Virus record (IMG/VR): IMGVR_UViG_3300023118_000002
Span: 1-60,247 of that record
Origin: a virus
Strand: one strand, 5' to 3'
Length of the DNA: 60,247 bases
The notes below the pieces were generated by a model. The model saw only the letters and a list, made by a program, of their open reading frames with translations. It made no database searches and was not told the origin of the DNA. The position numbers were made by a program, and so were the translations under genes. This document shows, piece by piece, positions 1 to 60,247 of the stretch. Position 1 is the stretch's first letter, and the number at the start of each line of letters is the position of its first letter.

Positions 1-45
1 AGGGTTTTGCTCACTTTCCGGTAGCGCGTTAGTTACTTCATCCAT
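1..45 (-). CDS. 5' end of the 61-aa hypothetical gene (duplicate copy at the contig end)
   Basis: These bases hold the start codon and the first 15 codons (MDEVTNALPESEQNP) of the gene whose complete copy lies at 59980..60165. The start codon overlaps the stop of the next gene upstream (45..251) as TAATG, so translation is probably coupled. On the circle this is one gene, not two. Confidence 0.7.
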   Translation of the reverse strand, partial: MDEVTNALPESEQNP

Positions 46-127
46 TAGATAGTGGCTCTAGGAAACGCGTAGATAAAGAGCACAATACCCAGTACAAGGT
101 TGAATGCTCCGATGAGAGACAGCCCGG
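1..127. repeat. 127-bp terminal direct repeat, left copy (circle overlap)
   Basis: Bases 1-127 are identical to 60121-60247. A gene (59980..60165) reads across the join and is intact only because of the overlap, which shows that the molecule is circular or circularly permuted. The exact 127-bp length matches a common assembler k-mer, so an assembly overlap is likelier than a biological terminal repeat. Confidence 0.95.
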
Positions 128-251
128 TACTCACTCCGGAAGACATACCTACGCCACGTGCCATGTAGGACCAGAATCGCAGAATGTATGCAATACCAAT
201 GATCAAGGCAAGGACCGCGATGAAAAAAAGCAGGAGGTTAAGGAAGAGCAT
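45..251 (-). CDS. Small two-helix membrane protein (68 aa)
   Basis: The protein is almost entirely hydrophobic: a first membrane helix spans about residues 2-25 and a second about 40-65, joined by a short loop with a few charged residues (RFWSYMARG). There is no signal-peptidase site, so it is probably an integral inner-membrane protein. It lies downstream of the surface-anchored protein gene (373..1953), separated by 121 bp, and its stop overlaps the start of the following gene. I do not recognise the family. A holin-like or exclusion role is possible but nothing in the sequence decides it. Confidence 0.75.
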   Translation of the reverse strand: MLFLNLLLFFIAVLALIIGIAYILRFWSYMARGVGMSSGVSTGLSLIGAFNLVLGIVLFIYAFPRATI

Positions 252-372
252 GGTAGTACCTTTCTAAAAGTTAGTGAGGGGCGCAATTATCTCTAGGGGG
301 GATGAGATTTTGCTGTCTTTTATATCTGGCCTAATCGGGGGAACCGGCCAAGAGCCCACATCAAATATGTTA

Positions 373-1953
373 CTAGCGGTTCATCGAACGGCGGCGAATC
401 ACAACGCTGGCTGCGAAGAGAATCACACCGAAGATGAAGATCCCAAGAGCAATGGCACTCGTGGAGTTGGTGTTGGAGCTCGCACCAGTTGATGCAAGAA
501 CTTCAGCCGGGACAGGAGTCGTCTTGACAACTACCGGAGCAATCGTCTCGACAGGAGCAGGAGTCGTCGGCGTAACAACTACCGGGGGCTCCACAACAGG
601 CGGCTTTGCGTACTTCAGATCGAAGCAGTCACCCTTTGCTGCAACGAGAGTCGCTCCGTCACCCTTGGCATAGGACGAACCAGTCTGCCAATGGATGGAA
701 GTGATCTTGTTGTGCGGGTAGGCCGCGGCGATCTCAGCAATGGTCTTGCCAAGGAACACGTTCTTGCTACCGACATTCGCAACCGAGGCCTGAGTGACAT
801 TGTGATCGGTGATGGAAAGGGAGTTGTAACCACCCAGTCCGTCGCCAGTCAGGTCCACCACGAACCGGAAGAAGATGCCGTTTCCGACAACATCCTTATC
901 GGTCCAGTTGATGCCCGTAAAGCCCTGCAGGTTGCCGTTGGTCGGGTAACCGAACTCCACCGGAGTCTTATCGCCCTGGCTCACAAACGACTTGCCATCT
1001 GCAATATCTGCAGGAGCGTGGTCATCTGACTCAGTGTAAGCGCCACCGACGAACGTACACTTCTCGCCTGCAACCGGAGGAGCGACGTAGCAAGCAGCCG
1101 AAGCGTCTGTGCTTTGAGTTACACCAGTTGCAGGAAGCACGACGAGCGTCTGAGAAAGCAGGCCAACGACCTTGGTTCCCTTCGGGTACTTCGCATCAAA
1201 GCCAGGTCCAACTTTCTGAACGGTGGCAATATACGTACCAGGTCCCGTGTATGCCTTGTTCAAATATACGCGGAAGCCGTCACCCTCGTACCCGTTCGGG
1301 TTCTGGGCAGCAGGCCAACTCGTCAGAGGCAGCAATCCAGCAGTGTCACACGTGGGGGGATTGACCGCAAGCGGCCCAACCTCGATTGTGGTAACGGTGC
1401 AGGCGGGGGTAGTGAAGACGTTGTAAACCTGACCGGAAGCCGGCCAAGACTCGTCTCCTCCGTTGAGAACACCCTTGGTAACTAGAGCGGTCGTCTTCGC
1501 ATCATCCGCGTAGAGATCGAACTGGTAAGTCGTCCCACACTTGGTAGCGAAACTGTCGAACTGGTGGACATCCGTGCTGGTGGTCAGACCGTCATGCACG
1601 AGTGCCTGGGGGAATTTAGGCTGCAAGTTGAGCGCGCCCTCCCAGATAGCCGCGTGGTACGTCACGACGGGTGCCGTTTTCGTCTCCTGCACCGGCTCCG
1701 TGGACACCGGCGTAACCTCTGTGACGGGGTCCGGGGAAGTAGACTTCGGGAGTTCCGAGGGCGTAACGTTCGGCTCGGAAACCGGCTTCTGGGCTTCGAC
1801 TGGCGTCGTCGACTCGACGGTAGGGGTCTCGGTGACGACCTGAGCCGTATCCGTGGGCGTGCCGACCTCGTCTGCTGTGGCGGGGCCGGCCAGTGCTAAA
1901 CCCCCGAAACCGAGGGACAGGACTAGTCCTGCTGCTGCAAAGATCTTTTTCAT
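373..1953 (-). CDS. Secreted surface protein with LASTG cell-wall sorting signal
   Basis: The protein begins with a classical signal peptide (two Lys, then a Leu/Gly/Ala-rich core, cleavage near ALAGPATA|DE around residues 22-28). A Thr/Pro/Val-rich low-complexity linker follows to about residue 95, then a Cys-containing ectodomain. The C-terminus has a second Pro/Thr/Val linker, the motif LASTG, a hydrophobic helix (IALGIFIFGVILFAASVVI) and a basic tail RRRSMNR. This order (LAXTG, helix, Arg tail) is the sorting signal of class E sortases of actinobacteria. I infer that the host sortase displays the protein on the cell wall, perhaps to block superinfection or to change adhesion. Two ATGs are adjacent after AAGGAGTAA; the second has better spacing. 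The stop of the upstream gene lies within this start region. Confidence 0.88.
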   Translation of the reverse strand: MKKIFAAAGLVLSLGFGGLALAGPATADEVGTPTDTAQVVTETPTVESTTPVEAQKPVSEPNVTPSELPKSTSPDPVTEVTPVSTEPVQETKTAPVVTYHAAIWEGALNLQPKFPQALVHDGLTTSTDVHQFDSFATKCGTTYQFDLYADDAKTTALVTKGVLNGGDESWPASGQVYNVFTTPACTVTTIEVGPLAVNPPTCDTAGLLPLTSWPAAQNPNGYEGDGFRVYLNKAYTGPGTYIATVQKVGPGFDAKYPKGTKVVGLLSQTLVVLPATGVTQSTDASAACYVAPPVAGEKCTFVGGAYTESDDHAPADIADGKSFVSQGDKTPVEFGYPTNGNLQGFTGINWTDKDVVGNGIFFRFVVDLTGDGLGGYNSLSITDHNVTQASVANVGSKNVFLGKTIAEIAAAYPHNKITSIHWQTGSSYAKGDGATLVAAKGDCFDLKYAKPPVVEPPVVVTPTTPAPVETIAPVVVKTTPVPAEVLASTGASSNTNSTSAIALGIFIFGVILFAASVVIRRRSMNR

Positions 1954-1956
1954 CAT

Positions 1957-2238
1957 TTACTCCTTGTTTGGGTCGTGCCTGAATATTTCGATGGTGTCTG
2001 CTCTGTTTAGAAGTACCGGGGGAATTGCGAGGAGTGGTGCTGTCGTTTCGTAAACAACATCTGTTCCAACCGCTAGATGAATCTGAATTGCGTTTATAGT
2101 TCCAACTTCGCCATGACCTTCAATATCAACGAAATACGGAACTTCAGAGTCAGCTGCCAGAGCTTTGCGGTATTCACTTTTACCAGATCTTGGTGGACCT
2201 GTCAAAATAGTGAAATGGCCTTTTTGTACTGCCGACAT
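1957..2238 (-). CDS. Mini P-loop protein with Walker A motif (about 93 aa)
   Basis: Residues 14-22 read TGPPRSGKS, a clear Walker A loop after a short beta strand (HFTILTG). The rest is much shorter than any usual P-loop NTPase, and I see no convincing Walker B acidic pair, although YFVDIEG could supply one. It may be a stripped-down nucleotide kinase or a nucleotide-binding regulator. AAGGAGTAAATGATG precedes the start and overlaps the end of the 36-aa gene upstream, and its stop abuts the start of the surface-protein gene. This tight spacing shows one operon. Confidence 0.7.
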   Translation of the reverse strand: MSAVQKGHFTILTGPPRSGKSEYRKALAADSEVPYFVDIEGHGEVGTINAIQIHLAVGTDVVYETTAPLLAIPPVLLNRADTIEIFRHDPNKE

Positions 2239-2248
2239 CATTTACTCC

Positions 2249-2359
2249 TTACAGAATGTAGAAACCGTTTTCATCCTGAGGAGGAAGGTTACCGGCTTCA
2301 ATCAAATTACCGATCAGGTCGGCCAAATCAAATATATCTTGAACGGTCATGTCGTCCAT
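2249..2359 (-). CDS. 36-aa microprotein
   Basis: The reading frame starts at ATG after AAGGAGGAACC and encodes an acidic 36-residue protein (MDDMTVQDIFDLADLIGN start, NGFYIL end). The strong ribosome binding site and the exact fit between its neighbours support it. I recognise no domain. The pattern VQDIFDLADLIG recalls VQDVYDEMTREQ in the 57-aa gene at 2607..2780, so the two may be related. Confidence 0.65.
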   Translation of the reverse strand: MDDMTVQDIFDLADLIGNLIEAGNLPPQDENGFYIL

Positions 2360-2424
2360 GGTTCCTCCTTAAGTTGAAAGCGAAGGGGGCCAAGCGATTG
2401 CTCAGCCCCCAAATATATAGCTAG

Positions 2425-2607
2425 TTACTCAGCAGCCTTTTTGGCCGCATCGGTAATGTCCTCAAGGACCTCGACTGCCTTGTCGCTGGGTGCGATCTTG
2501 ATGAGGCCGGCAGCGAGCGTGACAGCTACGACACCTGCACCGATGATCACGGTACGACGGATGATGGTGCCCTTGTTGGCGTTGATGGTGCGGATGAAGT
2601 TCTTCAT
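2425..2607 (-). CDS. Single-helix membrane protein (60 aa)
   Basis: A basic N-terminus (KNFIRTINANKGTIIRR) is followed by one membrane helix (TVIIGAGVVAVTLAAGLI) and an acidic, Lys-rich amphipathic tail. This predicts an N-in membrane anchor with a short exposed helix. AAGGAGAAAACTG precedes the ATG, which overlaps the TGA of the upstream gene as ATGA. It belongs to a run of similar tiny membrane proteins between 2.4 and 6.8 kb. Function unknown. Confidence 0.75.
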   Translation of the reverse strand: MKNFIRTINANKGTIIRRTVIIGAGVVAVTLAAGLIKIAPSDKAVEVLEDITDAAKKAAE

Positions 2608-2780
2608 CAGTTTTCTCCTTGTTTGGGTTTTGAATCGAGTAACTCTTGAAGATGCTCTACAAGAGTCGTCATAACTATTTCTTGTGTGTCTAAAACAGAT
2701 CCAACTAAGAACGCAACTACAACCTGCTGTTCTCGAGTCATTTCGTCATAGACGTCTTGAACGGTTCTTGCTTTAGTCAC
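2607..2780 (-). CDS. 57-aa protein resembling the phage delta/scaffold motif
   Basis: The gene starts at GTG, overlapping the upstream TGA (TTGTGA), and ends in ATGA overlap with the next gene. The protein contains TVQDVYDEMTREQQVVVAFLVG. The pattern (V-x-D-V-Y-x-x-M-T-x-E-Q-x-x-V-V-x-x-L-V-G) resembles the region around residues 198-212 of the capsid polyprotein here (TLTPKQTEVVEYVIG) and short phage proteins that I recall from Firmicutes phages. It may be a small helical oligomerisation module. I infer this from the pattern only. Confidence 0.6.
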   Translation of the reverse strand: MTKARTVQDVYDEMTREQQVVVAFLVGSVLDTQEIVMTTLVEHLQELLDSKPKQGEN

Positions 2781-2932
2781 AATCCGGTTCCTTCACATTC
2801 CGGACAGTGGCAGACTTCGAATTCCATGTAGCCGCACGCTTCGCATTTACACGGTCCCCGATCGTCTGGTACCAGATCATTGAAACATCGATCTGTAGTC
2901 TTGCCGGGGGAGAGCTCGGAAGCTAATGGCAA
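2777..2932 (-). CDS. Small Cys-rich zinc-ribbon-like protein (about 51 aa, TTG start)
   Basis: The frame ends with CKCEACGY and CHCPECEGTG, two CxxC-type knuckles that would bind zinc, so the frame is protein-like. No ATG fits; a TTG lies 7 nt after GGGAGG inside the 3' end of the upstream gene (56-nt overlap). The downstream GTG overlaps its TGA. The start is uncertain. An alternative 35-aa frame begins at the ATGA overlap but looks like non-coding sequence. Confidence 0.45.
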   Translation of the reverse strand: MPLASELSPGKTTDRCFNDLVPDDRGPCKCEACGYMEFEVCHCPECEGTGL

Positions 2933-3671
2933 GACAAGGCCTCCCATCCGGAGTCAGCGCACTGTTGAACTCGATACTCATCTTGTTCTCAGGAGCGAAT
3001 CCGACCTGTTCGCCGACAACGGCGTCTTCGAGACCTACCAGGTGATAGAACTCGTTGAGTGACATGTACATCTCACCGTCAATAAGCATTTCGTTGATGT
3101 CGTTCTGAGCAGAACGAATCTTCTCCATACTCGAGGTGAAATATCGACGGGTGTAGGTGTCGAGGCAAAGTACGTCTCCGGTACCGATCACAAGAGCGTC
3201 TTCGCTAGGCGGAGGATTCTTTTCGATCTGCTTCTTGACTACCTCGGTACGGACCTGATCTTCCTTGGTCTTTCCGAGTGCCTCTACTACCTGCTCTTTG
3301 TACTCCTGGAACGCGCCTTCAGTAATTGCGAAAGCACCTACAAGAGCGGCCTGACGCCTCGAGTTGATGCTCTGAGCACCGATGATACAGGCGACCGTTG
3401 CAGCTCCAGTTGACAATGCCGGAATATAAAGCGTCCAGTTGAGCTTGACCAGATCCCAATTGGTAAGAAGCTTAGGTTCAGCTCCTCCTGCTTTATATTC
3501 CGCCTCCATGTCACTGATGAGGTTGTCGGTTTTACGGACGGCTCTAGGTGTTGCTTTGACCGCCAGTATAGCTGTACTGAAAACTCCAGCTACGGCCAGA
3601 CCCGTCAGGATGACAGGTGACTTTGTTTGAACGCCTTTTACAGCATTCCTAGCGACGACGGCGAGGGACAT
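2877..3671 (-). CDS. Membrane protein of the DUF6353-like phage family (paralogue 1)
   Basis: The protein has an N-terminal membrane helix (residues ~19-38), a second hydrophobic region (~78-100), then a long cytosolic or periplasmic domain ending in a conserved LNEFYHLVGLEDAVVGEQVG block. The layout and several blocks match the 299-aa protein at 55234..56130 (P-x-x-L-T-G, S-x-x-F-x-x-Y-x-x-x-V-x-x-x-L-G, LNE-x-Y-x-x-x-G, V-G), so the two are paralogues. I recognise the family from phages of Firmicutes and actinobacteria, from memory as DUF6353; its role is unknown. The start overlaps the end of the upstream gene by 23 nt. Confidence 0.8.
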   Translation of the reverse strand: MSLAVVARNAVKGVQTKSPVILTGLAVAGVFSTAILAVKATPRAVRKTDNLISDMEAEYKAGGAEPKLLTNWDLVKLNWTLYIPALSTGAATVACIIGAQSINSRRQAALVGAFAITEGAFQEYKEQVVEALGKTKEDQVRTEVVKKQIEKNPPPSEDALVIGTGDVLCLDTYTRRYFTSSMEKIRSAQNDINEMLIDGEMYMSLNEFYHLVGLEDAVVGEQVGFAPENKMSIEFNSALTPDGRPCLAISFRALPRQDYRSMFQ

Positions 3672-3867
3672 AAATTGCCTCCGGCTTTCTAATTGTGTTT
3701 ACATCATAAAGTACGCGGCCGTTTGCGAATTTACGAATTGCTCTATTCATCCTGCGCCGTTCAAAGAATCTACGCAGGCTGTTTGCGATCGGTTTGCGGA
3801 AATATCCCAACCACAGCAAAGCTGCAAGAGGAATAGCGATCGACCACGGGATGTTATCGGGTGTCAT
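3649..3867 (-). CDS. Single-helix membrane protein with basic tail (72 aa)
   Basis: MTPDNIPW is followed by one membrane helix (SIAIPLAALLWLGYF) and a strongly basic C-terminal region (RRFFERRRMNRAIRK, ending PRRRR), typical of a membrane anchor with a cytosolic nucleic-acid- or lipid-binding tail. TTGAAAGGAGAGAACAA precedes the ATG. The gene lies right behind a terminator-like hairpin and overlaps the DUF6353-like gene, so the pair is probably co-translated. Confidence 0.7.
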   Translation of the reverse strand: MTPDNIPWSIAIPLAALLWLGYFRKPIANSLRRFFERRRMNRAIRKFANGRVLYDVNTIRKPEAIYVPRRRR

Positions 3868-3890
3868 TTGTTCTCTCCTTTCAAGAAAGA

Positions 3891-3923
3891 AAGCCATACC
3901 ACAGGATTAGTGTGATATGGCTT
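3891..3923 (-). terminator. Hairpin between membrane-protein genes
   Basis: Arms 3891-3898 and 3916-3923 are perfectly complementary (8 bp); after one mismatch a further 4 bp pair around a 7-nt loop. In the direction of transcription the hairpin is followed by TTTCTTTC, so it may terminate the transcript of 3948..4127 or act as a processing site just before the next ribosome binding site. Confidence 0.6.
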
Positions 3924-3947
3924 ATTGCAGTTTTGCAGTTGGCGAGA

Positions 3948-4127
3948 TTACTCGGCCGACTCTTCTTCGGGCAGGACCGCGTTGAGGATTGCTCCAGAGA
4001 TCAGCGTGACCGCGACCGCTGTTGCAACACCGAGAACGATGTTCACGGCAAGCTTGGTGGCGAGGGCTTTGCTGACCTTCTTGAGCTCATCCTTGTTGAG
4101 GTCTTTGATGACGGTAGAGGTGGGCAT
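3948..4127 (-). CDS. Single-helix membrane protein (59 aa)
   Basis: A charged N-terminal helix (VIKDLNKDELKKVSKALATK) precedes one membrane helix (LAVNIVLGVATAVAVTLISGAIL) and an acidic end (PEEESAE). The ATG follows TCTTGAAAGGAACTACA. A conserved phage promoter lies 30 nt upstream (4157..4182), so this gene has its own transcript. Function unknown. Confidence 0.75.
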   Translation of the reverse strand: MPTSTVIKDLNKDELKKVSKALATKLAVNIVLGVATAVAVTLISGAILNAVLPEEESAE

Positions 4128-4156
4128 TGTAGTTCCTTTCAAGAGGTATTACTGGT

Positions 4157-4182
4157 CATTATATGCCCTGTTTTTTGCGCGA
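4157..4182 (-). promoter_or_regulatory. Phage promoter, TCGCR-N5-AACA-N5-TATAATG family
   Basis: On the minus strand the site reads TCGCG, 5 nt, AACA, 5 nt, TATAATG. TATAAT is a perfect -10 hexamer. It stands directly upstream of the 59-aa membrane protein gene and overlaps the start of no gene. Confidence 0.75.
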
Positions 4183-4183
4183 G

Positions 4184-4537
4184 TTATCCGGGGTAACGGA
4201 GCTCGATATACTCTTCCGAGAAATCAGCCGAGTCAGTCACGAAGAGCTTTACACCTACGAGCGTGTCATCAACTAAATTGTTATTCCCTCGAGGCATGAG
4301 GAACGAGGGGAACGTGTTTACGAACAGGTTAAGGTCAACCATCGGAGTAACCGTGCGATACACAACGTGCAAAGCTGGCTCCCCCTCAGATGCAAACCAA
4401 GTATCACCCTGAATATCCAGAGCAGGCTCGATGTAGGGAGTGTCCGGATTGGCCTGAGGAGGCAGTAGTCGATACATCTGCGCTTCCAGTACACCGATCT
4501 CTTCGGGCATGATACCCATGTGAATTGCAAGACTCAT
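4184..4537 (-). CDS. Hypothetical protein (117 aa)
   Basis: A soluble acidic protein with mixed alpha/beta composition, several PP and NP turns and aromatic residues (DTWFASEGEPALHVVYRT). No membrane helix or nucleotide motif is visible. The start ATG overlaps the TGA of the upstream gene (TGATG) after GGAGAAGAT. I do not recognise it. Confidence 0.65.
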   Translation of the reverse strand: MSLAIHMGIMPEEIGVLEAQMYRLLPPQANPDTPYIEPALDIQGDTWFASEGEPALHVVYRTVTPMVDLNLFVNTFPSFLMPRGNNNLVDDTLVGVKLFVTDSADFSEEYIELRYPG

Positions 4538-4710
4538 CAATCTTCTCCTTCTAGGTGGTCTACGATCTTCGCAAACTCGAGGTTGTCATTAAGTGTCCGA
4601 AGCATCTCGAAAGCTTCGTTTAGTGCTTTGATTTCATCTTCTTTGCGGATCAGGGCAAATATACTTACACCCAGGGCTGCACTTGCGATGACGATAGCGA
4701 TTTTATTCAT
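4537..4710 (-). CDS. Membrane-anchored helical protein (57 aa)
   Basis: The N-terminus forms a membrane helix (IAIVIASAALGVSIFALI) followed by a charged coiled helix (RKEDEIKALNEAFEMLRTL). This gives an N-terminal anchor with a cytosolic helix. AAAGG 6 nt before the ATG is the only binding site. Its stop overlaps the next start. Confidence 0.65.
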   Translation of the reverse strand: MNKIAIVIASAALGVSIFALIRKEDEIKALNEAFEMLRTLNDNLEFAKIVDHLEGED

Positions 4711-4770
4711 ACGCGACCTTTGCAAAGTAAAACCCTAGGCCGTGAGGCTTTCGGGTATTGGATCTTTTAG

Positions 4771-4923
4771 TTAAACGAGTTTGGATGCTCGGTAGGCGTA
4801 TGCGGAGGATTCCACAGTCTTAGCGACGGCCTTCAGGAGTCCGGTTGCTACTACAGCAGCGGACAAGAGAATGGTCGCGGCGAAGATGGGGTCTTCTTCG
4901 AAACGGGCTTTGAGTTTCTTCAT
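4771..4923 (-). CDS. Single-helix membrane protein (50 aa)
   Basis: MKKLKARFEEDP precedes one membrane helix (IFAATILLSAAVVATGLL), and the end is polar. The ATG follows CTCTTGAAAGGAAAACCA, the same leader used by the 54-aa gene at 5821..5985. A promoter of the conserved family (4947..4972) stands 24 nt upstream. Confidence 0.7.
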   Translation of the reverse strand: MKKLKARFEEDPIFAATILLSAAVVATGLLKAVAKTVESSAYAYRASKLV

Positions 4924-4946
4924 TGGTTTTCCTTTCAAGAGGGTTT

Positions 4947-4972
4947 CATTATAGGGGTTGTTTTTAATGCGA
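4947..4972 (-). promoter_or_regulatory. Phage promoter, TCGCA-N5-AACA-N5-TATAATG
   Basis: On the minus strand: TCGCA, TTAAA, AACA, ACCCC, TATAATG. All three conserved blocks are perfect. The site overlaps the last codons of the 41-aa zinc-knuckle gene and drives the 50-aa membrane protein gene. Confidence 0.8.
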
Positions 4973-5089
4973 GGCTTTATGGCATTTGCAATCACAGTCT
5001 ACGTGTGCGCCTTTATACCCCCGAATATCGTTCTTGCATTCTTCGTGGTTGCCCATAAAGCATTCGTTGGTAAGTGCTTCTCCACTCAC
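4964..5089 (-). CDS. Cys/His-rich zinc-knuckle microprotein (41 aa, GTG start)
   Basis: The frame starts at GTG within GTGA overlapping the stop of the upstream gene, 6 nt after GGAGGTGA. It contains CFMGNHEEC and ends HVDCDCKCHKASH. The CxCxCH ending recurs in small actinophage proteins and should bind zinc. Its last codons overlap a phage promoter, which means the promoter sequence is also constrained as coding sequence. Confidence 0.6.
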   Translation of the reverse strand: MSGEALTNECFMGNHEECKNDIRGYKGAHVDCDCKCHKASH

Positions 5090-5316
5090 GTAGTCACCTC
5101 CTCATCCACCTTGAGAGTTGTCAGCTCGAGGTTCGGATAATGGCGCGCGAAGACGGATTCCGGCATGATCAGAAAGCGCGGACGCTCGCTCCAATCCTCG
5201 ACCAGAATCCAGCCAATGTTCGTGGTGTAAGCCCGCTCATCGACACCTGAAATATGATGCAGGAGATTGGTGTTTTTCTCGGTTACTTTCCAGGCTTTTG
5301 TTTCTTGATTAGCCAT
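5086..5316 (-). CDS. Hypothetical protein (76 aa)
   Basis: A soluble protein rich in beta-forming residues (GWILVEDWSERPRFLIMPESVF). It lies in a tightly overlapping three-gene run: its ATG overlaps the upstream TAA and its TGA overlaps the downstream GTG. I do not recognise it. Confidence 0.65.
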   Translation of the reverse strand: MANQETKAWKVTEKNTNLLHHISGVDERAYTTNIGWILVEDWSERPRFLIMPESVFARHYPNLELTTLKVDEEVTT

Positions 5317-5453
5317 TACTTTGCTTCCTCTTCCGCGCGAGCGATCTTGAGTTGTTCTTCCCAGTGCTCAACTTCGTCCCAGAAGCCGAGGCCTGTAGCC
5401 AGCTTACAAAGCTTCTCGAGCGATTCAATCGAATATCCGGTACTGTTGGTCAT
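5316..5453 (-). CDS. Small helical protein (45 aa)
   Basis: AAGGAGTAAATGATG precedes a 45-residue acidic helical protein (IESLEKLCKLATGLGFWDEVEHW). The second ATG has the better spacing. The stop overlaps the following start (TAATG). The good ribosome binding site and the exact fit between neighbours support it. Confidence 0.65.
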   Translation of the reverse strand: MTNSTGYSIESLEKLCKLATGLGFWDEVEHWEEQLKIARAEEEAK

Positions 5454-5463
5454 CATTTACTCC

Positions 5464-5661
5464 TTAAGACAAACGGTTTATCAGGATCTTGCTGAGTGTG
5501 TTGAGTCCGATTATGATGGCGATTCCAACGATGAGCTTCTCTGCTGCGTGGTCAATTACATACGTGACCTGGGCAGGAATCGGAATATCGTTTGTAGCAG
5601 GTTCAGGTGCTGCTTTGGGTTGCTCTTTTACGATGCGAACCTCGAGTTTACGACCAAGCAT
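5464..5661 (-). CDS. Membrane protein with C-terminal anchor (65 aa)
   Basis: A basic beta-like N-terminus (MLGRKLEVRIVKEQPK) and an Ala/Pro linker lead to a C-terminal membrane helix (KLIVGIAIIIGLNTLSKILI). It therefore looks tail-anchored. The ATG follows TCTTGAAAGGAGACCCT. Two promoters of the conserved family lie upstream (5763..5788, and a weaker 5683..5708). Confidence 0.7.
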   Translation of the reverse strand: MLGRKLEVRIVKEQPKAAPEPATNDIPIPAQVTYVIDHAAEKLIVGIAIIIGLNTLSKILINRLS

Positions 5662-5682
5662 AGGGTCTCCTTTCAAGAGAAA

Positions 5683-5708
5683 AATTATAACCTGTGTTAG
5701 GTTACTGA
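5683..5708 (-). promoter_or_regulatory. Weak second copy of the phage promoter
   Basis: On the minus strand the site reads TCAGT, 5 nt, AACA, 5 nt, TATAATT. Spacing and the AACA and TATAAT blocks match the family, but TCGCA is degenerate. It lies between the strong promoter at 5763..5788 and the 65-aa membrane protein gene. Confidence 0.45.
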
Positions 5709-5762
5709 AAAATATCTTACGGATTCGAACCGTGACGCCCCACAATGTGCGAGAGTATCTTT

Positions 5763-5788
5763 CACTATAGGGCTTGTAATTCATGCGA
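5763..5788 (-). promoter_or_regulatory. Phage promoter, TCGCA-N5-TACA-N5-TATAGTG
   Basis: On the minus strand: TCGCA, TGAAT, TACA, AGCCC, TATAGTG, preceded by TATAGTTTT as in other copies. It drives 5464..5661 with an unusually long leader of about 95 nt, which contains a tRNA T-arm-like hairpin at 5719-5733. Confidence 0.7.
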
Positions 5789-5820
5789 AAAACTATAGGC
5801 CTTGTTAGGGCCCAATAGCT

Positions 5821-5985
5821 TTATTGGATGTTGAACGGGTGATCTTCGGTGACAATTCCGTGAAATGCTTTTTTATTCAAGTTTTGGAGCTTTCGGAGTG
5901 AGAGACCAACTACGATCGCGGTTGCGAGGCAGACAGTCCCAAACAGGATAGCTACTTGCGTTGAGGTAAGTTGCGATTCATTCAT
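5821..5985 (-). CDS. Single-helix membrane protein (54 aa)
   Basis: MNESQLTSTQ is followed by one membrane helix (VAILFGTVCLATAIVVGLSL) and a short basic then polar tail. The ATG follows CTGAAAGGAAAACCA. A perfect promoter (6008..6033) stands 22 nt upstream, so this is a one-gene transcription unit. Function unknown. Confidence 0.7.
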   Translation of the reverse strand: MNESQLTSTQVAILFGTVCLATAIVVGLSLRKLQNLNKKAFHGIVTEDHPFNIQ

Positions 5986-6007
5986 TGGTTTTCCTTTCAG
6001 AGGGGTT

Positions 6008-6033
6008 CATTATAGGCTATGTTTTCCTTGCGA
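6008..6033 (-). promoter_or_regulatory. Phage promoter, TCGCA-N5-AACA-N5-TATAATG
   Basis: On the minus strand: TCGCA, AGGAA, AACA, TAGCC, TATAATG, preceded by TTATAGTTTT. It drives the 54-aa membrane protein gene. Confidence 0.8.
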
Positions 6034-6078
6034 AAAACTATAACCTTTGTGGAATTACCGTGAGGTTATAGTTGGATG

Positions 6079-6336
6079 TTAGTTTGCGGGTATAAACCAC
6101 ATGGGGGTGTTTGGTGCAACGACTGTTTCAATGATTTCGGTAACGCCGTACTTGCGTACATCATCGAGGTACGGGTTGGACAACATTTCTTCGTACACCT
6201 TTTTAAGTTCGAGATCAGGGGCATGTTTGAGCGACACTGCTGCGTAGGCAATGACCGCTCCTCCAATTGCTGCTCCGGCGTAAAGGGCGTAAAAAGTCAG
6301 TTCGTCTTTATGGTTTTTGATGAATGTCTTAAGCAT
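6079..6336 (-). CDS. Membrane-anchored protein (85 aa)
   Basis: A charged N-terminus (MLKTFIKNHKDELT) leads to one membrane helix (FYALYAGAAIGGAVIAYAAV) and a soluble tail of about 50 residues with an acidic helix (ELKKVYEEMLSNPYLDDV). The ATG follows TCTTGAAAGGAGAACCCC. It has its own promoter (6367..6392) and lies behind a strong terminator, so it is separately controlled. Confidence 0.75.
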   Translation of the reverse strand: MLKTFIKNHKDELTFYALYAGAAIGGAVIAYAAVSLKHAPDLELKKVYEEMLSNPYLDDVRKYGVTEIIETVVAPNTPMWFIPAN

Positions 6337-6366
6337 GGGGTTCTCCTTTCAAGAGAAATTAGGGTT

Positions 6367-6392
6367 CATTATAGGCCGTGTTTTCCTTGCGA
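6367..6392 (-). promoter_or_regulatory. Phage promoter, TCGCA-N5-AACA-N5-TATAATG
   Basis: On the minus strand: TCGCA, AGGAA, AACA, CGGCC, TATAATG, with TTATATTTTT upstream. It sits directly after the terminator at 6411..6456, a typical terminator-promoter junction. Confidence 0.8.
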
Positions 6393-6410
6393 AAAAATAT
6401 AACGTATGTA

Positions 6411-6456
6411 AAAAGGGAGGACTAGTCGGCTATTAAGCGTTCTAGTCCTCCCTTTT
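6411..6456 (-). terminator. Strong terminator hairpin
   Basis: Arms 6411-6425 and 6442-6456 form a perfect 15-bp stem with a 16-nt loop. On the minus strand it starts AAAAGGGAGG and ends CCTCCCTTTT, so the stem runs into a T-run, the standard intrinsic terminator form. It ends the transcript of 6486..6773. Confidence 0.85.
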
Positions 6457-6485
6457 GGGAGTGCTATTGATTGGGTTAGCGGGTA

Positions 6486-6773
6486 TCAGATTTTCTTGAT
6501 CATACTGTAGCTTTTCGAGGTGACAGCACCGATCGATTCTTTCGAGATCACGAGGAGGATTCCGAGGATGTTCACTCCAGCACTGACCCAAACGTCTTTG
6601 CTTACGGCGGTCTTCTTTGGCTTGTTGCCATTGAGGACGTCGTTGAGTTTGACAATTTGGTCTGTGATGCGAGCGTACTCCGCGGAATCGGGATCGTGGG
6701 TTTCGAGATCGGCGATTGCGATGTTGATCATCTTTTCAAGGTGAGGGTATTGTTCAGGTGTTTTCTTCAACAC
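6486..6773 (-). CDS. Membrane-anchored helical protein (95 aa)
   Basis: The first 60 residues form charged helices (YPHLEKMINIAIADLETHD..., ITDQIVKLNDVLNG). A C-terminal hydrophobic helix follows (VWVSAGVNILGILLVI). The C-terminal anchor after a soluble helical domain resembles a tail-anchored phage protein. TCTTGAAAGGAGACCCTCG precedes the ATG. It has its own promoter (6798..6823) and terminator (6411..6456). Confidence 0.75.
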   Translation of the reverse strand: MLKKTPEQYPHLEKMINIAIADLETHDPDSAEYARITDQIVKLNDVLNGNKPKKTAVSKDVWVSAGVNILGILLVISKESIGAVTSKSYSMIKKI

Positions 6774-6797
6774 GAGGGTCTCCTTTCAAGAGGGGTT

Positions 6798-6823
6798 CAC
6801 TATAGCACTTGTTTTTACTGCGA
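6798..6823 (-). promoter_or_regulatory. Phage promoter, TCGCA-N5-AACA-N5-TATAGTG
   Basis: On the minus strand: TCGCA, GTAAA, AACA, AGTGC, TATAGTG. It begins 2 nt after the stop of the holin-like gene, so it uncouples the small membrane-protein genes from late transcription. Confidence 0.75.
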
Positions 6824-6824
6824 A

Positions 6825-7277
6825 TTACTGATCGTAAGGCTGAATCGGGTTTACAACCTGGATGACACTCTGAGCTGCTTCTACTTTGGCAACACCCTTG
6901 TCATCAACCGTGGCAGAGTTGCTAGGCGATACGATGAGTCCATCGGTACGGATCTGCACGCCGAACTCAGTTGCTGCGGCCTTAATAACACCGATCAGCA
7001 CCAGAATAACCTCGGACCATGTAATCTGATGCGAGATTGCATACGGCAGCACAAGCGCAATAGCTGCACCAGCCAGATCCACGAGGGTCTTTGTAGCTCC
7101 CGGCCACTTACCTGGCAGAAGGGACACGAGACCCACCGACACAACGGTCGACAGGAACAGCGCGCTCAGCTGCAGGAAAGTAACCAGGTCGAACGTCTTG
7201 ACTGCAGAAACCGCGGTGAGGACCACGATAAGCAGACCGAAGATACCTGCGCCATACTTCTTAAGTACAGTGTTCAT
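6825..7277 (-). CDS. Holin-like membrane protein (150 aa)
   Basis: Two or three hydrophobic segments lie at about residues 9-27 (IFGLLIVVLTAVSAVKTF), 33-53 and 64-100, followed by a soluble tail of about 45 residues. It is the last gene after the tail genes, a usual place for a holin or holin-like protein in actinophages. The endolysin is far away (32540..33346), so this assignment is an inference. The ATG follows AAAGGAGAAAAGA. An upstream in-frame extension exists but lacks a ribosome binding site. Confidence 0.7.
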   Translation of the reverse strand: MNTVLKKYGAGIFGLLIVVLTAVSAVKTFDLVTFLQLSALFLSTVVSVGLVSLLPGKWPGATKTLVDLAGAAIALVLPYAISHQITWSEVILVLIGVIKAAATEFGVQIRTDGLIVSPSNSATVDDKGVAKVEAAQSVIQVVNPIQPYDQ

Positions 7278-7321
7278 TCTTTTCTCCTTTGTTTTGTCAA
7301 AATATCCCCCCGGGCATTTTT

Positions 7322-8134
7322 CTAGCCTGTCTGCTTCCAAACGCCAGCCACCTTAACGAAAGGCTGTGCCATGACCCAGACACCGTTCACCTTAACATAA
7401 GGAACCGCGTATTTCCACAAGCCACCTACCTTAACCCGCATAGGTGCAATCGTCTTGACCGTGACGGGGGCTGAGTTAACTGAGTACTGACCTGCAGAAC
7501 CGTTATGCGCATACACGACGTATGTGTAAACGGTACCTGGGATCAAGCCAGTGTCCTGCCTAGAGACGTTGTTCTGGAATGAGACGTCTGTATATGCGCC
7601 AGTCATAGAAGATCCTAGCCATCTACGCAGCAAATATCCGTCAATACCTGCACCACCATTGTCGCCCGATCCACCCCAAGTAAGGGTCATGGATGTAGGC
7701 ATGACATTGCTAGCTACAGGCGTACCAGGCTGGCTCGGAGGTTTTGGAATACGAGGATAGGGACCAATAGATCCGTAATCCGTGCGGTTCCACACAGACC
7801 AGCTAAGCGTCTGTGCAACGCTATCAGCGCCTCGGTTACCTGCTCCGTCATGTCCGAGGTTTACACCCCAGGGACCGTCATACCATCGTTGAGCTCCAGC
7901 ACCTACACCTGAAGGAAGCGTACCACCGTGACCGTTACCACCAGCGCCACCTACAGTAGCTGTCTGGGCGCCGTTGTTATTATTGAACGATCCCGAAGTC
8001 CCTCGGTTAATAGCACCAACCCAGTAATAAACGGTTGAATAGTTACCACCTTGATCCTGCGAAACTAGATCAGCGTCGGTGTAGAACTCAGTAGACGGGG
8101 ATGATACGTTTACACCTACACGTCTAGTTGCCAT
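7322..8134 (-). CDS. Minor tail protein with fibronectin type III domain
   Basis: A Gly-rich N-terminal half (about residues 1-130, with GGAGGNGHGG) is followed by a fibronectin type III-like domain (residues ~133-227; PGTPVASNVMPTSMTLTW, then GYLLRRW and TYVVYAHNGS). The C-terminus has three short repeats of the form V-K-V-x-G-x-W (VKVGGLWKYAVPYVKVNGVW, then VKVAGVWK). It lies between the holin-like gene and the distal tail genes and probably forms part of the tail tip or a receptor-contacting fibre. Confidence 0.75.
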   Translation of the reverse strand: MATRRVGVNVSSPSTEFYTDADLVSQDQGGNYSTVYYWVGAINRGTSGSFNNNNGAQTATVGGAGGNGHGGTLPSGVGAGAQRWYDGPWGVNLGHDGAGNRGADSVAQTLSWSVWNRTDYGSIGPYPRIPKPPSQPGTPVASNVMPTSMTLTWGGSGDNGGAGIDGYLLRRWLGSSMTGAYTDVSFQNNVSRQDTGLIPGTVYTYVVYAHNGSAGQYSVNSAPVTVKTIAPMRVKVGGLWKYAVPYVKVNGVWVMAQPFVKVAGVWKQTG

Positions 8135-8144
8135 ACGAAGCCTC

Positions 8145-8390
8145 CTATGGCAAGGTCATGAGATAGATGTCTTTGTCAGCGCCGTCCGTATTAAGTGGGG
8201 CTGCAGTACCTGAAGTGATACCTGCAGCCGCCTGGAATGCTGCGTGACCGACTGGAATCAGTCCTTTGACCTGAGCAATGTAATCCCGGGTTCGGTTGAT
8301 CTCTTGAGCTCCCAGCTTTACCCTGCCAGGATCTCCGGTATTTGGAACGAGGGCATAGCCCGCCGCAGTTGCGTCGTCTCCAACAGCCAT
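8145..8390 (-). CDS. Small tail-tip protein (81 aa)
   Basis: A short soluble protein (PNTGDPGRVKLGAQEINRTRDYIA...) with a Gly/Ala/Pro-rich end. Its position between the Gp37-like tail protein and the FN3 protein, with 10-bp gaps, suggests a minor tail component. The middle resembles the helical N-terminal segments that trimerise actinophage fibres. No firm family. Confidence 0.6.
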   Translation of the reverse strand: MAVGDDATAAGYALVPNTGDPGRVKLGAQEINRTRDYIAQVKGLIPVGHAAFQAAAGITSGTAAPLNTDGADKDIYLMTLP

Positions 8391-8434
8391 TACTTACTCC
8401 TTTCCAAAGTAAACTACTCCTATTTTGACGTTCA

Positions 8435-9871
8435 TCAAGGCTCGTCTGCCCAATGGATTGCGTCCGGCACATCTTGCCATACGGTCTGACCTTGAGCAGC
8501 CCAAACGCCAGGGGTAATCACCAGACGCGAGGATAGAGTCGGATAGGACTTTTCGCCGGCTGCATCTTGGCTAAAGATCTGCTCAGTGACTCGAACGTTG
8601 TTAACGACACTGTCTTGGTTACGCACTTCAAGAATGTCTCCGAGGAAGTAGTCCTTGTCGTACTTATAAGATCCGAACTGCGGGATCTCGCCGTCGAATG
8701 CTGTGATGTTGTTGTACTTTTGTAGTTCTTGCAGTCCCTTAGCCGTTAGAAGCGCAGCCAAAGCCGCATCTTCAGTTGGATTGTAAGCAGTAGAAACGTT
8801 GCGAGCTGCGGTAATGTCAGTAATCTGGGCCGTAGTAAGAGTTGTACCAACTAGCGCTAGAACCGTGTTGATGTTGACTATGTCCTGAGGAAGTAGTCTT
8901 TGCAACTTACTGATCTTAGCGAGCGAATCGTTCTGGAACTGAGTCGTCGTAGTAAGACCCTGAGCCACCTTGATTGATGCCTGCTGAGCAGCAGTAACCG
9001 TGTAAACCGGAACTCCACCAGAACCCGCAGTTGTACGATCCGGGAAAGTGATGTCCGACGTAACATAAAGAACATGTCTTGAGAACCCTGCAGTTGCAGG
9101 ATCGATACTTGGCTCATAGACCTTTTGAGTGCCGTCTGGACTAAAGACGTAGGCCATGTTCTTGTACTGTTTTACAGAAGTCAAATATGACGAGTTCAGC
9201 AGGTTGTCAAGCACGGGGGCAAATACCACGGCGGGTAGTGCAGTCTGTCCTGTAGTGCGGTCATTACCAGAATATACATTGAAGAACAGCTGGGAGTTAT
9301 CCGCATTACGGGTGATTCTAAAGCCGAGGTCATACGTCTGACAAACGGATTTAAGAGCCGAGAGAACGCTTGTAATATCGATGGATACTGTGATAGACGT
9401 TGACGGCTCTGCAATAGTATCTGCAGGATATAGATTACCTGCCGCGTAGAAAGGCAACACATCAGCTGCGTCAAGAAGTCCATCGACCATTACGTTCTTA
9501 AATATCTGACGAGCTATGGCGGCGGGAAGACCGGTGATAACCCACTTGGGCTCCGCAGTCGTCCCGCCTACCATAGTATCTCGAGCTACACGGTCATCCA
9601 GTAGAATTTCAATGGATGACCCTGTCACAATAAGGACTTGAGAGCCGTCACTGTTACTCTTGTCTTCAATAGTCTCAATCGTCATGATTCGATTTGAACG
9701 GTTCATGGCTAGCAGCGTGCCCTGTGTGAGCAAGTTGCGGTTTGCGAGCGTCGAATGGATGTTCAGAGTAAGATCCCCGACATCGTTGTAACGCTCGGCC
9801 CAAACCACCGAGTCAAAGCTGTCAATGACAGCCGTTCGACGAAGAAGGCCGTCTAGGACATAGAGTTCCAA
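8435..9871 (-). CDS. Tail protein of the ReqiPepy6 Gp37-like family
   Basis: The 478-residue protein begins MELYVLDGLLRRTAVIDSFD and has the pattern SVVWAERYNDVGDLTLNI followed by IMTIETIEDKS, which is characteristic of the siphovirus ReqiPepy6 Gp37-like (tail-associated, Tal/gp27-type hub) family. It follows the distal tail protein gene directly (1-nt gap), as expected for the baseplate hub. It probably closes the tail tube and contacts the tape measure C-terminus. Confidence 0.85.
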   Translation of the reverse strand: MELYVLDGLLRRTAVIDSFDSVVWAERYNDVGDLTLNIHSTLANRNLLTQGTLLAMNRSNRIMTIETIEDKSNSDGSQVLIVTGSSIEILLDDRVARDTMVGGTTAEPKWVITGLPAAIARQIFKNVMVDGLLDAADVLPFYAAGNLYPADTIAEPSTSITVSIDITSVLSALKSVCQTYDLGFRITRNADNSQLFFNVYSGNDRTTGQTALPAVVFAPVLDNLLNSSYLTSVKQYKNMAYVFSPDGTQKVYEPSIDPATAGFSRHVLYVTSDITFPDRTTAGSGGVPVYTVTAAQQASIKVAQGLTTTTQFQNDSLAKISKLQRLLPQDIVNINTVLALVGTTLTTAQITDITAARNVSTAYNPTEDAALAALLTAKGLQELQKYNNITAFDGEIPQFGSYKYDKDYFLGDILEVRNQDSVVNNVRVTEQIFSQDAAGEKSYPTLSSRLVITPGVWAAQGQTVWQDVPDAIHWADEP

Positions 9872-10693
9872 TTAAAGCCCTCCGTACTTGTCTGTGTATG
9901 TGATTGTGTATGGAATTGGTGCGCCCGCGATTAGAAGACGTAGCTTGTTAGCCCCGGGGGTAAGTACCAGCCACGGAGATGCAGGAGACACGCCATACAG
10001 AATGGATGTCTCAACACCGCCGCGAGTGAGAGTAGCGTACTTGTTACCCTGCGCTGTACTGATCTTCAGAATATCCCCAGCTAGCAAACTAGACGCAAAG
10101 TCCAATTCATACTGAGTCGCATCTGCACCTCGTTGATACAGTGCGAAACCAGATATAGGCCGGTTCACATTGAGTGTGAAGAGGAATCCAGTCTCGGATG
10201 TACCGATGTAATTTGCGGTTGATTCAGTGGCGTCGGAAACCGAGGTACCACTGATGAGCTCGTTTGTCATGCCGATGAAGTCTGGCAAGAAACAAATAAT
10301 GGAGATTTTAGAATCGGGGTCCGACGTGAAGCGGGGAGAATCGTTAGACTCCACCCGCCCCACAATCGTAACCACAAGACCGTTGTCTTCATAGAAACGG
10401 AGCTCGATGTACTGCTTTGTCATGAACCACTTATAGAGGTTATCGCGCAGAGCCTTAGGTGTGGTCAAGGCCCAATCGGGCGCGAAACCAATATTAAGGA
10501 TCAGATTGCGAGCATCTCTACGAGCGGATTCATACTCCACGCCGTCTCGGTTGGCGAAGCTTGAAGTAACGATTGTGGCTTTGACAGGGTCAAGACCATC
10601 GATACTCTTCAGCGTATAGCCACTCGAAATATCCTGAATGGGGAGAGTTAGAACGGCGCCAGCACTATTTCGGGCTTCCACTTTGGTCAACAA
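9872..10693 (-). CDS. Distal tail protein (Dit-like, siphovirus-type tail component)
   Basis: The 273-residue protein has the Dit-like N-terminal beta domain with YTLKSIDGLDPVKATIVTSS, NRDGVEYESARRDARNLILN and LYKWFMTKQYIELRFYEDN, followed by a galectin-like C-terminal half. Its place between the tape measure gene (28-nt overlap) and the Gp37-like hub gene is the standard order. It forms the hexameric ring at the tail end. Confidence 0.85.
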   Translation of the reverse strand: MLTKVEARNSAGAVLTLPIQDISSGYTLKSIDGLDPVKATIVTSSFANRDGVEYESARRDARNLILNIGFAPDWALTTPKALRDNLYKWFMTKQYIELRFYEDNGLVVTIVGRVESNDSPRFTSDPDSKISIICFLPDFIGMTNELISGTSVSDATESTANYIGTSETGFLFTLNVNRPISGFALYQRGADATQYELDFASSLLAGDILKISTAQGNKYATLTRGGVETSILYGVSPASPWLVLTPGANKLRLLIAGAPIPYTITYTDKYGGL

Positions 10694-13600
10694 CGCCTAG
10701 TTCTCCCTTCAAGGTAGACAGCTGGTTCTGTGTTTGACGATAGACTTCCGACGTAGACAGAGCCTTCGGAGAGTTGTTGTTCTGGATGAATGTAACGGAC
10801 TTCGAATCGGGCGATGGGTTGTTTGCTTCCAACGTGAGTACTGCGTTCCTAGCCTGTTCCTGCAGCGACACAGAGGTCGCAACGTCGTTAGACGTATCAA
10901 GAGACAGGCTTGGCGTAGGCAGCATTCCAGGAATGTTCTTAGCTCCAGCCTGAATAGCCGACAGATCAAGGACCGGTCGAATAGTAGGTGTAGAGTCCAT
11001 GGAATCACTCAGAATATCCCCAGCACCAGCAAGAGAGTTCTTAAGTCCTGCAATTGCAGAATCACCAATACCACCTGCGGCAGCTTCTACCCGGTCGTAC
11101 TTGTTTTCGATACCAAGAGCAGCACCTTCACCAGTCCACTCACCAAGTCCAGTTGTAACCTTTGATGGAGAGTTGATACCTAGAACCTTCTTGATAGCAG
11201 CAGGGATAGCATTAGCAATGCGCTTAGCTGCGTTAACAACTGTGTTGATACCATTGACTAGTCCAGTAGACATACCACCCGTGATAGCATCAGCCAGGTT
11301 TAGACCGGCGGCAACCATCTTGGAGCGGTTATCACGTATACCGTTAGCAAGACCATTCACGAATGAAATGATCAGGTTGATACCAGCATTAATAATATCG
11401 CCAAGTTTGCTAGATACACCATTAATGAAGTTTACAATAATGTTAATACCCTGCTTAGCAATTTCACCGATGTTGCTGGCAATACCCTTCAGAATGCCGG
11501 AAATGATCTGCAGACCAGCCGTAACAAGCGCAGGAAGCAAGATCACCAAGGCATTCACCAACGATATGATGATAGTTGTTGCTACTTCGACAATCTTTGG
11601 TACAACCTGTTGAACTGCATCAAGCATTGCCAGAAGCAAAGCCACAAATGCATTAACCAAGTCAGGTGCTTTTTGACCAATGACTACTACCATAGACACA
11701 ATAGCTTCACCAATGGCAGCACCCAATGCGGGAAGCTGCTGCATGAAAGCTGTAAGCATCTGAGTAAATAGCAAGATCCCAGCGCCACCAATACCGACAA
11801 GCAAGCCGATACCAACTGCTAGTAGCCCAACACCTTCAGCTGCCAGGAATACACCCGTTCCGATCAGGAGGATTGCTGCTCCAAGGAGCAAGAAACCGAC
11901 CGAAGCCGGAATCAGCAATATACCCATAACCGCAAGAATGCCAAGTCCAGCAGACAGCACGGTCATGACCTTTCCGATGCCTTCCCAAGGGATAGCAGCG
12001 AGAATAGCCAAAGCCGGAGCCAGGATTGCAATAGCCAAGGCTACAGCCACGATAGCAGCAGCACCAAGCAAAGCAACAGGACCTGTGAATCCAAGTAGCA
12101 GAATGATTCCCGTAAGCACCACAAGTACCGCAGTTAGAGCCACGATACCGGAGATGATGTTTGGGATGGGTAGTGCACCAAGCAACGCCACAGCACCAAT
12201 GAGCGGTACCAGAGACAGAGCAATAGCACTAATAGCAACGGCTCCAAGCAAAGCCTGTGGTCCTGCGAAGCCAAGAAGCAGAACTGCTCCCGTGATTGCA
12301 GCAAGCATTACAACGAGCCCAGCCATACCAGCGATCAGGTTTACCAAAGGCAAAGCACCAAGCGCGGCTACAGCACCCGTGAGGATAGCTAAAGCCGGAG
12401 CAATGATAGCAATAGCCCCAGCACCAAATAGCACCTTTGGTCCCATATCACCCAGTAGCTGCAAAGTACCGACAAGAGCGGCCAATACAATGACCAAAGC
12501 AAGCATACCTTGAATAAGGTTGTTTACCGGAAGGGCACCGAGAATAGCAATTACTCCTGCAAGTAGAGCCAAAGCCGGCGCCATAATAGCGATAGCTCCA
12601 GCCGCAGCAAGGATGTTTGGTCCTATCTTAGCCATCAAGTTCAAAGCACCAACCAAAGCACCAAGAACCACGACCAAGGCAAGAACACCTTGAATAAGGT
12701 TAGGTAGAGGGATAGCACCAAGAATAGCAATAGCTATAGCCAACACGAGAATTGCGCCTGCGATAACCTGCATAGCAGAAGCAATAGCAAGAGCCGTAAA
12801 GACACCCTTTTGGCCGCCGAGCTTACTGAAAGCCTCGAACATCAGAAGAAGTTCCTTCATCAGACCACCAATAGCCGCCAATGCCAGACCCAGCTTAGCC
12901 GGATCGACAAGACTAAGCGCGACAGCCGAAGCTGCGAGCAACGCTACAGCAATAGCAATCTGAGTAAGAGTCTTTGCGTTGGTGTTCATCTCAAGCGCCT
13001 TGAGATTTGTTCTCAGAGATCCAAATATGAGGTTGAACTTAGTAACAAAGGACAGCTTGTTACCCTGCAGGATACCACCCAGGTTTCCAAAGAAACCGTT
13101 TAGAGCTGCAAGGAAACCTGCAAACAGACCGGTGTTGATGGCTTTGATAGCGTCATCAAACTTAAGACCGCTTAGAGCAGCCTTAACCTTAGTAACCGCA
13201 GTAGAAATACCCTCGCCAATACCTTCAAATATAGGCTGGAGGAAGCCCCATACGGCCTTGGCGACCGTAACAACACCATTCCAGAAACCCTGGAAGAACG
13301 CTGCCAACTCGAAGAGACCCTGGAAACGATCTTTTACCTTATCAACAAAGTTTCCTACATTGTCGCCACCCTCTTTAAGATGGGTAAGCGTCTCAATACC
13401 GTCTCCGATAATACCGAAGAAAGTCTTAAGAATTCCAATAGGAACAGCGATGATAGCTGCAAGCCCCTTGAAGAAAGTCTGGAAGACAGTACCCTTACGG
13501 ATTGCGTCATCCAACTTTACAAGGAAATCTCCAACTCGAGCTGCGATCTCAAGGAAAGCATCTGAGCCTTCAGCGGTATATCCGAACAGCTGAGCAAAAG

Positions 13601-14882
13601 CACTAATTAGAGCACCAACAGCTTGCCCGACAATATCAAATACCGCGAAGACACCCTTAAAAACTCGTGACAGCTGCTCAGCAGTTGCGGTAGTAGGAAT
13701 AAGAGCTTCTGAGAAGTCTCTCAAGAACTGAGCTACCGATTCAAATTGCTTAGCAGTTACCGGCGGGAAAATATCCCCGAAGGCATCTCGAATCAAAACA
13801 CCAATTTGCTTAACCGCATTGAAGACGTTAGCCATCGCATCAGCAACACCTTGAGCAATGATCAGCAATCCGTCAAACTGCAAACCATTAGCTACGTCAA
13901 CGCTACCGGCAGAGAACAGTCCAAACAAGGTACCGAACTGGCTAAGCACTGGCGCAAGAGCATCATGAATGCGGTCGAACATGGGACCAAGAGCGTTGAA
14001 GATATCGCGCATACCCAAGAAATAGGGGGAAGCTACATCTGCACCGATTCGAGCCAATGCCGCGTGCATGTTGGCAAGAGCACCTGTAAAGGTTTCGTTT
14101 GCCTTAGCTGCGTTAGCACCGAATGCTTCGTTCATAGCATCCGAGAACTGCTGGAAGCTAATATCACCAGTCGAGACTAGATCTCGAATCTCCTCTTCAG
14201 ATTTACCAAGGGACTTACCCAGGGTAGCTGCGGCATTGACGCCATAGGAAGACAGCTGCGTCAGCTGCTGACCCATAAGTCGGCCGTTACCAGCAATGGT
14301 TTCGAAGATTTGCGCGATGCTAGAATATCCAGAACCAGTCTGCGCAGCAACACCTGCGACCGAGCGAAGAACCGTCTCAAGTCCATTACCAGCTGTAATA
14401 CCAGAGGCACCAAACTGGGCAGCTGCAGTAGCAGCATCATCAAGACCAAACGCGGTTCCGCGCACAGCACCAAGCGCTGCGTCCATCGTTGCTTGGATAT
14501 CAAGACCAAGACCCTGGAATTGAAACTTAGCCTGCTGAAGCGCTAGAGCTCTTTTTGCACCACCATTGACAAGAGGGTCGATTAGACCTGCAGCGATGTT
14601 TTTGCCCGCGTCAAGCGCTCCTGTAACCAGATAGTTAATAGCTGATAGTCCAACAGCACCAAGGACAGAGAACTTACTCGAGATGTTCTGGAGAGCGGAT
14701 TCCATGTTCTGCAAAGAGAACCGGTTACTCGCCGCCTGAACAGCATCGATACCCGAGGTAGCGCCATCGAGCTTAAGGCTGTCTTTAAGACCTGCAATGC
14801 TCTTCGTGGTCTGATCCACGCCTTGTTCGAACTGAGCATTGTTGAACTGCATGTTTACGACGCGATCATCGATACTACTCAT
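10665..14882 (-). CDS. Tape measure protein (1405 aa)
   Basis: The largest gene. The N-terminal part has the tape-measure pattern (NAQFEQGVDQTTKSIAGLKDSL) and a segment rich in FGLDDAATAAAQFGASG. The middle, about 11950-12720 in the window, holds about five tandem hydrophobic repeats of roughly 62 residues, each with L-G-A-[IL]-P-x-x-N-L-I-x-G and a long Ala/Leu/Val stretch; these are probable membrane-inserting segments used in DNA ejection. The C-terminus is helical and polar. ATG overlaps the TGA of the upstream tail-completion gene (ATGA). It sets tail length; 1405 residues predicts a tail of roughly 200 nm by the usual 1.5 Å per residue rule. Confidence 0.92.
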   Translation of the reverse strand: MSSIDDRVVNMQFNNAQFEQGVDQTTKSIAGLKDSLKLDGATSGIDAVQAASNRFSLQNMESALQNISSKFSVLGAVGLSAINYLVTGALDAGKNIAAGLIDPLVNGGAKRALALQQAKFQFQGLGLDIQATMDAALGAVRGTAFGLDDAATAAAQFGASGITAGNGLETVLRSVAGVAAQTGSGYSSIAQIFETIAGNGRLMGQQLTQLSSYGVNAAATLGKSLGKSEEEIRDLVSTGDISFQQFSDAMNEAFGANAAKANETFTGALANMHAALARIGADVASPYFLGMRDIFNALGPMFDRIHDALAPVLSQFGTLFGLFSAGSVDVANGLQFDGLLIIAQGVADAMANVFNAVKQIGVLIRDAFGDIFPPVTAKQFESVAQFLRDFSEALIPTTATAEQLSRVFKGVFAVFDIVGQAVGALISAFAQLFGYTAEGSDAFLEIAARVGDFLVKLDDAIRKGTVFQTFFKGLAAIIAVPIGILKTFFGIIGDGIETLTHLKEGGDNVGNFVDKVKDRFQGLFELAAFFQGFWNGVVTVAKAVWGFLQPIFEGIGEGISTAVTKVKAALSGLKFDDAIKAINTGLFAGFLAALNGFFGNLGGILQGNKLSFVTKFNLIFGSLRTNLKALEMNTNAKTLTQIAIAVALLAASAVALSLVDPAKLGLALAAIGGLMKELLLMFEAFSKLGGQKGVFTALAIASAMQVIAGAILVLAIAIAILGAIPLPNLIQGVLALVVVLGALVGALNLMAKIGPNILAAAGAIAIMAPALALLAGVIAILGALPVNNLIQGMLALVIVLAALVGTLQLLGDMGPKVLFGAGAIAIIAPALAILTGAVAALGALPLVNLIAGMAGLVVMLAAITGAVLLLGFAGPQALLGAVAISAIALSLVPLIGAVALLGALPIPNIISGIVALTAVLVVLTGIILLLGFTGPVALLGAAAIVAVALAIAILAPALAILAAIPWEGIGKVMTVLSAGLGILAVMGILLIPASVGFLLLGAAILLIGTGVFLAAEGVGLLAVGIGLLVGIGGAGILLFTQMLTAFMQQLPALGAAIGEAIVSMVVVIGQKAPDLVNAFVALLLAMLDAVQQVVPKIVEVATTIIISLVNALVILLPALVTAGLQIISGILKGIASNIGEIAKQGINIIVNFINGVSSKLGDIINAGINLIISFVNGLANGIRDNRSKMVAAGLNLADAITGGMSTGLVNGINTVVNAAKRIANAIPAAIKKVLGINSPSKVTTGLGEWTGEGAALGIENKYDRVEAAAGGIGDSAIAGLKNSLAGAGDILSDSMDSTPTIRPVLDLSAIQAGAKNIPGMLPTPSLSLDTSNDVATSVSLQEQARNAVLTLEANNPSPDSKSVTFIQNNNSPKALSTSEVYRQTQNQLSTLKGELGVVDQSGSPK

Positions 14883-15271
14883 GCTGATTGCACCGCCTTC
14901 CATACAGCATCTGAGATGTCATCAAACACGCCTTTAGTGGCAGGGTTGATGAAGTCTACACCTTGAACATAACCGCCTGTTCCGGTTCCATGACCGTACT
15001 GAAGCATGATGACGATCGGAGTTCCTTGTCGATCCTTATTACTGTTGAGCCATGAGATGGAGTAACCGCCGCCAGAGTTTTCTACTGTGTAGTACCAGCT
15101 GGCGGCGGTTAGACCTGTTTCGGAAGGTGTTGCGTTGGCAAGAGCATCTACGCCCATTTGACCGTAGAAGTTCAGCACATCGAAGATAGAGCCTGCTTTC
15201 ATTTCCTTAAGGAAACGGTCAAGGTTGTTAGTGTCGCCACTACTCCTAATCGATATGATGCCCACATTCAC
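14879..15271 (-). CDS. Tail-completion/minor tail protein (HK97 gp10-like)
   Basis: The 130-residue protein has TGLTAASWYYTV and LQYGHGTGTGGYV, a motif pair seen in tail-completion proteins of the HK97 gp10 type (Y-G-H-G-T-x-x-G-G-Y-V). Such proteins normally lie between connectors and tail tube; here the gene lies between a fibre gene and the tape measure. Its stop overlaps the tape-measure start. Confidence 0.75.
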   Translation of the reverse strand: MNVGIISIRSSGDTNNLDRFLKEMKAGSIFDVLNFYGQMGVDALANATPSETGLTAASWYYTVENSGGGYSISWLNSNKDRQGTPIVIMLQYGHGTGTGGYVQGVDFINPATKGVFDDISDAVWKAVQSA

Positions 15272-15286
15272 CTCCCATTTTGATTA

Positions 15287-15505
15287 TTACTGCTCGGGTT
15301 CAGTCGGAACCAATTCCATGCGAGCTTCGATCGAGTCCGTTGCGATTACCTGACGGTCCATATCGCTCGTGGTCGAAAAGAAGTAAGTCAGACCGATGTG
15401 AGTTCCGTCCACGAGGACACCATGCGAGAGCAGCTCTGCCGCCACCTCAGGTGATCCGTCGTTGTCAATTCGGATGTACTTTGTTTTAAGACGCCAAAGA
15501 TCCAT
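15287..15505 (-). CDS. Hypothetical protein in the tail operon (72 aa)
   Basis: A soluble acidic protein (MDLWRLKTKYIRIDNDGSPE...) ending PTEPEQ. It starts at the TAATG overlap with the stop of the fibre gene and precedes the tail-completion gene by 15 bp. I see no known motif; position suggests a tail component or a chaperone. Confidence 0.6.
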   Translation of the reverse strand: MDLWRLKTKYIRIDNDGSPEVAAELLSHGVLVDGTHIGLTYFFSTTSDMDRQVIATDSIEARMELVPTEPEQ

Positions 15506-17214
15506 TAATACCCCTTAATTAAGAATGACGAATAGTCCACGCCATCCAAAGATACCCATGTTGGTGTACCTGAGTTTGGTAGGATGTTTCCGCCGTTTTG
15601 TACGTCCAGCCGCATTCCGACGTCAGTGCCAATAGATGCAAAGATTTCGTTATACCGCGGACGAATTTGAGATGATATACCCAGAGCCATATGGTTACCC
15701 ATAATACCTCCGGTCCAAAGACCAAACAAGAAAACTTGTCGATCGGGAGTTACCGAGTAACCTGGATTACGCCAATTACTACCGTAGCCAACCCAACTGT
15801 TAGCTCCATTAATTCCAATGAATGGTATTTTATTTGGATCAACTAGAGAGACTTGACTGAGAACCACGGTTTGTCCAACAGCCAAGGACTGACTCATGTT
15901 AAACTGTTTGGTTCCAGTCAAAGGAGTAATCGAGTTCGTTCCGAACCTAAAAGCACGTACAGAAACACCCGGACTGACTACAAGATGATGTGAAGCACCT
16001 GGATAGTTAAAAGGCATATCCGTCAAAGTGCCCATTACTGCGTTGGCCGTGTAGGCCGCGGTAGCAACGATCATTCCCTCAAATATCACTACACCATCAG
16101 GGTCAATTGTATATCCTGGTGGGTGTGCAGTTGGGGCGCCGGAATATCGAGCGCCCGTGTAAGCAGCCCATCCCGATCCAAGATATGGAACAAGTGACTT
16201 GAACGTAGCAAGGCCAAGATCCACCGCACTTTTCGCTCTGAACCTGATATTGTTTAGGCTAAACCAGGTAGCTACAGTTCCACCATTGTAACGAATATAA
16301 CCGTCAGTACCTACAAAGATTGTAACAAGCGAGTTCCCGTTAAGGATATTGTACTCTTGTTCGTAGGATGGTCGCATTCCAACAGGAAGCTGAGCGATGA
16401 TTGATCCAGCCAGCGGCGCAGAATTCAAAGTCTGAATAAGACCATGAAGTCGGACTACGCCATATCGACTCATCGTGGTATGTATTTGACCAGCAAATGA
16501 GCTTAGTTTACCGTTAGCTAAATAAGCACCGACTTGATATCTTGGAGCCCCGTATGAATCATTGAGTTCATTGATGTCATTATATAGTGCCCAGCCGTTT
16601 TGCAGATCAATGGGAATCTGCTTAGCATACTTAGCAAATGCTGGATATGCCCGATCAACAAACCAAGTGGCCGAACCATCTTGACCGATGCGACTGACGA
16701 TGACAACTACACCAGGTTCGATCTTATAGTCATGCGGATCGATAAATGCAGTCTTAGTTCCACTATCGCCCTGATTAGCATCCAAGATAACTGGAGCGGT
16801 ATTACCTGAGCCGCTCCAAGTTGGATCGATAATACCCGAAAATGTCTGACGGGCGGCAAACAAACCAAGGGGGGTAACTGCACGGGACGCATCAAGCGCT
16901 GATACAGTTTCAGCTTGAGTTGCAAGCTCGACCAAACCACGACGATCAGTAGTGGCCGTAAGAGCCGCGAGACCCGACGGAGTTACTGCTCGAGTGGTAT
17001 CGCTACCAGCAATAGTTTCAACCGAAGTTGCAAGCTCTACAAGACCTGAAACGTCAACAGTAGCAGCGATGGGATAAACAATACCCGCATCGTACGTACT
17101 ACCATCATGGCGAGTAAGGATCAATCGACCGGAACTGTTAACCGTTCCAGAAACGATGGTGCCGTTCTCAATGGCGAGCATACGCTCTTTAGTGAATACC
17201 TGAACGGTTGCCAC
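15505..17214 (-). CDS. Tail fibre-like protein with internal repeats (569 aa)
   Basis: Residues ~55-110 contain two copies of the tail-fibre repeat G-L-V-E-L-A-T-x-x-E-T-x-x-x-x-D-x-x-R-A-V-T-P, widely found in phage fibres. The rest contains several modules with the pattern W-x-x-Y-x-x-x-x-x-x-Y then G-Y-T-x-D-P-D-G-V-V-x-F-x-G (about residues 210, 350 and 480), ending in beta-rich sequence. It is probably a trimeric fibre with a receptor-binding end. The position, between tail-tube paralogues and the tape measure, is unusual for a fibre and suggests that it attaches along or near the tube. Confidence 0.75.
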   Translation of the reverse strand: MATVQVFTKERMLAIENGTIVSGTVNSSGRLILTRHDGSTYDAGIVYPIAATVDVSGLVELATSVETIAGSDTTRAVTPSGLAALTATTDRRGLVELATQAETVSALDASRAVTPLGLFAARQTFSGIIDPTWSGSGNTAPVILDANQGDSGTKTAFIDPHDYKIEPGVVVIVSRIGQDGSATWFVDRAYPAFAKYAKQIPIDLQNGWALYNDINELNDSYGAPRYQVGAYLANGKLSSFAGQIHTTMSRYGVVRLHGLIQTLNSAPLAGSIIAQLPVGMRPSYEQEYNILNGNSLVTIFVGTDGYIRYNGGTVATWFSLNNIRFRAKSAVDLGLATFKSLVPYLGSGWAAYTGARYSGAPTAHPPGYTIDPDGVVIFEGMIVATAAYTANAVMGTLTDMPFNYPGASHHLVVSPGVSVRAFRFGTNSITPLTGTKQFNMSQSLAVGQTVVLSQVSLVDPNKIPFIGINGANSWVGYGSNWRNPGYSVTPDRQVFLFGLWTGGIMGNHMALGISSQIRPRYNEIFASIGTDVGMRLDVQNGGNILPNSGTPTWVSLDGVDYSSFLIKGY

Positions 17215-17228
17215 ATCGTCTCCTTATC

Positions 17229-18005
17229 TTATAGTGAGCTGAGTTGAAAAGTATCTTCGCTTATTTGAATAACCGTAGGCCACGTCAGTTCAGCAGTATC
17301 GCTAGTAACCATGTGGACAGCCTCATCTGGACCGCTAATTGTAGCCGTTCCATCACCGTTGTCGGTAACTTTAAATATAGCTGTTGCTTCAAAGAGCGCA
17401 AGCACCTCAAGAATTGAAGGGAAATGCGAAGGTGTAGTCTCGGTACCGTACAAGAGATTCTCAAGTGCGAGCATGGTAGAGGTATAAGCCTTTGTAGAAT
17501 CCACAAAAATATGAGATGTGGGTCTTGCCCCTGGAACGTAAGCTGGAGTGGTAGAGAGATCCCAGTTAAAGGTCTCGGCGTCTACATCTCCATTAAGACT
17601 AGCATGATCTTTTGATGCTGGTTTCAAATATCCATTGTAGACCAGATGTAGAAGGTACCCCCGAGCAGTACCCTCCACATCTGAACCAAGCAAACTCCGA
17701 TATGAGAGATTGAATGGTGGTCTAAATTGCCCGCTAAAAGCCGGCTGTGCAAACCCATCATAGGGTAACATCTCATCAGGATACGTGTATGCCTCTATCG
17801 ATGCTGAGAAAGTTCCAAGATCAACTTGATTTACCTTCTTTTGACCATCAATATAAAGAACCGTTTGACTGTCGTTATCATCCGTTTCTTTTATAGACAA
17901 CAACCCATTCCAAGGAACACCGATGCCTGATTTGGGATAGAACACTCCACGGTCCAGGCCGGTTTCAAAATATCGAGAACCAGCCAGATCCCACTGAAGT
18001 CTCAT
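17229..18005 (-). CDS. Third tail-tube-like protein paralogue (about 258 aa)
   Basis: The N-terminus L-x-W-D-L-A-G-x-R-x-F-E-T-G-x-D-R-G-V-x-Y, then VPWNGL, SASIEAYTYPDE and LSYRSLLGSDVEG, matches the two other tube-like proteins (18007..18648 and 19233..20108) block by block. It carries its own C-terminal extension of about 60 residues (FKVTDNGDGTATISGPDE), replacing the Ig-like domain of the first copy. The ATG follows GGGAGCTAGC; the upstream stop lies inside this sequence. Three tube paralogues suggest a tube built from different subunits or decorated at specific rings. Confidence 0.8.
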   Translation of the reverse strand: MRLQWDLAGSRYFETGLDRGVFYPKSGIGVPWNGLLSIKETDDNDSQTVLYIDGQKKVNQVDLGTFSASIEAYTYPDEMLPYDGFAQPAFSGQFRPPFNLSYRSLLGSDVEGTARGYLLHLVYNGYLKPASKDHASLNGDVDAETFNWDLSTTPAYVPGARPTSHIFVDSTKAYTSTMLALENLLYGTETTPSHFPSILEVLALFEATAIFKVTDNGDGTATISGPDEAVHMVTSDTAELTWPTVIQISEDTFQLSSL

Positions 18006-18006
18006 G

Positions 18007-18648
18007 CTAGCTCCCAAATATAGATACGATCTCCGCCATTGTAGGCATCCGAGGATCTACCCCTAGAGAGCCATACAGAATGTTTTCAACAGCAGTGATA
18101 TGTGCCAAAGTGGCAAGAGTCGAATTGATAACCAAATGAGCAGATGGCTTGAAGCCCGTAATAACCGGCGGAACTGTAGTAACAGCCCAACTCAAGGTCA
18201 AAGGCTCAACATTATCACCGATTGTACTACGGTCTCGATCAGCGGGCTTTGCAAGAGCATTGTATACTAGGTGTAGCTTATACCCATGGTTTTCTGCTTC
18301 TACATCGTTACCTATGAGAGTGCGATACGAAAAGCCAAACTGCTTACGAGGCTGCTGAGTAATGAAAAGTCCAGCATAGATGCTAGAAGTACCATCGCAC
18401 GGCCCAAACTCCGCCGGGGCAGAAAAGGCTTCAATGGTTGCATTAAACTCTTCAGCACTTGAGATTTGAAGGAATTTGATTCCATCCAAATAGTAGGCTT
18501 CCGGTTCTCCGCCTGACGGTGCCTCTTTCACCGATGTCAAGCCGTTCCACGGTACGCCCGCAGCTGCGTTTGGGGGAAACAGAACACCCCGATCTACACC
18601 GGTCTCAAAATTGCGAGTACCAGTTGCACCCCAAACTAGCCTCGTCAT
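18007..18648 (-). CDS. Second tail-tube-like protein paralogue (213 aa)
   Basis: Same fold and landmarks as the major tail protein: RLVWGATGTRNFETGVDRGV, VPWNGLTSVKE, EFNATIEAFSAP, CDGT and FSYRTLIGNDVEAE. It ends soon after the core, without the Ig-like C-terminal domain, so it is the minimal version. It is separated from the first copy by the 18652..19221 gene. Confidence 0.8.
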   Translation of the reverse strand: MTRLVWGATGTRNFETGVDRGVLFPPNAAAGVPWNGLTSVKEAPSGGEPEAYYLDGIKFLQISSAEEFNATIEAFSAPAEFGPCDGTSSIYAGLFITQQPRKQFGFSYRTLIGNDVEAENHGYKLHLVYNALAKPADRDRSTIGDNVEPLTLSWAVTTVPPVITGFKPSAHLVINSTLATLAHITAVENILYGSLGVDPRMPTMAEIVSIFGS

Positions 18649-18651
18649 TTG

Positions 18652-19221
18652 TTAACCCTTCGTATTGAATTTAGCCTTACGTTCTGCGTTCAGATCTCGC
18701 TGCAGCTGTGCAGCTTCCTTCTTAGGCATCATCTTTTTCTTAGGATCGTTCTTGATGTTCACAACTCGAATGAGCGTAAGCAAACGATTAAGATGCCAGT
18801 CCTGAACTTGAAAATCTATTTGCAACGCAACGAGCCAGTAATAGATAATCTCGGCGGTTACTACCTCACCTGAGTTACCTTTAGGCGCGTTGGGATTGTC
18901 ATTAAACCAGGTAGCTGTCATCTTTCGATTGATGTAGGCACCTACCTCGTCGATTACTGGGTCCGGAATGTACGCGTAAACCTCCGGGGGAATTTCCTCG
19001 GAAAGCGTCATGCATCGGATGTAATCTAAAGTCTCTTCTGTGGTTCGCGCTTCCTTACCAAGGAATGGCTTTTCCCACTTTTGCTCCCATTTTGACAGGG
19101 AGACAAGAGAGTGCTCTAACGTGATCTTGGTCTCTTGCGTGTAGATGAAACGATTAGTCTCATCATTGAAGAGTTCCTGTTGTGGGATCGTAATCGTGAG
19201 CACTCTCTTGCCTCCTTTCAT
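18652..19221 (-). CDS. Tail assembly chaperone-like protein (189 aa)
   Basis: The protein contains KITLEHSLVSLSKWEQKWEK, TTEETLDYIRCMT, a segment TAEIIYYWLVALQI and WHLNRLLTLIRVVNI, a set of blocks that I recognise from proteins after the major tail protein in siphoviruses of Firmicutes and actinobacteria; they are usually taken as tail assembly chaperones. I see no slippery site for a frameshifted partner in the last codons. Its basic, Lys/Met-rich tail (PKKKMMPKKEAAQL) is notable. Confidence 0.7.
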   Translation of the reverse strand: MKGGKRVLTITIPQQELFNDETNRFIYTQETKITLEHSLVSLSKWEQKWEKPFLGKEARTTEETLDYIRCMTLSEEIPPEVYAYIPDPVIDEVGAYINRKMTATWFNDNPNAPKGNSGEVVTAEIIYYWLVALQIDFQVQDWHLNRLLTLIRVVNIKNDPKKKMMPKKEAAQLQRDLNAERKAKFNTKG

Positions 19222-19232
19222 TCTGTCAGGAT

Positions 19233-20108
19233 CTAGACGAAGTCGTAGAACCAGGTGTTGTCGGTCAGATCCGGGAAGGAGTAACCGTTTGCGGGCTCTG
19301 CACGAACCAGCGTGTCCTTCGTAAGGACCTTAGCGCCCGGCGTGTACAGCACACCAGTCTCGTCGTTGTAGTAGTTGACACCAACAACGGTCGGGATGGT
19401 AAGCGTGTGCGTACCAGACACGTAAGCCGGCTGGGTCGGAGTAACTTCGTTAACCGTACCGCTGAAGAACGCAAGAACTGCAGCGGGAGACGGAAGGTAA
19501 GCATCCTGCCCAACAGAACCGTAAATTGCCTGCTCGAGCGCTGCAAGACCAGCCGGGTCGACCTTCGTCGAATCGATGATGATGATTGCAGACGGCTTGA
19601 GACCGGGAACAGGAATCGGCGTAGTCGTGAACTTCCACGAGAACGTGATCGCGTCAGGCGAGTCGTTGACGGTCGCGTAAGCCTTCTCGGAAGGAGCAGC
19701 AAGTGCACCCCACACAAGATGGATCTTGTAACCGTAGTCCTGGCCCTCAACATCGTTACCGACGAGCGTCTGGTACGAAAGACCAAACGTACGGCGAGAC
19801 TGCTGACCGACGGAAACACCCGGGCTCGGAGTTGCGGTGCCATCGCACTGGGCAAACTCGTCGGGGTATGTGTAGGCCTCGATCGTGCCGGCGAACTCTT
19901 CCGCTGAGACCAGGCTCAGGTAGTTGATGTTGTCGGCGTACTTTTTGGTGACTTCAGCGCCAGAAGGCGACTCGGTAACAGTCGTAAGACCGTTCCAAGC
20001 TACACCCTCAACGTATGCACCAGTATTGTCCGGGAGGTACAGAACCCCATGACTAACACCGGTCTCGTACTCGCGCTCACCAGTCTGATCCCAAAGGAGC
20101 TGAGACAT
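19233..20108 (-). CDS. Major tail protein with C-terminal Ig-like domain (291 aa)
   Basis: Tube core at residues 1-220 (QLLWDQTGEREYETGVSHGV, VAWNGLTTVTESPSG, GTIEAYTYPDEFAQCDGT, LSYQTLVGNDVEGQ), then an Ig-like or Big-type domain at ~225-291 (PAYVSGTHTLTIPTVVGVNY, ANGYSFP). This C-terminal domain is closely similar to the C-terminus of the capsid protein here (PTFVNGTGVVTIPAVTGV). It probably decorates the outside of the tail. It lies directly downstream of the tail terminator gene, the standard place for the main tube protein. Confidence 0.85.
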   Translation of the reverse strand: MSQLLWDQTGEREYETGVSHGVLYLPDNTGAYVEGVAWNGLTTVTESPSGAEVTKKYADNINYLSLVSAEEFAGTIEAYTYPDEFAQCDGTATPSPGVSVGQQSRRTFGLSYQTLVGNDVEGQDYGYKIHLVWGALAAPSEKAYATVNDSPDAITFSWKFTTTPIPVPGLKPSAIIIIDSTKVDPAGLAALEQAIYGSVGQDAYLPSPAAVLAFFSGTVNEVTPTQPAYVSGTHTLTIPTVVGVNYYNDETGVLYTPGAKVLTKDTLVRAEPANGYSFPDLTDNTWFYDFV

Positions 20109-20120
20109 ATAACTTCCTTT

Positions 20121-20441
20121 CTAGAAGTATAGTGAGTAAATATCGTGATAAAGTTCATCTGTTTGAAACTGACGCAGAAATGTGGTCATTTTCAAAGCGG
20201 CAACTTTGTCGGGAATGGGGCTATCAGGATCGTCTGTAATAACAGTGACCTGATAACGATTGGTGTGTGAATATGGAGCGTTGTTGGCGAATATACTCCG
20301 AGTGTCATCCCGTGCATAGATGATGCAAGGGTAAGTAAGTTTCAATTTTGGTTTAGGCTTGAAATATACTTTTAGTTTCTGCTCAGGGAGTTCCCCCATC
20401 AAAGTTTCCAGAACGGTCTGGAGCCGATGCCTTGGGCCCAT
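20121..20441 (-). CDS. Tail terminator-like protein (106 aa)
   Basis: LKLTYPCIIYARDD, RYQVTVITDDPDSPIPDKVAAL and the final YHDIYSLYF form a pattern found in phage proteins between the head closure and the tail tube; these are thought to be tail terminators. The ATG follows AGGAGGTGTGTACA and lies inside the end of the upstream gene (59-nt overlap). Confidence 0.75.
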   Translation of the reverse strand: MGPRHRLQTVLETLMGELPEQKLKVYFKPKPKLKLTYPCIIYARDDTRSIFANNAPYSHTNRYQVTVITDDPDSPIPDKVAALKMTTFLRQFQTDELYHDIYSLYF

Positions 20442-20754
20442 TGTACACACCTCCTAACGTAAGATTGAGTCTTCGATCGACAACCTCAACAGTCGAAACT
20501 GTCCAAAGCGTGCCCATCCAAGTTACGTATCGAATGTTAGCAAAATGCATGTTTGCATAGGCATCCGCAACAATACTTAGTGTGTTCCCGACAGTGATCT
20601 CATTAGTAGCAGTATCACCTGGATTCAAACGACGATTGTTGCGAAGGACGTCACCATAGGCATTACGCTCTACGATGACGTCCTTCCACACACCAGGCGA
20701 AGTTTCTACTTGAGCAGGCTCAGCATAACCGAGCTGTCCGAAGAACTTAGCCAT
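20383..20754 (-). CDS. Head closure/head-tail connector protein (123 aa)
   Basis: The protein has GQLGYAEPAQVETSPGVWKD, VIVERNAYGDVLRNNRRL and a beta-rich middle (ANIRYVTWMGTLWTV). The pattern G-V-W-x-x-V-I-x-E-R-x-x-x-G-D-V-L-R-N is known from head-closure proteins of similar phages. It lies between the capsid protein and the tail terminator. Confidence 0.75.
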   Translation of the reverse strand: MAKFFGQLGYAEPAQVETSPGVWKDVIVERNAYGDVLRNNRRLNPGDTATNEITVGNTLSIVADAYANMHFANIRYVTWMGTLWTVSTVEVVDRRLNLTLGGVYNGPKASAPDRSGNFDGGTP

Positions 20755-20767
20755 GGATTACTTCTTG

Positions 20768-22774
20768 TTACGCGGTACGAGTGAACGTCCAGTCGCGGTC
20801 GCTGTCGTGCTGGATTCCGTAGTTCGGAGCCGGAACGGCCTCGATGTCGAAAGTAGCGTTGACGGCGATAGCAGGCTGTGCACCCGAGTTCAGGACTGCG
20901 CCAGTGTTCGCGTTCTTGTAGATCACGCCAGTAACGGCCGGGATCGTGACAACACCAGTGCCGTTGACGAAGGTCGGAGCCTGAGCAACGACCACGTGGT
21001 CAGCGTTGATGACGAACGTGACAGCCGACTTCGGCTTGGTCAGCGCACCGGAGATGCGAGTCTCCAGCAGGTACTTCTGCTGGTTGTAGTCGATGTCGAA
21101 GAAGTCGAAGAGGTTGATCTCTCCACCAGCGTCAGCACCAACGGTGTAGTCCGCGAGGTTAACCGCGATACCAATGATGTCGGCGTTGTCCTCCATGACC
21201 TCGACGGTCACGATGTCGGCGACGGTCAGGGCAGCTGCGAGCTCTGCCTTGGTTGCGTACAGACGACGACCCAGGGTGTCCTTCACCAGGATGAGCTTCG
21301 TGAAGACAGCACGAGTGGTGTAGAAGGTGGGGGTACCGGTACCCTTGTAGTTGTTCAGACCCACAACAACAGCATCGATCAGGTCGTTCGGCGCGAGGGT
21401 CGAGGACAGCGGAACGGTGGTGTTGTACATGTCGACGTCGTACGCGATCGGGCGGACGGAGTCCTCGTCGATCTTGTCGTCGTCGTCGGACTCGCGGTTG
21501 TCACCAACGAGGATGGCACGCGCGATTTCCTCGTCGAGCATGACGCGCATCTCAGCCTGAATCCAGACCAGGATGTTGACCTCGGTGATGTCGATGATGT
21601 CATCGCGGTCGAGCTTCTGCTTCTTGTAGACCGTGGTCGGCGTGGTGATGCGACGCAGGAGCTTGATGACCTCGTCCTTCTTGAGGTTACCCTTGACGTA
21701 ACCCTTCGCACGAGCCTCATCTGCCGTCAGGTCAGCCGAGAACGACTTGATCCGAGCAAACGGGCTGTGGTGGGTACCATCGAGAACGTTCTGCACCCAC
21801 TCCATACGACGGGAGACATAGGTGATGCCGTTCTGGTCCAGCTTGGCGTCGGGGAACAGCAGGTCGATGTTCTCGATGCCGTAGTCCGCCGCGTGAGCGA
21901 GGAACGACTGCTTGAGCGAACCGAACTTCGGGCCGTCATCGAGGATGGTCTGAAGCTGAGCCGAGGTGAGCTTCGGACGCTGGGCGCCGTGTGCCAGCGT
22001 GTCCCCGTTCTGCTCGAAGGCGTTGCGCATGTTTTTGATTCCTTCCTGAATCGTTTCGTCGACGTGAGCAAGGAACTCTTCGTCATCAAGTACTGCGGAG
22101 TGTGCTACGGTGCTGCTCGAAGTGGCCTCTTCAACGGCGGCGCCGATGACGTACTCCACAACTTCGGTCTGCTTCGGGGTGAGAGTCTTGAGAATGTCTT
22201 CGACAGTCTCGTTCTCATCCGTTACAACAGTGGACTCGTGCTGAAGCTTCTGCTCCTGCTCGTCGTCCGTCTTGGTGGTGATCTTGTCTCCCACAATTTC
22301 TCCTTCGGGACTTTCGTGCTGGAGCTCTTCTCCAGTGAAAATTACTGCTTCGTCTTCGATGACATCATAGGTTCCGTCACCGTGTGCTAGACTGACATTG
22401 TCAATCTTGGCTTCCATGTTTGCGCCCTGCATTACGAGACTTACTTCCGTAATGTCACCATGCTGGACCAAAGAACCAAGCTGCTGAAGGTTCTTAGCAA
22501 AGATAGAGAGGCTCTCAATGTCACCGTTCTGAACGAGCTGCTTGCCCATCTGACCAGACTCGGTGTCATTAAAGAATCCATAAGTGTAGATGCTGCCATC
22601 TCGGTTCTCGAGAATAGCGTGACCAAGAACATTGTCGAGGTTATCATGACGATGCTTCCAAACTAGCGGGACGGTAAATTTGTCCTGGTGCTTGAAAGCG
22701 TCGGGCATGATAGTCCGTCCATCGCTGCACTTGATACCACTCTTAGTTGCCCATCCACTAAAATCTGCTTCCAT
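20768..22774 (-). CDS. Fused prohead protease, scaffold-like region and major capsid protein (668 aa)
   Basis: Residues 1-125 match the HK97-type prohead protease fold: His in WKHRHDN (~41-43) and the nucleophile region ESLSIFAKN (~88-95), then EVSLVMQGANMEAKID. Residues ~126-300 are an acidic, helical delta/scaffold-like region with repeated L-[AQ]-H sites (SLAHG, LQHES twice, TVAHS, FLAHV, TLAHG, FLAHA), which I infer to be processing sites. Residues ~300-600 are the HK97-fold capsid (YGIENIDLLFPDAK, TPTTVYKKQKLDRDD, MLDEEIARAILVGDNR). The last ~70 residues form an Ig-like domain shared with the tail tube. Protease, delta region and capsid protein are usually separate or paired genes; a single fusion requires self-processing in cis. 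Confidence 0.88.
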   Translation of the reverse strand: MEADFSGWATKSGIKCSDGRTIMPDAFKHQDKFTVPLVWKHRHDNLDNVLGHAILENRDGSIYTYGFFNDTESGQMGKQLVQNGDIESLSIFAKNLQQLGSLVQHGDITEVSLVMQGANMEAKIDNVSLAHGDGTYDVIEDEAVIFTGEELQHESPEGEIVGDKITTKTDDEQEQKLQHESTVVTDENETVEDILKTLTPKQTEVVEYVIGAAVEEATSSSTVAHSAVLDDEEFLAHVDETIQEGIKNMRNAFEQNGDTLAHGAQRPKLTSAQLQTILDDGPKFGSLKQSFLAHAADYGIENIDLLFPDAKLDQNGITYVSRRMEWVQNVLDGTHHSPFARIKSFSADLTADEARAKGYVKGNLKKDEVIKLLRRITTPTTVYKKQKLDRDDIIDITEVNILVWIQAEMRVMLDEEIARAILVGDNRESDDDDKIDEDSVRPIAYDVDMYNTTVPLSSTLAPNDLIDAVVVGLNNYKGTGTPTFYTTRAVFTKLILVKDTLGRRLYATKAELAAALTVADIVTVEVMEDNADIIGIAVNLADYTVGADAGGEINLFDFFDIDYNQQKYLLETRISGALTKPKSAVTFVINADHVVVAQAPTFVNGTGVVTIPAVTGVIYKNANTGAVLNSGAQPAIAVNATFDIEAVPAPNYGIQHDSDRDWTFTRTA

Positions 22775-22796
22775 TTTGACTCTTACTCCTTTCGTG

Positions 22797-23510
22797 CTAG
22801 AGATGGTAATAGTGCTTTAGACTTTTATGCTTCTTGCTAGATTTGCGTTTAGCCTTTGCTTTTCCGCGAGCTTTCTTCTTTGGCGGTGGTTTGACATAGC
22901 CCGCAACCTGATCGTGGATGTTCTGCTTTTCAGTATCCGCAATGTTTTGGTATTTAGCTTGCAAGTCATCCATTGCTTTAGAATAGGCTTCGCGCGCAGA
23001 CTTTACTGCATCCGAGAGTTCGTTTGAAATTCGTGCACGGTCTCTCGCGGCTTGACCAGCGGCGTTGTTATACTTGTCGCCAGATTCTTTAGCAGCTCTA
23101 GCTTTGATCTGACGATTCTGTTGCTCGATAAATGCACGCTGTTTAGGCGTAGCATCGGCAGGTATTGGATTTAGTTTGACAGCTGTATTAGCTGCCACAA
23201 GACCCTTTACAATGTCATCGAGTGTAGAATTGATTTGATCAACTGCAGCTTGGGCTTTCGCAACGAGCGCCTCAAGTTTAGCCTTTTGAGCTTCTTGAGA
23301 TGATGTTAGCTCAGCCTTTTTAGCTTTAGAGATGCTATCCCTAGCAACCGCATAAGTATCTCTTTGCTCCTTAGAAGTAAGAGCCGAACGCGCATTCTTA
23401 TCAGCCAACTGCTTAGTACGCTCGTAATATTCATGAGCTTTTACTGGATCGTAGTAGGGAGATGAATAATGCGCTAAACTTTGCTCGTCATACGTCGGAG
23501 TGTCATCCAT
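22797..23510 (-). CDS. Internal head/structural protein with LAHY motif and basic tail (237 aa)
   Basis: The N-terminus reads DEQSLAHYSSPYYDPVKAHEYYERTKQL; the YDPVKAHEYYE block is known to me from virion proteins of Firmicutes phages. A long charged coiled-coil region follows (~40-200), and the C-terminus is strongly basic (PPPKKKARGKAKAKRKSSKK). It lies between portal and capsid gene, where scaffold or minor head proteins lie. The basic tail suggests DNA contact inside the capsid. It shares the SLAHY site with other proposed capsid cargo. Confidence 0.75.
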   Translation of the reverse strand: MDDTPTYDEQSLAHYSSPYYDPVKAHEYYERTKQLADKNARSALTSKEQRDTYAVARDSISKAKKAELTSSQEAQKAKLEALVAKAQAAVDQINSTLDDIVKGLVAANTAVKLNPIPADATPKQRAFIEQQNRQIKARAAKESGDKYNNAAGQAARDRARISNELSDAVKSAREAYSKAMDDLQAKYQNIADTEKQNIHDQVAGYVKPPPKKKARGKAKAKRKSSKKHKSLKHYYHL

Positions 23511-24913
23511 TACTTACCCGATCCGATTTTCTTAATCTTGGCTTCCAGTTGAACCATTGCGTTCTCAAAGATTGCGTTCTGTTCATCTGAAATATCCGGA
23601 CTGGGGGTTGGTCCTGCAGTAATGGCCTGCTGTTCACCACCTGGACGAATTGGGGTTGATGGAATCTCACCCAAATCTGTAGAGCTGGGTGCAGGAACGC
23701 CTGCCTGAATCGGAAGATTCTTGTTCAGGAGCTTATCCGCATTCGGGTCACTAGAAGGCTTAAAGCCAAGCAATCCGCGGAATTCGTTCGAGGACAGAAT
23801 CTCGTTTCGAGTGAGTTTATCCGCAAGCTCCGCAAGATCCTGGATAGCCAGAAGCTTGAAGGGATCACGGTAGTACTCAATCGACTGACCCTGGGCACGA
23901 GCGGTCTTGGTAAGGAAAGACGATTTCATAGACTCGGTAATTGCACCGAGAATAGGCTCAATTGTACGATTGTAGTAATTAAGCAGCGTCTTTTCATCGG
24001 CAGTACCGTTGAACACCGACTCGGCAAGACCCAGTTGAGAATATAGCATTCCGGTCAAGAACTGCACCTGTGCAAGCATGTTGTTCTCAACAGGACGGTT
24101 CAGCTGAGTAATCTTTTCAGTAGCATCCGTGTAGGCTACTCCGTACTTAGATCCCTTAAGCTGATTCTCAATATCCCGAGCACGCTCTTCAGCCTGATCC
24201 TTACGTGTCTCGTTCTTGACAGCATATGGAAGCTGAATGATCAGGTCGAGCTTACCCGAACTCGCCGCTTCGTCGATTGAGTCAAGAAGACTAAGCTTCC
24301 GAAGCAATCGCTGATACGTTGAGTTGGGCTCGTTCATTACCGAATATAGCGGGTTCTCAACAATAGCCACAACGTCTTTTGGCATTGTAATCTCTTCTTT
24401 GACACCCTTTATGTCATTGTAGACCCGGAGGCGAACATGGCGGGGGTACCAATTGATGATCTCACCTACACGCAATGTGAAAATATCGTATGTACCGGAG
24501 AGAAGCGGAGTATCCGAAGTATCAATCGGAACGATAGCAATGTATCCCTTGTCAAAGAGAGTCATTGCTACATCCTGACGGAAAGCTCGAGCACCCTGGT
24601 CAATATTTGCTTTAAGCGTCAAGCAGTTGTTAAGGCCGCTCTTTGCATCGCGCAGATAGTGCTTGTTCTCATCCAAATATACGTGGTTCATGTTGATTGC
24701 AGCCACGTCGATTCCAACGCGAGTGTAGATGGAAGTAATGATAGAACGATCATTACTAACAGCCATTCGGTTACGACCAGGACTAGCGCCAGAGTTTACA
24801 GACCCACCAAATCCCATTCGGGTTGGACCCTGAACAGGCTGATCCATAAACGCATTCCAAGCGTGTGCCAGTTGTTTAACTCCGTTTGCGGCTCTATCAA
24901 ATAGTGATGCCAC
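23510..24913 (-). CDS. Portal protein (467 aa)
   Basis: The protein has portal landmarks: an N-terminal clip region with RVGIDVAAINMNHVY, a wing/stem region with LLDSIDEAASSGKLDLIIQLPY, and the crown helices LLNYYNRTIEPILGAITESM. C-terminal Pro-rich sequence follows. GTG is the start, 6 nt after GGAGGTGA. Position between terminase and capsid genes agrees. A QLAHAW site occurs at residues 14-19, similar to the LAH sites in the capsid region. Confidence 0.88.
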   Translation of the reverse strand: MASLFDRAANGVKQLAHAWNAFMDQPVQGPTRMGFGGSVNSGASPGRNRMAVSNDRSIITSIYTRVGIDVAAINMNHVYLDENKHYLRDAKSGLNNCLTLKANIDQGARAFRQDVAMTLFDKGYIAIVPIDTSDTPLLSGTYDIFTLRVGEIINWYPRHVRLRVYNDIKGVKEEITMPKDVVAIVENPLYSVMNEPNSTYQRLLRKLSLLDSIDEAASSGKLDLIIQLPYAVKNETRKDQAEERARDIENQLKGSKYGVAYTDATEKITQLNRPVENNMLAQVQFLTGMLYSQLGLAESVFNGTADEKTLLNYYNRTIEPILGAITESMKSSFLTKTARAQGQSIEYYRDPFKLLAIQDLAELADKLTRNEILSSNEFRGLLGFKPSSDPNADKLLNKNLPIQAGVPAPSSTDLGEIPSTPIRPGGEQQAITAGPTPSPDISDEQNAIFENAMVQLEAKIKKIGSGK

Positions 24914-24948
24914 TACATGTCACCTCCTTTCGAGATTCGAATTGAAAG

Positions 24949-25923
24949 TTATTTGACGACATACTTCCCATTCTTAAGGATAAGTTTAATGACCTCGTGA
25001 CCGGTGTCAATTGACTTAACGCCTTTAATGGTGTTGTATCCGCGATTTACAATTTCAGGATGCGCAAGTAAATAACGGCCGCCGTATTTGACAGTTGCGT
25101 AACCAGCAACTAAAATTCCTGCACCGATTAAATCCTTCTTAAGCGAGTATTCTTTCTTTGGGGCCAAACGGTTGTTATAATCTTTCCGAATAGCACTAGC
25201 TTTGGTAAAAGAATTCTGGCGGTTAGCACGATCGATCTTTGCTTGGTTTGCCGATTCAATTTCAGCTTTATGCCGACCCCAGTGCATACCAAGAACACCA
25301 TGATGAGCCAAAGAATCATCTTCAGGATCAAACTGATTCAGAGCTCGCTCGATGTAATTAATAACCTCTGCTGGATCTAATTCATCGTGTTTAATTGAAG
25401 AGACAGGAATGTTAAGTTCCATAGATGTTAATCCACCCCAAATATCATCAGCTGGACTAAGAATCTCAGTTGTCTTAAAACCCATTTTTTCATAAATATG
25501 CAAAGCGTCCGGTGATTCACCGGGAACTTCAAGCGTTAACTTAGAAATGCCTTTGTCGCGCGCATAATCAATAACACCTGAAACTGCAGCCGAAGCATAC
25601 CCATTCCCACGATGAGCTTTCTTAACGCCCAACCAAACAAGATTTAGAGAATCAGGAGTATCTTGATTGAAAGCGGCTTCTCCAACTTTTTCACCCTTGG
25701 CGTTTTTAAGAGTGAAGCTATGATACTGCTTAACTCTTTCCGCATAACCAGGACTTAGTTTAGAAAGAAGCTTGGGTATGCCAGATGTTGCATCTCGAGA
25801 CACCACAAGCGTTCCGCCACCTTTTAGCTTCTTGGTAAAGGTTGGTCGAGGTTCTTCTTTACGATCGCCCCAGTGCATACCAAGAACACCGTAGTGAGCA
25901 AGGGTCTTATTCAAATATGACAT
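24949..25923 (-). CDS. GNAT-type acetyltransferase flanked by HYGVLGMHWG tags (324 aa)
   Basis: Two copies of the tag occur: TLAHYGVLGMHWG at residues ~7-19 and SLAHHGVLGMHWG at ~204-216. Between them is a GNAT acetyltransferase core: LVWLGVKKAHRGNGYASAAV (the acetyl-CoA-binding R/Q-x-x-G-x-G/A motif as RGNGYA) and KLTLEVPGESPDALHIYEKMGF (motif B). After the second tag a basic linker, a short hydrophobic stretch (LIGAGILVAGYATV) and a terminal domain follow. It lies between terminase and portal genes. I infer a virion-carried enzyme that acetylates a host or phage target early in infection. The second tag may allow cleavage into two products. Confidence 0.8.
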   Translation of the reverse strand: MSYLNKTLAHYGVLGMHWGDRKEEPRPTFTKKLKGGGTLVVSRDATSGIPKLLSKLSPGYAERVKQYHSFTLKNAKGEKVGEAAFNQDTPDSLNLVWLGVKKAHRGNGYASAAVSGVIDYARDKGISKLTLEVPGESPDALHIYEKMGFKTTEILSPADDIWGGLTSMELNIPVSSIKHDELDPAEVINYIERALNQFDPEDDSLAHHGVLGMHWGRHKAEIESANQAKIDRANRQNSFTKASAIRKDYNNRLAPKKEYSLKKDLIGAGILVAGYATVKYGGRYLLAHPEIVNRGYNTIKGVKSIDTGHEVIKLILKNGKYVVK

Positions 25924-25931
25924 TCTACTCC

Positions 25932-27707
25932 CTACTCAAAGGCGGCCTTGTTAGCTTTATAAGCTACGTATGCATCCAGGAGGGCTGCCACGTTATCAAT
26001 TTTGGCTTCTTGACGCTTTTTGTAAAGCTTACGGTTACCATTGGTGTCTTCCATGGTTACAGCGTTACCCATAGCGAACATCATAAGTGCCTCATCAAAT
26101 ATAAGCATGCGAGTTTTAGACGTCAAAGTCTCTTCACTCAAATGCTTAAGTTCACCAAGAGGAACAGACTCGGTTCGAGCTCCCTGAATGACTTTCTCTA
26201 TGCCAAAGGGACCATTCATAGCTTCCCATCGCTTTACAAATTCGGCAGCATTGTAAGGGTCATACCCAAACGCACGCACGTCGTACTTGAAAGTTTCAAT
26301 GTGATGCTCGAGGTCATCGTAAACTTCCATCATGTCAAGGTTGATACCCTGCAAAACGTGAAGTGTACCTTCGTTCAAGAACTCTTCATACTTAGCTCGC
26401 ATAGCACCAGGAAGTTTGTCCATAGTGTTTTGCGAGATGTAGCTGCGAGTCTTGATTCCAAAGGAACCGTCGCTCATTGGGAAGAGGAATGTGAAAGCTG
26501 TAAAGTCATCACCTTGCGAAAGGTCCGCACCCATAGCGCACATCATACCGGCGAAACGCTGATCACGATGTGGAACTACAGGAATCGTCTCTTCATAAGT
26601 GAAGAAGTAAGTGAAGCCTTCCATTGGAATGCCAAAACGCTTGGCTAGGATGTCATTACGAACCGAAGGGTTAATCACGGCACGCTCAACATCCTGCGCA
26701 TACACTTCATAAGGTACTGTAATACCTAGGTTAGGATTAGCCTTAAGCCACATGCTTTCATCCGCTACTTCTTCGATAGAATCGAGTTTGTAGTGGAAGA
26801 TTGAAATGTGAGGAGCAGCTGGACCTTCGCCGCGAAGTATAGTAGCAAGTTCCATTTTGATTGTATCGCCAGCACCGTTTCGTACGGTACCTTCAGAGCT
26901 GATAGCGACAATCAGATAGTCATCCAGCTTTGACGCACCCTGCTCAATTGCGCCGATTACGTCTTCACGGACGTCGCCGGAAAGCCATTCGTCAACGGTA
27001 GAGATCTTAGGGCGTAGACCTTGCAGCTTGTTGATCGACATCGGTCGAATTTCAAGAAGTGAGTCGGTTACGAAGTTCTGGATTCCCTTTTTAGTGGAGG
27101 CCAAGTGCTGACGAGCGGCGCGGTTGCCTGTCGTGTTCTGCAATGACCCGAGAGTCAAGAACTTAAACAGTGGACCTTGTGCTCGAGTGATTGCCGTTCT
27201 AAACGGAGACATCACTTCTTCGGCTTGTTTCATCGTAGGCGCAGTTGTGATCTGATGAGTTGTTGAAGTATCGATGTTAAGGAAGTAAGCTTGAATGAAG
27301 TAAGCATACATCGACTTAGCAGCGCCTCGAGCAACAATCAGATACTGCTTAACGGTCAAACGCTTCTTGATCAGTTTTGTTTCGTGATGTCCGCCGTGAT
27401 TGTCCTTTGATGGAACGTACACGGTTCTTTCAACGAAGTAAAACCAAGCAAGAAGCTGTTCTGCCCAAAGCTTAAACGATTCAAGCATGTGAAGCTTGTT
27501 ACCGTCAGTAAGCGTAAGTTCGGTTTCACAATACGAAATAAAACCATCAATGGCTCTGTCATCGTAATAATAGAAAGGGTTGGCGATGAGCTCTTCAATG
27601 CGGTTCATCTCCATAGCAATTTCCTTGTTTACAGGAATATCGCCGCGGAGGACTGCATCGCGGAAAGCTGCAAAATACTTTGGTGTAGCTGTGTTTGATA
27701 GGGCCAT
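25932..27707 (-). CDS. terL: Terminase large subunit (591 aa)
   Basis: The ATPase domain has a modified Walker A (VARGAAKSMYAY), followed by IYSTVDEWLSGD-like DExD region (ISTVDEWLSG) and VAISSEGTVRNG motif III. The C-terminal RNase H-like nuclease has MGADLSQGDDFTAF and YDPYNAAEFVKRW. It packages DNA into the prohead. The ATG follows GGAGGTTGGCG. Downstream GNAT and portal genes are 9-26 bp apart. Confidence 0.92.
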   Translation of the reverse strand: MALSNTATPKYFAAFRDAVLRGDIPVNKEIAMEMNRIEELIANPFYYYDDRAIDGFISYCETELTLTDGNKLHMLESFKLWAEQLLAWFYFVERTVYVPSKDNHGGHHETKLIKKRLTVKQYLIVARGAAKSMYAYFIQAYFLNIDTSTTHQITTAPTMKQAEEVMSPFRTAITRAQGPLFKFLTLGSLQNTTGNRAARQHLASTKKGIQNFVTDSLLEIRPMSINKLQGLRPKISTVDEWLSGDVREDVIGAIEQGASKLDDYLIVAISSEGTVRNGAGDTIKMELATILRGEGPAAPHISIFHYKLDSIEEVADESMWLKANPNLGITVPYEVYAQDVERAVINPSVRNDILAKRFGIPMEGFTYFFTYEETIPVVPHRDQRFAGMMCAMGADLSQGDDFTAFTFLFPMSDGSFGIKTRSYISQNTMDKLPGAMRAKYEEFLNEGTLHVLQGINLDMMEVYDDLEHHIETFKYDVRAFGYDPYNAAEFVKRWEAMNGPFGIEKVIQGARTESVPLGELKHLSEETLTSKTRMLIFDEALMMFAMGNAVTMEDTNGNRKLYKKRQEAKIDNVAALLDAYVAYKANKAAFE

Positions 27708-27721
27708 CGCCAACCTCCTTT

Positions 27722-28141
27722 CTAAAGGTTCTTCATGATTACCATTGCCGCTTTCACACCATACTTGTTGAGGATGGTGGCGCCCCTAGCTACGGCTTTT
27801 TGGCCGACAGGGGTCCGCAAAAGAGCTGCGGCCGCCGTAACAGTAGTTCCAACACCGATAAGAACTTTAACCGCATCATTGCCTTTTTTGATTTTGGCAA
27901 TAGCGGTCTTGTCAGTCTTCAGCTTGGAATATTGCTGTTCAAGCTGCAAACGCTCATTAAGTTTTCTAAGATCTGCGTTCGAAAGGTTGCGAGAGCCCTG
28001 TCGATTGAGCTCACGTGCCTGTGCGTGATCCGGGTGCGGGGGAGCTTTAATTTTTTTGCTTCGTGAGATATCATCCTTACGACGACCCCAGTGCATTCCT
28101 AGAACACCGTAGTGCGAAAGAGTCTTTCCAAATGTCGGCAT
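27722..28141 (-). CDS. Small tagged virion protein (HYGVLGMHWG, 139 aa)
   Basis: The protein begins MPTFGKTLSHYGVLGMHWGR, continues with a basic region and NLSNADLRKLNERLQLEQQY, a block that I recognise from tagged phage proteins of Firmicutes, and ends with a hydrophobic helix (VLIGVGTTVTAAAALL) and a basic tail. It therefore has a tag, a helical linker and a membrane-active segment, which suits a virion-delivered or internal protein. It lies directly upstream of terL. Confidence 0.75.
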   Translation of the reverse strand: MPTFGKTLSHYGVLGMHWGRRKDDISRSKKIKAPPHPDHAQARELNRQGSRNLSNADLRKLNERLQLEQQYSKLKTDKTAIAKIKKGNDAVKVLIGVGTTVTAAAALLRTPVGQKAVARGATILNKYGVKAAMVIMKNL

Positions 28142-28153
28142 GTCGCCTCCTTT

Positions 28154-28723
28154 CTATGCTGCGATCATTAGGTCTACGCCGTACCATGCAGAACTAGTTC
28201 CTGTATCTGAACCACCGCTAAGTGCCGGTGCTCCATAGTTGTATCTAGAACCAGGCACAGCACTTTGAAGTGGGGCTACCGTTTTGGCTGCGGCTAGAAC
28301 TCCAGAAACTGCGGGGTAACTTACATTGAACAGCGGTTCTCCAGCAGCAGGTCTGATAAATATGGCGGCGCTAACTGTTGCGGCATTAACCATGTTATAT
28401 GGAGTCGCAAATGGCAATTCGTTATACCCGGCAACTGCATTAGTGTCAATTCCCTGAGCCAAGACACTCGACCCGGTTGAACCTGCAAATAAGAACGAGG
28501 TTAATAGTTGACCAACACCTTCGGTAGGCATCCAAAATCTAATACCTGTTGCTACTACGCCAGATGCCGTAGCTGACAACGTGACCGCCAGCACTAGACC
28601 ACCTGATTGATTAGCATCAGTATTGGTACCTGAAGGAGTCAATCCTGCATTTGACGGAAAATATGCTGTACCAGATGATCTACGTTTTGCGTAAAGACCT
28701 CGAGCTCGGAGTAAACTACTCAT
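28154..28723 (-). CDS. Beta-sandwich head/fibre protein, DUF4082-like (189 aa)
   Basis: After a basic start (MSSLLRARGLYAKRR) the protein is beta-rich: GLVLAVTLSATASGVVATGIRFWMP and TPYNMVNAATVSAAIFIRP, then Y.VSYPA, resembling DUF4082-like carbohydrate-binding sandwiches. The ATG overlaps the upstream TGA. It ends a run of three beta-rich proteins that share the start M-S-[LS], so it is probably a head-fibre or decoration subunit that binds cell-surface sugars. Confidence 0.65.
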   Translation of the reverse strand: MSSLLRARGLYAKRRSSGTAYFPSNAGLTPSGTNTDANQSGGLVLAVTLSATASGVVATGIRFWMPTEGVGQLLTSFLFAGSTGSSVLAQGIDTNAVAGYNELPFATPYNMVNAATVSAAIFIRPAAGEPLFNVSYPAVSGVLAAAKTVAPLQSAVPGSRYNYGAPALSGGSDTGTSSAWYGVDLMIAA

Positions 28724-29100
28724 GCAAGATCTCCAACAACCAACCAAGTATTAGTGGCCTGCTTGCGAATGGACGCACCAGAATACTGTGCTCGAGTCTT
28801 AAGAAGTGAACCTGCGCTTCGAAGAGTTGTACCCGTGCCTGCGGCAATAGTAACTTGACCAGCACCCATTTGATCGATCTCGATAATAGTCCCAATTGGG
28901 AAAGCTACAGATGAGTTTTGGGGAACTGTAACAGTGATTGCAGAAGCATTAGTACATTCAACAGCTTTGCTTGCATCGGCTAGGACCAAAGTATAAGTGG
29001 TTCCGGTCTGAGCGTTTACCGAAATATACCTTGGTCCTTTACCGTTGATAGCAGTTGCCACTGCAGCAAAACCTAGTGCGATCTGACTTGCTAGTGACAT
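28720..29100 (-). CDS. Head fibre/decoration protein (126 aa)
   Basis: MSLASQIALGFAAVATAING is a short helical oligomerisation start shared with the next upstream gene (MSLVSQLQLAFVRIG). The rest is a beta domain with YTLVLADASKAVECTN and FPIGTIIEIDQMGAGQVTI, a pattern of phage fibre-tip domains. It lies with two other fibre-like genes between the connector and terminase genes. Confidence 0.7.
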   Translation of the reverse strand: MSLASQIALGFAAVATAINGKGPRYISVNAQTGTTYTLVLADASKAVECTNASAITVTVPQNSSVAFPIGTIIEIDQMGAGQVTIAAGTGTTLRSAGSLLKTRAQYSGASIRKQATNTWLVVGDLA

Positions 29101-29112
29101 TAGCTATCCTCC

Positions 29113-29766
29113 TTAAACGAGTGCAGCGACGAAGCCGGCCGCAAAGTCGGTTGTAGTATCTCCAACGAGCGATGCATCTTGAGCTCCAGAGACATCGGCA
29201 ACAACTAGTGTAACGTTACCGGTCTTGCCTGCTACGGCAGTAACAGATCCAGCGGCAGTGATCTGCTTCCAGTCGGCCAACGTCGTAGGCGAGTCGCTAG
29301 ACAGAACATACGTGAATCCGTTGTCTGCCCTAATCGCCATGTCACCACGCTGAGCCGTAAGCGCAAGCATCGCTGCCTGGTTAGTGGGCGTAAACGTTTC
29401 GTTGATAGCAAGAGGAGGAAGAGCTGAGGTTGGAAGTAGACCTGAGAAATCAGACCATACCAAAGTTACGTCGGCGGAAAGAGCTTTACCATTGATTTGG
29501 CGAGTAGTCGGAACTTTGGTACCGACAATAGACTCGACCTTGGTGGAAGAATATACGGTCGACGAGGATGCTGCTGCGTCATTGATAACCGCGCCTGCAC
29601 CAGAAACACTAGCCTTGACTTCATTGATCGCAGAAACCAAATTAGACTTGGCCGTAGTAGTAAGGGTCGAAAGATCACCCTGTTTGGTAGCCATCTCGCT
29701 TCGAACCGTTTTAAACTCGGTGCCGATACGAACGAAAGCTAGCTGTAGCTGTGACACAAGTGACAT
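29113..29766 (-). CDS. Head fibre protein (217 aa)
   Basis: The N-terminus MSLVSQLQLAFVRIGTEFK matches head-fibre proteins of actinophages. Helical repeats follow (LVSAINEVKASVSGAGAVIND), then the fibre domain ...TRQINGKALSADVTL and GDMAIRADNGFTYVLSSDSP. I infer a trimeric fibre attached to the capsid. The ATG overlaps the TAA of the 52-aa gene. Confidence 0.7.
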   Translation of the reverse strand: MSLVSQLQLAFVRIGTEFKTVRSEMATKQGDLSTLTTTAKSNLVSAINEVKASVSGAGAVINDAAASSSTVYSSTKVESIVGTKVPTTRQINGKALSADVTLVWSDFSGLLPTSALPPLAINETFTPTNQAAMLALTAQRGDMAIRADNGFTYVLSSDSPTTLADWKQITAAGSVTAVAGKTGNVTLVVADVSGAQDASLVGDTTTDFAAGFVAALV

Positions 29767-29924
29767 TACGCTAGTCCATTCTCTAGATAGGTTTCGAGCC
29801 CAATTGGGTCATCGTAAGCGGGGTGGGGCGTTGGATCATCAATATGCGCAAGAAGGGCCGCATTAGCACCCTCTCCATTTTGATCCGGGCCTAGTTCATC
29901 GAGAAAACCAATGAGTTCTTTCAT
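29766..29924 (-). CDS. 52-aa protein of actinophage type
   Basis: The protein reads MKELIGFLDELGPDQNGEG and ends with LAHIDDPTPHPAYDDPI...ENGLA. The H-I-x-D-P-T-P-H-P-A-Y-D block is common next to head-fibre genes of actinophages. Both ends overlap neighbours (ATGA upstream, TAATG downstream). It may cap or fold the fibre. Confidence 0.65.
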   Translation of the reverse strand: MKELIGFLDELGPDQNGEGANAALLAHIDDPTPHPAYDDPIGLETYLENGLA

Positions 29925-30427
29925 GATGCTTTCCTGTAGATTCGTCCAGACACGAAATCGATACCAACCGCGTCAACCGGAGCATTCGAAGGAAAGTCTT
30001 CAAGACCGGTAAGATCCCAGATCGAAGGCTTACCTTGAACAGGACCCGGAACTGTGGGTACATTGGTTCCTGGAATGTTTGGTACTGACGAAGCAGCAAC
30101 GACAAGCCGCCATTCGGATTCTTTGATCTGACGCTCAAGAGCATCGGTCGCAAACCCAGTCGTGGGCGGGTCAAACATAAGCTTAACTCGCATGAAGATG
30201 TAGGACTTGACCATGTTGATGTTCTTCTGGACACCGATCAATTCATCCCACGTAGTATCTTTGGAAGTGACAATAAGTTGATCATCATCAGGTCCAATAC
30301 CCAGCTGGGTAAGAGTCGATAGAACAGAGTTGATGTGAATGAACACATCGAGATCGAAGGCCGTTTCCTCCTCAGGAATTCCAAGCATCTTCTTGGTGCT
30401 GGTCAGGATACTATCAATGTCAGCCAT
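29921..30427 (-). CDS. Head-tail connector/adaptor protein (168 aa)
   Basis: DSILTSTKKMLGIPEEETAFDLDVFIHINSVLSTL and the later TWDELIG, KSYIFMRVKLMFDPPT blocks match gp6-like head-tail connectors. The Pro/Val-rich C-terminus is an extension. Unusually it lies upstream of terminase, away from the closure and terminator genes. AAAGGAGGCCGCG precedes the ATG, and the terminator at 30453..30485 stands before it. Confidence 0.75.
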   Translation of the reverse strand: MADIDSILTSTKKMLGIPEEETAFDLDVFIHINSVLSTLTQLGIGPDDDQLIVTSKDTTWDELIGVQKNINMVKSYIFMRVKLMFDPPTTGFATDALERQIKESEWRLVVAASSVPNIPGTNVPTVPGPVQGKPSIWDLTGLEDFPSNAPVDAVGIDFVSGRIYRKAS

Positions 30428-30452
30428 CGCGGCCTCCTTTCAAAAGTTTAGT

Positions 30453-30485
30453 GCGGGCCCCAAGACTAGACCTCGAGGGGCCCGC
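30453..30485 (-). terminator. GC-rich hairpin before the head genes
   Basis: Arms 30453-30461 and 30477-30485 (GCGGGCCCC and its complement) form a perfect 9-bp stem around a 15-nt loop. It separates the lysis/terminase-small operon from the connector gene. No long T-run follows on the minus strand, so it may be a weak terminator or a stability element. Confidence 0.65.
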
Positions 30486-30493
30486 GTGCCAGA

Positions 30494-30571
30494 TTACTGG
30501 CAGGAGTCACACTGAAGGTCATCCATAGGATCTACGGGAACAGCGTAACCAGCAACGGAATCATTGTCCAT
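30494..30571 (-). CDS. 25-aa microprotein of a conserved actinophage type
   Basis: AAAGGAGAAATACCCA precedes ATG and the frame encodes MDNDSVAGYAVPVDPMDDLQ then CDSCQ. The end P-[VI]-D-P-M-D-D-L-x-C-x-S-C-Q recurs, to my memory, in tiny proteins near the terminase genes of actinophages, so the length is real. The CxxC pair may bind zinc or form a disulfide. It lies between HNH nuclease and terminator. Confidence 0.6.
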   Translation of the reverse strand: MDNDSVAGYAVPVDPMDDLQCDSCQ

Positions 30572-30588
30572 TGGGTATTTCTCCTTTT

Positions 30589-31005
30589 CTACCACAGGCT
30601 TGTGTCGCCCGGGCGTCTTTCTACCATAGGTTGAGGAAGCATTGATGCGTCACCATAGTGAATAGCATTGTGGGTATTATGAGTTACGGTGATAAGATAC
30701 TCGGGGTCCAAAATATCCGGATCACCATCATCGAGATCTTCTAGTCGCATAGGGTTCATGTGATGAATGATAACCTTATCAAATATCTGATAACCGTCTA
30801 TACCTAGATCACAACCATCATCACGCACGATCACAATATCACGAACGCGCTTCCACTCGACCGAACGGTAGAACTGTTGATTGATCCATCTGTCAAAACC
30901 GAAAGTGGACTCACCAACGGTAGCTCGAAGTTGTAAGTAATCGTATCGTTCTTCAAAAGTCTGAAACTGTGACATTTCAGAATATGATCTGACCCGGTTA
31001 CTCAA
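30589..31005 (-). CDS. HNH endonuclease next to the small terminase
   Basis: The core has VKR-like basic start, then CDLGIDGYQIFDKVIIHHMNP (H-H as first HNH pair), ILDPEYLITVTHNTHNAIHYGD (N...H). The first zinc cysteine pair is partly lost (only one Cys in RDDGCDLG). HNH nucleases beside the terminase help cos cleavage in HK97-like phages, so a cos-type mechanism is likely. ATG overlaps the end of the small terminase gene. Confidence 0.85.
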   Translation of the reverse strand: MSNRVRSYSEMSQFQTFEERYDYLQLRATVGESTFGFDRWINQQFYRSVEWKRVRDIVIVRDDGCDLGIDGYQIFDKVIIHHMNPMRLEDLDDGDPDILDPEYLITVTHNTHNAIHYGDASMLPQPMVERRPGDTSLW

Positions 31006-31330
31006 TGGTATTATCCGAAGAAGGCTGGTAACCCTTGAAGGCGTTCATAGCCTCCTCGAACAATTCTTCGACCCTACCTGCTGAAGCCAAACTTTCAACT
31101 CGTGCCTGGGCTAGAAGAGTTTCTTGCTCGAGCTTTAGTCGCTCAAGTCTCTCTTTCTCAGTAGCAAGCTTTAGGAAGTGAACCGTCTCTTGCGATGACG
31201 CTGTTCCCGAAAGAAGCTTTCTTTCAACTACGTCCATTGCCAAAGCAATCAATTGATTCTCTCGGCCTTGCGGGGTAGTTGCCGGCGGTCTTTTGCTCGC
31301 CGGGTTGTCGTCTTTTCGAGACGTCACCAT
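30998..31330 (-). CDS. terS: Terminase small subunit-like protein (110 aa)
   Basis: NQLIALAMDVVERKLLSGTASSQETVHFLKLATEKERL and the following coiled coil (KLEQETLLAQARVESLASAGRVEELFEEAM) match small proteins that I recognise upstream of HNH and terL genes in phages of Firmicutes and actinobacteria and that are thought to be TerS. It would recognise the packaging site. The basic N-terminus (VTSRKDDNPASKRPP) may contact DNA. Confidence 0.7.
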   Translation of the reverse strand: MVTSRKDDNPASKRPPATTPQGRENQLIALAMDVVERKLLSGTASSQETVHFLKLATEKERLERLKLEQETLLAQARVESLASAGRVEELFEEAMNAFKGYQPSSDNTIE

Positions 31331-31367
31331 GGGTTCATCACCTCCCTAGTTCGGACATGTTCTCCAA

Positions 31368-31838
31368 TCAAACAGAAGTGTTCTTTGGAATTGGTTTAGT
31401 TCTGAGACGTCGAATTTCTGTAACTGGTTTAGTAGAATCGAACTCGGCTTGTTCTTCAGGTGTCAGCGTAATGTTACTGCGATTGACTACCTGTCGGAAA
31501 AGATTACGGAGAGTAGTGATCTGCCAAATCTGATCGTTCTTAGTGTTCTCGAGATCGGTAACTCTAGTCCCCAGCTCAGTGTTCAACGATTCAGCTTTCT
31601 CTACCGCGGCATTAGCCCGGTCAAGGAGATCCTGATACGTTTTAATCTGACTATCCGTTCCTGAGAGCATTACAGTTGTCTCATCGAGATTAAGCTTTTT
31701 GTTGGCGTTGTTCTTATTAAGTAGAAACCCAAGAGTTACAGGTACTGCTGCGGCAATGAGTGCTAGTGTAACCGCGACACCTACCGTGCTCCAGTTTACG
31801 CTAACATCCGGAATTGCTGCTTCAAATGGTAATATCAT
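31368..31838 (-). CDS. Membrane-anchored coiled-coil protein near the lysis genes (156 aa)
   Basis: An N-terminal membrane helix (VGVAVTLALIAAAVPVTLGFLL, residues ~17-40) is followed by a charged helix (IKTYQDLLDRANAAVEKAESLNTEL...). This layout is like Rz-type spanins or structural coiled coils, but actinophages often lack spanins. The ATG overlaps the end of the four-helix membrane protein gene (31835..32296), so both probably act together. Confidence 0.65.
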   Translation of the reverse strand: MILPFEAAIPDVSVNWSTVGVAVTLALIAAAVPVTLGFLLNKNNANKKLNLDETTVMLSGTDSQIKTYQDLLDRANAAVEKAESLNTELGTRVTDLENTKNDQIWQITTLRNLFRQVVNRSNITLTPEEQAEFDSTKPVTEIRRLRTKPIPKNTSV

Positions 31839-32296
31839 TTGCTAACTTCTCCTGCCTGCTTTATAAGCGTCAGGTAGATGAAGATAACACGTGAAATTGG
31901 TATTACCAAGAATGATGAATTGAGAACGAAAGAAACGCCTCGAGCAACATCACCTTGGAAAAAAGCAAGCGCAATAAAAACTTCATAGACCAGAACTAGT
32001 GTTACTAAAGAAGCAGCACTATACATCTCAAGTCTAGCAAACTTCGGAAAGAACGTGGCTCCGAGTAAAGCGCAAAAAGCAGTTGGTAAAACTAAAGTCG
32101 AAAATGCAATTTGGAAAAAATCGCCCTGCGCCTCAACCAAGGTGGGGATAGATCCAAAAATTGAAGCAATGCCCCAAAGAAAATAGATCAGGTAAAGTGT
32201 GGCGGCTGATCTATGGTAAAGTACAGCGAGAACTTTGTCAGGTCCCCAATCATCACCGATGCGATGAAACACAGTTCGGTCTATAAATTTGCGCAT
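31835..32296 (-). CDS. Four-helix membrane protein, putative holin partner (153 aa)
   Basis: Four hydrophobic segments lie at about residues 30-48, 62-84, 92-113 and 124-147, with short charged loops (MRKFIDRTVFHRIGDDWGPDK start). It lies 243 bp after the endolysin gene. Such proteins with four helices next to a lysin occur in actinophages and are often called membrane or holin-like proteins. Function not established. Confidence 0.65.
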   Translation of the reverse strand: MRKFIDRTVFHRIGDDWGPDKVLAVLYHRSAATLYLIYFLWGIASIFGSIPTLVEAQGDFFQIAFSTLVLPTAFCALLGATFFPKFARLEMYSAASLVTLVLVYEVFIALAFFQGDVARGVSFVLNSSFLVIPISRVIFIYLTLIKQAGEVSK

Positions 32297-32494
32297 GGAA
32301 ACCCCCTAAGCTTTACGCATGGCTTTTGAAAGAATGTAGTTAGTTTTAACAGGCTTTGAAGGGAACACCAAGACTTTCACACAGTTTTTTCGGACCCGAC
32401 CGATACACCATGCGCTTGAAAGGAGGGGGTCGGAGAAGGCTGATGAAGGCCTAAGTAACCCACTTTGTGTCTTGATGTTCCCGTCAAAGCCTGC

Positions 32495-32531
32495 AGTGGG
32501 ATCGCTATCCATTTTGAGTAGCGATCCCACT
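32495..32531 (-). terminator. Hairpin after the endolysin gene
   Basis: Arms 32495-32507 and 32519-32531 form a perfect 13-bp stem (AGTGGGATCGCTA and its complement) with an 11-nt loop, 9 nt after the endolysin stop. No T-run follows on the minus strand, so it may act as a rho-independent terminator of low efficiency or as a 3' stabiliser. Confidence 0.7.
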
Positions 32532-32539
32532 GAGCTTAC

Positions 32540-33346
32540 TTACTTTAGAACTCGGTTGTTCTCGGCGTTAGCACGTTCTGCTGCGGCCTTCATGTTTGGA
32601 CCCCAAAGATCATCGCGGTCTTTGTAGCCCCACTTGGAACGAAGCCAGTTCGCAACCGAACCACGGTAGTTGACGTTAAGGAAAGTCTGCAGACCCTTAC
32701 GAGTCTTAGGGCCAGGCTTGTTGTCAACTGCAGTAGCACCACCATTGCGACGAGCAATTTTCTGGAAGCCCTCAATGTTAGAGAGCGACATCAGATCTTC
32801 TACGGTTGCTGTGTGGTAGCTCGGCGCAGGAGCGGAAGGCGCAGTTGGCGCACTTGGCGTTGCCGGCGGTGCATCCACAAGCGAACCTCGATTGGTCTTG
32901 TGCCAGGGCTCTCCGAAGTTGTAGCCTTCGTTTTCGAAGTTGAACTGTCCGGCATGATCGCGCATCCAGTTGTCTCGAGCGGTTCCACGGGTCATCACTC
33001 CCTTGTCAGCTCCGGTGTCCCGGATGTCGATTGAACGCGGACCGTTAGGACCATCGTCTTCGTGGTTGGAAGTACCAGGTGCGGCGACCGTACCAGCTGC
33101 AGAGATACGATACCAAAGCTGACCGTTCCAGCTTCGTGTGTCGTAGACCTTGCGTCCCTTGATACCACCAGAAGTTACGTAGCGCTGACGGAAAATGCTT
33201 TCCTGCTCAGCACGAGTACGAGTACCACTTGAGATGATCAAGCTCTGACCGGTGGCTGCATGGAATGCTTCGTTCATACGATCGAAGTCGGCAGCAACAT
33301 GTATCTCTACACGCTGGCCGTTACGGGTGGTGTACGAATATGTCAT
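32540..33346 (-). CDS. Endolysin, M15 (VanY-type) peptidase with cell-wall-binding domain (268 aa)
   Basis: Residues ~1-155 form an M15 D-Ala-D-Ala carboxypeptidase/endopeptidase domain: SSGTRTRAEQESIFRQRY, SNHEDDGPNGPRSIDIRD (His/Asp zinc ligands) and NFGEPWHKTN (catalytic Glu and zinc His). A Pro/Ala/Ser linker (~160-175) joins a C-terminal domain of ~90 residues with peptidoglycan-binding repeats (GPKTRKGLQTFLNVNYRG). No signal peptide is present, so it needs a holin. The start overlaps the stop of the upstream gene by 4 nt (ATGA). Confidence 0.9.
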   Translation of the reverse strand: MTYSYTTRNGQRVEIHVAADFDRMNEAFHAATGQSLIISSGTRTRAEQESIFRQRYVTSGGIKGRKVYDTRSWNGQLWYRISAAGTVAAPGTSNHEDDGPNGPRSIDIRDTGADKGVMTRGTARDNWMRDHAGQFNFENEGYNFGEPWHKTNRGSLVDAPPATPSAPTAPSAPAPSYHTATVEDLMSLSNIEGFQKIARRNGGATAVDNKPGPKTRKGLQTFLNVNYRGSVANWLRSKWGYKDRDDLWGPNMKAAAERANAENNRVLK

Positions 33347-33594
33347 TCGGTTGCCTCTGCTCCCTTGTCGTCGTCAGGTGCGTTTGCAACTGAAACGGTG
33401 TCGGCGTGTTCTACTCCGGGGACAAGAATAAGTTCACCCTTGTCATCGAGACCGAAGGCGTCGGTAATACCATCACCGTTCAGATCCTGATCGAGTGGGA
33501 GGAGAGGATTCTCGTTCCCGTCTTTCTTCCACTGAAGAAGTGCGGCCTTGATAGCTGCTTTGTCTTCGTCAGGCAGTGCTGAAATGTCGGACAT
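33343..33594 (-). CDS. Small EF-hand-like protein preceding the endolysin (83 aa)
   Basis: The protein has a helix (SALPDEDKAAIKAALLQWKKDG), then DQDLNGDGITDAFGLDD, a D-x-D-x-N-x-D calcium-binding loop of EF-hand or dockerin type, and an acidic tail (PDDDKGAEATE). The ATG follows AAGGAGAAAACTG. It overlaps the endolysin start by four bases, so it may serve lysis, for example as a Ca-dependent partner. Confidence 0.65.
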   Translation of the reverse strand: MSDISALPDEDKAAIKAALLQWKKDGNENPLLPLDQDLNGDGITDAFGLDDKGELILVPGVEHADTVSVANAPDDDKGAEATE

Positions 33595-33614
33595 CAGTTT
33601 TCTCCTTACTTTGC

Positions 33615-33651
33615 GTGGTATAGACCCCTGGAGTTTCCAAAGACATACCAC
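33615..33651 (-). other. Hairpin in the leader of the lysis operon
   Basis: Arms 33615-33621 and 33645-33651 (GTGGTAT/ATACCAC) pair over 7 bp and enclose a second hairpin TGGA-GTT-TCCA at 33629-33639. The element stands about 20 nt upstream of the EF-hand gene start, so it may control translation or end the upstream transcript. Confidence 0.4.
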
Positions 33652-33745
33652 AGAATTTCCCCCCGGGGATTTTTTGAGGACAGCGGCGATGCAGAGAGGG
33701 GGCCCGAAATTTTAGACCCCCCCTCCCCTACACCTTATAAACTCC
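33652..33745. other. G/C-run intergenic region, candidate packaging or transcription-control site
   Basis: This region has no gene and contains unusual homopolymer runs: TTCCCCCCGGGGATTTTTT, then GAGGGGGCCCG, an AT core (AAATTTTAG) and ACCCCCCCTCCCC. The AGGGGG and CCCCCCT runs face each other. Such sequence can be a cos end region in actinophages, but the site lies about 3 kb upstream of terS, so I cannot decide between cos and a terminator. Confidence 0.3.
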
Positions 33746-34006
33746 CTAGTAGTCTGAAGGCGTAACTTTTTTGTAAATCCCGAAAGGATTTTCTTTTATA
33801 AGTTCGTTAATACCTTCTAGAATTGCTGATTCCTGATCAGCATCAGAGAGATCATTACTTGTGATCACATACCTAGCCAGTAGGCCCGTCGAGTAGTAGC
33901 CCAGGTATTCATCATGGGCCAGCCATTCACTGTACTGCGTGAAAGGGTTCCATGGGTTGTCGGTTGTCGTGATCATCACTGCATGATTGTCAGTTACATT
34001 AGTCAT
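33746..34006 (-). CDS. Conserved phage protein downstream of the RNA polymerase gene (86 aa)
   Basis: The block MITTTDNPWNPFTQYSEWLAHDEYLGYYSTGLLAR and the end IKENPFGIYKKV match a conserved phage family that I remember as small proteins next to head or polymerase genes in Firmicutes phages (pattern T-x-D-N-P-x-[ND]-P-F-T-Q). It has no known function. The start is either ATG at 34006 or the internal ATG before ITTTDN. Confidence 0.7.
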   Translation of the reverse strand: MTNVTDNHAVMITTTDNPWNPFTQYSEWLAHDEYLGYYSTGLLARYVITSNDLSDADQESAILEGINELIKENPFGIYKKVTPSDY

Positions 34007-34030
34007 TACTTGCGCTTCACCATCCTTTCA

Positions 34031-36766
34031 CTACTTGTCAAGTGCTGAGTACAGTGTACTGGTAGAGATACCTAGTCTAGATGCAATCTCCGCAACTGTA
34101 TAGTTGCCTGATGCTAACATGGACTGGGCTAATGCAAGGCTAGCATTGTTAACCTTGGGCCTATCTCTTGGTGTGGCGAGGGATCTAAGATCTTCAACAT
34201 CTGTATTGTCAATGATCTGCTTAAGCTTACTGGCGGTAATGGCACCGGATTGAATGGCGTTCCATTCTTCATCAGTAATCTTAATCTTAATCTTACCAGC
34301 ACCAACCCTAGTACGTGCCTCAGTAAGGGCCATACCATTGACCTTCTTGAGGTCTGCCTTATCAATACCGGGGTTCGCTTCAACCTTAGCCCTTACAATA
34401 GACTGGGCCAACAACTGGGCTTGTCTTTCGAGGGGGGCATTCTTTAGAGCAATGTTTAGCTTAGCATTTAGAGACTTAACCTCATTACTGTAAACACTCT
34501 TAGCAGACTGGCTGTATGGAATGTTCTTAATAGTGAGGGACTCTTTTCTAGCTTCATTAGCAAGAGCCTTTAGACTATTAGCATGATCAGCATAGATGCG
34601 TTCAATTAGGGTACCACCATTACCAGACACAAGGGTATGTGCGTCATTGGTATAGGCGCCTTTCTTAACCTTCTCACGAGAGATGGTAACTTCACCCTTT
34701 TTGTTTGTATAGGTTTCATCAGCAATTACATAATGCTTGTTACCCTTAGCATCAGTCTCCCAATGAGAACCCTTTGGTACGTACATCTTCTCACCAGTAG
34801 CTGCATCAATAGGACCACCAAGGTGCACAGGCCGAGGCTTGCGAGCATCAATGTTTTTATCAGATGTAGTTCTAGAGATCAGTGTAGAGGCACCTTTTTT
34901 AGCACCATTCTGATACTTGCGCTTTAGCTCGTTAATGTTGTTGTCAAGAGCAGAAGCCTTGTAATCTAAGTTGTGTTTCTCAGCATCGATAACAACCATC
35001 GAATGACGAACAGCTCGAGCAATCTCACTTTCATGAGCACCCTTAATAGTCATGTCCGTAATTAGATTAGAAACATCACCCATAAGCTGTTGCTTAAGAC
35101 CGCCTGGATTCTTAGCTCCAGCAAGACCCTTAGTAGAATCTTTCGGAAGCTTGTACAACTCTTTAGGATCAAAGTTCTTAAGTCCACTAAGAGCGGCGGA
35201 AGTCTTAACTTTTCCGTCGTTATTAGGAATTACAAGAACTGTATCACCATCAAAGTCTGCACCTGACAGACGTTCTGCTACCTTGGCATTGATTCCAACT
35301 GCGTCCCTAGCATTCAAAGTAATTGAACGGCGAGCTTCCTTATTACTGTTGTTTACAGTAAGTTGTGGAATCTCAAAGATGCCACCATGAGGGTGACGAA
35401 CTAGAGTGACCACATCTCCATCGTGATACTTAGGAGCAAAGATTTCCGTTTCACTAAGACTGTTAATTGGAAGGATTACATGGTTTGCAGTTCTCGGAAG
35501 ACCAGTTGCTTGAAGTTTCACAGCTGAAGAATCAGCCTCGTCTGCATAAGTCTCGAGCAGCTTGCGCTTAACTCCAGGGTTTGTCAGAGCAAGGATGTCT
35601 TCTAGATCCGCACGCTTTGAGTTCTGCGTAAGATCCAACTGAGCTTTAGCAAGGGCCGGCGTCTGCTTCGAAAGGAACTGTGACGAGAAGTTATTAGACC
35701 AGGTGTACCAATCACCTTCCTCATTCACAATGTTCAGAGGCGAACGCTCAACCTTACCTGTCTTAGGATCTGTGTAACCCTTAGGCCGAGTAATAGAACC
35801 AAACGGATTCGATTCGTCTCCAGTCTGAGGCTTCAAAGCGTCTAGCTTGTTACCGGTATCTTTTTTGTTGGTATTGAACAGAATGTCAACGCCCTTAGGC
35901 AGATCATCCTTGTACATTGCCATACCCTTGATGTAGTGCGTACCATCAACAGGGACACGAACCTGAGCATAGTTTGCATTGCCCAAAGAAATGTCAGCGA
36001 CACCCGGACGAAGGTACATCACACCATCAGAAGCAGCACCACCGTCAGGACCATACTTAACCTCAACACGCTTCGAACTGATGTTAACAAGAGGGCCCAA
36101 ATCGGCGGCTTTCTTATTAGTATCAGGATCGATGTATTCAGCGATGCTATGGATTTTATCCTTGTTGTGATAAACCTCTTTAGCAGTTGTAGATTCGTGT
36201 ACTAAGACCTTCAAAGAAGTCTTCTTACCGGTACCTACCTGAGTTACGTCGGTGTAACGAATAACGTAACCCTGGTCCTTAAGCATAGCAATGCCCGTCT
36301 TAAGAGTCGTGTCACTGATTCCCATGTGGTTCTCAGTACCCTTACCGACATCGACATACTTGTACTTGTCAACGTTGTCTTTAAGGATGTTAGCAACAAC
36401 CTGGTTACGATTAGCACGCTCCTGAACAATGGGGTCCATAAGAGCCCGAACAGAAGATTCGTTCATACCCAACTGCTTACCGATTGCGCTGTTGCTCATA
36501 CCCTTATCTTTAAGAGCCATGATACGACGAGTTTTCTCGGCACGAACATCGTTAGAAGAGATAGAGCGGCGAGCACGGAGATCAGCTGTAGAACTAAAAC
36601 CCAGTCCCTCAGCAATCTTAACCTCACTCAAACCCTTCTTCTTAAGATCTTCATAGGCTGCTAGAAAGCTGACGCCACTTTGGTAAGGGTCTTCACCTGA
36701 ACCCCAAGGATAGCGTCCTGAGTGATGCGGAGTACCATAGTGAGCGAGCGTTGATTCGTCATTCAC
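34031..36766 (-). CDS. Putative virion RNA polymerase (DFDGD, two-barrel/YonO-like type, 911 aa)
   Basis: The motif RLSGADFDGDTVLVIP (about residue 515) is the metal-binding DxDGD loop of double-psi beta-barrel RNA polymerases. The N-terminus, from GTG after AAGGAGACCTTCG, reads MNDESTLAHYGTPHHSGRYP, with the LAHYG site found in other proposed capsid cargo. Two helix-turn-helix-like repeats follow (KGLSEVKIAEGLGFSS; KGMSNSAIGKQLGMNESS), and a third ends the protein (YTVAEIASRLGISTSTLYSAL). The family is found, to my knowledge, in many phages of gut Firmicutes. I infer that the enzyme is packaged and transcribes early genes at infection. Catalytic activity is predicted, not shown. Confidence 0.8.
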   Translation of the reverse strand: MNDESTLAHYGTPHHSGRYPWGSGEDPYQSGVSFLAAYEDLKKKGLSEVKIAEGLGFSSTADLRARRSISSNDVRAEKTRRIMALKDKGMSNSAIGKQLGMNESSVRALMDPIVQERANRNQVVANILKDNVDKYKYVDVGKGTENHMGISDTTLKTGIAMLKDQGYVIRYTDVTQVGTGKKTSLKVLVHESTTAKEVYHNKDKIHSIAEYIDPDTNKKAADLGPLVNISSKRVEVKYGPDGGAASDGVMYLRPGVADISLGNANYAQVRVPVDGTHYIKGMAMYKDDLPKGVDILFNTNKKDTGNKLDALKPQTGDESNPFGSITRPKGYTDPKTGKVERSPLNIVNEEGDWYTWSNNFSSQFLSKQTPALAKAQLDLTQNSKRADLEDILALTNPGVKRKLLETYADEADSSAVKLQATGLPRTANHVILPINSLSETEIFAPKYHDGDVVTLVRHPHGGIFEIPQLTVNNSNKEARRSITLNARDAVGINAKVAERLSGADFDGDTVLVIPNNDGKVKTSAALSGLKNFDPKELYKLPKDSTKGLAGAKNPGGLKQQLMGDVSNLITDMTIKGAHESEIARAVRHSMVVIDAEKHNLDYKASALDNNINELKRKYQNGAKKGASTLISRTTSDKNIDARKPRPVHLGGPIDAATGEKMYVPKGSHWETDAKGNKHYVIADETYTNKKGEVTISREKVKKGAYTNDAHTLVSGNGGTLIERIYADHANSLKALANEARKESLTIKNIPYSQSAKSVYSNEVKSLNAKLNIALKNAPLERQAQLLAQSIVRAKVEANPGIDKADLKKVNGMALTEARTRVGAGKIKIKITDEEWNAIQSGAITASKLKQIIDNTDVEDLRSLATPRDRPKVNNASLALAQSMLASGNYTVAEIASRLGISTSTLYSALDK

Positions 36767-37343
36767 CGAAGGTCTCCTTATCGATCTCAGTAATGCGGCG
36801 GTCAAAGGTTTTGATTGAATCGATGATGTGCATCAAGTCATCCAGATCCGGAACATAGATCTCAACTGCATCGCCCTTGTAGATACGAAGTTCGATGTCG
36901 ATGTCGGCCGGGTTGTGACCATACTCGAGACAAAAGATGCAGGCATAGATTTCAAGCTGGCGCATGTAAGTACGAGTAGTACCAGTCTTGAGATCATGAA
37001 TGCGAAGCATCCAACGTTCAGTCTTGGGATCGTAACGGAATGAAATGGTGTCAGCTGTACCGAAACAATTTGGAGAGTAGTACAAAGGCTGCTCTGGCTG
37101 CATTTTGAAACCGATACCGTCATTGACGTAAAGGTTCATAGTCTTACGAACGTCAGGCATTTTAACCCGAAGCGCGATCAGTTCTGCAGCGAGAGCGTGC
37201 TTACGATCTCCGAGCCTAGCTGCCTGAGCAGTGTAGACTCTTTTGTCCATAGCTTCTTCATCATAGTTAGTCCAGCTCGGGTTGCTGGGTGCCATGAGGT
37301 TAGCGTGCTTACCTGCCAACTCGTAGTGCGGATTGAAGCGCAT
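36759..37343 (-). CDS. PD-(D/E)XK nuclease, Cas4/RecB-like (194 aa)
   Basis: CFGTADTISFRYDPKTERWMLRIHDLKTG and QLEIYACIFCLEYG form the core of a RecB/Cas4-type exonuclease (G-x-x-D, then I-x-D-x-K, then Q-x-x-x-Y). No Fe-S cysteine set is visible. It probably works with the VRR-NUC nuclease upstream in DNA processing or recombination. The ATG lies after GGAGGTTCTTG. It overlaps the polymerase start by 8 nt. Confidence 0.8.
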   Translation of the reverse strand: MRFNPHYELAGKHANLMAPSNPSWTNYDEEAMDKRVYTAQAARLGDRKHALAAELIALRVKMPDVRKTMNLYVNDGIGFKMQPEQPLYYSPNCFGTADTISFRYDPKTERWMLRIHDLKTGTTRTYMRQLEIYACIFCLEYGHNPADIDIELRIYKGDAVEIYVPDLDDLMHIIDSIKTFDRRITEIDKETFGE

Positions 37344-37614
37344 CAAGAACCTCCTCTTTGTTTTCTGGATAGATAAACGCGGAGAATGACATCTGGTTCA
37401 TCTGATCAACAAACCAATCCTGGTTAGGCTGATGAGGTGCGTCTTCAGACTTTTTAACTTCTAATGCTGCCCAGCGATTCTTCCATAGAATCAGAAGGTC
37501 GGGAATTCCTTGCTGGTAGCCGGAGTCGTTCTTTTGGATTATGCATCCCGGGAACAGTTCACGCAGCTCTTTAATCAAGTCTGCCTGAAAGTCCCTTTCT
37601 AGTTTAGAGGTCAT
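37309..37614 (-). CDS. VRR-NUC-type nuclease (about 101 aa)
   Basis: The protein has ERDFQADLIKELRELFPGC, QKNDSGYQQGIPDLLILWKNR and WAALEVKKSED, the order of the VRR-NUC domain (G-I-P-D-L, then E-V-K). These are minimal Mg-dependent nucleases of the PD-(D/E)XK type, often seen with phage SNF2-like helicases, as here (39260..40498). It is the first gene after the repeat region and is driven by the promoter at 37681..37706. Confidence 0.85.
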   Translation of the reverse strand: MTSKLERDFQADLIKELRELFPGCIIQKNDSGYQQGIPDLLILWKNRWAALEVKKSEDAPHQPNQDWFVDQMNQMSFSAFIYPENKEEVLDALQSALRVGR

Positions 37615-37680
37615 CATTTTCTCCTTTAGACAAAAAGGGAAGAATTGCAGAGCCAAAAGCTACTGATATTCTATCTCCTT

Positions 37681-37706
37681 CATTATAACAGATGTTCTTG
37701 GTGCGA
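37681..37706 (-). promoter_or_regulatory. Phage promoter, TCGCA-N5-AACA-N5-TATAATG
   Basis: On the minus strand: TCGCA, CCAAG, AACA, TCTGT, TATAATG. It stands 67 nt upstream of the VRR-NUC/Cas4-like/RNA polymerase operon. A copy of the repeat GTATGCTATAAAGTCG lies directly upstream (37709-37724), in position for an activator or repressor. Confidence 0.8.
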
Positions 37707-37708
37707 TA

Positions 37709-38000
37709 GTATGCTATAAAGTCGAGGAAGCTAGACAAAAAAATTATCACATGTAAAAAACACAAATCTCAAATATTTTGGGCAAAAAACTTTTCTGTAG
37801 GAAATTTGATTTTATAGCATGCTATAATTCTAAAATTCTCGCGTAAAGAGTTTATAGCAAAATATTTGTGTTTTTGTGCAGAGGATTTCCCGGAATTCCG
37901 GGGTTTTTAGGGGGTGTCTCAAAAAAACCGTTTCTAAGACACCCCCAAAACCCTCGACTTTATAGCATACACCTCGGCCTACTTGTATGCTATAAAGTCG
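37709..38000. other. AT-rich repeat region: candidate replication origin or master operator region
   Basis: This gene-free region (37615-38008 in all) holds three exact copies of GTATGCTATAAAGTCG: 37709-37724, 37985-38000, and inverted at 37955-37970; the last two form a 16-bp inverted repeat with a 14-nt loop. A 16-bp palindrome TTATAGCATGCTATAA lies at 37812-37827, and TTTATAGC recurs at about 37852. A 10-bp hairpin (37910-37919/37937-37946) and the palindrome CCCGGAATTCCGGG lie between. The AT-rich stretches contrast with the neighbouring genes. Iterons plus AT-rich DNA next to a promoter suit an origin. Confidence 0.6.
37910..37946. terminator. Bidirectional hairpin in the repeat region
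   Basis: Arms 37910-37919 (GGGGGTGTCT) and 37937-37946 form a perfect 10-bp stem; outside it TTTTT and AAAA also pair. It lies between 38009..38530 and the promoter, so it probably ends transcription from the upstream early genes. Confidence 0.6.
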
Positions 38001-38008
38001 GGAAAAAA

Positions 38009-38530
38009 CTACGCATCGAGATAACGAAATGTAAACCCGTGATGGGTCCTAGAGCGTCCGTCACCCCTCAAACAGATGTAAATAGCATTCGCATCACCTG
38101 AAATAGCCTGTGCACATGCTCTCACCGAGTCATAGATTTCTCCTGTTTCTATGATCTGAACTCTGCGAGCCATCCGTCTAAGGCGCTTCCAGTCCCCTGT
38201 GTCTTCCCTTCTGAATATGACTGGGGTACCGTCTGATAGATTCCATCTGAGGTTAAACACGTTTAAGTTACGCGGATCACCATCGACAAAGTCTGGACTC
38301 AACAGAGTAAAGTCAACCGCATTGTAGAAGGCTACAAGCATCAATCTCCAGACAGGTCCATGAAAAGCCCAGTCGTAATACTCAAATGCAACCCAAACAT
38401 CGTGTGTCTTTCGGTCTATGGCCGTCTTTACGTAGTCCTGAGTATCGCTATTAAACACTCTTCCATATGAGCTCACACTCATGTTAGGGAAATGCCTAAT
38501 AGGTCTCCAAATCTCAGGTTCTTGATACAT
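38009..38530 (-). CDS. NUMOD-type homing-endonuclease-like protein (173 aa)
   Basis: EIWRPIRHFPNMSVSSYGRVFN is a NUMOD4 motif. The C-terminus RVQIIETGEIYDSVRACAQAIS and ICLRGDGRSRTHHGFTFRYL is a NUMOD1/intron-encoded-nuclease DNA-binding repeat. The usual HNH core in the middle is degenerate (WRLMLVAFYNAV ... DPRNLNVFNLRW retains a D/N pair). It may be a free-standing homing endonuclease that lost its nuclease or was tamed as a DNA-binding protein. ATG follows GGGGAGTGATTGG. Confidence 0.75.
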   Translation of the reverse strand: MYQEPEIWRPIRHFPNMSVSSYGRVFNSDTQDYVKTAIDRKTHDVWVAFEYYDWAFHGPVWRLMLVAFYNAVDFTLLSPDFVDGDPRNLNVFNLRWNLSDGTPVIFRREDTGDWKRLRRMARRVQIIETGEIYDSVRACAQAISGDANAIYICLRGDGRSRTHHGFTFRYLDA

Positions 38531-38534
38531 CCAA

Positions 38535-38819
38535 TCACTCCCCATTGAAATACAGAATCCTAACTTGTCCAACCGGGATCTGGAAATCTAAAAAGAAATC
38601 CGACCGATAGTCGTAACTATGTATTAGGAGGCCACAGCCGGCATTGTAAGCCTGTCTCTTAGCCTCTGTGGACTGTTGCCTATACTTCTCAACTTCGTAG
38701 CCTCTAACGTCCACAGAGCCATCTGTGTGCACTTCGAAAGCAGGAGAGAAGTTGAGCTTTATAGGACTAACGGCCCCGGGCAAGATAAGCTTCCAATGAT
38801 CCGTAGGCTTCAATCTCAT
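38535..38819 (-). CDS. Hypothetical protein (94 aa)
   Basis: A soluble beta-rich protein (FSPAFEVHTDGSVDVRGYEVEKY and LIHSYDYRSDFFLDFQIPVG). It overlaps the end of the upstream gene by 53 nt and precedes the NUMOD gene by 4 bp. I recognise no family. Confidence 0.6.
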   Translation of the reverse strand: MRLKPTDHWKLILPGAVSPIKLNFSPAFEVHTDGSVDVRGYEVEKYRQQSTEAKRQAYNAGCGLLIHSYDYRSDFFLDFQIPVGQVRILYFNGE

Positions 38820-38997
38820 CGGCAGTACTCAAAAGTTCAGATTTCATTTGCTTAGACCATATAGCGTTATGTCCAGCTCGATCTAGATCTTTGATTACGG
38901 CATCAAGAATCCTCGACTGAAATCTCAAGTTAGCTACGTATTCCAGCATTTGCAGTTCTTCCATAGATTTATCGTGATAGTCTTTACCGTCAGCCAC
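38767..38997 (-). CDS. Small helical protein (76 aa)
   Basis: A charged, fully helical protein (KSMEELQMLEYVANLRFQSR and IKDLDRAGHNAIWSKQM). It starts inside the end of the upstream gene (8-nt overlap), a sign of coupling. No known motif. Confidence 0.6.
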   Translation of the reverse strand: MADGKDYHDKSMEELQMLEYVANLRFQSRILDAVIKDLDRAGHNAIWSKQMKSELLSTADEIEAYGSLEAYLARGR

Positions 38998-39250
38998 GGT
39001 TGCCCCCCGTCTTAAATTCGGTCAAAGACCCGGCAGCCTTTAACTGATCGAGCCTAATTTGAAGACTCTCAATGCGAGCACTAGTGTGGACAGGCTTGCC
39101 AATCCTGATACCGTTAGCCATGTTCTTGAGATCTTCCTCAACGGCCTGCATGTTAAAGATCTGACTCTCAACCCAGAGCTCGAGTAACTTTTTCATTCCG
39201 TCCTCAGCGGCTTCGGGCTTACCAAACATCTGCTCATAAAAATCACTCAT
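38990..39250 (-). CDS. Small helical protein (86 aa)
   Basis: SDFYEQMFGKPEAAEDGMKK is followed by helices (LLELWVESQIFNMQAVEEDL, IESLQIRLDQLKAAG). AGGAGTAA ATG ATG precedes it, with better spacing for the second ATG. It follows the helicase gene by 10 bp. Unknown function. Confidence 0.6.
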   Translation of the reverse strand: MSDFYEQMFGKPEAAEDGMKKLLELWVESQIFNMQAVEEDLKNMANGIRIGKPVHTSARIESLQIRLDQLKAAGSLTEFKTGGNRG

Positions 39251-39259
39251 CATTTACTC

Positions 39260-40498
39260 CTATGCTGCTTTCGCGTATACCGACTTGTAGTATTTGTTCT
39301 CGTTAAAGGTTTTCTTAGTTGCTATCGCTTTCGAAATTGCGTTATCAATGGGACTGTTGGATCTGAGCGTGTAGTAGTATAGATCTGTATACGGGGTGTT
39401 GAGCCGATCAATTCTTCCCATTGACTGTTCCATGATACGGTACGAGTAATTGAGAGACCAGAAAACAATCGTGTCAGTAGTGATGCAATTCCAACCCTCT
39501 GCCCCAGCCGTATATTGAACAAAATATAGCCAGCGCTCTTTATCAGGTATCTCTTCATGCTTTTGACCATTATACTCCGCATATTCAGACAAAGTAGAGC
39601 TACCAAGTGTCCTTAGCATCTCTAATTCGTAATTGAAATTGTAGAAGACAATCAACCTTGGATGCTTTTCCATCAACTGCATCAAGGCGCCATACCGATC
39701 TTTATCCGTATTGACGACTTTTCGCATCAGGCCAAACATCTCCTGCACATCCTTGATTGGACGTTCCTCATAGATATGCCAGCGGTCTTTAACTACACGA
39801 TTAAAGAGTCCTTCGTCATAATTGACGATAATATTGGAAGTATGTCTCGTTGTCCGTCGTAGATAAGGCATCTCAACCAGCACACGTTGACGAAGTGCGT
39901 TGAGATGACGGGTTTCCACATAATGATCGATTTTTGGGAACGAGGAGAAGTTGTTGTAAACCACGTGCCGCCTTGTGAATTCCTTTCGATTTTTATAGAA
40001 CCCATTGGCAATGAAAATCGGTGCATAGTCCATCCACGTATCACCCGGGGTCGCAGAAAGGACCACCCACTTATTGGCCTTAGCAATCTTAAGGAAGGCC
40101 TTAACCCAAGCTCCACTACCAACAAGCCGTTGCTCGTCAAAAATGAAAAACGCATTAGTTACCTCCTTATATGATTCGATATTGTTCCAGGAATCAACCT
40201 TGACCTTTGTTTTACCGTTAACGGAAGTACCGTCAGCCGATAGTCCAAACGGCGGAAGTTCTGCTTCCCACTCAAGTGAGTTTCGCTTTTTCGCCGTAGT
40301 GATGATATAAAGGTCTCTAGGCTTTCTAGCATCGAACCAATCACCTTTACCATTGATTCGAACGCCTCCCTCAGCGACGTAAGCCCAGTAATAAAAGATC
40401 GCAGTACGGCTCTTGCCTGTGCCGACACCACCTTTGAGGACACATCCATTATGCATCTCCTTTGCTGCTTTGATTTGATGTGGGTCTAGCTCAAGCAT
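39260..40498 (-). CDS. SF2 (SNF2-like) DNA helicase (412 aa)
   Basis: All main helicase motifs are visible: I GGVGTGKSRT (~24-33), II FFIFDEQRL (DEQR in place of DEAH), III VVLSATPGD, V/VI GAEGWNC and MEQSMGRIDRLNTP. A short N-terminal Q-like element (LELDPHQIKAAKEM) precedes motif I. The enzyme probably remodels forks or branched DNA with the VRR-NUC nuclease. ATG follows CAGGAAACTTG; the upstream extension lacks a binding site. Confidence 0.88.
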   Translation of the reverse strand: MLELDPHQIKAAKEMHNGCVLKGGVGTGKSRTAIFYYWAYVAEGGVRINGKGDWFDARKPRDLYIITTAKKRNSLEWEAELPPFGLSADGTSVNGKTKVKVDSWNNIESYKEVTNAFFIFDEQRLVGSGAWVKAFLKIAKANKWVVLSATPGDTWMDYAPIFIANGFYKNRKEFTRRHVVYNNFSSFPKIDHYVETRHLNALRQRVLVEMPYLRRTTRHTSNIIVNYDEGLFNRVVKDRWHIYEERPIKDVQEMFGLMRKVVNTDKDRYGALMQLMEKHPRLIVFYNFNYELEMLRTLGSSTLSEYAEYNGQKHEEIPDKERWLYFVQYTAGAEGWNCITTDTIVFWSLNYSYRIMEQSMGRIDRLNTPYTDLYYYTLRSNSPIDNAISKAIATKKTFNENKYYKSVYAKAA

Positions 40499-40676
40499 CA
40501 AGTTTCCTGTAACCGAGTGCCATATGTAGCTGCTTAGGCGCATCGGGCTCAACCAACTGCATAGTGTCCGCTACAGCCTGAGCTACACTATCCGAGAAAG
40601 TTTTCTTCGTGAGCTTCTTAGGGATCTTAACTATTATCTGGCCGTGGCCTTCTATGTTAATTTTAATTTTAGCCAT
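40491..40676 (-). CDS. Hypothetical protein (61 aa)
   Basis: The N-terminus forms a beta hairpin (AKIKINIEGHGQIIVKIPKK) followed by a helix (TFSDSVAQAVADTMQLV). This beta-beta-alpha composition suggests a small DNA- or protein-binding fold. It overlaps the helicase start by 8 nt and may be a helicase accessory protein. Confidence 0.6.
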   Translation of the reverse strand: MAKIKINIEGHGQIIVKIPKKLTKKTFSDSVAQAVADTMQLVEPDAPKQLHMALGYRKLDA

Positions 40677-40971
40677 CACGCTCCACTAGATGCAAGTTAG
40701 TAACACAGTTGTCTGAATAATCCCCCGAGATATGCCGCACATCCACTTCCTCGCCGTAGTTTACAAAGAATGCTTGAGCTACAAGACGATGCACAAAGAA
40801 GTTTTTAGCAACACCATTACGTGAGAGTTTTACAATGAGCTTACCCACGTTTTTTGAGTGCACCCACGGCTTTAGATCTCGGTTATGCTTAGCGTTTACC
40901 ACCGTGCCATAATTGCTAACCGCGTAGTTGGGATATCCCTCAATCTCGACAAAGACTTCTTCTACCTGCAT
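40669..40971 (-). CDS. NUMOD4/HNH homing-endonuclease-like protein (100 aa)
   Basis: VFVEIEGYPNYAVSNYGTVVN is a clear NUMOD4 motif, followed by FFVHRLVAQAFF and VDVRHISGDYSDNCVTNLHLV, the HNH core with H...N...N (the second His replaced, R-H-I-S-G-D). It is a compact, likely active or recently degraded endonuclease. Such genes move between phages. It starts at the TAATG overlap with the gene upstream. Confidence 0.75.
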   Translation of the reverse strand: MQVEEVFVEIEGYPNYAVSNYGTVVNAKHNRDLKPWVHSKNVGKLIVKLSRNGVAKNFFVHRLVAQAFFVNYGEEVDVRHISGDYSDNCVTNLHLVERDG

Positions 40972-41132
40972 TATTTCCCCCTATTTTGGCACGAATCCCA
41001 GTGTCCACCATATGCACGAAGCCAGCCTGTATAAGGCCCATTGCAATGCGTACAAAACTCCTCACGACCAATGAGAAGTCTGTTAAAAGCTTTATGCAAT
41101 CGTGTTGCTAGTCGAAGTAAATTGATCTTCAT
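40971..41132 (-). CDS. 53-aa basic zinc-knuckle protein
   Basis: A basic N-terminal helix (MKINLLRLATRLHKAFNRLL) precedes EEFCTHCNGPYTG and HWDSCQNRGK, giving C-x-x-C and a later C for metal binding. The ends overlap both neighbours (TAATG downstream). It may bind nucleic acid. Not in any family that I can name. Confidence 0.55.
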   Translation of the reverse strand: MKINLLRLATRLHKAFNRLLIGREEFCTHCNGPYTGWLRAYGGHWDSCQNRGK

Positions 41133-41135
41133 TAC

Positions 41136-41441
41136 TTACCCCCACAGTTTGGTATAGCGTAGCTTCCAGCATTTGGTGCAAACGTAAATATAGACATCGT
41201 TGTTGTAAACCCCTCTTCGAACGTACTTAAGCTGACAACGGTGTTCCATACCGGTCTTCTCCAACTCTTTGATGTGATCTTGCAACCCTTTAAAGGTGCG
41301 TATCTCATTTATTGTCATGAACTGCATGAGATCGGCATCGGACCATTGGGTGTAGGCTACGTTATTTTTCTGTGTCTTTTTTGATGTTTTCTTCAACCGC
41401 TTGAGTAGCCACTTCAACCAAATTAGCACCATCTGCACCAT
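41136..41441 (-). CDS. Small protein with C-terminal zinc knuckle (101 aa)
   Basis: AAAGGAGGTGC precedes ATG, an excellent ribosome binding site, although the frame overlaps the end of the next upstream gene by 80 nt. The N-terminus is basic and hydrophobic (LIWLKWLLKRLKKTSKK), the middle helical, and the end has HRCQLKYVRRG...YVCTKCWKLRY with CxxC. Probable nucleic-acid binder. Confidence 0.6.
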   Translation of the reverse strand: MVQMVLIWLKWLLKRLKKTSKKTQKNNVAYTQWSDADLMQFMTINEIRTFKGLQDHIKELEKTGMEHRCQLKYVRRGVYNNDVYIYVCTKCWKLRYTKLWG

Positions 41442-41571
41442 GCACCTCCTTTACGTGATCCTCGACATCGGTCAAAGCAATGGGCTTAGCACAAGACCCA
41501 CACATGTAATAGCTTTTTCTCCACGGGTTACCATCAGGCGCCGGCAACTTCAGCAGCGTTACGATCTTCAT
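41362..41571 (-). CDS. Zinc-finger-like protein (69 aa)
   Basis: KSYYMCGSCAKPI...DVEDHVKEVHG is a C2H2 zinc-finger pattern (C-x2-C ... H-x4-H). The rest is acidic helix. ATG follows the end of the NUMOD-like gene (38-nt overlap). It may be a DNA-binding regulator. Confidence 0.6.
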   Translation of the reverse strand: MKIVTLLKLPAPDGNPWRKSYYMCGSCAKPIALTDVEDHVKEVHGADGANLVEVATQAVEENIKKDTEK

Positions 41572-41776
41572 CAATTTCTCCAAATAACTGTTTAACTAAT
41601 CTGTAAGGACTTCGGTTTGAATGCTTATCCTTATTAGCAAGGCTTACGGCCCAACTTTTGCCAGCCCAATAAGGCTCTAAGATGGCTTTGCGTCTTAGAT
41701 TCATAACACGGCCATCTTCGCACACCCAATAATTAGGAAACCCGGGAACCTGCTTCCATCTAAGCTTCCAAATCAC
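41534..41776 (-). CDS. NUMOD4-like fragment protein (80 aa)
   Basis: KLRWKQVPGFPNYWVCEDGRVMN is NUMOD4-like (P-G-F-P-N-Y-x-V-x-x-x-G-R-V-x-N), then a basic half (ANKDKHSNRSPYRLVKQLF) reminiscent of the HNH start, but the HNH core itself is absent. It is probably a remnant of a homing endonuclease kept as a small protein. Confidence 0.6.
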   Translation of the reverse strand: MIWKLRWKQVPGFPNYWVCEDGRVMNLRRKAILEPYWAGKSWAVSLANKDKHSNRSPYRLVKQLFGEIDEDRNAAEVAGA

Positions 41777-41957
41777 GCTTAGCTCTCCACTCCGCTACCC
41801 AATCTGGAAGATGTTCTGGACATGCGTGCCAACCTTCTTTAGAATGAAACCATCCTTGTTGCCCACCAGAGTGTATATACCCCCACTTATGGTTCTTAAA
41901 CCGGTTTGTACAACCCTCAACAGAACAGTAAATATACTCATCTGCGCCGTCCTTCAT
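41760..41957 (-). CDS. Zinc-knuckle protein (65 aa)
   Basis: The pattern YCSVEGCTNRFKN ... HKWGYIH ... GWHACPEHLPDW has C-x4-C, and H/C-P-E-H residues as zinc ligands. Such proteins are common among early actinophage genes. The start overlaps the stop of the upstream gene by 1 nt. Confidence 0.65.
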   Translation of the reverse strand: MKDGADEYIYCSVEGCTNRFKNHKWGYIHSGGQQGWFHSKEGWHACPEHLPDWVAEWRAKRDLEA

Positions 41958-42148
41958 CAGACAAGCTTATCTACTGCACGCTTGATAGCTTTTACAAGCT
42001 CCTTAGTTTCGAAGTTGACAACCCCTTCAGTATCATCAACGTTCTGTCGTGATTCGATCGGGAGCTCAAATGTAGTGAGCTTGTTTTCGACGTATGACCC
42101 CTCGAGCCGAATTAGTAGCTCTACATGGATTATTTCTTTGTCAGCCAT
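41957..42148 (-). CDS. Hypothetical protein (63 aa)
   Basis: A beta-rich start (KEIIHVELLIRLEGSYVENKL) leads to a charged helix (TKELVKAIKRAVDKLV). The ATG overlaps the TAA of the upstream gene (TAATG). No motif recognised. Confidence 0.6.
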   Translation of the reverse strand: MADKEIIHVELLIRLEGSYVENKLTTFELPIESRQNVDDTEGVVNFETKELVKAIKRAVDKLV

Positions 42149-42396
42149 TACTTAGCCTCCACAAGCGTGTACATTTGAATATTGTTCAGGTCTGTTAGAA
42201 TGTCAAACAGTTCAAAATCTATAGACTTCATTCCCGGGTCTTGCAATATTGTATGGCCTGGAATTAACACCGGATCATTTGCACGCCATGTAAATACGGT
42301 AGTTAACACTCGGGGAAATTCGAAGGTGGTCTTGGTATTGTCATCTTCAATTATTATGGTGACTTTTTTTGCACGCACTAAATTTATGTCGTTCAC
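42148..42396 (-). CDS. Hypothetical protein (82 aa, GTG start)
   Basis: The gene starts at GTG after TCTTGAAAGGAGAATAGTT. A soluble beta-rich protein (KKVTIIIEDDNTKTTFEFPR). It may share ancestry with the next gene, which has the similar TFELPI context (TTFELP/TTFEFP). Function unknown. Confidence 0.6.
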   Translation of the reverse strand: MNDINLVRAKKVTIIIEDDNTKTTFEFPRVLTTVFTWRANDPVLIPGHTILQDPGMKSIDFELFDILTDLNNIQMYTLVEAK

Positions 42397-42433
42397 AACT
42401 ATTCTCCTTTCAAGAAAATATAGGTTGGTGGAA

Positions 42434-42471
42434 GGGCGGTTAGAAGAGTGTAAGACCTCAACTAACCGCCC
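42434..42471 (-). terminator. Hairpin terminator or leader element
   Basis: Arms 42434-42443 and 42462-42471 (GGGCGGTTAG and its complement) form a perfect 10-bp stem with an 18-nt loop. It lies 38 nt upstream of 42148..42396, in its leader. It may end a transcript or attenuate the downstream gene. Confidence 0.6.
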
Positions 42472-42677
42472 CCTGACCCATTAATACCCGGGGAAGCAAC
42501 TCCCAGACATTTGGCGGTCACATAGCCCTTTATGGACACTGTAAATATGGCAGGGGCTTTCTACCTGGACGACTTCTCCAGTGCATACCTTTTACTTGTC
42601 ATGGTGGGCACGATGTAGTTGCTAGCTACGCTGTTGTTTGAGATATGCGCCGGATTCGGTGCGCCATCCCCACCCGC

Positions 42678-42711
42678 TCTGAGCTTAAGACACTATTTAA
42701 AGACGCTCAGA
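42678..42711 (-). terminator. Short hairpin after 42715..43047
   Basis: Arms 42678-42684 and 42705-42711 (TCTGAGC/GCTCAGA) pair over 7 bp, 4 nt after the stop of the upstream gene. The stem is short and no T-run follows, so this is a weak call. Confidence 0.4.
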
Positions 42712-42714
42712 CGT

Positions 42715-43047
42715 CTACTGGTTCATTGTGATTGCGATTTCAGAAAGCTGCATATACTCCTGAGCCAAGACTTCCTTTGACAAGACTCGAACTCTAACAA
42801 ACGTCCCGTCCCGATCAGGCAAGACCACAACAATCTGCCCAGGTTTGAGCCACACAATACCAAAAGGACTTTTACTTCGCCACCAGAGAACTGCACCATC
42901 GGTCTTTTCATAGTCAAGATCACTGGTTCGAAACGCCGGAATCCCACCGAGGGAAAGCCAATTTTGAATATCACCAACATTTTCTTCGGTGCATTCAACC
43001 GCAAACTCAGCTTCAGTGATAGGAATAACTCTTTCAACCTTAAGCAT
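42715..43047 (-). CDS. Hypothetical protein (110 aa)
   Basis: A soluble beta-rich protein: ...EEFAVECTEENVGDIQNWLS-type N-terminus, WWRSKSPFGIVWLKPGQIVVVLP in the middle. The phrase PGQIVVVLPDRDGTFVRVRV suggests a small barrel or SH3-like fold. ATG follows GGGAAGGCGCCCG and overlaps the upstream stop by 8 nt. The layout (N-W-L-x-x-G-G) recalls the two small paralogous proteins at 46448 and 47211. Confidence 0.6.
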   Translation of the reverse strand: MLKVERVIPITEAEFAVECTEENVGDIQNWLSLGGIPAFRTSDLDYEKTDGAVLWWRSKSPFGIVWLKPGQIVVVLPDRDGTFVRVRVLSKEVLAQEYMQLSEIAITMNQ

Positions 43048-43267
43048 CGGGCGCCTTCCCATCCGGTGTCTGGCTCATGAAAGACTCCACCCGAGCAAGT
43101 TCCTCGAGCTCCTCACGTGCCTTCTGATTGAGCGCCTTAACAATCAGCCCCGCCATGACAGGAGTACCTGCGTCAGGCACAACCTCGTTCCACGACGATC
43201 GACCAGCCGGCTTTTTGATGACACTGACGATACCGTTAGCTTTGAAATATGTTGCGAATTCGTCCAT
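43040..43267 (-). CDS. Hypothetical protein (75 aa)
   Basis: MDEFATYFKANGIVSVIKKP is followed by Trp/Val sequence and a helix (KALNQKAREELEELARV). GGGAGTAAATGATG lies before it; the second ATG is better spaced. No known motif. Confidence 0.55.
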   Translation of the reverse strand: MDEFATYFKANGIVSVIKKPAGRSSWNEVVPDAGTPVMAGLIVKALNQKAREELEELARVESFMSQTPDGKAPDA

Positions 43268-43689
43268 CATTTACTCCCTTCAAAGTGCATGTTTTTCTTG
43301 CCCCACCGAATGGTGATGTTGCGAGTAAGCGGAGACCGGTCAATCTCCATAACCACGCCGAGATCTGCAGCTCTATCTGTGTAGATACGTTTGAGCTGGG
43401 TGTTGCTTATAGATGGCAATGAAAGCATGAGCTGCTCAGTCAAGATGATCTCGCCCTCTTTACCAACCGGCAACGGCCAGCCTTCATAATCGGTGCGCTG
43501 AAGTCGCAACTGCTTAGCTTTTTTGTTACGCTTTTTGGCATAACGGTCATAGCTATAGGCGCGCAGCTTAGACAGACCACCGAGAATGATAACAGGCAGA
43601 ACACCCATCAAGACAATGATGATGAAATATCCAGCAGCAATGCCACCTGCAATTACGAAAAGCCACATCCACCATGTCATTTCAGGCAT
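43267..43689 (-). CDS. Membrane-anchored basic protein (140 aa)
   Basis: Residues ~5-35 form one or two membrane helices (WWMWLFVIAGGIAAGYFIIIVLMGVLPVIIL), then a strongly basic stretch (YDRYAKKRNKKAKQLRLQR) and a soluble domain ending in NITIRWGKKNMHFEGSK. It may be a membrane-tethered DNA- or protein-binding factor. The ATG, after GGAGGTACGTG, overlaps the stop of the 31-aa gene. Confidence 0.65.
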   Translation of the reverse strand: MPEMTWWMWLFVIAGGIAAGYFIIIVLMGVLPVIILGGLSKLRAYSYDRYAKKRNKKAKQLRLQRTDYEGWPLPVGKEGEIILTEQLMLSLPSISNTQLKRIYTDRAADLGVVMEIDRSPLTRNITIRWGKKNMHFEGSK

Positions 43690-43784
43690 CACGTACCTCC
43701 AGTTGTAAGGCCCGCAATGACCAGCATAACGAACAGCGCAAACATCACAATTACGACCAGGACAATACCACCGCAGCCCCTCAT
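43689..43784 (-). CDS. 31-aa single-helix membrane microprotein
   Basis: The frame MRGCGGIVLVVIVMFALFVM... is one long hydrophobic helix with a short Gly/Thr end. ATG follows AACGGGGAGTTTTAG and abuts the upstream TAG; the TGA overlaps the following ATG (ATGA). The perfect operon fit supports a real gene. Such tiny helices can act as holin or antiholin, or modulate a partner such as the adjacent membrane protein. Confidence 0.55.
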   Translation of the reverse strand: MRGCGGIVLVVIVMFALFVMLVIAGLTTGGT

Positions 43785-44018
43785 CTAAAACTCCCCGTTC
43801 AGAATATCGATCATCACCAGAGTTGTCGGCTTGCCGGCCTTGAGGTACTCCACCATCTTGTCGAAATGTTCACGACAGAGAGACATACCGCCAAGGATCG
43901 CAACCGCTTGGCGGGAATACTGCTCGCCCTCTTTGAGCTCATGAGCGATACAAAGCCGAAGCACATGCCCCGATGCGTCGATCTTTTCCTCGGTTTCAAA
44001 CTGAATTGCCTTTTCCAT
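43785..44018 (-). CDS. Hypothetical protein (77 aa)
   Basis: A soluble protein with FETEEKIDASGHVLRLCIAHEL then SRQAVAILGGMSLCREHFDKM; the two Cys and His positions (C-x-x-H ... C-x-x-H) suggest a small zinc site. ATG follows TCTTGAAAGGAGAACAA. Unknown family. Confidence 0.6.
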   Translation of the reverse strand: MEKAIQFETEEKIDASGHVLRLCIAHELKEGEQYSRQAVAILGGMSLCREHFDKMVEYLKAGKPTTLVMIDILNGEF

Positions 44019-44220
44019 GTTGTTCTCCTTTCAAGAGAAATATATCTTTTATAGCTTCGTTAGTCCGCTCAAGTCTTTCAACTTCTTGGGTAATGACTAC
44101 TGTTCCGTTTTCTAATCCCTCAAGCAATCGCTTAGCCGTTGGATCGGTATCTTGAGTCTGGATTGCCCGGTCTACAAGCGCTTGGGGGACATATGAAACA
44201 AAGGGCTCGCTTCTATCCAT
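43996..44220 (-). CDS. Hypothetical protein (74 aa)
   Basis: A helical, charged protein (LVDRAIQTQDTDPTAKRLLE, EVERLERTNEAIKDIFLL). It overlaps the next gene by 23 nt and starts at the stop of the DUF3310 gene. No motif recognised. Confidence 0.6.
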   Translation of the reverse strand: MDRSEPFVSYVPQALVDRAIQTQDTDPTAKRLLEGLENGTVVITQEVERLERTNEAIKDIFLLKGEQHGKGNSV

Positions 44221-44876
44221 TAGAGCTCTGGATCTTGCCGTTCGGAACGAATTCTTCCGATTTCATCCTGGATATACCAGATGGCTTTTTCCAAGTCGTT
44301 GATCTGCTTTTCGACCGTGTCACCACTGCCGGCTTTCAGACCATTACGCCAAAGGTACTTAAAAGCACTACCAATGTTAAAATTCCTGTGCCGAACCACC
44401 TCAATACACTCAATCCCACTTGGATCGATATTGTAGTGCTTAGGGTGGTTCACACCAGCTTGATCGATATCATTACCGGTGGTGCTCTTTTCTTCTTGAT
44501 TACTGTTCACGTGAGCATCTCTCCAATCAGGTTTAGCGATAGCAATCCCCAAGCATTTCTTACACATTGGACGAGTAGCGGTGTCATGGCTAATGTCATA
44601 CTCGAGGTTTGCGTAACTTAGTGCATTGTTAAGTCGAGGAACACCACACAATGTTTGCTCACTATCCAAAAGCGGTCTGTGAACCAAGGGAATTATCGCC
44701 TGAGGCTCATTGGCTTCTGAATTCCCCGCGGGACCTTCCGGACCTACCTGAGGTAGTTTTGGCTCCACGTATTCGTTACACTCGCACCTACTTCGTGCAC
44801 AAGGATGGCGATCTCCAGGATGCACCATCGGGTGACTACTCCACGAATGACCACAGTATTCACATAGCGGTTCCAT
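44220..44876 (-). CDS. DUF3310 protein with N-terminal zinc knuckles (218 aa)
   Basis: The C-terminal part (INHPKHYN-type block VNHPKHYNIDPSGIECIEVV, then FNIGSAFKYLWRNGLKAG and VEKQINDLEKAIWYIQDEI) is DUF3310, a small phage domain often linked to nucleotide kinases. The N-terminus MEPLCEYCGHSW...HPCARSRCECNEYV and HRPLLDSEQTLCG has several CxxC/CxC sites. The start is the ATG overlapping the ThyX stop (TAATG); the longer frame has no ribosome binding site. The neighbouring ThyX suggests a role in nucleotide metabolism. Confidence 0.8.
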   Translation of the reverse strand: MEPLCEYCGHSWSSHPMVHPGDRHPCARSRCECNEYVEPKLPQVGPEGPAGNSEANEPQAIIPLVHRPLLDSEQTLCGVPRLNNALSYANLEYDISHDTATRPMCKKCLGIAIAKPDWRDAHVNSNQEEKSTTGNDIDQAGVNHPKHYNIDPSGIECIEVVRHRNFNIGSAFKYLWRNGLKAGSGDTVEKQINDLEKAIWYIQDEIGRIRSERQDPEL

Positions 44877-45589
44877 TATGGTGCCACCCTTCCATTCCTG
44901 ACAAATGCGTCGTAAGTAGCCGGCATTGCTTTTGCAAAATGCGCTGCAACCTTCATAGCACCCATCTGGATCTCCCACTGAGGGTAGGAGCGCACCAGAC
45001 TGTCCTCCGACTCAATCCTCAGTGAGAGGAAGTTCATCAGGGAACGAGCATTGACCGTCCAGTACATCTGAGTGTAGATGTTAACCGGAAGGACCATGCG
45101 AGCAACCTCGTTAGCAATACCGGCCTTGAGCATCCACTGGTAATGCTCCCAAGCGTCTACGGCACTGTGATTGAGAATACCCTGGATGTCCATAGTAGCC
45201 TCGAGATTGGGCTCGAAAACGGGACGCATTTTTGTACCCACGTTGATCACCTTGCGACCGTGGTCTGGGGTATAGAACTTCGGGGGCAGCTCAGTGTAGC
45301 GACCGCTCATCTCATTGAAACTCGACATGCGATGACGCTGCCACTCACGAACGACAAACAGTGGTGCCTCCACAAAGAAGGTAAACATATTGTGCTCGAA
45401 CGGACTACCATGACGACCGGCCATAAGTGCCTCTATAAGGCGCTGTGGGACCGTCTCAGGCTTGTTCTCGCCCTTACTGGATACCTGTGCGGCCTGGACA
45501 ACCATGTCGTCAGAAGCCATTGCACGGACCAGATTGACAGTGATTTCACTGCTAAATTCGATTGGGGGTCTTTCGTCTACTTTACTCAT
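44876..45589 (-). CDS. thyX: Flavin-dependent thymidylate synthase ThyX
   Basis: The ThyX signature RHRMSSFNEMSGRYTE (RHRxxSxNExSxRYT-type) is complete, with the substrate Ser/Arg and FAD-binding residues. MAGRHGSPFEHNMFTFFVEAP and NARSLMNFLSLR are also conserved. It makes dTMP from dUMP with CH2-THF and FADH2, boosting dTTP for phage DNA. Length 238 is normal. The second ATG of GGAGAAAATGATG is well spaced. Confidence 0.95.
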   Translation of the reverse strand: MSKVDERPPIEFSSEITVNLVRAMASDDMVVQAAQVSSKGENKPETVPQRLIEALMAGRHGSPFEHNMFTFFVEAPLFVVREWQRHRMSSFNEMSGRYTELPPKFYTPDHGRKVINVGTKMRPVFEPNLEATMDIQGILNHSAVDAWEHYQWMLKAGIANEVARMVLPVNIYTQMYWTVNARSLMNFLSLRIESEDSLVRSYPQWEIQMGAMKVAAHFAKAMPATYDAFVRNGRVAP

Positions 45590-45788
45590 CATTTTCTCCA
45601 TAATATACAGATGTAATTCGTTGATTAATCAGGTTGAGTTCGTCCACTTGATGCATGTAAACGTCGCCAGAATACATAAAAGAAGACATCATGCTTCTGA
45701 TTTTGCGGACGTACTCTCGCTTAAGAATACGAACCAGTTTTCTGCGGGCGCGGCGTTCAGGCTGTGTGAGATACTTTTTAGTTTTCAT
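45582..45788 (-). CDS. Small basic protein (68 aa)
   Basis: A strongly basic N-terminal half (KTKKYLTQPERRARRKLVRI) with helical content and an acidic end (YYGENDE). ATGA-type overlap with the upstream gene and overlap with thyX start. It may bind nucleic acid. Unknown family. Confidence 0.6.
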   Translation of the reverse strand: MKTKKYLTQPERRARRKLVRILKREYVRKIRSMMSSFMYSGDVYMHQVDELNLINQRITSVYYGENDE

Positions 45789-46039
45789 CGGTCAGTAAAC
45801 CTTTGGACTTCTTGCTGCAAAGCCATTTCAAGAAGTCCACGACGCTCAATAAAGCGCATATCCTCCTTGAAATATGATGCCAGCTGCGCCGTTCTGCGTT
45901 GCTCGAGCTCAACTGAAGTCTGCTCAGTAATCAGAATCCAAGTACGAACATAGGGCTGATCTTCGTCGTTAACCGTATCAACAAACTCAGATATAGCGGC
46001 ATTGAGCTTATCTCGAGCCGCCTCTTTCTCTTCGTCCAT
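45785..46039 (-). CDS. Helical acidic protein (84 aa)
   Basis: A charged helical protein (EEKEAARDKLNAAISEFVDT and QLASYFKEDMRFIERRGLLE). The ATG overlaps the upstream TGA as ATGA. No known motif. Confidence 0.6.
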   Translation of the reverse strand: MDEEKEAARDKLNAAISEFVDTVNDEDQPYVRTWILITEQTSVELEQRRTAQLASYFKEDMRFIERRGLLEMALQQEVQRFTDR

Positions 46040-46227
46040 CACTCGAAGTCCTCATCCCGCTGATAGGTAATTCGACCTTCCCAAACAGGCAACGTTTCAA
46101 ACACTCGAGAAACATTCTTGTCCGAGACATTTGAAATATGGTGCTCACAGACGGCAGTACCACTTCGAATTGTGATCGCGTCGAAAGCTTCGCCTTCTTT
46201 TACCATCAAGCACACTGCACACTTCAT
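46039..46227 (-). CDS. Small zinc-knuckle protein (62 aa)
   Basis: MKCAVCLMVKEGEAFDAITI followed by TAVCEHHIS gives C-x-x-C ... C-x-H-H, a small zinc knuckle typical of phage early proteins. It overlaps the neighbours on both sides (TAATG upstream, TGATG downstream). Confidence 0.65.
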   Translation of the reverse strand: MKCAVCLMVKEGEAFDAITIRSGTAVCEHHISNVSDKNVSRVFETLPVWEGRITYQRDEDFE

Positions 46228-46367
46228 TAGTCAGTCACCAACTCAGGATGCTTGTTTACGAAATCTTCGGCCGCGGCACGGTAAATAGACATGCCAAGAG
46301 GAGCGTTATCGTCAGTCCATTCACTAAAATGATTGGCTAAAAGTTCTATAAGTTCTTGTCTGTTCAT
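46227..46367 (-). CDS. 46-aa acidic protein
   Basis: The frame MNRQELIELLANHFSEWTDD... has ATG after CTTGAAAGGAGAAACTAA and ends at the TAATG overlap. It is helical and acidic with one Trp. The ribosome binding site and overlap support it; no function can be given. The terminator at 46391..46426 stands 24 nt upstream. Confidence 0.6.
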   Translation of the reverse strand: MNRQELIELLANHFSEWTDDNAPLGMSIYRAAAEDFVNKHPELVTD

Positions 46368-46390
46368 TTAGTTTCTCCTTTCAAGAGAAC

Positions 46391-46426
46391 GGTGGGGTCA
46401 TCGACTTTTCGCCAAATGACCCCACC
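46391..46426 (-). terminator. Hairpin terminator
   Basis: Arms 46391-46401 and 46416-46426 (GGTGGGGTCAT and its complement) form a perfect 11-bp stem with a 14-nt loop, 22 nt after the stop of 46448..46738. It also lies just before the next ribosome binding site, so it may also tune translation. Confidence 0.7.
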
Positions 46427-46447
46427 GGGAATTTTTCGTAAAACTGC

Positions 46448-46738
46448 TTACGAAACTTTTTCGTACTTGCGATCAAAGACACTCGACTTGCAAGGGTAGA
46501 ACTCACCCTCGGTTCCTCGAATGATCCAGAAATCCTCGAGCGCTGCCATGATACCTTCAAGTGTGTGCACTCGGATCTGTGCCTGATGGACACCGGACTC
46601 GTTGGGCTCAACGTATTTGGCAATCCCGCCGTTGGCTTCTACCCACTCGATGATCTCGCCGGCCTGCTGCTGAGAACCATCCCAGTAACGTGCCTCGATC
46701 TCTACCTGACGGCTAAGAAACTTTTCTGCCTTCTCCAT
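46448..46738 (-). CDS. Conserved phage protein of the WIIRG-EFYPC type (96 aa)
   Basis: QVEIEARYWDGSQQQAGEII, EWVEANGGIAKY and DFWIIRGTEGEFYPCKSSVFDRKYE match a small protein that I recognise from many actinophages and other phages. The core helix, beta and GEFYPC end are typical. The protein at 47211..47483 has the same layout (ANWINERGGAADAIYY, RVANVGDVIIVGEGQYRV), so the two are probably diverged paralogues. ATG follows GGAGGCATTG. Confidence 0.75.
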   Translation of the reverse strand: MEKAEKFLSRQVEIEARYWDGSQQQAGEIIEWVEANGGIAKYVEPNESGVHQAQIRVHTLEGIMAALEDFWIIRGTEGEFYPCKSSVFDRKYEKVS

Positions 46739-47111
46739 CAATGCCTCCTTCTAGTCCAGTTAGGTTTTCCCACGAGTGGGGGGTCTCAGCATCGATATGG
46801 GTTGCCGGGAAAGTGCACCCTAGAATTCCACAAGGGTGTTCAGGAGTACCTGCCTGAGGCCGCTCGATCTCGTTGCGAGTATCCACATCGAAGTGAATGG
46901 TTCCGTGAGTAAACTGTGCATGAATGCCGAGGTTGAAAATATCCTCATCACACTCAGAGCAGTCGTACCTACGTATCTCATCGAGGTTTTCTGGGTCGTG
47001 CTTGGGTAGGATCGTGTAGTGAACTACGAGTTCTTCCGGCGTGTTGGCTTCTTTCACAATAGCCTCCACGTCATGGACCTGCTCAAAGAAAGGCTTCTCT
47101 TGATCAGTCAT
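46713..47111 (-). CDS. Hypothetical protein with zinc knuckles (132 aa)
   Basis: Acidic N-terminal half (FEQVHDVEAIVKEANTPEEL), then RYDCSECDEDIFNLGIHAQFTHG (C-x-x-C ... H-x3-H) and HPCGILGCTFPATHID, two knuckle-like sites. The gene overlaps the next by 26 nt. Probable zinc protein; function unknown. Confidence 0.65.
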   Translation of the reverse strand: MTDQEKPFFEQVHDVEAIVKEANTPEELVVHYTILPKHDPENLDEIRRYDCSECDEDIFNLGIHAQFTHGTIHFDVDTRNEIERPQAGTPEHPCGILGCTFPATHIDAETPHSWENLTGLEGGIDGEGRKVS

Positions 47112-47211
47112 CCTTTTTAGCCTTTCTTACCTCGGCTGAACCGATCGCGTAGCCAATAAAGATACACACTATTGCCGTCAGCACCCCTAAGAAGAACGAT
47201 AGGTTCTCCAT
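47104..47211 (-). CDS. 35-aa single-helix membrane microprotein
   Basis: MENLSFFLGVLTAIVCIFIG is one membrane helix, followed by a charged tail (SAEVRKAKKDD). ATG overlaps the upstream TAA (TAATG), and the stop overlaps the next start. This fits the pattern of a micro membrane protein in a dense operon. Confidence 0.55.
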   Translation of the reverse strand: MENLSFFLGVLTAIVCIFIGYAIGSAEVRKAKKDD

Positions 47212-47483
47212 TACTTCTTGAACCCTTGAAACTCGTTGGCCTTTTGGACCCTGTACTGCCCTTCGCCTACGATGATCACGTCACCGACATTGGCAACGCG
47301 CCAGCCCTTCTTGGTACGGACCTTGACACGATGACGGCTCTGGTCGCCATTACCGTCCACGTAATAGATGGCGTCAGCTGCTCCGCCACGCTCATTGATC
47401 CAGTTAGCCAGCTCTAGGAAGTTCTTGACTGTGACCTTAACACCGCGGTCACCATTCTCTAGCTTGCGTGTTTTAATTGCCAT
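47211..47483 (-). CDS. Conserved phage protein paralogous to 46448..46738 (90 aa)
   Basis: The layout helix (NFLELANWINERGGAADAIY), Asp-rich turn (VDGNGDQSRHR), then RVKVRTKKGWRVANVGDVII and VGEGQYRVQKA parallels the WIIRG family protein at 46448. The C-terminal EFYPC block is lost. ATG follows CAAGGAGTATCTC. Function unknown. Confidence 0.7.
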   Translation of the reverse strand: MAIKTRKLENGDRGVKVTVKNFLELANWINERGGAADAIYYVDGNGDQSRHRVKVRTKKGWRVANVGDVIIVGEGQYRVQKANEFQGFKK

Positions 47484-47597
47484 GAGATACTCCTTGATTG
47501 AAATTGAGGAATTGGGTTAAATACCAACCACTAAGCCATTTGCTCGACCCTAAATTCCATTTGATCGAGCAGTTACAGCCGTAATGCTGACACCCAT

Positions 47598-47634
47598 GGG
47601 GCGTGTGAAACTCCATACTATGTTCACACGCCCC
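47598..47634 (-). terminator. Strong terminator hairpin after the ssDNA-binding-like gene
   Basis: Arms 47598-47609 and 47623-47634 (GGGGCGTGTGAA and its complement) form a perfect 12-bp stem with a 13-nt loop, 19 nt after the stop. A second inverted pair (TGCTCGA ... TCGAGCA) lies further on at about 47538-47568. A short gene-free stretch (47484-47652) surrounds both. Confidence 0.8.
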
Positions 47635-47652
47635 ACAAATGATTATCATGAT

Positions 47653-48174
47653 TTAGAAAGGCTCTTCGAGAGGGTTCTCGCGGAACACAACACTAGATTG
47701 CGTACTGCTGATCTTGTTCTCGGGGACCTCTGCATACTTCATCTCGAGCTCGTCTTCCTCGATGGTGAAGTATCCACTACGAAGGTAGGCAGTAATACCC
47801 TGCTTACCGTTGAAGTCATAGTGGTAGGGGTTGACGATCAGGTCGACATTGGTGAGCACAGCCCAGTCCAGCATCGGCATGTCTTCCTCGTCGAGAGTCG
47901 TCTTGTTGCGTGAAGTCACAAGGACCAGACGCGGACGCGGCTCGCTGTTGAAGTTGACCTTGATCTTAAGGAAGGGCTGGGGCTGATCATCGTCATCACG
48001 AGGCTTGAGGTACTTCACGTTCCAGCCATCGGCCTTCATCTGAGTAGCCACATCGTCGTTCAGGAGAACCAGGAAGTTACGCTCTCCCTTGTTGTTGAAC
48101 TGTCCCTCCTTACCCGAGAAGTTACGGATACGGATCTGGACGCCCTCCATAGTGACGTCATCTTTGCGTGCCAT
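47653..48174 (-). CDS. Probable ssDNA-binding protein (173 aa)
   Basis: The pattern VTMEGVQIRIRNFSGKEGQFNNKGERNF, ADGWNVKYLKPRDDDDQPQP, then KTTLDEEDMPMLDWAVLTNVDLIVNPY and GITAYLRSGYFTIEEDELEMKY is that of a conserved protein that I recognise in replication regions of Firmicutes and actinophages. Beta-rich content and position downstream of the polymerase support an OB-fold SSB. The start ATG lies after AAGGAAGACTAAGCAA; the longer frame has no binding site. Role not proven. Confidence 0.7.
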   Translation of the reverse strand: MARKDDVTMEGVQIRIRNFSGKEGQFNNKGERNFLVLLNDDVATQMKADGWNVKYLKPRDDDDQPQPFLKIKVNFNSEPRPRLVLVTSRNKTTLDEEDMPMLDWAVLTNVDLIVNPYHYDFNGKQGITAYLRSGYFTIEEDELEMKYAEVPENKISSTQSSVVFRENPLEEPF

Positions 48175-48178
48175 TTGC

Positions 48179-48529
48179 TTAGTCTTCCTTCTGCAGTTCG
48201 TCGTTCTTTGCGATTGCCTTGTGCGCCCACATGGACGCTTCCTCGAGTGCGGTCTGAGCAAGGTCTGCTTCACGAGACTTACCGAGACGACGGTTCAATC
48301 CCTTAGCAAAGCCCTTGAAGTTCTCTCGCAGTTCAGCGTGCTGAGCAGTACTATTGTTCGGACCCTCGATGGTCGCCTTGTGGAAACCAAAGCGGTTCTC
48401 GATCTCGTCATCGCTAAGCAGGGTGTTCTCGAACTGCACCACCTCGATACCTTCGGGAAGAGGCTGTCCCGCCGGCCAGATCGGCTCCTGGGGCTGCCCA
48501 ACCGGGCTCTGGGTGTTGAATTCACTCAT
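48179..48529 (-). CDS. Acb2/Tad1-type cyclic-nucleotide sponge, putative anti-CBASS/anti-Thoeris protein (116 aa)
   Basis: Residues ~38-113 form a hairpin domain: LSDDEIENRFGFHKAT, HAELRENFKGFAKGLNRRL, SREADLAQTALEEASMWAHKAIAKN. The pattern I-x-x-R-[FY], then L-R-x-x-x-x-x-[FL]-A, then S-R-E-x-x-L-A-x-T-x-L-E-E-A-x-M-W-A-x-x-A-I-A-[RK]-N is the Acb2/Tad1 hairpin family that sequesters cyclic oligonucleotide or gcADPR signals. I infer that it protects this phage against CBASS or Thoeris. The N-terminal ~37 residues are a Pro-rich extension. It lies between the SSB-like gene and a small gene. Confidence 0.8.
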   Translation of the reverse strand: MSEFNTQSPVGQPQEPIWPAGQPLPEGIEVVQFENTLLSDDEIENRFGFHKATIEGPNNSTAQHAELRENFKGFAKGLNRRLGKSREADLAQTALEEASMWAHKAIAKNDELQKED

Positions 48530-48764
48530 CAGTTTTCTCCTTTGTTTTGTTGATTACATCTTCGGCTCGGTCAGCATCAAGCACTACTGTACTAAACCCG
48601 ACCAAACTTTCGCTCAGTAGTTCGGAGATGGCATTACCCTCATTAATCTCCATGAGAATATGCACACCATCGCCGTCTACACTTTCGACTTTTGCCTTAC
48701 CGATCGTGGCGCCTCCCTGATAATAGAGAGGCACCCAACCTTCAGCGTCTTTTCCGTCTAGCAA
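48522..48764 (-). CDS. Hypothetical protein (about 80 aa, start uncertain)
   Basis: The frame contains EGWVPLYYQGGATIGKAKVE and a beta-rich, acidic C-terminus. The upstream gene (48742..49014) covers its first part. TTG at 48764 lies behind AGAAGGCGAGTCGAC, whereas the ATG at 48818 has no Shine-Dalgarno sequence, so I prefer the TTG. Function unknown. Confidence 0.5.
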   Translation of the reverse strand: MLDGKDAEGWVPLYYQGGATIGKAKVESVDGDGVHILMEINEGNAISELLSESLVGFSTVVLDADRAEDVINKTKEKTDE

Positions 48765-49014
48765 GTCGACTCGCCTTCTTTCGTAACTTATCCGCCCGCT
48801 TTTGGTGCGCCGCGGCATAACCACGCATGTCGTCTGCACGATGCAGATGCCAATCCTGTTCTTTTTGTACGTCAGCGAGCTTCATGAAAGCTACGTCGAA
48901 ACGCTCGCTCCACTGGTTAGCTAGTTCTACCTCTTGTATCGCTTTAGCCTCCAGCTCTCTTGCTTGATTGCGCTCAGCAGCTTCTTGAGCGAGGAGATCA
49001 TACGCTGTGTCCAT
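48742..49014 (-). CDS. Coiled-coil basic protein (90 aa)
   Basis: An alpha-helical protein, acidic first (EAAERNQARELEAKAIQEVE) and very basic at the end (RADKLRKKASRLARRKRR). The ATG follows GAAGGAACAGTC. The basic tail suggests nucleic-acid binding. It overlaps the 48927..49127 frame by 88 nt. Confidence 0.6.
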   Translation of the reverse strand: MDTAYDLLAQEAAERNQARELEAKAIQEVELANQWSERFDVAFMKLADVQKEQDWHLHRADDMRGYAAAHQKRADKLRKKASRLARRKRR

Positions 49015-49127
49015 GACTGTTCCTTCTTTCCATGACGGGGGTAATATTTTGCAGTCCCCTCAGTCACTTGAACGTCGAGGAGACGGTTGAACTCTTGTCG
49101 TTTAGCTTCTACAGAACTGCTGTCCAT
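48927..49127 (-). CDS. Hypothetical basic protein (66 aa), overlapping frame
   Basis: GGAG 7 nt before the ATG supports this frame, and it follows the previous gene by overlap. It is helical and basic (SLKKLLSAIKQESWRLKRYKR). The 88-nt overlap with the next gene is unusually long; both may be real, or this may be a shadow frame. I keep it at low confidence. Confidence 0.4.
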   Translation of the reverse strand: MDSSSVEAKRQEFNRLLDVQVTEGTAKYYPRHGKKEQSWTQRMISSLKKLLSAIKQESWRLKRYKR

Positions 49128-49525
49128 ACCACTGCTCCAATCACGATCAGGGCGTCAAACACGACGCCATATAGAATACCTCGCCAAAGCCACTTACGCT
49201 TGTCTTCACGACGCTGGTTGTGACTCAGATCGTTCATAGCAAGAACAAGAGCCGCGGCTTTGACCTGCTGCATACTTCTAATCGACTGAACCGCATGACC
49301 CATTAGATGACGCATACCGCCTTTGAGATCGTGATCGGCGTCATAACCCAGATCTTCTATCTGCCGAATCCTTTCAGACATGACGTAGTAGTTCCACTGG
49401 TCCGCGTTCATCGTATCGACAGGCGGGATGTCTTTATACTCAGTGCAAGTACAATTACTAATCAAACAACGAGTGTCACCTTCTGCATGGTATGCGGTTT
49501 TATGCATACAGTTTGCACACCTCAT
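49109..49525 (-). CDS. Zinc-knuckle and membrane-anchor protein (138 aa)
   Basis: The N-terminus MRCANCMHKTAYHAEGDTRC and NCTCTEY has CxxC and CxC zinc sites; a helical middle (ERIRQIEDLGYDADHDLKGG) leads to a C-terminal membrane helix (GILYGVVFDALIVIGAVVW). It is thus a tail-anchored zinc protein. ATG overlaps the polymerase stop (ATGA), so it is translated directly after the polymerase. Confidence 0.65.
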   Translation of the reverse strand: MRCANCMHKTAYHAEGDTRCLISNCTCTEYKDIPPVDTMNADQWNYYVMSERIRQIEDLGYDADHDLKGGMRHLMGHAVQSIRSMQQVKAAALVLAMNDLSHNQRREDKRKWLWRGILYGVVFDALIVIGAVVWTAVL

Positions 49526-52500
49526 GATACGAACCATTCCACATCACCGAACTTGGCAATATTGTCCTTGGCATCGTCAACCAGATGATCGAAGTAACGC
49601 ATGTCGATTGACTTCTCCAACCCCATGGTCTTTACCATCTCAGACTCGAGCCACAAATATCCCGTAGCTCCGGTAGCCGAATGGAACTTCCCATCCTTCT
49701 CACGCTGAAGCAGTCCACCACCCTCAGTTACAGGGCAGAAGACTCCGGTCTTACCAACGAAACGCTTGTTGTCATTAGCGAGGGCCATCATCTCCTTGTC
49801 ATTAGTGAAGTCAAGCCAAAGACTCGTCTGGACCGACTTGGTCTCACACTTGTCCTTAAAGAGAATGTTCTGATGCGTGAAGAGCTTCTTGAAGACGTAC
49901 GGGTGCTTAAACTGCGCTCCCGTGGCATCCCATTCAGCCGGCTTACGTCCGTCAGTTTTCTTACCCACGAACACCGCGTCATTGACAAGACAGATCTTTT
50001 CGTAAGTTGCCTCGTGCTCGAACTCGTATCCGTAGTTCTGACCGAACTCCATGACAGCGTCGATGATGGTCTTAGGATCAGTATCCTTGGGCACCACAAT
50101 CTTGATCGAGTCGGTCTTGATGTGAATGACCTGGTAGCCGAACTCCTGCACCATCTGCTTGCAGAGAATCATGAAGAGAGCTCCACGCTTTGCCACAATG
50201 TTGTCGACATTGCGAGGATCACGGAATGCGTTTTCAAACTTCTGCATGGTGAGCCCGTAAACGATGTTGATAACAATCTTAAGCGCGTATGCCAGAGCGT
50301 CAGAACCAGAAGTGTCCTCGAGGTACTTGGCAAGCCGTCCACCAAACATTTCCCTAGCCTCGTCGAAGTTCTTACGCTTAATAGCGATACGAGCCTTCTT
50401 GATTTCGGCATAGTTCTTGGTGTACTCATCTCCAAAGAGGTTGAGCAGCTCGATCGAGGTCGGATGCATAGATGCAACGTCCAGGAGCACAACGTTCTCG
50501 TACATACCTGGCTCGGCATAAACGTACCCACCTTCACCTGTGATCTCACCATGGAAAGTCGACTTACCACTCTCAAAGGTGTATCCGGGGAATTCATCAG
50601 CAAGGTTCGTATAAACGAATTCCTCCTGCGGCCGACGGTTCTCACCGAAGACAATACGAGCCGCGTGCTGCTGAGTAGTAGCGTTAGCCGAAAGACCGGA
50701 AAGCTCAGACAGAATCTGACGAGCAATGAAGTCTTCCTTACGAGCATCAAACACTGCCTCAGTTGCGCGCACATCGTTTTCACAATATGCTGCAATCTGA
50801 TCCCACATGTCTTCTGGCGCTGGCTTGTCCCATGGAATACTCATCTCAACGTGAGGAATATCCAGATCGACTTCCCACTTCTTCAAGCTCTTCTTCTCAT
50901 TTGCGAAGTCAAAGACGTCGGTATAAGAGAGGTTGTAGGCTTCACCGAAGGTGGCATTCGGTACGTTGCTGATCAGCTTCTGACTGAGCTTGTAAAGCCG
51001 CTCGTTGTCATAACCAAGATAGCGAGCATACAGAATGTGATTGTCGTACTTCCGGTTGTTGAACCCGACGAGACGAAACTTGAGAAGTTGCTCGACCTCT
51101 GCAGGTGATGGGTTGATCATGGTAGTGACGTTCTCAGCACCATAATACTTCCAGCAGATCATGAAGAGGTTGGAATATACCTCAAGGTCAAAGATGACGA
51201 TTGGTACTTCCTTAACCTCCTCTTCAACATCCTCATACTTCTCTTCCGACACCTCAGAAGCAAACTTCATCTGAGCTACCAGACGCATAGCCGGCAACGC
51301 TTGGTTGGTCGAGTTTCCTGCAAAGGCAAGGATCTTGTTACGCATGTCAGTCACGTCATAGACGAGGTCTGAGGCATACGCATCTTCTAGAATCTTATGA
51401 ATGAAGTCCACACTAGATTTGGTACCAGGATGAATCTCCTTCCGCAGGTTCCGGTCGATCAATTCCCGGAGAGCTTTCTCCGACTTGATCTGGTCTGAAT
51501 TCATCACTTTTTTCTCCTTGGTTGGAAGTGCTCCAGGATGGAGAGTTGCCACGGGTATATTGTTACACCGAGACAATCTTCTACGAAGGCTTGCATCTCC
51601 ATTAAAGACTTTGACTTCGATTCCATCGTCGTAGACCGACGAGAGTTCCGAGACGTCTCCGTCATAGATATAGTGGAGGTGGATGCCCGCGCCACTCTTG
51701 GAGAACTCCGCGTATGTGCTAGGCCACGAGCTCGCTTTCTCGAGGCTCCTTTCCGCGCTTTTTTCACCGGTTGCATCCCTCAAATCGAAGTCGATCACAA
51801 TATGATTCTGCGGTACCTTAACGTAATGCTCTTGGGTAGTGTCAAGATCCTGCAGCATAGTATGGACTACTTTAGAATCGGCAGGAATATACTCTTTACC
51901 ATCCTTACCGATCCTCGGGTTGTTCGTCCAGAACTTCATGTAACCGTCGTCGTTCACAGAATACTGCGCCGGCATGGTTGCCATCTCACGATCGAACAGG
52001 CTTTCGGTTTCGTCCATTACCAAAGAGAACACTCGAGCTTCCTCGACATGCTTCTGTGACTTGAACTTGTCAGCAGTAAACCCGGTGTACCAGCTGCGAC
52101 TGCGTGTTCCATCCTCTGCAATGTGAACGTCTTCGAAGTTCTCGAAGTAATTCTTAAGCTCCTCACGGAACTTGTACATCGGCATAGAGAATGAGAGATC
52201 AGCTTCTTTAACGTAATCCTTGTACAGATCGAAAGCTCTTTTGAGACTAATTCCCTCCGGGTCTTTTAGGTCCTCCCAATGCCACTCAACGAAGTTGAAG
52301 AACACGTCAGTTTGCAACATCATGTCCTCCGGCACATACCCCGAGTAGTAATCCTTACCCATGTTGCGATAAACCTCGAGGGCGTGAGACGCAATTGCCC
52401 CAAGCTCGAACTCAATACGCGACATAAGTGCCTGATACTTACGAGGACTAACCTTGTTACCCGTAGGCTTCACGTCGATGAGACGACGCAACAGACCGCT

Positions 52501-53358
52501 CTTCGAGTCCGTAATCTTCACAGGCTTGTTAGTACCCATGAAGAGGAAGGCGTTGAAGAACATGTCATACGAAGGCTTGTACTTCTCGTTTACATTCATT
52601 ACCTCATGCGAGACAATAGAGTTGAGAGTGGTGTTGTCTTCGATTTTGGAGAGGTCGCCATCATGCTGTATCGCCACAAGCGGGTTGCTTTTGAAGGCTT
52701 CAGTGGCAAAGGCATTGTTATTACCAGTGAGCTGCTTGGCATTGAAGGTAACGAAATATCCTTCAGTGAGCTTTTGCAGGATGAGTAGGAAGGTAGACTT
52801 ACCAGTACCAGCGGCTCCGTAAAGAACAACAAATTTCTGGATCTGTTTAGCATCTCCGGCAATAATAGCTCCGAGAGCCCACTCAAGCTTGGCTCTCTCA
52901 TCAGGAGAGTATAGCGTTCCAATGAGCTCATCGTATGCTGAGTAATCTCCGGGTTGTAATGAATATGCCAGTCGTCTTGAAACATAGTCTTCTTTTTTCA
53001 CCTCCGTATTAGCAAATGTCAGGTCCACGTCAAGCTGTGTGCTGTTGTCACTAAGATGTCCGATGTAATTCCTGAATTGCAACCACGTATTCGTGCTGAA
53101 GTTGCCCAGGTACTTACGATGAACTTCCGTAACTGGTTCGGTGGTTACCTCATAAGCTTTAATATCCTCGTCTACTAGACGCTGAACATCGTACTCATCG
53201 GTTGACCAAAGACCCTTTGCTTCGTCCCAGATGGCATAGAAACTCCGGCCTCGGACCATAAGATCCTTGGAACGGATGACCTTGAAGTCAGGATATACCT
53301 CAACAACTCCAAGCTTTTTGCCTTCTAGCGGCCGCTCCTTAATTTGATCGAAATCCAT
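49522..53358 (-). CDS. Fused SF3 helicase, PrimPol and family B DNA polymerase (1278 aa)
   Basis: Three replication modules are joined. (1) Residues ~1-480: SF3/D5-type helicase with Walker A GAAGTGKST (181-189) and FLFMGTNKP / LLRRLIDVKPTG sensor blocks. (2) ~490-650: archaeo-eukaryotic PrimPol, VIDFDLRDATG (DxD) and SGAGIHLHYIY (sGxHxH). (3) ~720-1278: polymerase B with exonuclease motifs IFDLEVY, FNNRKYDNHILY and YCENDVRA, and polymerase motifs DVASMHPTSI (A), KIVINIVYG (B) and IKTDSI (C). One chain could unwind, prime and extend. Other phages usually encode these in two or three genes. Confidence 0.9.
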   Translation of the reverse strand: MDFDQIKERPLEGKKLGVVEVYPDFKVIRSKDLMVRGRSFYAIWDEAKGLWSTDEYDVQRLVDEDIKAYEVTTEPVTEVHRKYLGNFSTNTWLQFRNYIGHLSDNSTQLDVDLTFANTEVKKEDYVSRRLAYSLQPGDYSAYDELIGTLYSPDERAKLEWALGAIIAGDAKQIQKFVVLYGAAGTGKSTFLLILQKLTEGYFVTFNAKQLTGNNNAFATEAFKSNPLVAIQHDGDLSKIEDNTTLNSIVSHEVMNVNEKYKPSYDMFFNAFLFMGTNKPVKITDSKSGLLRRLIDVKPTGNKVSPRKYQALMSRIEFELGAIASHALEVYRNMGKDYYSGYVPEDMMLQTDVFFNFVEWHWEDLKDPEGISLKRAFDLYKDYVKEADLSFSMPMYKFREELKNYFENFEDVHIAEDGTRSRSWYTGFTADKFKSQKHVEEARVFSLVMDETESLFDREMATMPAQYSVNDDGYMKFWTNNPRIGKDGKEYIPADSKVVHTMLQDLDTTQEHYVKVPQNHIVIDFDLRDATGEKSAERSLEKASSWPSTYAEFSKSGAGIHLHYIYDGDVSELSSVYDDGIEVKVFNGDASLRRRLSRCNNIPVATLHPGALPTKEKKVMNSDQIKSEKALRELIDRNLRKEIHPGTKSSVDFIHKILEDAYASDLVYDVTDMRNKILAFAGNSTNQALPAMRLVAQMKFASEVSEEKYEDVEEEVKEVPIVIFDLEVYSNLFMICWKYYGAENVTTMINPSPAEVEQLLKFRLVGFNNRKYDNHILYARYLGYDNERLYKLSQKLISNVPNATFGEAYNLSYTDVFDFANEKKSLKKWEVDLDIPHVEMSIPWDKPAPEDMWDQIAAYCENDVRATEAVFDARKEDFIARQILSELSGLSANATTQQHAARIVFGENRRPQEEFVYTNLADEFPGYTFESGKSTFHGEITGEGGYVYAEPGMYENVVLLDVASMHPTSIELLNLFGDEYTKNYAEIKKARIAIKRKNFDEAREMFGGRLAKYLEDTSGSDALAYALKIVINIVYGLTMQKFENAFRDPRNVDNIVAKRGALFMILCKQMVQEFGYQVIHIKTDSIKIVVPKDTDPKTIIDAVMEFGQNYGYEFEHEATYEKICLVNDAVFVGKKTDGRKPAEWDATGAQFKHPYVFKKLFTHQNILFKDKCETKSVQTSLWLDFTNDKEMMALANDNKRFVGKTGVFCPVTEGGGLLQREKDGKFHSATGATGYLWLESEMVKTMGLEKSIDMRYFDHLVDDAKDNIAKFGDVEWFVS

Positions 53359-53382
53359 TGGGCCTCCTTTCAGGAGCGTTTG

Positions 53383-53928
53383 CTATACATTGATGTTCTC
53401 CATCAAGTATTGGGACATTTGGTACCATATCTCGACTTCCCGCTGGTCGTGTCCAGGGTGTCGAAGAGGGAACAACCCCTCACTTCCATCTGCTCGATAG
53501 GTGCGGTTGACGACTCCACGAATAAGTTCGTCAATTTCAATCTGGACCTGGTCGTTAAACATCTCATCGACGTAACGACGCAGGTCCAGATTATCCATTA
53601 ATCTCCAGAACCAATAGTCGGTACCCATCTGGGTCTCGAAATCCATTCTGCCGGCGAGGGCGACGACCATCTCAAGGAAACTGCATGGCTCTGATAGCCA
53701 CATCCCATCGACGTCGCCGCCCTCTTCCTCATCTACAAATCGCTGGCGCAAGTCCAGACCATCGTAGAGTCGGTTGTCATCATTAGGAATGAACCAGCTG
53801 AACTCAACCTTGTAAAGCTGCACGCACAGAAGCCAATGACTCCTTGCCGGATTACGCTGAGTGTCTGGTTCAAGTTGACGGTGTAGCCAGGTTAGATACC
53901 GCTCATCGAGTGTTCCATTAGTCGCCAT
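53383..53928 (-). CDS. Conserved protein with IPNDDNR-DGLDLR signature (181 aa)
   Basis: The motif FSWFIPNDDNRLYDGLDLRQRF, then EPCSFLEMVVALAGRMD, YWFWRLMDNLDL and GLFPLRHPGHDQREVEIWYQM is characteristic of a phage protein that I recognise from many genomes of Firmicutes phages; no function is established. It lies right downstream of the polymerase fusion and near the other shared families. Confidence 0.8.
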   Translation of the reverse strand: MATNGTLDERYLTWLHRQLEPDTQRNPARSHWLLCVQLYKVEFSWFIPNDDNRLYDGLDLRQRFVDEEEGGDVDGMWLSEPCSFLEMVVALAGRMDFETQMGTDYWFWRLMDNLDLRRYVDEMFNDQVQIEIDELIRGVVNRTYRADGSEGLFPLRHPGHDQREVEIWYQMSQYLMENINV

Positions 53929-54733
53929 CACTCTCCCGCATCTTGAGCGGCTTCGTCATCATCCGCTTCATTTCATCCTCTGGGATGATGTTAAGGACCA
54001 CACGGGTGTACGTCCGGTCGTCACGAGTGACCTCGTAGTCGTTCTCCTGACGCTCGTCACGGATATAGACCTGGTTCTCGTCGGTAGTTCCCTGGCCCCA
54101 CTTCTGATCGAAGAGCTCACCCAGAACTTGCTTGGGGTTCGGAACGATCTGCTCACTCGAGTCGATGAGCGTCTCATCCCCTTCGAAATATGTCAGCTCG
54201 AGCTTCGAGTAAGGGCTTTCGCTCTCCATGTACTCGTCGATCGAGATGACATACGGACCGTTGGGATCACGAACCGTTGTGAAGCTGGGCACAGAAGGCA
54301 CCGGAATATCCGCGTCAGCATCAACGTCGTCTACCTGGCCCGGGAAAGTAACTCCGCCGTAAGGAACAGTCTGACTCTTGAACTTCTCGATGATGCCCTT
54401 GACGTCTACCTGATTCTCAGGATCGTCATCATCAGACTCCGTCGGCTTCGGATCTGCCGAGTCGTACTCATCGATCACACCTGGATCTTCAAGAGGCTGC
54501 TCATGCTCGAGCGGACCGGTCTCCGGGTGAAGCTCAGCAACGGCCGATTCCGGAGTTGCATAGGGACCAGTCTTGTTGGCGCGATGAATATCGTCAATCC
54601 AGTCAGCCCGGATCTCTTCGACTGCTTTGTTGAAGCCCTTGGTTGCCCGGCGCATCGCTGCGAAATATCCGATGCCGAAACCGGCTCCCAGTCCTGCCGC
54701 GACAAGACCAGCGTATTTAAGTTTGATGTTCAT
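53918..54733 (-). CDS. Membrane-anchored acidic protein with conserved C-terminal domain (271 aa)
   Basis: An N-terminal membrane helix (YAGLVAAGLGAGFGIGYFAA) precedes a long acidic linker (residues ~50-150). The C-terminal ~100 residues have ISIDEYMESESPYSKLELTYFEGDETLIDSS and NQVYIRDERQENDYEVTRDDRTYTRVVL, a domain that I recognise from conserved phage membrane proteins of Firmicutes and actinobacteria. It overlaps the next gene by 11 nt. Function unknown. Confidence 0.8.
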   Translation of the reverse strand: MNIKLKYAGLVAAGLGAGFGIGYFAAMRRATKGFNKAVEEIRADWIDDIHRANKTGPYATPESAVAELHPETGPLEHEQPLEDPGVIDEYDSADPKPTESDDDDPENQVDVKGIIEKFKSQTVPYGGVTFPGQVDDVDADADIPVPSVPSFTTVRDPNGPYVISIDEYMESESPYSKLELTYFEGDETLIDSSEQIVPNPKQVLGELFDQKWGQGTTDENQVYIRDERQENDYEVTRDDRTYTRVVLNIIPEDEMKRMMTKPLKMRESDGD

Positions 54734-55149
54734 TACTTCTTCTCCTGAGTTTTGGTAGCCGGCTTGCGACGGGGGTTTCTTTTGACTGGCGGTTTGCTCG
54801 GCTCCATGTTTTTCCGAAGCTCCTGCAAGGCGGGGTTATCCCGAAATGGAGTTTGAGTGAGGTGCTCTTTTGGAACGTAAGGCATCTTCTTAAGACCACC
54901 TTCTTTTGGTATGATGAACTCTCGCGCTACTTCATCGGTGAAGACTTCGTCACCAATCTGCTCAAGGTTCTTGAGAAAGAGCTCATGGTCAAACTTAGTT
55001 CCGTCAGGCGCAGGAATATGCTTGACAGGTGCCTCTACGAGATTCTTGGTGTCCTTCATGGCCTCAGTCAATTCTTTGATCTGAGCAGAAGTCTTAAGAG
55101 TATCCTCACTGAATTTATTTGGTCGGGGTTTGGGCTTCGGAATTTCCAT
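54733..55149 (-). CDS. Hypothetical protein with basic C-terminus (138 aa)
   Basis: A soluble charged protein (EIPKPKPRPNKFSEDTLKTS; LTEAMKDTKNLVEAP; LEQIGDEVFTDEVAREF) ending in a basic Pro-rich tail (KPPVKRNPRRKPATKTQEKK). ATG ATG after AAGGAGAGA mark the start. It lies in the conserved membrane-protein operon between two families known from other phages. Confidence 0.6.
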   Translation of the reverse strand: MEIPKPKPRPNKFSEDTLKTSAQIKELTEAMKDTKNLVEAPVKHIPAPDGTKFDHELFLKNLEQIGDEVFTDEVAREFIIPKEGGLKKMPYVPKEHLTQTPFRDNPALQELRKNMEPSKPPVKRNPRRKPATKTQEKK

Positions 55150-55169
55150 CATTCTCTCCTTGTAAAGTG

Positions 55170-55210
55170 AGAGGCCGCAACGATACTTTTCAAATAGCAT
55201 TGCGGCCTCT
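55170..55210 (-). terminator. Terminator hairpin after the DUF6353-like gene
   Basis: Arms 55170-55180 and 55200-55210 (AGAGGCCGCAA and its complement) form a perfect 11-bp stem with a 19-nt loop, 24 nt after the stop of 55234..56130. No T-run follows on the minus strand. Confidence 0.65.
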
Positions 55211-55233
55211 GTGTAACTTTGAACTGCTAGTGA

Positions 55234-56130
55234 TTAGATCTTGTCGTAGATCACCCCGTCGACGTTGAAGTCGAGCCAGATGTTCTTTTCCCAACCGTTG
55301 ATGAAGTTGCGCTTGGACTGAGTGGATGCGTCATACAGACCAAAGTCGATGAAGTTGTCACCGTCCTTGCTGATGATCCATCCCACAACTGCACCTTCAG
55401 GGGTGTGCGGGAATCCGAGACGCTCATAAACCTCATTGAGGAAGATGTGCCCGGTTGCAAGCAGCTTGTCATTGAGTCGGTTCTGCTCGGACGTCAAGAA
55501 GAACTGGTTGTAACCAGCTCCATCCTGCCAGTAGTCATTACCCTCATCAAAGACACGAGCGTACTTGCTCATCTTGGTCGGGTCGACCTCAGTGACCACA
55601 GTCTTCTTACCGTCAGGACCCTTCTCCGAAGACTCGGTGATGCCCAGTCGGTAGTCCCGATCTTTGTCTGCACCGAGGTCCTCGATCACACGAGCACGGT
55701 AAGCCGCGAAGCTCTTCTCAACTGCGTTGTATGCAGCGACAAGTGCGACGTTACGCTTACGCATGATGCCGTGACCTGCAAGGATTGCTCCAGCACCGGA
55801 GATAAAGAGGGACGTAGCAGGGCCATAGAGCTTGGTGAACTCCAGCACGTTTCTCAAATATACTCTGTAAAGCTGGCGCTTGTAGTTGGCCTCGGTGTAC
55901 TCTTCAACCTCGTCAGGGTTTTCCTGAGAGAGAGCATAAGACTGCTTCGTGTCGTTGACACGGCGCTCAGCACGAGCAACCGTTTCTTCAAGACGAAGGG
56001 TAGAACGAACCGCGAGAAAAGCTCCGGCGGACATACTGACAAGACCAACGCCCGTCAGAATCTCCGGCGCGTACTTCTTGACCAGCAGCCCACCTCGGCC
56101 TACAACACCGTTGAGGCTAGTTGGTACCAT
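55234..56130 (-). CDS. Membrane protein of the DUF6353-like phage family (paralogue 2, about 298 aa)
   Basis: Two membrane helices (about residues 22-43 and 107-130) with a charged coil between, then a soluble domain with HIFLNEVYERLGFPHTPEGAVVGWI and the end WEKNIWLDFNVDGVIYD. The layout matches the paralogue at 2877..3671. I recall this family (DUF6353) from many phages; in Firmicutes phages it lies near the IPNDDNR and SVADLYDL families, as here. Function unknown. Confidence 0.8.
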   Translation of the reverse strand: MVPTSLNGVVGRGGLLVKKYAPEILTGVGLVSMSAGAFLAVRSTLRLEETVARAERRVNDTKQSYALSQENPDEVEEYTEANYKRQLYRVYLRNVLEFTKLYGPATSLFISGAGAILAGHGIMRKRNVALVAAYNAVEKSFAAYRARVIEDLGADKDRDYRLGITESSEKGPDGKKTVVTEVDPTKMSKYARVFDEGNDYWQDGAGYNQFFLTSEQNRLNDKLLATGHIFLNEVYERLGFPHTPEGAVVGWIISKDGDNFIDFGLYDASTQSKRNFINGWEKNIWLDFNVDGVIYDKI

Positions 56131-56422
56131 CATTTTTCTCCTTCATTTCTATTTCTAGTTGTTTCTCTTCCGGAGTCTTAGGTCGGACTCGGAATTCTTG
56201 TCGAACGCTGAATCTGTGATCCTCTTCTACAAGGATGTTATCAGCTCGGATGATTGTGACGGGGTATTCTTCGATCACGTAGTAAAGCGCAAATACTTCA
56301 GGAGACAGACCAGACGCATGGACCATCGCCTCAAGCCATTGCTCTTTGTCGTAAGCGATCGAGTCAACGATGTTCATGACGAACTCTTGAAACTGGAAAG
56401 GCCCGTCTCCTGTGTCAGGCAT
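56117..56422 (-). CDS. Hypothetical protein (101 aa)
   Basis: A soluble protein with FQFQEFVMNIVDSIAYDKEQ and a Glu/Lys-rich C-terminal helix (EEKQLEIEMKEKNDGTN). The ATG lies inside the end of the upstream gene (8-nt overlap). The longer frame would overlap the upstream gene by more than 200 nt, so I chose this ATG. Confidence 0.55.
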   Translation of the reverse strand: MPDTGDGPFQFQEFVMNIVDSIAYDKEQWLEAMVHASGLSPEVFALYYVIEEYPVTIIRADNILVEEDHRFSVRQEFRVRPKTPEEKQLEIEMKEKNDGTN

Positions 56423-56669
56423 TTGGGTGATCTTCAGCCAAGCCGGGTCGGATACTTCCAATAGGCCCGTGATCGGTAAGCCCTCCGGCGTTGACCATGA
56501 ACTCGGAAGCGGGGGACAGCCCGTATAGACTCTGTCCGCTTTTAAATTCGAACCCAAGAGTCTCAAGATCTCCTGATTTGACGTTTCGCCGCTCGTTAAC
56601 TTTTGAAACGGTACCGAATCCTGCGACATAATCACCTACCGCTATCTCACTTGCTGGGATGTTTAGCAT
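56415..56669 (-). CDS. Hypothetical protein (84 aa)
   Basis: Beta-rich start (MLNIPASEIAVGDYVAGFGT) and a Gly-rich end. ATG overlaps the TAA of the 48-aa gene (TAATG) after GGAGAAAGAAGATC. The I-x-V-G-D-Y-V-x-G-x-G pattern suggests a small barrel-like nucleic-acid or hub protein. Not recognised. Confidence 0.6.
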   Translation of the reverse strand: MLNIPASEIAVGDYVAGFGTVSKVNERRNVKSGDLETLGFEFKSGQSLYGLSPASEFMVNAGGLTDHGPIGSIRPGLAEDHPNA

Positions 56670-56815
56670 TAGATCTTCTTTCTCCACATAAGGGGCTCGT
56701 GCATAGAATCTGCAAATTCCCAACCCGCTTCAAAAAGAATCTTGACGACATCTTGAGGTAGACCTGAGATGACAGAAACATTCTCGATGATCTCTGCCTG
56801 CAGCGAAATATCCAT
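56669..56815 (-). CDS. 48-aa microprotein
   Basis: The frame MDISLQAEIIENVSVISG... PLMWRKKI is a short helical protein that starts at the TAATG overlap with the stop of 56815..57489 and ends at TAATG with the next gene. Double overlap in both directions supports it. No motif recognised. Confidence 0.6.
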   Translation of the reverse strand: MDISLQAEIIENVSVISGLPQDVVKILFEAGWEFADSMHEPLMWRKKI

Positions 56816-57489
56816 TATCGGATAGGCTTAGTCGCCGGCAGATCAAGCACGAATCCGTCTCGAACACTGGTGATAGTGGCACCACGCAAGTCGAACCACC
56901 CCCACTTGTCATCTGCATAGCTGCCCGTGATCTGCACAAGCTCATACAGATCGGACACCGCTGCTACATCGTAACGATCTACGATATCGATGAGGCTTGA
57001 CAGAACCAGCTCTGCCTCGGCACGGGTTTGAAGCACGATGTTGTCGAAGTTGTGAGTAGCCATATCTCGTGATGAGATCTCCCTTGAAGGGGTTGTGGTA
57101 CCACCATTACGACTGATCAAGTTATAGTTAACCTGACCTGGACGGCGACTTCCGTTACCGGGAATCCCAACACTCTGTCCGAACAGAGCACGGTTAGCAC
57201 CCTGTGAGATCATGTCAAATATAACTGTCTTGATAGCCGGCACTGCCACCTCAAAGAGGAGATAGTCACCAACACCGCGTGCATCATCACCTGTAAAAGC
57301 CTGACGAAGACGCGATGCGAGCTTTGGCTTCTGCTTAACCGCTGTCACACCCTCGAGAGGAACGATCTTAGGCTTAACTTTGCCCTCTTCGGTTGCGCCC
57401 TCTTTGCTTTTCTTGCTGTTGGGTGGGAATGCGGCACGGTTAACTCGAGCTGGATCAACCAAGGGGGTCTTTTCTTCATTTTCAGGCAT
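56815..57489 (-). CDS. Conserved phage protein of the SVADLYDL type (224 aa)
   Basis: LLFEVAVPAIKTVIFDMISQGANRALFG, NYNLISRNGGTT, NFDNIVLQTRAEAELVLSS and VAAVSDLYELVQITGSYADDKWGWFDLRGA are blocks that I recognise from a conserved phage protein of Firmicutes (usual form VSVADLYDLVG...NYTDNKYGW). N-terminal ~65 residues are a charged linker. It has no clear enzyme motif. Together with the IPNDDNR and DUF6353 families it marks a module that is shared across phage groups. Confidence 0.8.
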   Translation of the reverse strand: MPENEEKTPLVDPARVNRAAFPPNSKKSKEGATEEGKVKPKIVPLEGVTAVKQKPKLASRLRQAFTGDDARGVGDYLLFEVAVPAIKTVIFDMISQGANRALFGQSVGIPGNGSRRPGQVNYNLISRNGGTTTPSREISSRDMATHNFDNIVLQTRAEAELVLSSLIDIVDRYDVAAVSDLYELVQITGSYADDKWGWFDLRGATITSVRDGFVLDLPATKPIR

Positions 57490-57511
57490 GTTTTGTCCTT
57501 TTGCTTAGAAA

Positions 57512-57541
57512 AGCTAAATGGGTTGTTATACCCACCTAGCT
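57512..57541 (-). terminator. Hairpin with internal mismatch before 56815..57489
   Basis: Stem AGCTA (57512-57516)/TAGCT (57537-57541), two mismatched bases, then TGGGT/ACCCA around a 6-nt loop. It lies between the stop of 57548..57925 and the next gene. Weak stem; may be a leader element. Confidence 0.5.
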
Positions 57542-57547
57542 AAGTTA

Positions 57548-57925
57548 CTACTGGTTGTCCGACTCAGGCTTGTTGTCGTCCTGCTTTTTCTGGAGATCTT
57601 CGTCTGATGCGTGAAGAAGCTCCTTCTCCCAATCAGCCAAAGGCTCTTTATCACTCGGCTCGATTGCGTGATCGGCTTTCGGGTTGAACAGAGCGCTCAC
57701 CTTTTCTGCGTAGTTGTCGATCTGACTGGAGACGTGCTTTGCGGAAAGATCGCCCAGAACACCGGACAATCCCCAGCCTCCGATGGAGACCATGACTTTC
57801 TGGATCTTGCCAGAATCAAGGGGCGTAGTTGCCTTAACGAGATTGCCGACGACTGCTCCGACGCCGGCGCTTACTGCGAGTTCAGCTACACCTTTCAGAA
57901 GGCTAAGCTTGTTGATTGTTGCCAT
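57548..57925 (-). CDS. Membrane-associated small protein (125 aa)
   Basis: Residues ~8-32 form a hydrophobic Ala/Val/Gly segment (KGVAELAVSAGVGAVVGNLV), then a second Gly-rich segment (VMVSIGGWGLSGVLGDLSA), then an acidic hydrophilic tail. A perfect promoter of the conserved family lies 49 nt upstream, and TCTTGAAAGGAGAACA precedes ATG. Its style matches the small membrane-protein set at 2.4-6.8 kb. Confidence 0.7.
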   Translation of the reverse strand: MATINKLSLLKGVAELAVSAGVGAVVGNLVKATTPLDSGKIQKVMVSIGGWGLSGVLGDLSAKHVSSQIDNYAEKVSALFNPKADHAIEPSDKEPLADWEKELLHASDEDLQKKQDDNKPESDNQ

Positions 57926-57973
57926 GTTGTTCTCCTTTCAAGAGACAAATATAAAGCACCGGTTAGGGTCCTT

Positions 57974-57999
57974 CGTTATAGTGCATGTTATTTGTGCGA
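57974..57999 (-). promoter_or_regulatory. Phage promoter, TCGCA-N5-AACA-N5-TATAACG
   Basis: On the minus strand: TCGCA, CAAAT, AACA, TGCAC, TATAACG. It starts 5 nt before the stop of the lipoprotein gene and drives 57548..57925. It is the only copy of the family in this part of the genome. Confidence 0.75.
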
Positions 58000-58003
58000 A
58001 TGT

Positions 58004-58534
58004 TTACTTACTCGTGAAGATGGCGTTCTTGTACTCGAAGCTGGGGGAGTAGGCGATCGTGATATCTGCGGCGTCAGCAACGCTGAAAGCCTCGTTCCAC
58101 TTCATCGTCTGTCCAGCAAGAAGCGGGCCAGCGGGGGTGTCGCCGATGTTCTGACCGAAGTCCGAGATCGCTGCAGCCTGCTGTCCACCGGAGGTAGCTG
58201 TGGGCCACCCAGCCTGGTCGAGAGTCTTGTCCGAGTTGTTGGTAACTACGAGAGTGACCTGAATATAAGTCATTCCAGCAGTCGCTCCAGCCGCCTCAGG
58301 AGAAGGCGTGTATGGCGCTGCAGGGCTCACCGAGACGCTGACACCGTCCTTGTAGGTCACTACCTCGCCGAACTTCTTGACCAAAGGATCGGTCACAGGA
58401 GCAGGTGCCGGCTTCTCAACGGTTGCCGAGGAGGCCTTGGGATCTGCGTGGGTGGAACCCTGAACGGCGCATCCTGACATCAGGAGAACGACGGGGAGGG
58501 CGATTGCGATGCTGATTTTCTGGATGGTGTTCAT
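58004..58534 (-). CDS. Secreted lipoprotein with DUF4352-like domain (176 aa)
   Basis: Lipobox VVLLMSGC at residues ~15-22 after a basic start, so signal peptidase II cleavage and lipidation of Cys22 are expected. A linker follows, then a DUF4352-like immunoglobulin domain (FGEVVTYKDGVSVSVSPAAPYT..., YIQVTLVVTNNSDKTLD). Phage lipoproteins on the outer face of the membrane often block DNA entry of other phages; I infer superinfection exclusion here. ATG follows TCTTGAAAGGAGAAACCTAAA. Confidence 0.85.
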   Translation of the reverse strand: MNTIQKISIAIALPVVLLMSGCAVQGSTHADPKASSATVEKPAPAPVTDPLVKKFGEVVTYKDGVSVSVSPAAPYTPSPEAAGATAGMTYIQVTLVVTNNSDKTLDQAGWPTATSGGQQAAAISDFGQNIGDTPAGPLLAGQTMKWNEAFSVADAADITIAYSPSFEYKNAIFTSK

Positions 58535-58668
58535 TTTAGGTTTCTCCTTTCAAGAGAATTTATTTGTTGGTAAAAGTGTCGTTTTTATTACATAGCCTGG
58601 CAGGGCTTGTAACTGACCAGCTCACTTTAAGGCTGGAGGACGACATTCCCATCTGACTGCCATCAGCG

Positions 58669-58758
58669 TGCCCGCCCAGGGACTCGAACCCTGGATCTGT
58701 CAGAGGATATGAACATTATTTAGAGGTTCATACTTGAAGACGCTACCGTCTCGCGGGC
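58669..58758 (-). tRNA. tRNA-like element, class II-like with odd anticodon loop
   Basis: On the minus strand 90 nt fold as a tRNA: acceptor GCCCGCG/GGCGGGC plus discriminator A (one G-G mismatch), a reduced D arm, a 7-bp anticodon stem (TATGAAC/GTTCATA) with an 11-nt loop (CTCTAAATAAT), a short variable hairpin (TCTGACAGA), and a canonical T arm CAGGG-TTCGAGT-CCCTG. CCA is not encoded. The loop does not give a clear anticodon, so it may be a degenerate or special-function tRNA. Confidence 0.5.
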
Positions 58759-58762
58759 TACC

Positions 58763-58802
58763 TCTCATCGCCTATCTTGAAAGGAGGTTTGTGGCGATGA
58801 GA
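58763..58802 (-). terminator. Inverted repeat after 58809..59501
   Basis: Arms 58763-58772 and 58793-58802 (TCTCATCGCC and GGCGATGAGA) form a perfect 10-bp stem with a 20-nt loop. It lies between the stop of 58809..59501 and the tRNA-like element and may terminate transcription or mark a processing site. Confidence 0.6.
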
Positions 58803-58808
58803 AACTTG

Positions 58809-59501
58809 TTACTGCTGCGGTGCCTGGCCCGGGAAGAGATCCGTGCGAGGTGTGGACTGCTGAGTTACACCTTCCGCCGGAACTGCCGCATCTGGAACCG
58901 GAGTTCCACCGTAAGGGTATCCGTCAGGTCCAGCAGTCGGTGTCTGATACTGCTGAGGAGGCTGAACTTCCTGGGGCGCGGAGAACTGTACAGGCTGAGC
59001 GGGGGCAGTATCCTGCTGTCCCTGAGGAACTCCAAGACTTCCGGGGGTACCTGCTCCGCCCGCAACCGGAGGAGTAGGCCGCTCGGTGTTTGCACCAGGC
59101 CGAAATCCCTTGACTGCCTGTGCCTCACGATTCTTCGCAGCAATGTCTGGAGGAAGAATTGCGTTGATGAACTCCGCGGAATATCCACCGTTCTGAAGGA
59201 GCTCCATGATGAGAACAGAGTACGGCTCCGAGTTCTCAAAGCGAGCCCAGACCTCGTCGGACTTGAAGAAGGATTCACCATCCTCGCTCTTCTCACCATA
59301 GGTCCACTTGAGGATCTTGCGGAACTCCGGCATAACGACAGAGCCCTTATCTGAGGCACTGATCTTAGCCAGGGTCTCTGACCAGGTTCCATCGGACTCG
59401 AGCTCACGCATGGCAAGCTCGGCCTTGGTCAAGTTGAAGTAGAAATCTTTCGTGACCTGCTGGCCGTTGAAGTTGGTGTATGTAATCGGCTTGACGAGCA
59501 T
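58809..59501 (-). CDS. Conserved phage protein with TYTDFNG-type N-terminal domain (230 aa)
   Basis: Residues 1-125 hold ITYTNFNGQQVTKDFYFNLTKAEL, RKILKWTYGEKSEDGESFFKSD and LIMELLQNGGYSAEFINAILP, a domain that I recognise from Firmicutes phages (TYTDFNG...FYFNLT). The remaining ~100 residues are a Gln/Pro/Gly-rich linker (PVAGGAGTPGSLG...). This is one of several shared families of this region. Function unknown; it may be a structural or chaperone-like protein. Confidence 0.75.
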   Translation of the reverse strand: MLVKPITYTNFNGQQVTKDFYFNLTKAELAMRELESDGTWSETLAKISASDKGSVVMPEFRKILKWTYGEKSEDGESFFKSDEVWARFENSEPYSVLIMELLQNGGYSAEFINAILPPDIAAKNREAQAVKGFRPGANTERPTPPVAGGAGTPGSLGVPQGQQDTAPAQPVQFSAPQEVQPPQQYQTPTAGPDGYPYGGTPVPDAAVPAEGVTQQSTPRTDLFPGQAPQQ

Positions 59502-59509
59502 TGTTTTCC

Positions 59510-59989
59510 TTAAATTGCGTTGTGGTCAAAGACCTGGTTTGCGGTTTTCTTGTAGGTGTCGACGTATGTTTGGTGCCGTGTGACATCGTGTGTGACTTCG
59601 AAATATAGCCCGTCACCTGGAACTGTGGTGGAGATCATTGCTTTCCAGTTGCCCAGAATATAGGTCCACCAGACAATGTAGAGCTGCTCGACCGTCAACT
59701 CGTCTTCACCAGATTCGGCTGTGACAACTGCGTGAGCACCAACTACATACTGCTTGGCGTAGCGAAGGAAACGGTTAGGATCTTTGTCGTAATCCGAGGT
59801 GTCTTCGAACGGGGGATCTGCCTTGGAGGCCCACTTGGGTACCGAACTTCCATCGGGAAGTTTATCAATAGCCTCCTTCGAACATTGGGGACATAGTCCA
59901 GGTCCACCACAGCGCGCTCGGACTCGCTTGTACGATTCATCGTCGCTTGATGTTCCCGGAATATGATGTCCGTGACTTGTTAGAGCCAT
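59510..59989 (-). CDS. Fusion: actinophage HGHHIPGT zinc-knuckle domain and DUF6275-like domain (159 aa)
   Basis: The N-terminus SHGHHIPGT then CGGPGLCPQC is typical of small actinophage proteins and binds zinc. From about residue 70 the sequence FLRYAKQYVVGAHAVVTAES, LTVEQLYIVWWTYILGNWKAMISTTVPGDGLYFEVTHD and YVDTYKK matches the DUF6275 family of Firmicutes phages. The join of the two is unusual. Function unknown. Confidence 0.75.
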   Translation of the reverse strand: MALTSHGHHIPGTSSDDESYKRVRARCGGPGLCPQCSKEAIDKLPDGSSVPKWASKADPPFEDTSDYDKDPNRFLRYAKQYVVGAHAVVTAESGEDELTVEQLYIVWWTYILGNWKAMISTTVPGDGLYFEVTHDVTRHQTYVDTYKKTANQVFDHNAI

Positions 59990-60165
59990 CTTGGGTCCCT
60001 TTCTTCATCTGCTGGTTGTGCTTTGACGATCTCTCGGTAAGTGTCAGTCCACTGGCGGCCTGTCCAAAAGCGATCGTGAGTCACACTCCAGATCTTGTAC
60101 CCGATGGAAGTGTCGTCTGGAGGGTTTTGCTCACTTTCCGGTAGCGCGTTAGTTACTTCATCCAT
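59980..60165 (-). CDS. Hypothetical protein (61 aa), crosses the circular join
   Basis: The protein (MDEVTNALPESEQNP..., YKIWSVTHDRFWTGRQWTDTY) is soluble and Trp-rich. Its first 15 codons lie in the 127-bp overlap that recurs at the left end. It precedes the DUF6275-like gene and overlaps it by 10 nt. The WTGRQWTDT block recalls short actinophage proteins; no function known. Confidence 0.65.
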   Translation of the reverse strand: MDEVTNALPESEQNPPDDTSIGYKIWSVTHDRFWTGRQWTDTYREIVKAQPADEERDPRWL

Positions 60166-60247
60166 TAGATAGTGGCTCTAGGAAACGCGTAGATAAAGAG
60201 CACAATACCCAGTACAAGGTTGAATGCTCCGATGAGAGACAGCCCGG
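60121..60247. repeat. 127-bp terminal direct repeat, right copy
   Basis: Exact copy of bases 1-127; joins the two ends into a circle of 60120 bp. It contains the start of 59980..60165 and the 3' end of the gene seen complete at 45..251. Confidence 0.95.

Follow-up and report, generated by a model that had tools for sequence, protein, structure and literature searches.

The motif recognised by class E sortases is LAXTG, not LPXTG, and their host substrates, among them the chaplins ChpA-C of Streptomyces, are described as combining a signal peptide, a LAXTG motif, a hydrophobic helix and a basic tail (PMC5148588). Phage T5 encodes Llp, an anchored surface protein which blocks the receptor of T5 itself, and the T5 report names adsorption to lysed cell fragments as a reason for exclusion (PMC9586334). 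phiD12-like prophages of group B Streptococcus are reported to carry a hypothetical protein of the LPXTG class, in the setting of a temperate phage and lysogenic conversion (PMC6546898).

Here we describe a gene from a 60,247-nt stretch of viral DNA (IMG/VR record IMGVR_UViG_3300023118_000002, positions 1 to 60,247; hereafter the window), the product of which has points in common with each of these proteins. It has the same four elements as the host class E substrates described in PMC5148588; unlike them, it is phage-encoded, one of its domains (M) is nearly absent from host chromosomes, and its C-terminal end scores below the TIGR01167 cut-off. With Llp, as described in PMC9586334, it shares being phage-encoded, exported and surface-anchored in a lytic infection, export and anchoring being predicted for the window protein. 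However, Llp has a lipid anchor and belongs to the Gram-negative outer membrane, while a covalent link to peptidoglycan is predicted here and the exclusion role is a proposed one; the likeness is drawn without claiming a relation in sequence. The phiD12-like protein is also phage-borne and has a sortase motif, the comparison being one of descriptions (PMC6546898). Homologous ectodomains together with a signal peptide and a LAXTG anchor are found in Kozie gp78, Rie18 gp58, Jollipop gp82, Magritte gp249 and Big4 gp260 of Microbacterium phages, which belong to the same family by domain sharing but have other domain combinations and whose deposited records do not label them as sortase substrates. 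In the open-access literature we found no description of this Microbacterium phage family as sortase substrates, or of lytic viruses using a host sortase; in PMC12617251, sortase is mentioned among the references only.

We suggest that this is an accessory gene, the product of which would be mounted on the wall by the host sortase as a coat, with ectodomains that are swapped between phages and that shield the phage receptor. Taken as a whole, this reading has just short of an even chance of being correct.

Gene architecture

The gene occupies positions 373..1956 on the minus strand and encodes a protein of 527 aa, opening with two consecutive ATG codons. There is a strong Shine-Dalgarno sequence in the closing codons of the frame before it (AAGGAG-TAA-ATG-ATG), and its spacing suits the second ATG, at 1953, the coordinate given in the preliminary description of this DNA. 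This upstream frame of 94 aa (1957..2241, minus strand) contains a P-loop-like motif and gave only weak library matches; its stop codon is followed immediately by the surface gene, and the two probably form one operon. Upstream of the pair lies a terminator-like hairpin (2385..2410, minus strand), recognised by consensus match only, one of seven found in positions 1-4300 against 4.1 expected. Promoter-like sites near the surface gene did not exceed the count expected by chance.

All parts of the protein are encoded on the minus strand. A predicted signal peptide (residues ~1-29, ending AGPATA before DEV; 1870..1956) is followed by a Pro/Thr/Glu-rich linker (residues ~30-95; 1672..1869) and by three stretches of ectodomain. 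The first, N (residues ~96-182; 1411..1671), matches Big4 gp260; the second, M (residues ~183-294; 1075..1410), is beta-rich and shared with Microbacterium phages; the third, C (residues ~295-450; 607..1074), is under the highest constraint and matches Kozie gp78 and a protein of phage MO526. A second Pro/Thr linker (residues ~451-485) leads to the cell-wall sorting signal (376..498), identified by frame scan, alignment and homologues, which consists of LASTG at residues 487-491, a hydrophobic helix (predicted at 496-526) and the basic end RRRSMNR. Every element listed in the preliminary description, namely the signal peptide, the Pro/Thr linkers, a Cys-containing ectodomain and the LASTG-helix-RRRSMNR end, is present in the sequence.

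The sorting signal and the host sortase

To find cell-wall sorting signals, the last 60 aa of every stop-to-stop frame of 60 aa or more in the whole window (366 frames) were searched for L[AP]xTG followed by a hydrophobic 15-mer and, after it, K/R. The surface-protein frame alone satisfied this rule; with shuffled C-termini of the window frames the rule fired in 13 of 73,200 cases. On the NCBIfam model TIGR01167 the end of the window protein scores 12.5 bits, below the cut-off of 15.9, and the protein is not a filed member of this family (LPXTG_anchor), while the end of its sister in another IMG/VR contig (L006) exceeds the cut-off at 17.4 bits. L487, A488, T490 and G491 form the sole contiguous invariant motif (LAxTG) in an 11-protein alignment. 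The LAXTG-helix-basic end is kept in 24/24 complete homologues, and a crude script scored all of them as having a hydrophobic stretch at the N-terminus together with an AxA site. Together with the window's own, these ends fall into 11 anchor clusters at 70% identity, in an uneven sample where two clusters contain 9 and 6 of the 25 ends.

We infer that the window derives from a virus that infects actinobacteria of soil or water, with Microbacterium or a relative as host. Genus and family were counted around a reference genome, that of a Microbacterium MAG contig ('Microbacterium sp. isolate EAC103'). A class E sortase (NF033747, over cut-off) was present in 184 of 198 genomes of its genus and in 56 of 60 of its family. 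No Pfam sortase was detected in 13 phage records, several of which are fragments. The claim of the preliminary description that the phage encodes a sortase substrate of the LAXTG class is supported by the retention of the anchor in all 24 relatives and by the near-universal class E sortase of the probable host group. Judged from these sequence comparisons, the protein is very probably anchored by sortase.

Phage homologues and domain exchange

The preliminary description had pointed to other actinophage genomes as a place to look for homologues, and 90 Microbacterium phage records indeed match the surface protein in tblastn; among the matches listed (60 of the 90), the aligned parts lie within residues 124-320, chiefly in M. 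Searched alone, C matches Kozie gp78 and MO526, and N matches Big4 gp260. The 24 complete homologues compared come from 17 isolate phages (Magritte, Jollipop, Rie18, Leaf, MO526, Kozie, Big4, Jayden, Erudite, Quhwah, Ganandorf, Paschalis, Hager, NoodlelyBoi, Anakin, MortySmith and Yeti) and seven IMG/VR loci (L006, L013 and L015-L019). L014, the left end of which is cut and the other end of which resembles that of L013, was left out of this count, as were L012 and L020-L025, which repeat contigs already counted. Between the conserved signal peptide and the LAXTG anchor, the ectodomains form a mosaic across homologues, with M conserved across phages. A tblastn search with the N-type domain of L015 found no match among phages.

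Relatives of the surface protein have been deposited as 'membrane', 'hypothetical' or 'glycosyltransferase' proteins. The last label is carried by Quhwah gp85 (L295, 1264-2589) and Paschalis gp81 (L297, 1264-2589), both actually LAXTG surface proteins, and also by another gene near them. Big4 gp260 (L009, 3359-5614) has an additional Excalibur calcium-binding domain (PF05901, 23.4 bits against a cut-off of 22) beside its LAATG anchor.

A DNA pattern for LAXTG followed by a run of Arg occurs in at least 120 stretches of the viral contigs. Among 122 scanned loci, which were chosen by id range, may include a few others and give no measure of prevalence outside Microbacterium phages, a LAXTG-type frame was found in four and was accompanied by a signal peptide in L225 only. 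The latter, a 224-aa frame with a LAYTG-helix-RRRTR end on a 56,959-base IMG/VR contig, is apparently another phage-borne sortase substrate.

Selection on the surface gene

In comparison with the sister gene (L006, in IMG/VR contig 3300023093_000001), the surface gene shows a dN/dS of 0.25 over 514 codons, indicating purifying selection. By part, the ratio is 0.13 for N, 0.13 for M and 0.027 for C, against 0.89 and 0.37 for the first and second linkers and 0.76 for the anchor region. The anchor region is loose in this comparison but nevertheless retains LASTG, the helix and the basic tail, and such wide drift around three retained elements is the behaviour expected of a general sorting signal.

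As no part is better conserved across homologues than the anchor and the ectodomains are variable, the protein could act as a decoy, flooding the class E sortase and so reducing the host's own LAXTG proteins, such as appendages or receptors, on the cell surface. A decoy would need the anchor alone, however, and the dN/dS of C, together with the conservation of M across phages, argues that the ectodomains matter; we consider this explanation improbable.

Residues of C are 98% identical between the window and the sister contig, compared with 51% for the minor tail protein and 40% for a DUF6353 protein. This points to exchange between divergent phages. The difference from the tail gene further indicates that the surface protein does not evolve in step with the tail, and it counts against a receptor mask, as a protein masking its own phage's receptor might follow the tail genes and C does not.

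Related domains in host genomes and fold searches

Profiles of the three domains were compared with 349 genomes of the reference family: M was found in one, C in two and N in nine, with only three strong N matches (E 1e-24 to 3e-19). An earlier M-domain pattern scan of genome contigs, which found no relative, is superseded by these searches, and a weak C match in one host locus (L171) was not reproduced in a separate profile run. In 10 of 12 host loci with N, M or C, two loci being judged by eye, the frame with the domain has a C-terminus made up of LAXTG, a helix and basic residues; L165 and L170 are the loci without such an end. To judge from these searches, it is uncommon for host surface proteins to use related domains, and M is nearly exclusive to phages.

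The existence of host proteins with related domains, and a GC content of 0.579 in the surface gene vs 0.489 in the window, would fit a host gene acquired by chance and functionless in the phage. Yet GC3 deviates by a z of only 1.5, M occurs in a single family genome, 90 phage records match, and the gene as a whole evolves under purifying selection; we therefore regard a mere passenger as extremely improbable.

The layout of the ten host proteins with LAXTG-type anchors is that of bacterial surface adhesins, which suggests another role: anchored ectodomains might make infected cells adhere to surfaces or to one another, which would place released progeny beside fresh hosts. Rib, PKD and Big domains are among the weak structural neighbours of M, as would suit an adhesin, but these matches are within noise. 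Using VIA, M reached Z ≥2 with 29 of 776 chains and 2.9 at best; with Z <3, a PKD, Rib, FN3 or Big-like fold was rejected as too weak for naming. We consider adhesion unlikely, and retain receptor shielding as the preferred role of the ectodomains.

Other searches were largely negative. Neither Pfam nor PHROGs holds a family for the surface protein or its domains, and weak PHROG matches of its relatives were rejected for lying in linkers. AF2 modelled the full-length protein poorly (mean pLDDT 42), and Foldseek gave no match; M modelled alone (pLDDT 70) had no PDB match at E <0.001, and its sole significant viral match was a protein of Microbacterium phage Cressida (61% identity). Profiles of M and C gave no matches among PDB sequences. 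That these searches identified no known binding fold counts against the proposed shielding coat, as does the TIGR01167 score of the window's anchor.

Genome context

The window is colinear with the genomes of Microbacterium phages Camille, DizzyRudy and Count, with identities of 58-60% for the DNA primase/polymerase, 52-53% for a large 'HTH' protein and 56-58% for the helicase. A LAXTG frame was absent from the regions of these three phages that were examined (20-53 kb, 20-56 kb and 29-79 kb), and the surface gene is therefore accessory in this lineage.

In the window the surface gene lies downstream of the tail genes and on the same strand. This arrangement would suit a virion protein, a fibre or decoration of the particle for which the LAXTG end serves merely as a membrane anchor, and Kozie gp78 does match a virion-protein PHROG. 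That match was rejected, however, as it is confined to the Pro/Thr/Glu linker (residues 330-368), and signal peptides are found in 24/24 homologues. In the isolates checked, moreover, the neighbours of the gene are not virion genes: it follows a DnaE-like polymerase or has DNA-binding, ParB or glycosyltransferase genes beside it. The paper on the carrier phage KaiHaiDragon (PMC9224216) contains no mass-spectrometry data on virions. A virion protein is thus very improbable. For the wall coat that we favour, the position near the tail genes makes late expression of the window gene possible, which would weaken the exclusion idea.

That the phage is lytic, as had been assumed, finds indirect support. 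No tyrosine integrase (PF00589) was found in two records, the possibly incomplete window and the L006 contig. KaiHaiDragon, a phage with a homologue of the surface protein, is described as lytic; its latent period is 90 min, and it has neither integrase nor repressor genes (PMC9224216). The same observations weigh against the gene having been selected in long-lived carrier or pseudolysogenic infections, for which the hypothetical LPXTG protein of phiD12-type Streptococcus agalactiae prophages (PMC6546898) offers a precedent; such a persistence function has, in our estimate, a low probability.

The preliminary description also suggested that a lipoprotein encoded near 58 kb may belong with the surface gene to one programme of envelope remodelling. 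The latter is a DUF4352-like lipoprotein (58004..58534, minus strand; assigned by family match and conservation) and a possible second envelope gene, conserved in Count, Camille, Damascus and DizzyRudy. The idea of one programme is weakly supported: Count, Camille and DizzyRudy keep the lipoprotein but have no LAXTG frame in the regions examined, and the two genes therefore occur independently of each other. In Count the lipoprotein gene stands beside a glycosyltransferase gene, which hints at envelope modification (window 58004-58534; L294 12743-14380).

Proposed function

We propose that the signal peptide would direct the surface protein out of the infected cell by Sec, and that the host class E sortase would then cut LASTG between T and G and join the protein covalently to host peptidoglycan. 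The small ectodomains, one to three in number and borne on a Pro/Thr stalk, would project from the wall of the infected cell, where they may shield or occupy the phages' wall receptor, and would do so on wall fragments after lysis as well. Competing phages and the phage's own progeny would thereby be spared loss on infected cells and debris. Binding of KaiHaiDragon is reported to be stopped by periodate and not by proteinase K, pointing to a carbohydrate receptor (PMC9224216).

Receptor shielding, which we argue by analogy with Llp, is a real possibility, though we put it rather below even. A coat on the cell surface would be useful to a lytic phage solely before lysis or, afterwards, on debris, and a covalent wall anchor would serve both of these needs, which are those of Llp, in a cell without an outer membrane. 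On a broader and more tentative reading, several distinct groups of lytic Microbacteriaceae phages would share a rapidly shuffled protein family that commandeers the class E sortase, as a Gram-positive counterpart of T5 Llp; because the covalent bond would outlive the cell, wall debris would stay shielded and could not soak up progeny.

If the protein is anchored as predicted, lytic phages, and not prophages alone, would use the host sortase to remodel the surface of a doomed cell. Microbacterium foliorum and its isolated, sequenced phages would then offer a cheap and genetically open system for the question of a wall-bound block to adsorption, and a likely role would be available for products that deposited records list as membrane or hypothetical proteins or, in error, as 'glycosyltransferase'.

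Other genes of the window

Two diverged copies of a DUF6353 gene (PF19880, phrog_2152, of unknown function) occur in the same phage, at 2877-3671 and 55234-56133. A 924-aa protein encoded at 34031-36805 matches phrog_4291 ('RNA-dependent RNA polymerase') at an E value of 0, and its relatives in Camille, Count and DizzyRudy, 52-53% identical, are annotated only as helix-turn-helix proteins. The gene at 20768-22774 is a fusion of capsid and protease, related to genes of Arthrobacter and Microbacterium phages; its reverse strand contains an open frame of 545 aa (20753-22390, plus strand), probably a by-product of the high GC3 (0.714).

What the first reader, a model, noticed from the sequence alone, without database searches (positions are those of the whole stretch)
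24949..25923. GNAT acetyltransferase flanked by two capsid-type tags, a candidate injected effector
The GNAT core (RGNGYASAAV; DALHIYEKMGF) sits between two HYGVLGMHWG tags, followed by a hydrophobic segment. An enzyme carried in the virion could modify host targets within seconds of injection, as with T4 Alt. The second tag might split the product into a GNAT and a membrane-active part.
Basis: partly seen in the sequence, partly recalled or inferred. Interest (0 to 1): 0.72.

Follow-up and report, generated by a model that had tools for sequence, protein, structure and literature searches.

The report
Tagged phage acetyltransferase, probably virion cargo
A phage gene encodes an acetyltransferase carrying a short repeated tag that looks like an address label for packing proteins into the virus head; the same three-letter motif marks where the head protein is probably cut, so many similarly tagged enzymes may be delivered into bacteria.

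Summary
The ORF is real: 324 aa, intact GNAT fold and acetyl-CoA loop, headed by one tag and followed by a second. The tag is Pfam DUF7211 (unknown function). Virion delivery is inferred, not shown. (1) The tag opens with L-x-H. The phage's fused prohead protease-capsid protein carries L-x-H just before its capsid domain in 92 of 92 non-redundant relatives (shuffle mean 16.9, maximum 30); the site shifts position yet is kept, and the capsid body nearly lacks it. L-x-H is therefore probably this protease's recognition site. (2) Tag and capsid type go together: 40 of 40 capsid loci with at least 4.2 kb held upstream have tagged ORFs. (3) Tags delimit modules: 49 of 56 tag-headed modules of multi-tag proteins match a standalone tagged protein elsewhere. 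So this GNAT looks like one cargo of a tag-addressed, polyprotein-like set that includes 2H phosphoesterases and a papain-fold deamidase domain. Against: the residue after H differs between tags (Y/H/F) and capsid sites (G/A/D/S), so tag cleavage is uncertain. The 'membrane' segment is weak; the target is unknown. Phage acetyltransferases are already annotated; the tag-protease link is the new part.

The parts
24949..25923 (-). 324 aa two-tag GNAT protein
25867..25902 (-). tag 1, residues 8-19, LAHYGVLGMHWG (DUF7211)
25399..25842 (-). GNAT domain, residues 28-175; core modelled at pLDDT mostly above 90
25594..25611 (-). acetyl-CoA loop RGNGYA, residues 105-110
   Evidence: nearly invariant; consensus R/Q-x-x-G-x-G/A is recalled
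25477..25500 (-). HIYEKMGF, residues 142-149, with the conserved Tyr (general-acid role recalled)
25276..25311 (-). tag 2, residues 205-216, LAHHGVLGMHWG (DUF7211)
   Evidence: disordered in model
24952..25302 (-). second module, residues 208-324, helical, related to ORF 27722-28141
25090..25146 (-). mildly hydrophobic segment, residues 260-278 (KD19 0.99)
27722..28141 (-). 139 aa standalone tagged protein (tag at 28085-28120)
20768..22774 (-). fused prohead protease (S78) and major capsid protein, 668 aa
21893..21901 (-). LAH, residues 292-294, just before the capsid domain: candidate cleavage site
21989..21997 (-). LAH, residues 260-262, in a disordered linker
22382..22390 (-). LAH, residues 129-131, at the end of the protease domain
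23469..23477 (-). LAH near the N-terminus of the 237 aa protein between portal and capsid; motif in 8 of 8 rows
24863..24871 (-). LAH near the portal N-terminus; motif kept in 77 of 116 rows
36701..36748 (-). second kind of tag, LAHYGTPHHSGRYPWG, on the 924 aa polymerase-like protein

Best explanation
The DUF7211 tag is a head-packaging address whose first three residues, L-x-H, match the recognition motif of the phage's own prohead protease. Tagged proteins are drawn into the prohead; during maturation the protease separates protease, delta segment and capsid at L-x-H and probably trims or splits tagged cargo at the same motif. In this phage that would free a GNAT of about 197 residues (11-207) and a helical fragment of about 117 (208-324). 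The GNAT would then be ejected with the DNA and acetylate a host target, most likely protein. Shown by computation: L-x-H at the capsid junction, tag-capsid coupling, modularity, intact GNAT. Inferred: that L-x-H is cut (about 0.85 for the capsid, 0.5 for tags), that the tag directs packaging (0.75), that the GNAT is injected and acts on the host (0.55).
For: L-x-H lies in the 40 residues before the capsid domain in 92 of 92 fusion proteins under 90% identity (1000 shuffles: mean 16.9, maximum 30); the next commonest spaced pair reaches 74 of 92; capsid body 11 in 33,676 residues. The site shifts (L at -10, -14 or -22 before LFP) yet is kept. Observed/expected L-x-H: delta 8.9, junction 8.5, capsid body 0.62, TerL 1.09, two major tail proteins 0.28 and 0.30. 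Tags not chosen by the DNA pattern have L at that place in 133 of 153, else I/F/V/M. Tagged ORFs in 40 of 40 capsid loci with at least 4.2 kb upstream, 6 of 40 with less. Of 42 tag-pattern loci, 32 lie in records holding the capsid fusion; the other 10 are records of at most 9,561 bases. 49 of 56 tag-headed modules of multi-tag proteins match a standalone tagged protein, 24 over at least 85% of both. L-x-H also occurs without the rest of the tag in the 237 aa protein and the portal. Lactococcus phage 1706 gp07, which carries two tags, is recorded as 'structural protein'.
Against: The residue after H differs: Y/H/F in 133 of 153 tags against G/A/D/S in 154 of 161 junction sites, so tags may be docked rather than cut. 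If cut after H, the conserved part of the tag stays on the cargo, unlike a T4 propeptide. L-x-H occurs in most protease domains (109 of 114 proteins, mostly as LGH) and is raised in two tail-region families (4.35 and 3.24 times expected). Only 77 of 116 portals keep it. The fusion proteins are related, so part of the 92 of 92 is shared descent, and the motif was picked after seeing it. LAH292 is modelled in a short helix. No virion data were seen; the 1706 label is only an annotation.
Confidence: 0.6

Rival explanations
1. The tag is a docking motif: it binds the protease's L-x-H groove or the delta scaffold and carries cargo into the prohead, but is not cut. The GNAT stays joined to its helical second module.
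For: Residue after H differs sharply between tags and capsid sites; the conserved stretch lies mostly after the L-x-H.
Against: Tag-to-tag modules behave as independent units, as expected if they are separated.
Confidence: 0.3
2. The tag is an interaction motif of head assembly, and the GNAT acts in the producing cell or prohead on phage proteins, not on the next host.
For: Tagged genes sit among TerL, portal and capsid genes; no injection data.
Against: Such varied enzymes (GNAT, 2H phosphoesterase, papain-fold deamidase domain) fit host-directed cargo better.
Confidence: 0.2
3. The GNAT acetylates a small molecule such as a polyamine rather than protein.
For: Foldseek's first 13 rows are all SpeG spermidine acetyltransferases; VIA-align Z 14.8 for SpeG against 15.0 for RimI, a tie.
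Against: The best NCBIfam match is RimI, though below its cut-off (38.3 against 86.4); fold alone does not tell substrate.
Confidence: 0.2
4. The GNAT is an ordinary late accessory gene and the tags are incidental remnants of gene shuffling.
For: Phage acetyltransferases are common (e.g. phrog_1249 and phrog_3810).
Against: In 21 of 21 tagged GNAT ORFs the domain directly follows a tag, although this set was chosen for having a tag; the tag is strongly conserved over 153 copies.
Confidence: 0.07

Closest known systems
T4 capsid targeting sequence (CTS) and internal proteins IPI-III, gpAlt
   Same: Short N-terminal address on injected proteins, removed by the prohead protease that also processes the capsid protein (PMC9958956 passages; PMC5694885 passages)
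   Different: Unrelated sequence; putative P1 residue His, not Glu; conserved part lies after the motif; tags also inside proteins, heading modules
SPN3US/phiKZ head proteins processed at A-x-E and similar motifs, with a virion RNA polymerase
   Same: One motif shared by several head proteins and the protease itself (PMC5694885 passages)
   Different: Often long propeptides, giant myoviruses, cut after Glu
P1 DarB N-terminal packaging signal
   Same: 30 N-terminal residues direct a reporter to the capsid (PMC9024508 passages)
   Different: Single antirestriction protein; no multi-gene tag in the passages seen
Phage polyvalent proteins with GNAT domains
   Same: GNATs proposed as capsid-delivered effectors, RimI-like (PMC5512222 passages)
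   Different: The passages seen do not describe this tag or its protease motif
Annotated acetyltransferases of Arthrobacter, Gordonia and Streptomyces phages (e.g. Argan gp9, OhMyWard gp18, Bilo gp6)
   Same: Homologues with the tag, 35-47% identity
   Different: Argan gp9 has one tag; OhMyWard gp18 has a different second module

Membership tests
GNAT superfamily | GNAT fold | tested here: met
   Model core residues 28-171 mostly above pLDDT 90; VIA-align Z 15.1, 126 residues, 3.1 A to 1y9k
GNAT superfamily | acetyl-CoA loop | tested here: met
   RGNGYA; G106 and G108 invariant, R105, Y109 and A110 nearly so, in 21 sequences
RimI (TIGR01575) | equivalog score cut-off | tested here: not met
   38.3 bits against 86.4
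DUF7211 (PF23847) | Pfam gathering score | tested here: met
   66.1 bits against 27, two stretches
Peptidase S78 prohead protease | Pfam gathering score in the fused capsid protein | tested here: met
   22.5 against 21; NCBIfam TIGR01543 cut-off not met, 21.2 against 59
T4-type CTS | cleavage motif ending in Glu | tested here: not met
   L-x-H in place of a motif ending in Glu (T4 and SPN3US cut after Glu)
T4-type CTS | sufficient to carry a foreign protein into the head | not testable with these tools
   needs a reporter fusion
Injected effector | present in virions and transferred to the host | not testable with these tools
   no virion proteomics; 1706 gp07 annotation only

The most novel reading that the evidence does not exclude
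DUF7211 is the general virion-packaging address of a large siphophage group of Actinomycetota and Firmicutes. Its L-x-H is a histidine-specific prohead-protease site shared by capsid and cargo, and phages string several effectors into polyproteins that are cut apart inside the head and injected together: acetyltransferase, 2H phosphoesterase (possibly a counter to cyclic-nucleotide defence), papain-fold deamidase and, through a sister tag, an RNA polymerase.
Probability: 0.4. Interest if true: 0.85.

Novelty: new variant of a known kind. Interest (0 to 1): 0.66.

Why it matters
If right, a domain of unknown function becomes a readable address label. Any gene bearing it in these phages could then be listed as candidate injected cargo, giving a short route to early-acting anti-defence and takeover proteins in Gram-positive hosts, where few injected effectors are known (recalled), and a possible way to load chosen proteins into these virions. 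It also predicts exact cleavage sites in head proteins of a capsid family for which the sequence search found no solved structure.

Tried and rejected
Membrane-active second module: hydropathy only 0.99; its standalone relative 27722-28141 reaches 1.84, and 45 of 250 tagged modules reach 1.6, so a membrane role is possible for some tagged proteins but not supported here.

Solved structures: none for the capsid fusion by sequence (best E 0.16, unrelated) nor for the polymerase-like protein (only weak HTH-type matches). The 2H phosphoesterase part of L009 gave only weak matches (best E 0.24), so no link to Acb1-type anti-defence enzymes is claimed by sequence.

Literature: HYGVLGMKWG 0 papers, DUF7211 0, GMKWG 1 unrelated. 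Searches for virion proteomics of Arthrobacter phages, 1706 and ReqiPepy6 gave nothing usable in the listings. The 1706 paper itself was not read (a published virion analysis is recalled only as the probable source of the annotation).

Selection and bias: the DNA pattern demands L-A-H-Y, so the 252-tag statistics are biased; one search repeats them without loci L022-L063 (153 of 252 tags, 137 of 223 proteins). Pfam census: 120 of 138 proteins of at least 150 aa without GNAT; the 18 shortest were left out. The capsid search kept the best 80 of 376 relatives. Capsid statistics use 92 of 114 after removing those at 90% identity or more; one search uses all 114 (L-x-H in its narrower junction in 112). 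In one search the 13 named phages were chosen from capsid, GNAT or DNA hits; the junction could be read in 12, all with [LI]xH. Capsid alignment A4 used 58 of 62 listed relatives. In one search the printed GNAT position is off for L003 and L011 (a minor second match was kept); their true place, after the first tag, is seen in the alignment.

Full report
What is there. The ORF at 24949-25923 (-) encodes 324 residues, starts just after TerL and is followed by the portal gene, a 237 aa protein and a fused prohead protease-major capsid protein. The window is a 60,247-base virus record. Pfam finds two DUF7211 stretches and a GNAT domain. The AlphaFold model gives a confident GNAT core (residues 28-171); both tags fall in or next to segments below pLDDT 50 (1-12 and 202-221), and the C-terminal part is helical at low confidence. 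VIA-align places the core with an IAA acetyltransferase, RimI and SpeG at tied Z of about 15. NCBIfam gives no equivalog above cut-off. So it is an intact GNAT of unknown substrate.

Who else has it. tblastn (E up to 0.01, the last of them weak) finds relatives in 44 of 50,697 phage records, mostly Arthrobacter, Gordonia and Streptomyces phages and often annotated acetyltransferase. In IMG/VR 19 loci encode relatives. Among 223 non-redundant tagged proteins, 21 contain this GNAT, directly after a tag, some alone (180-192 aa), some with a further tagged module after it, some with an untagged module before it. The loop RGxGYA and SPDARHIYEKMGF are strongly conserved.

The tag. Tagged proteins are numerous: 251 ORFs in 115 of 149 loci held then; ReqiPepy6 has 8, Arthrobacter phage Paella 9. 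In the tags not picked by the DNA pattern (153), H, G, G and W are invariant by the search definition; the residue two before H is L in 133, the rest being I, F, V or M. The first tag starts at a median of residue 14 and within 30 residues in 95 of 136. 27 of the 223 proteins have two or more tags.

Why it looks like a packaging and processing signal. The fused capsid protein of this phage carries LAH at residues 129, 260 and 292, that is at the end of the protease, in a disordered linker, and just before the capsid domain. Among 92 relatives under 90% identity, L-x-H lies in the 40 residues before the capsid domain in all 92, against a mean of 16.9 and maximum of 30 in 1000 shuffles of those residues; density is 47 per 1000 there against 0.33 in the capsid body. 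Observed over expected is 8.5-8.9 in junction and delta, 0.62 in the capsid body, 1.09 in TerL, 0.28 and 0.30 in two major tail proteins. The site moves (FLAH-ADEYGI, YALAH-GI, longer insertions) but is kept. That is how a protease site behaves rather than a folded residue, although all these proteins share descent and I noticed the motif before testing it. The 13 named phages agree: the junction was readable in 12 and holds [LI]xH in all 12, with one L-x-H in their capsid bodies together. The same triplet without the rest of the tag opens the 237 aa protein (8 of 8 rows) and many portals (77 of 116), and a second kind of tag, LxHYG[IT]..SGRYP, opens the polymerase-like protein (7 of 7 rows) (there I and M were allowed for L).

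Coupling. Of 80 capsid loci, all 40 with at least 4.2 kb held upstream have a tagged ORF; of the 40 with less, 6 do. Conversely, of 42 loci found by the tag's DNA pattern alone, 25 hold the capsid fusion and 7 more lie in records that hold it; the remaining 10 are records of at most 9,561 bases. In bacterial genomes, 8 of 8 loci (clostridial or related) have tags and 6 hold the capsid fusion or its protease part; the other two are contigs under 4.3 kb.

Modules. Cutting multi-tag proteins after each L-x-H gives 56 tag-headed modules of at least 50 aa; 49 match a standalone single-tag protein over at least 40 aa, and 24 cover at least 85% of both partners. The window protein is an example: its first module matches Argan gp9 (172 of 172 residues of the latter) and its second is related to the window's own ORF 27722-28141. 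None of the 11 untagged N-terminal modules matched a standalone tagged protein. Other cargo in 120 tagged proteins: 2H phosphoesterase (PF13563 in 10, PF02834 in 5), papain-fold glutamine deamidase (2), and one each of DUF6321 and MT0933-like antitoxin; most carry no other Pfam domain. Twelve of 223 have both H-x-T motifs of 2H enzymes, and in L004 and L009 that module sits upstream of the GNAT.

Mechanism and its weak step. I propose packaging by the tag and protease action at L-x-H, then ejection and acetylation of a host target. The weak step is tag cleavage: after H, tags have Y, H or F (133 of 153) where capsid junction sites have G, A, D or S (154 of 161). Docking without cutting is the main rival. 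Virion presence is unproven; the only hint is that 1706 gp07, with two tags, is recorded as a structural protein, and I did not see the underlying paper.

Known and new. Injected GNATs were proposed for polyvalent phage proteins (PMC5512222 passages). T4's CTS, P1 DarB and SPN3US give working precedents (passages). New here, as far as could show, is the link between DUF7211 and a candidate L-x-H prohead-protease site, and the reading of multi-tag proteins as packaged polyproteins. It works like the T4 system but fails its cleavage motif, so it is not filed as a member.

Noticed in passing
window 34031-36805 (-): 924 aa polymerase-like protein (phrog_4291, motif ADFDGD) bears an N-terminal LAHYGTPHHSGRYPWG; 7 of 7 rows read have LxHYG[IT]..SGRYP. 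Candidate virion RNA polymerase.
   Followed up: partly
window 22797-23510 (-): 237 aa protein between portal and capsid with L-x-H near the N-terminus (8 of 8 rows) and LKHYYHL at the C-terminus; possible scaffold or processed head protein.
   Followed up: partly
window 23510-24913 (-): Portal N-terminus LAHAWNAF; motif kept in 77 of 116 rows, suggesting N-terminal trimming in many but not all.
   Followed up: partly
L004:4675-6273, L009:2511-4157: 2H phosphoesterase module with both HLT motifs, then tagged GNAT, then another tagged module in one protein; possible packaged counter to cyclic-nucleotide defence.
   Followed up: partly
L043:9415-13155 (-): 1247 aa ORF with four tags ending in a papain-fold glutamine deamidase domain.
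   Followed up: no
L145:11980-13542: OhMyWard gp18 second module is 77% identical to standalone ReqiPepy6 gp017 although the phages infect different genera: a gene fusion or split.
   Followed up: no
window 20121-20450 and 18652-19221 (-): Two tail-region families also have raised L-x-H (4.35 and 3.24 times expected); cause not resolved, possibly a fixed structural residue.
   Followed up: no

Follow-up and report, generated by a model that had tools for sequence, protein, structure and literature searches.

The window analysed here, a 60,247-nucleotide stretch of viral DNA (IMG/VR virus record IMGVR_UViG_3300023118_000002, positions 1 to 60,247), carries at 34031..36766 on its minus strand a genuine open reading frame whose likeliest start is the GTG at 36766, with AAGGAG just upstream, giving a product of 911 residues. 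The PHROG 4291 profile ('RNA-dependent RNA polymerase') matches this product over its full length (E 0, 1189 bits, residues 15-923). The gene and the elements recognised within it are:

34031..36766, minus strand: predicted two-barrel single-chain RNA polymerase (PHROG 4291), 911 residues, GTG start; from profile and fold
36695..36748, minus strand: N-terminal tag LAHYGTPHHSGRYPWGSG, residues 7-24, near-invariant in the polymerase family and disordered in the model
36440..36538, minus strand: N-terminal helix-turn-helix, Sigma70_r4_2-like, residues ~77-109; from Pfam
35864..35971, minus strand: probable barrel-B segment YAQVR...HYIKGMAMY...PKGVDILFNTNK with the invariant K280; from conservation
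35225..35272, minus strand: metal-binding loop of barrel A, RLSGADFDGDTVLVIP, residues 499-514; from conservation and hhalign against P23-45 gp64
34040..34105, minus strand: C-terminal helix-turn-helix, HTH_23, residues ~888-909; from Pfam

The reading frame, the RLSGADFDGDTVLVIP loop and LAHYG near the N-terminus (residues 7-11) are all present as the original prediction had them, and the helix-turn-helix elements it placed at both ends are matched by Pfam Sigma70_r4_2 and HTH_23. SGADFDGD is invariant across 62 aligned sequences, and K280 (within KGMAxY) and RxPHxGxFEIP...VNN are likewise invariant in the polymerase alignment; assignment of the segment running from YAQVR to PKGVDILFNTNK to barrel B is an inference. 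By tblastn, homologues occur in 250 of 50,697 phage records, 249 of them full-length (the gene is rare, at about 0.5% of phage records), with a further 248 loci in IMG/VR and 130 in bacterial genomes. Most of the homologues in the phage records are labelled helix-turn-helix DNA-binding protein; 'putative RNA polymerase' and RNA-dependent RNA polymerase are used for some.

An AlphaFold model built on an alignment of 59 relatives has a mean pLDDT of 81, with residues 1-25, which hold the tag, and 210-222 as the only stretches of any length below 50. Searched against the PDB with Foldseek, the model retrieves QDE-1 at the top (E 9e-10), followed by P74-26 gp62 (8f5m, 2e-7), P23-45 gp64 (8f72, 6e-7) and RDR2 (7e-7), and a viral library also brings up P23-45; TM-scores to solved structures are low overall, about 0.3. 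In hhalign the region ILP...GERV...RxP...GADFDGD aligns with its counterpart in P23-45 gp64 (GADYDGD), with no significant full-length sequence similarity between the two proteins, while PDB sequence searches with the protein and with its profile return helix-turn-helix or chance matches only. The two-barrel class first proposed from the DFDGD loop is borne out by the model, by its matches to QDE-1, P74-26 gp62 and P23-45 gp64 and by the invariance of the DxDGD loop, and the conclusion that the gene encodes a single-chain two-barrel RNA polymerase is supported at the level of a predicted fold, RNA synthesis being inferred. Structure prediction had been put forward as the check for two double-psi barrels: the fold does match single-chain two-barrel polymerases, but the two barrels have been neither inspected nor superposed residue by residue.

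The kinship with YonO and the crAss-like polymerases that had been proposed along with the loop cannot be demonstrated in sequence for YonO and is only weak in fold for the crAss enzyme. SPbeta YonO is a single-chain, prophage-encoded two-barrel polymerase similar in size to the window enzyme, but it shows no significant sequence similarity to it (hhalign yields only a 19-residue chance-level alignment, and nothing beyond the catalytic loop) and it transcribes late genes; membership of the YonO group was rejected. SPbeta lacks the tag in a profile search, and the 50 kb of SPbeta searched lack the promoter motif described below. Gp66 of crAss-like phage phi14:2 is a virion-packaged two-barrel enzyme, the mode proposed for the window polymerase, but its solved chain, at 2,166 residues, far exceeds the window protein in length, and the model matches it weakly (6vr4, Foldseek rank 40, E 0.03); with neither the fold nor the size of gp66, crAss-type membership was also rejected. 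Thermus phage P23-45 has two RNA polymerases of the single-chain two-barrel class with a DFDGD/DYDGD loop: gp64, a non-virion enzyme and among the nearest solved folds, and gp96, which is a virion protein fused to the tape measure. The window polymerase differs from them in being a separate gene without tape-measure fusion, in its promoters and in its tagged N-terminus. Two-barrel virion polymerases as such are already known from phi14:2 and P23-45 (PMC10770324).

The polymerase gene is embedded in a conserved neighbourhood:

37681..37706, minus strand: promoter-like site upstream of the VRR-Nuc/Cas4/polymerase operon; from matrix scan
37309..37617, minus strand: VRR-type nuclease, first gene of the operon; from a weak VRR_NUC match, PHROG 93 endonuclease and VRR-Nuc in relatives
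36759..37343, minus strand: Cas4/RecB-type exonuclease of the same operon; from PHROG 3953 (E 3e-62) and synteny
33746..34006, minus strand: 86-residue reading frame (PHROG 4303), a conserved neighbour directly downstream of the polymerase
33640..33740, minus strand: G/C-rich, cos-like intergenic sequence just downstream of the polymerase; from sequence and the position of relatives' genome ends

As predicted, two nuclease genes, of VRR and Cas4/RecB type, lie directly upstream of the polymerase in one operon behind a conserved promoter-like site. The order VRR-Nuc, Cas4-type exonuclease, polymerase, small reading frame is common to the window, Microbacterium phage Camille and Streptomyces phage HotFries, and actinophage proteins of PHROG 4291, full-length homologues at 37-53% identity in the phage records listed, keep the same order. 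In Camille and HotFries no other large gene lies between the polymerase and the right genome end; because the stretch at 33640..33740 matches this position, we infer that it is cos. Downstream the window carries genes for lysis, terminase and portal, for a capsid-maturation protease, which the Camille annotation gives as a protease-capsid fusion, and for the tail. The 86-residue reading frame is kept after the polymerase in all annotated relatives examined, including Lactococcus phage 1706 (orf76, 31% identity, E 4e-12), and its product could be a partner of the polymerase.

A matrix built from five sites detects eight near-identical promoter-like sites, every one of them on the minus (coding) strand of the window, with scores of 23-56 bits; no other place in the window exceeds 6.9 bits, and 20 simulated (Markov) sequences reach 14.6 at most. 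Besides the operon site, the scan locates:

4157..4182, minus strand: promoter-like site
4947..4972, minus strand: promoter-like site
5763..5788, minus strand: promoter-like site
6008..6033, minus strand: promoter-like site
6367..6392, minus strand: promoter-like site
6798..6823, minus strand: promoter-like site
57974..57999, minus strand: promoter-like site

These seven fall in the small-gene region, six at 4.1-6.8 kb and one at 58.0 kb, and none of the eight precedes the structural genes. The window form reads TCGC-R-N5-WACA-N5-TATARYG and the overall motif CGC-N7-ACA-N5-nnTnRTG.

The N-terminal tag connects the polymerase to proteins encoded beside the terminase and portal genes, two of which carry it in the window:

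27722..28141, minus strand: 139-residue protein with N-terminal DUF7211 tag LSHYGVLGMHWG, just upstream of the terminase large subunit
24949..25923, minus strand: GNAT-acetyltransferase-like protein with N-terminal and internal DUF7211 tags, between terminase and portal

Both start with LSHYGVLGMHWG or LAHYGVLGMHWG, which belong to Pfam DUF7211 (PF23847), a 25-residue peptide with no function assigned in Pfam. The polymerase tag resembles DUF7211 in its first half and then reads SGRYPWGSG where DUF7211 has GMKWG. On the N-termini of related polymerases the DUF7211 profile gives weak partial matches (more than 12, over profile positions ~5-13, E 3e-4 to 8e-3) that lie below the curated cut-off, a resemblance and not membership. 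Above the cut-off, DUF7211 is found in 53 of 61 polymerase-bearing records versus 0 of 18 lacking the polymerase, and in relatives as many as nine such proteins are encoded close to terminase and portal, with the tag almost always N-terminal. A tblastn search of the 50,697 phage records with the tag returns 243 records and 939 places; the genera and numbers are close to those found with the polymerase, although the 939 may include the polymerases' own tags; the Firmicute version of the tag gives the same picture of host genera. Internal DUF7211 tags at about residue 350 were also seen in two larger proteins, Gordonia phage Fazel gp13 (annotated RNA ligase; 7513-9186 of record L327) and ReqiPoco6 gp015 (14111-15727 of record L328), and the acetyltransferase-like domain of the window, flanked by two tags, is itself a candidate injected enzyme.

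Evidence bearing on the virion comes from Lactococcus phage 1706, whose orf75 is the homologue of the polymerase in both position and sequence (38% identity, full length, tag and SGADFDGD present). The depositors labelled orf75 and the tagged orf7 'structural protein', whereas genes named there by similarity read 'putative ...'; RefSeq later relabelled orf75 'RNA-dependent RNA polymerase'. The structural list of Garneau et al. 2008 for this phage reportedly derives from virion mass spectrometry. Two small replication-region proteins of 1706, orf62 and orf71 (15153-15431 and 19759-20112 of record L331), were also deposited as 'structural protein' and are candidates for further packaged early proteins. 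Virion packaging, as put forward in the original prediction, has only indirect support, from the shared tag and the 1706 label; the polymerase is probably packaged, but this has not been shown for the window phage and the basis of the 1706 label is unverified.

The tag may nevertheless have another role, for example as a head-assembly contact or a processing site, with the polymerase bound only transiently to the procapsid. The absence of a known function for DUF7211 and the divergent second half of the polymerase tag leave room for this, but the N-terminal position of the tag on unrelated proteins, the acetyltransferase included, and the structural-protein labels in 1706 speak against it, and it seems to us on the unlikely side.

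The main alternative to a packaged enzyme is a non-virion polymerase that is made by host RNA polymerase after infection and transcribes a later class of genes, in the manner of YonO, a late-gene polymerase (PMC5467207), or P23-45 gp64, a non-virion enzyme (PMC10770324). The gene does sit at the end of the replication module, with replication genes as non-virion polymerases do, gp64 is among the nearest folds, and the actinophage sites include a TATAAT that could serve host RNA polymerase. Against this are the deposition of the 1706 homologue as a structural protein, the likeness between its tag and the one on proteins encoded next to terminase and portal, and the restriction of the promoter family to small-gene and operon regions and not to positions before structural genes, and we judge this alternative unlikely. 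A packaged polymerase remains our preferred reading, with the reservation that polymerase, promoter and tag could all mark a single co-inherited phage lineage.

The promoter-like sites recur beyond the window. The 26-base pattern, searched with up to two mismatches, is present in about 20-21 of the 23 polymerase-bearing records examined, a set that includes the window, and lies almost always on one, coding, strand, and the reversed pattern is found 0-1 times in the same records. When only the TCGC and ACA anchors are required, outside long reading frames, there are 72 sense and 3 antisense sites. Conservation runs on downstream into GAGACCCC / TATARTGAGACCCC, positions -10 to -5 being better kept than -12 and -11. 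Lactococcus phage P078 and Faecalibacterium phage oengus lack the actinophage form of the 26-base pattern; de novo discovery returns TTTTACATACCCTATAATGARAGG for P078 and TTTTACATACnCTATAGTAGAAAGAAGG for 1706, which share the architecture ACA-N5-TATARTR, and ACGCGAAAAATACAGCCTCCTTTATGG for oengus, that is CGC-N7-ACA-N5-CTTTATG. One oengus run gave terminator-like repeats and a rerun gave the promoter, and discovery in HotFries, with too few gaps, yielded no promoter motif. Bacterial genomes, mostly of Clostridia, contributed 80 polymerase loci, in which CGC-N7-ACA-N5-nnTnATG has 97 sense and 0 antisense occurrences, peaking about 920 bases upstream of the polymerase reading frame, which is before its operon. 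Judged from sequence alone, this family of putative promoters is real.

Host RNA polymerase, acting by itself or helped by a phage activator, could use such sites, which would then accompany the phage polymerase through shared ancestry only. The actinophage copies look like a -10 TATAAT box and mostly keep TAnnnT, and the polymerase-bearing phages share overall synteny. The family does not fit the host sigma70/sigmaA pattern, however, of a TAnnnT -10 box in which T-12, A-11 and T-7 dominate and a -35 box 17 bp upstream, CGC and ACA standing at fixed spacings unlike those of -35 and -10 elements and conservation reaching the downstream GAGACCCC. Moreover the architecture is kept across host phyla while the -10-like hexamer varies between hosts (TTTTAT, TGTTAT or CTTTAT); in the bacterial-genome loci it is mostly TTTTAT, and TAnnnT is kept in 14 of 90 unique sites. 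Since bacterial sigma70-type factors rely most on T-12, A-11 and T-7, the Firmicute sites are poor sigma promoters, and the absence of a sigma-type -11 A from most Firmicute copies argues against host sigma. We consider use by host polymerase, with or without an activator, distinctly unlikely.

In a search run from the promoter side, IMG/VR was scanned with the promoter pattern alone and the contigs hit were then checked for PHROG 4291. The polymerase is present on 31 of 33 motif-matching contigs of at least 40 kb, on 18 of 23 contigs matching a second pattern without the TCGC element, and on all 21 matching the Firmicute form, while the original motif reversed, used as negative control, finds it on 0 of 14 contigs of at least 30 kb. 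The Firmicute figure is partly linkage, most of those sites lying before the polymerase operon itself. The suggestion that the promoter family is the target of the polymerase gains strong support from this co-occurrence across phyla with its clean negative control, although direct recognition is inferred and the target remains a putative one. Polymerase, promoter and tag accompany one another in hundreds of phages of Gram-positive hosts. The argument is confounded chiefly by the possibility that all three were inherited together, to which the best reply is that the hexamer has drifted from the sigma consensus while the architecture stayed constant.

Finally, a true RNA-dependent RNA polymerase, as the PHROG 4291 and RefSeq names have it and as the best Foldseek matches, Neurospora QDE-1 and plant RDR2 (E about 1e-9 and 1e-6, but eukaryotic RNA-silencing polymerases), might be read to imply, is highly improbable, and a purely RNA-dependent enzyme was rejected, given that these are dsDNA phages with no RNA-silencing partner seen, that the polymerase is coupled to a DNA promoter family and that QDE-1 copies DNA too (PMC2950127).

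We consider it reasonably likely that the polymerase is packaged in the head by means of its tag and initiates early transcription from promoters of its own; activity, promoter recognition, packaging in the window phage and timing are all inferred. A DNA-dependent single-chain two-barrel polymerase would be loaded into the head through its N-terminal LAHYG tag, a DUF7211 variant, and would enter the cell together with the phage DNA. Early transcription would then start at a dedicated promoter, TCGC-N7-ACA-N5-TATARTG in actinophages and CGC-N7-ACA-N5-TTTTATG in Firmicute phages, whose upstream elements would probably be read by the terminal helix-turn-helix domains. One such promoter would drive the polymerase's own operon (VRR-Nuc, Cas4, polymerase and the putative 86-residue partner), so that new copies are made and packaged. 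If the operon depends on its own product, the first polymerase must come from outside when infection begins; the tag and the 1706 label are consistent with such a supply. A wider proposal, possible but not one we would yet lean on, is that DUF7211 serves a large group of Gram-positive siphophages as a general tag for loading the head, comparable to the capsid-targeting sequence of T4, and packs several enzymes, with the packed polymerase firing a cross-phyla promoter for host-independent early transcription; the cargo would comprise the polymerase, the acetyltransferase, the RNA-ligase-like protein, a phosphoesterase and membrane proteins.

The polymerase label is not new, the QDE-1 class being implied by existing labels, whereas the promoter, tag and virion assignments appear to be. 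In the sources consulted the PHROG 4291 proteins are known as annotation only: the open-access literature searched yielded no account of a promoter, tag or virion role for the family, and the Arthrobacter and Gordonia comparative papers make no mention of RNA polymerase or mass spectrometry. If correct, the proposal would give a large group of Actinobacteria and Firmicutes phages a polymerase, a ~30 bp promoter and a delivery tag, turning annotations such as 'helix-turn-helix protein' and 'RNA-dependent RNA polymerase' into a transcription system; it would also yield a tool, a single-chain RNA polymerase that is both compact and promoter-specific, and would open the function of DUF7211 to testing.

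Two further features of the operon region were observed. The actinophage polymerase-operon promoter forms a subclass ending TATAATAGAAGG, in which A replaces G in 31 of 35 candidate operon sites; these sites lie ~0.8-0.9 kb upstream of the polymerase (records L005, L006, L010, L014, L018 and others), the remaining sites end TATARTGAGACCCC, and the subclass is possibly a second promoter class. In the window, inverted repeats TTTATAGCATRC are clustered at 37706-38005, with four exact copies (0.01 expected in the window) no more than 290 bases upstream of the operon promoter, and this cluster looks like an operator or replication-origin array.
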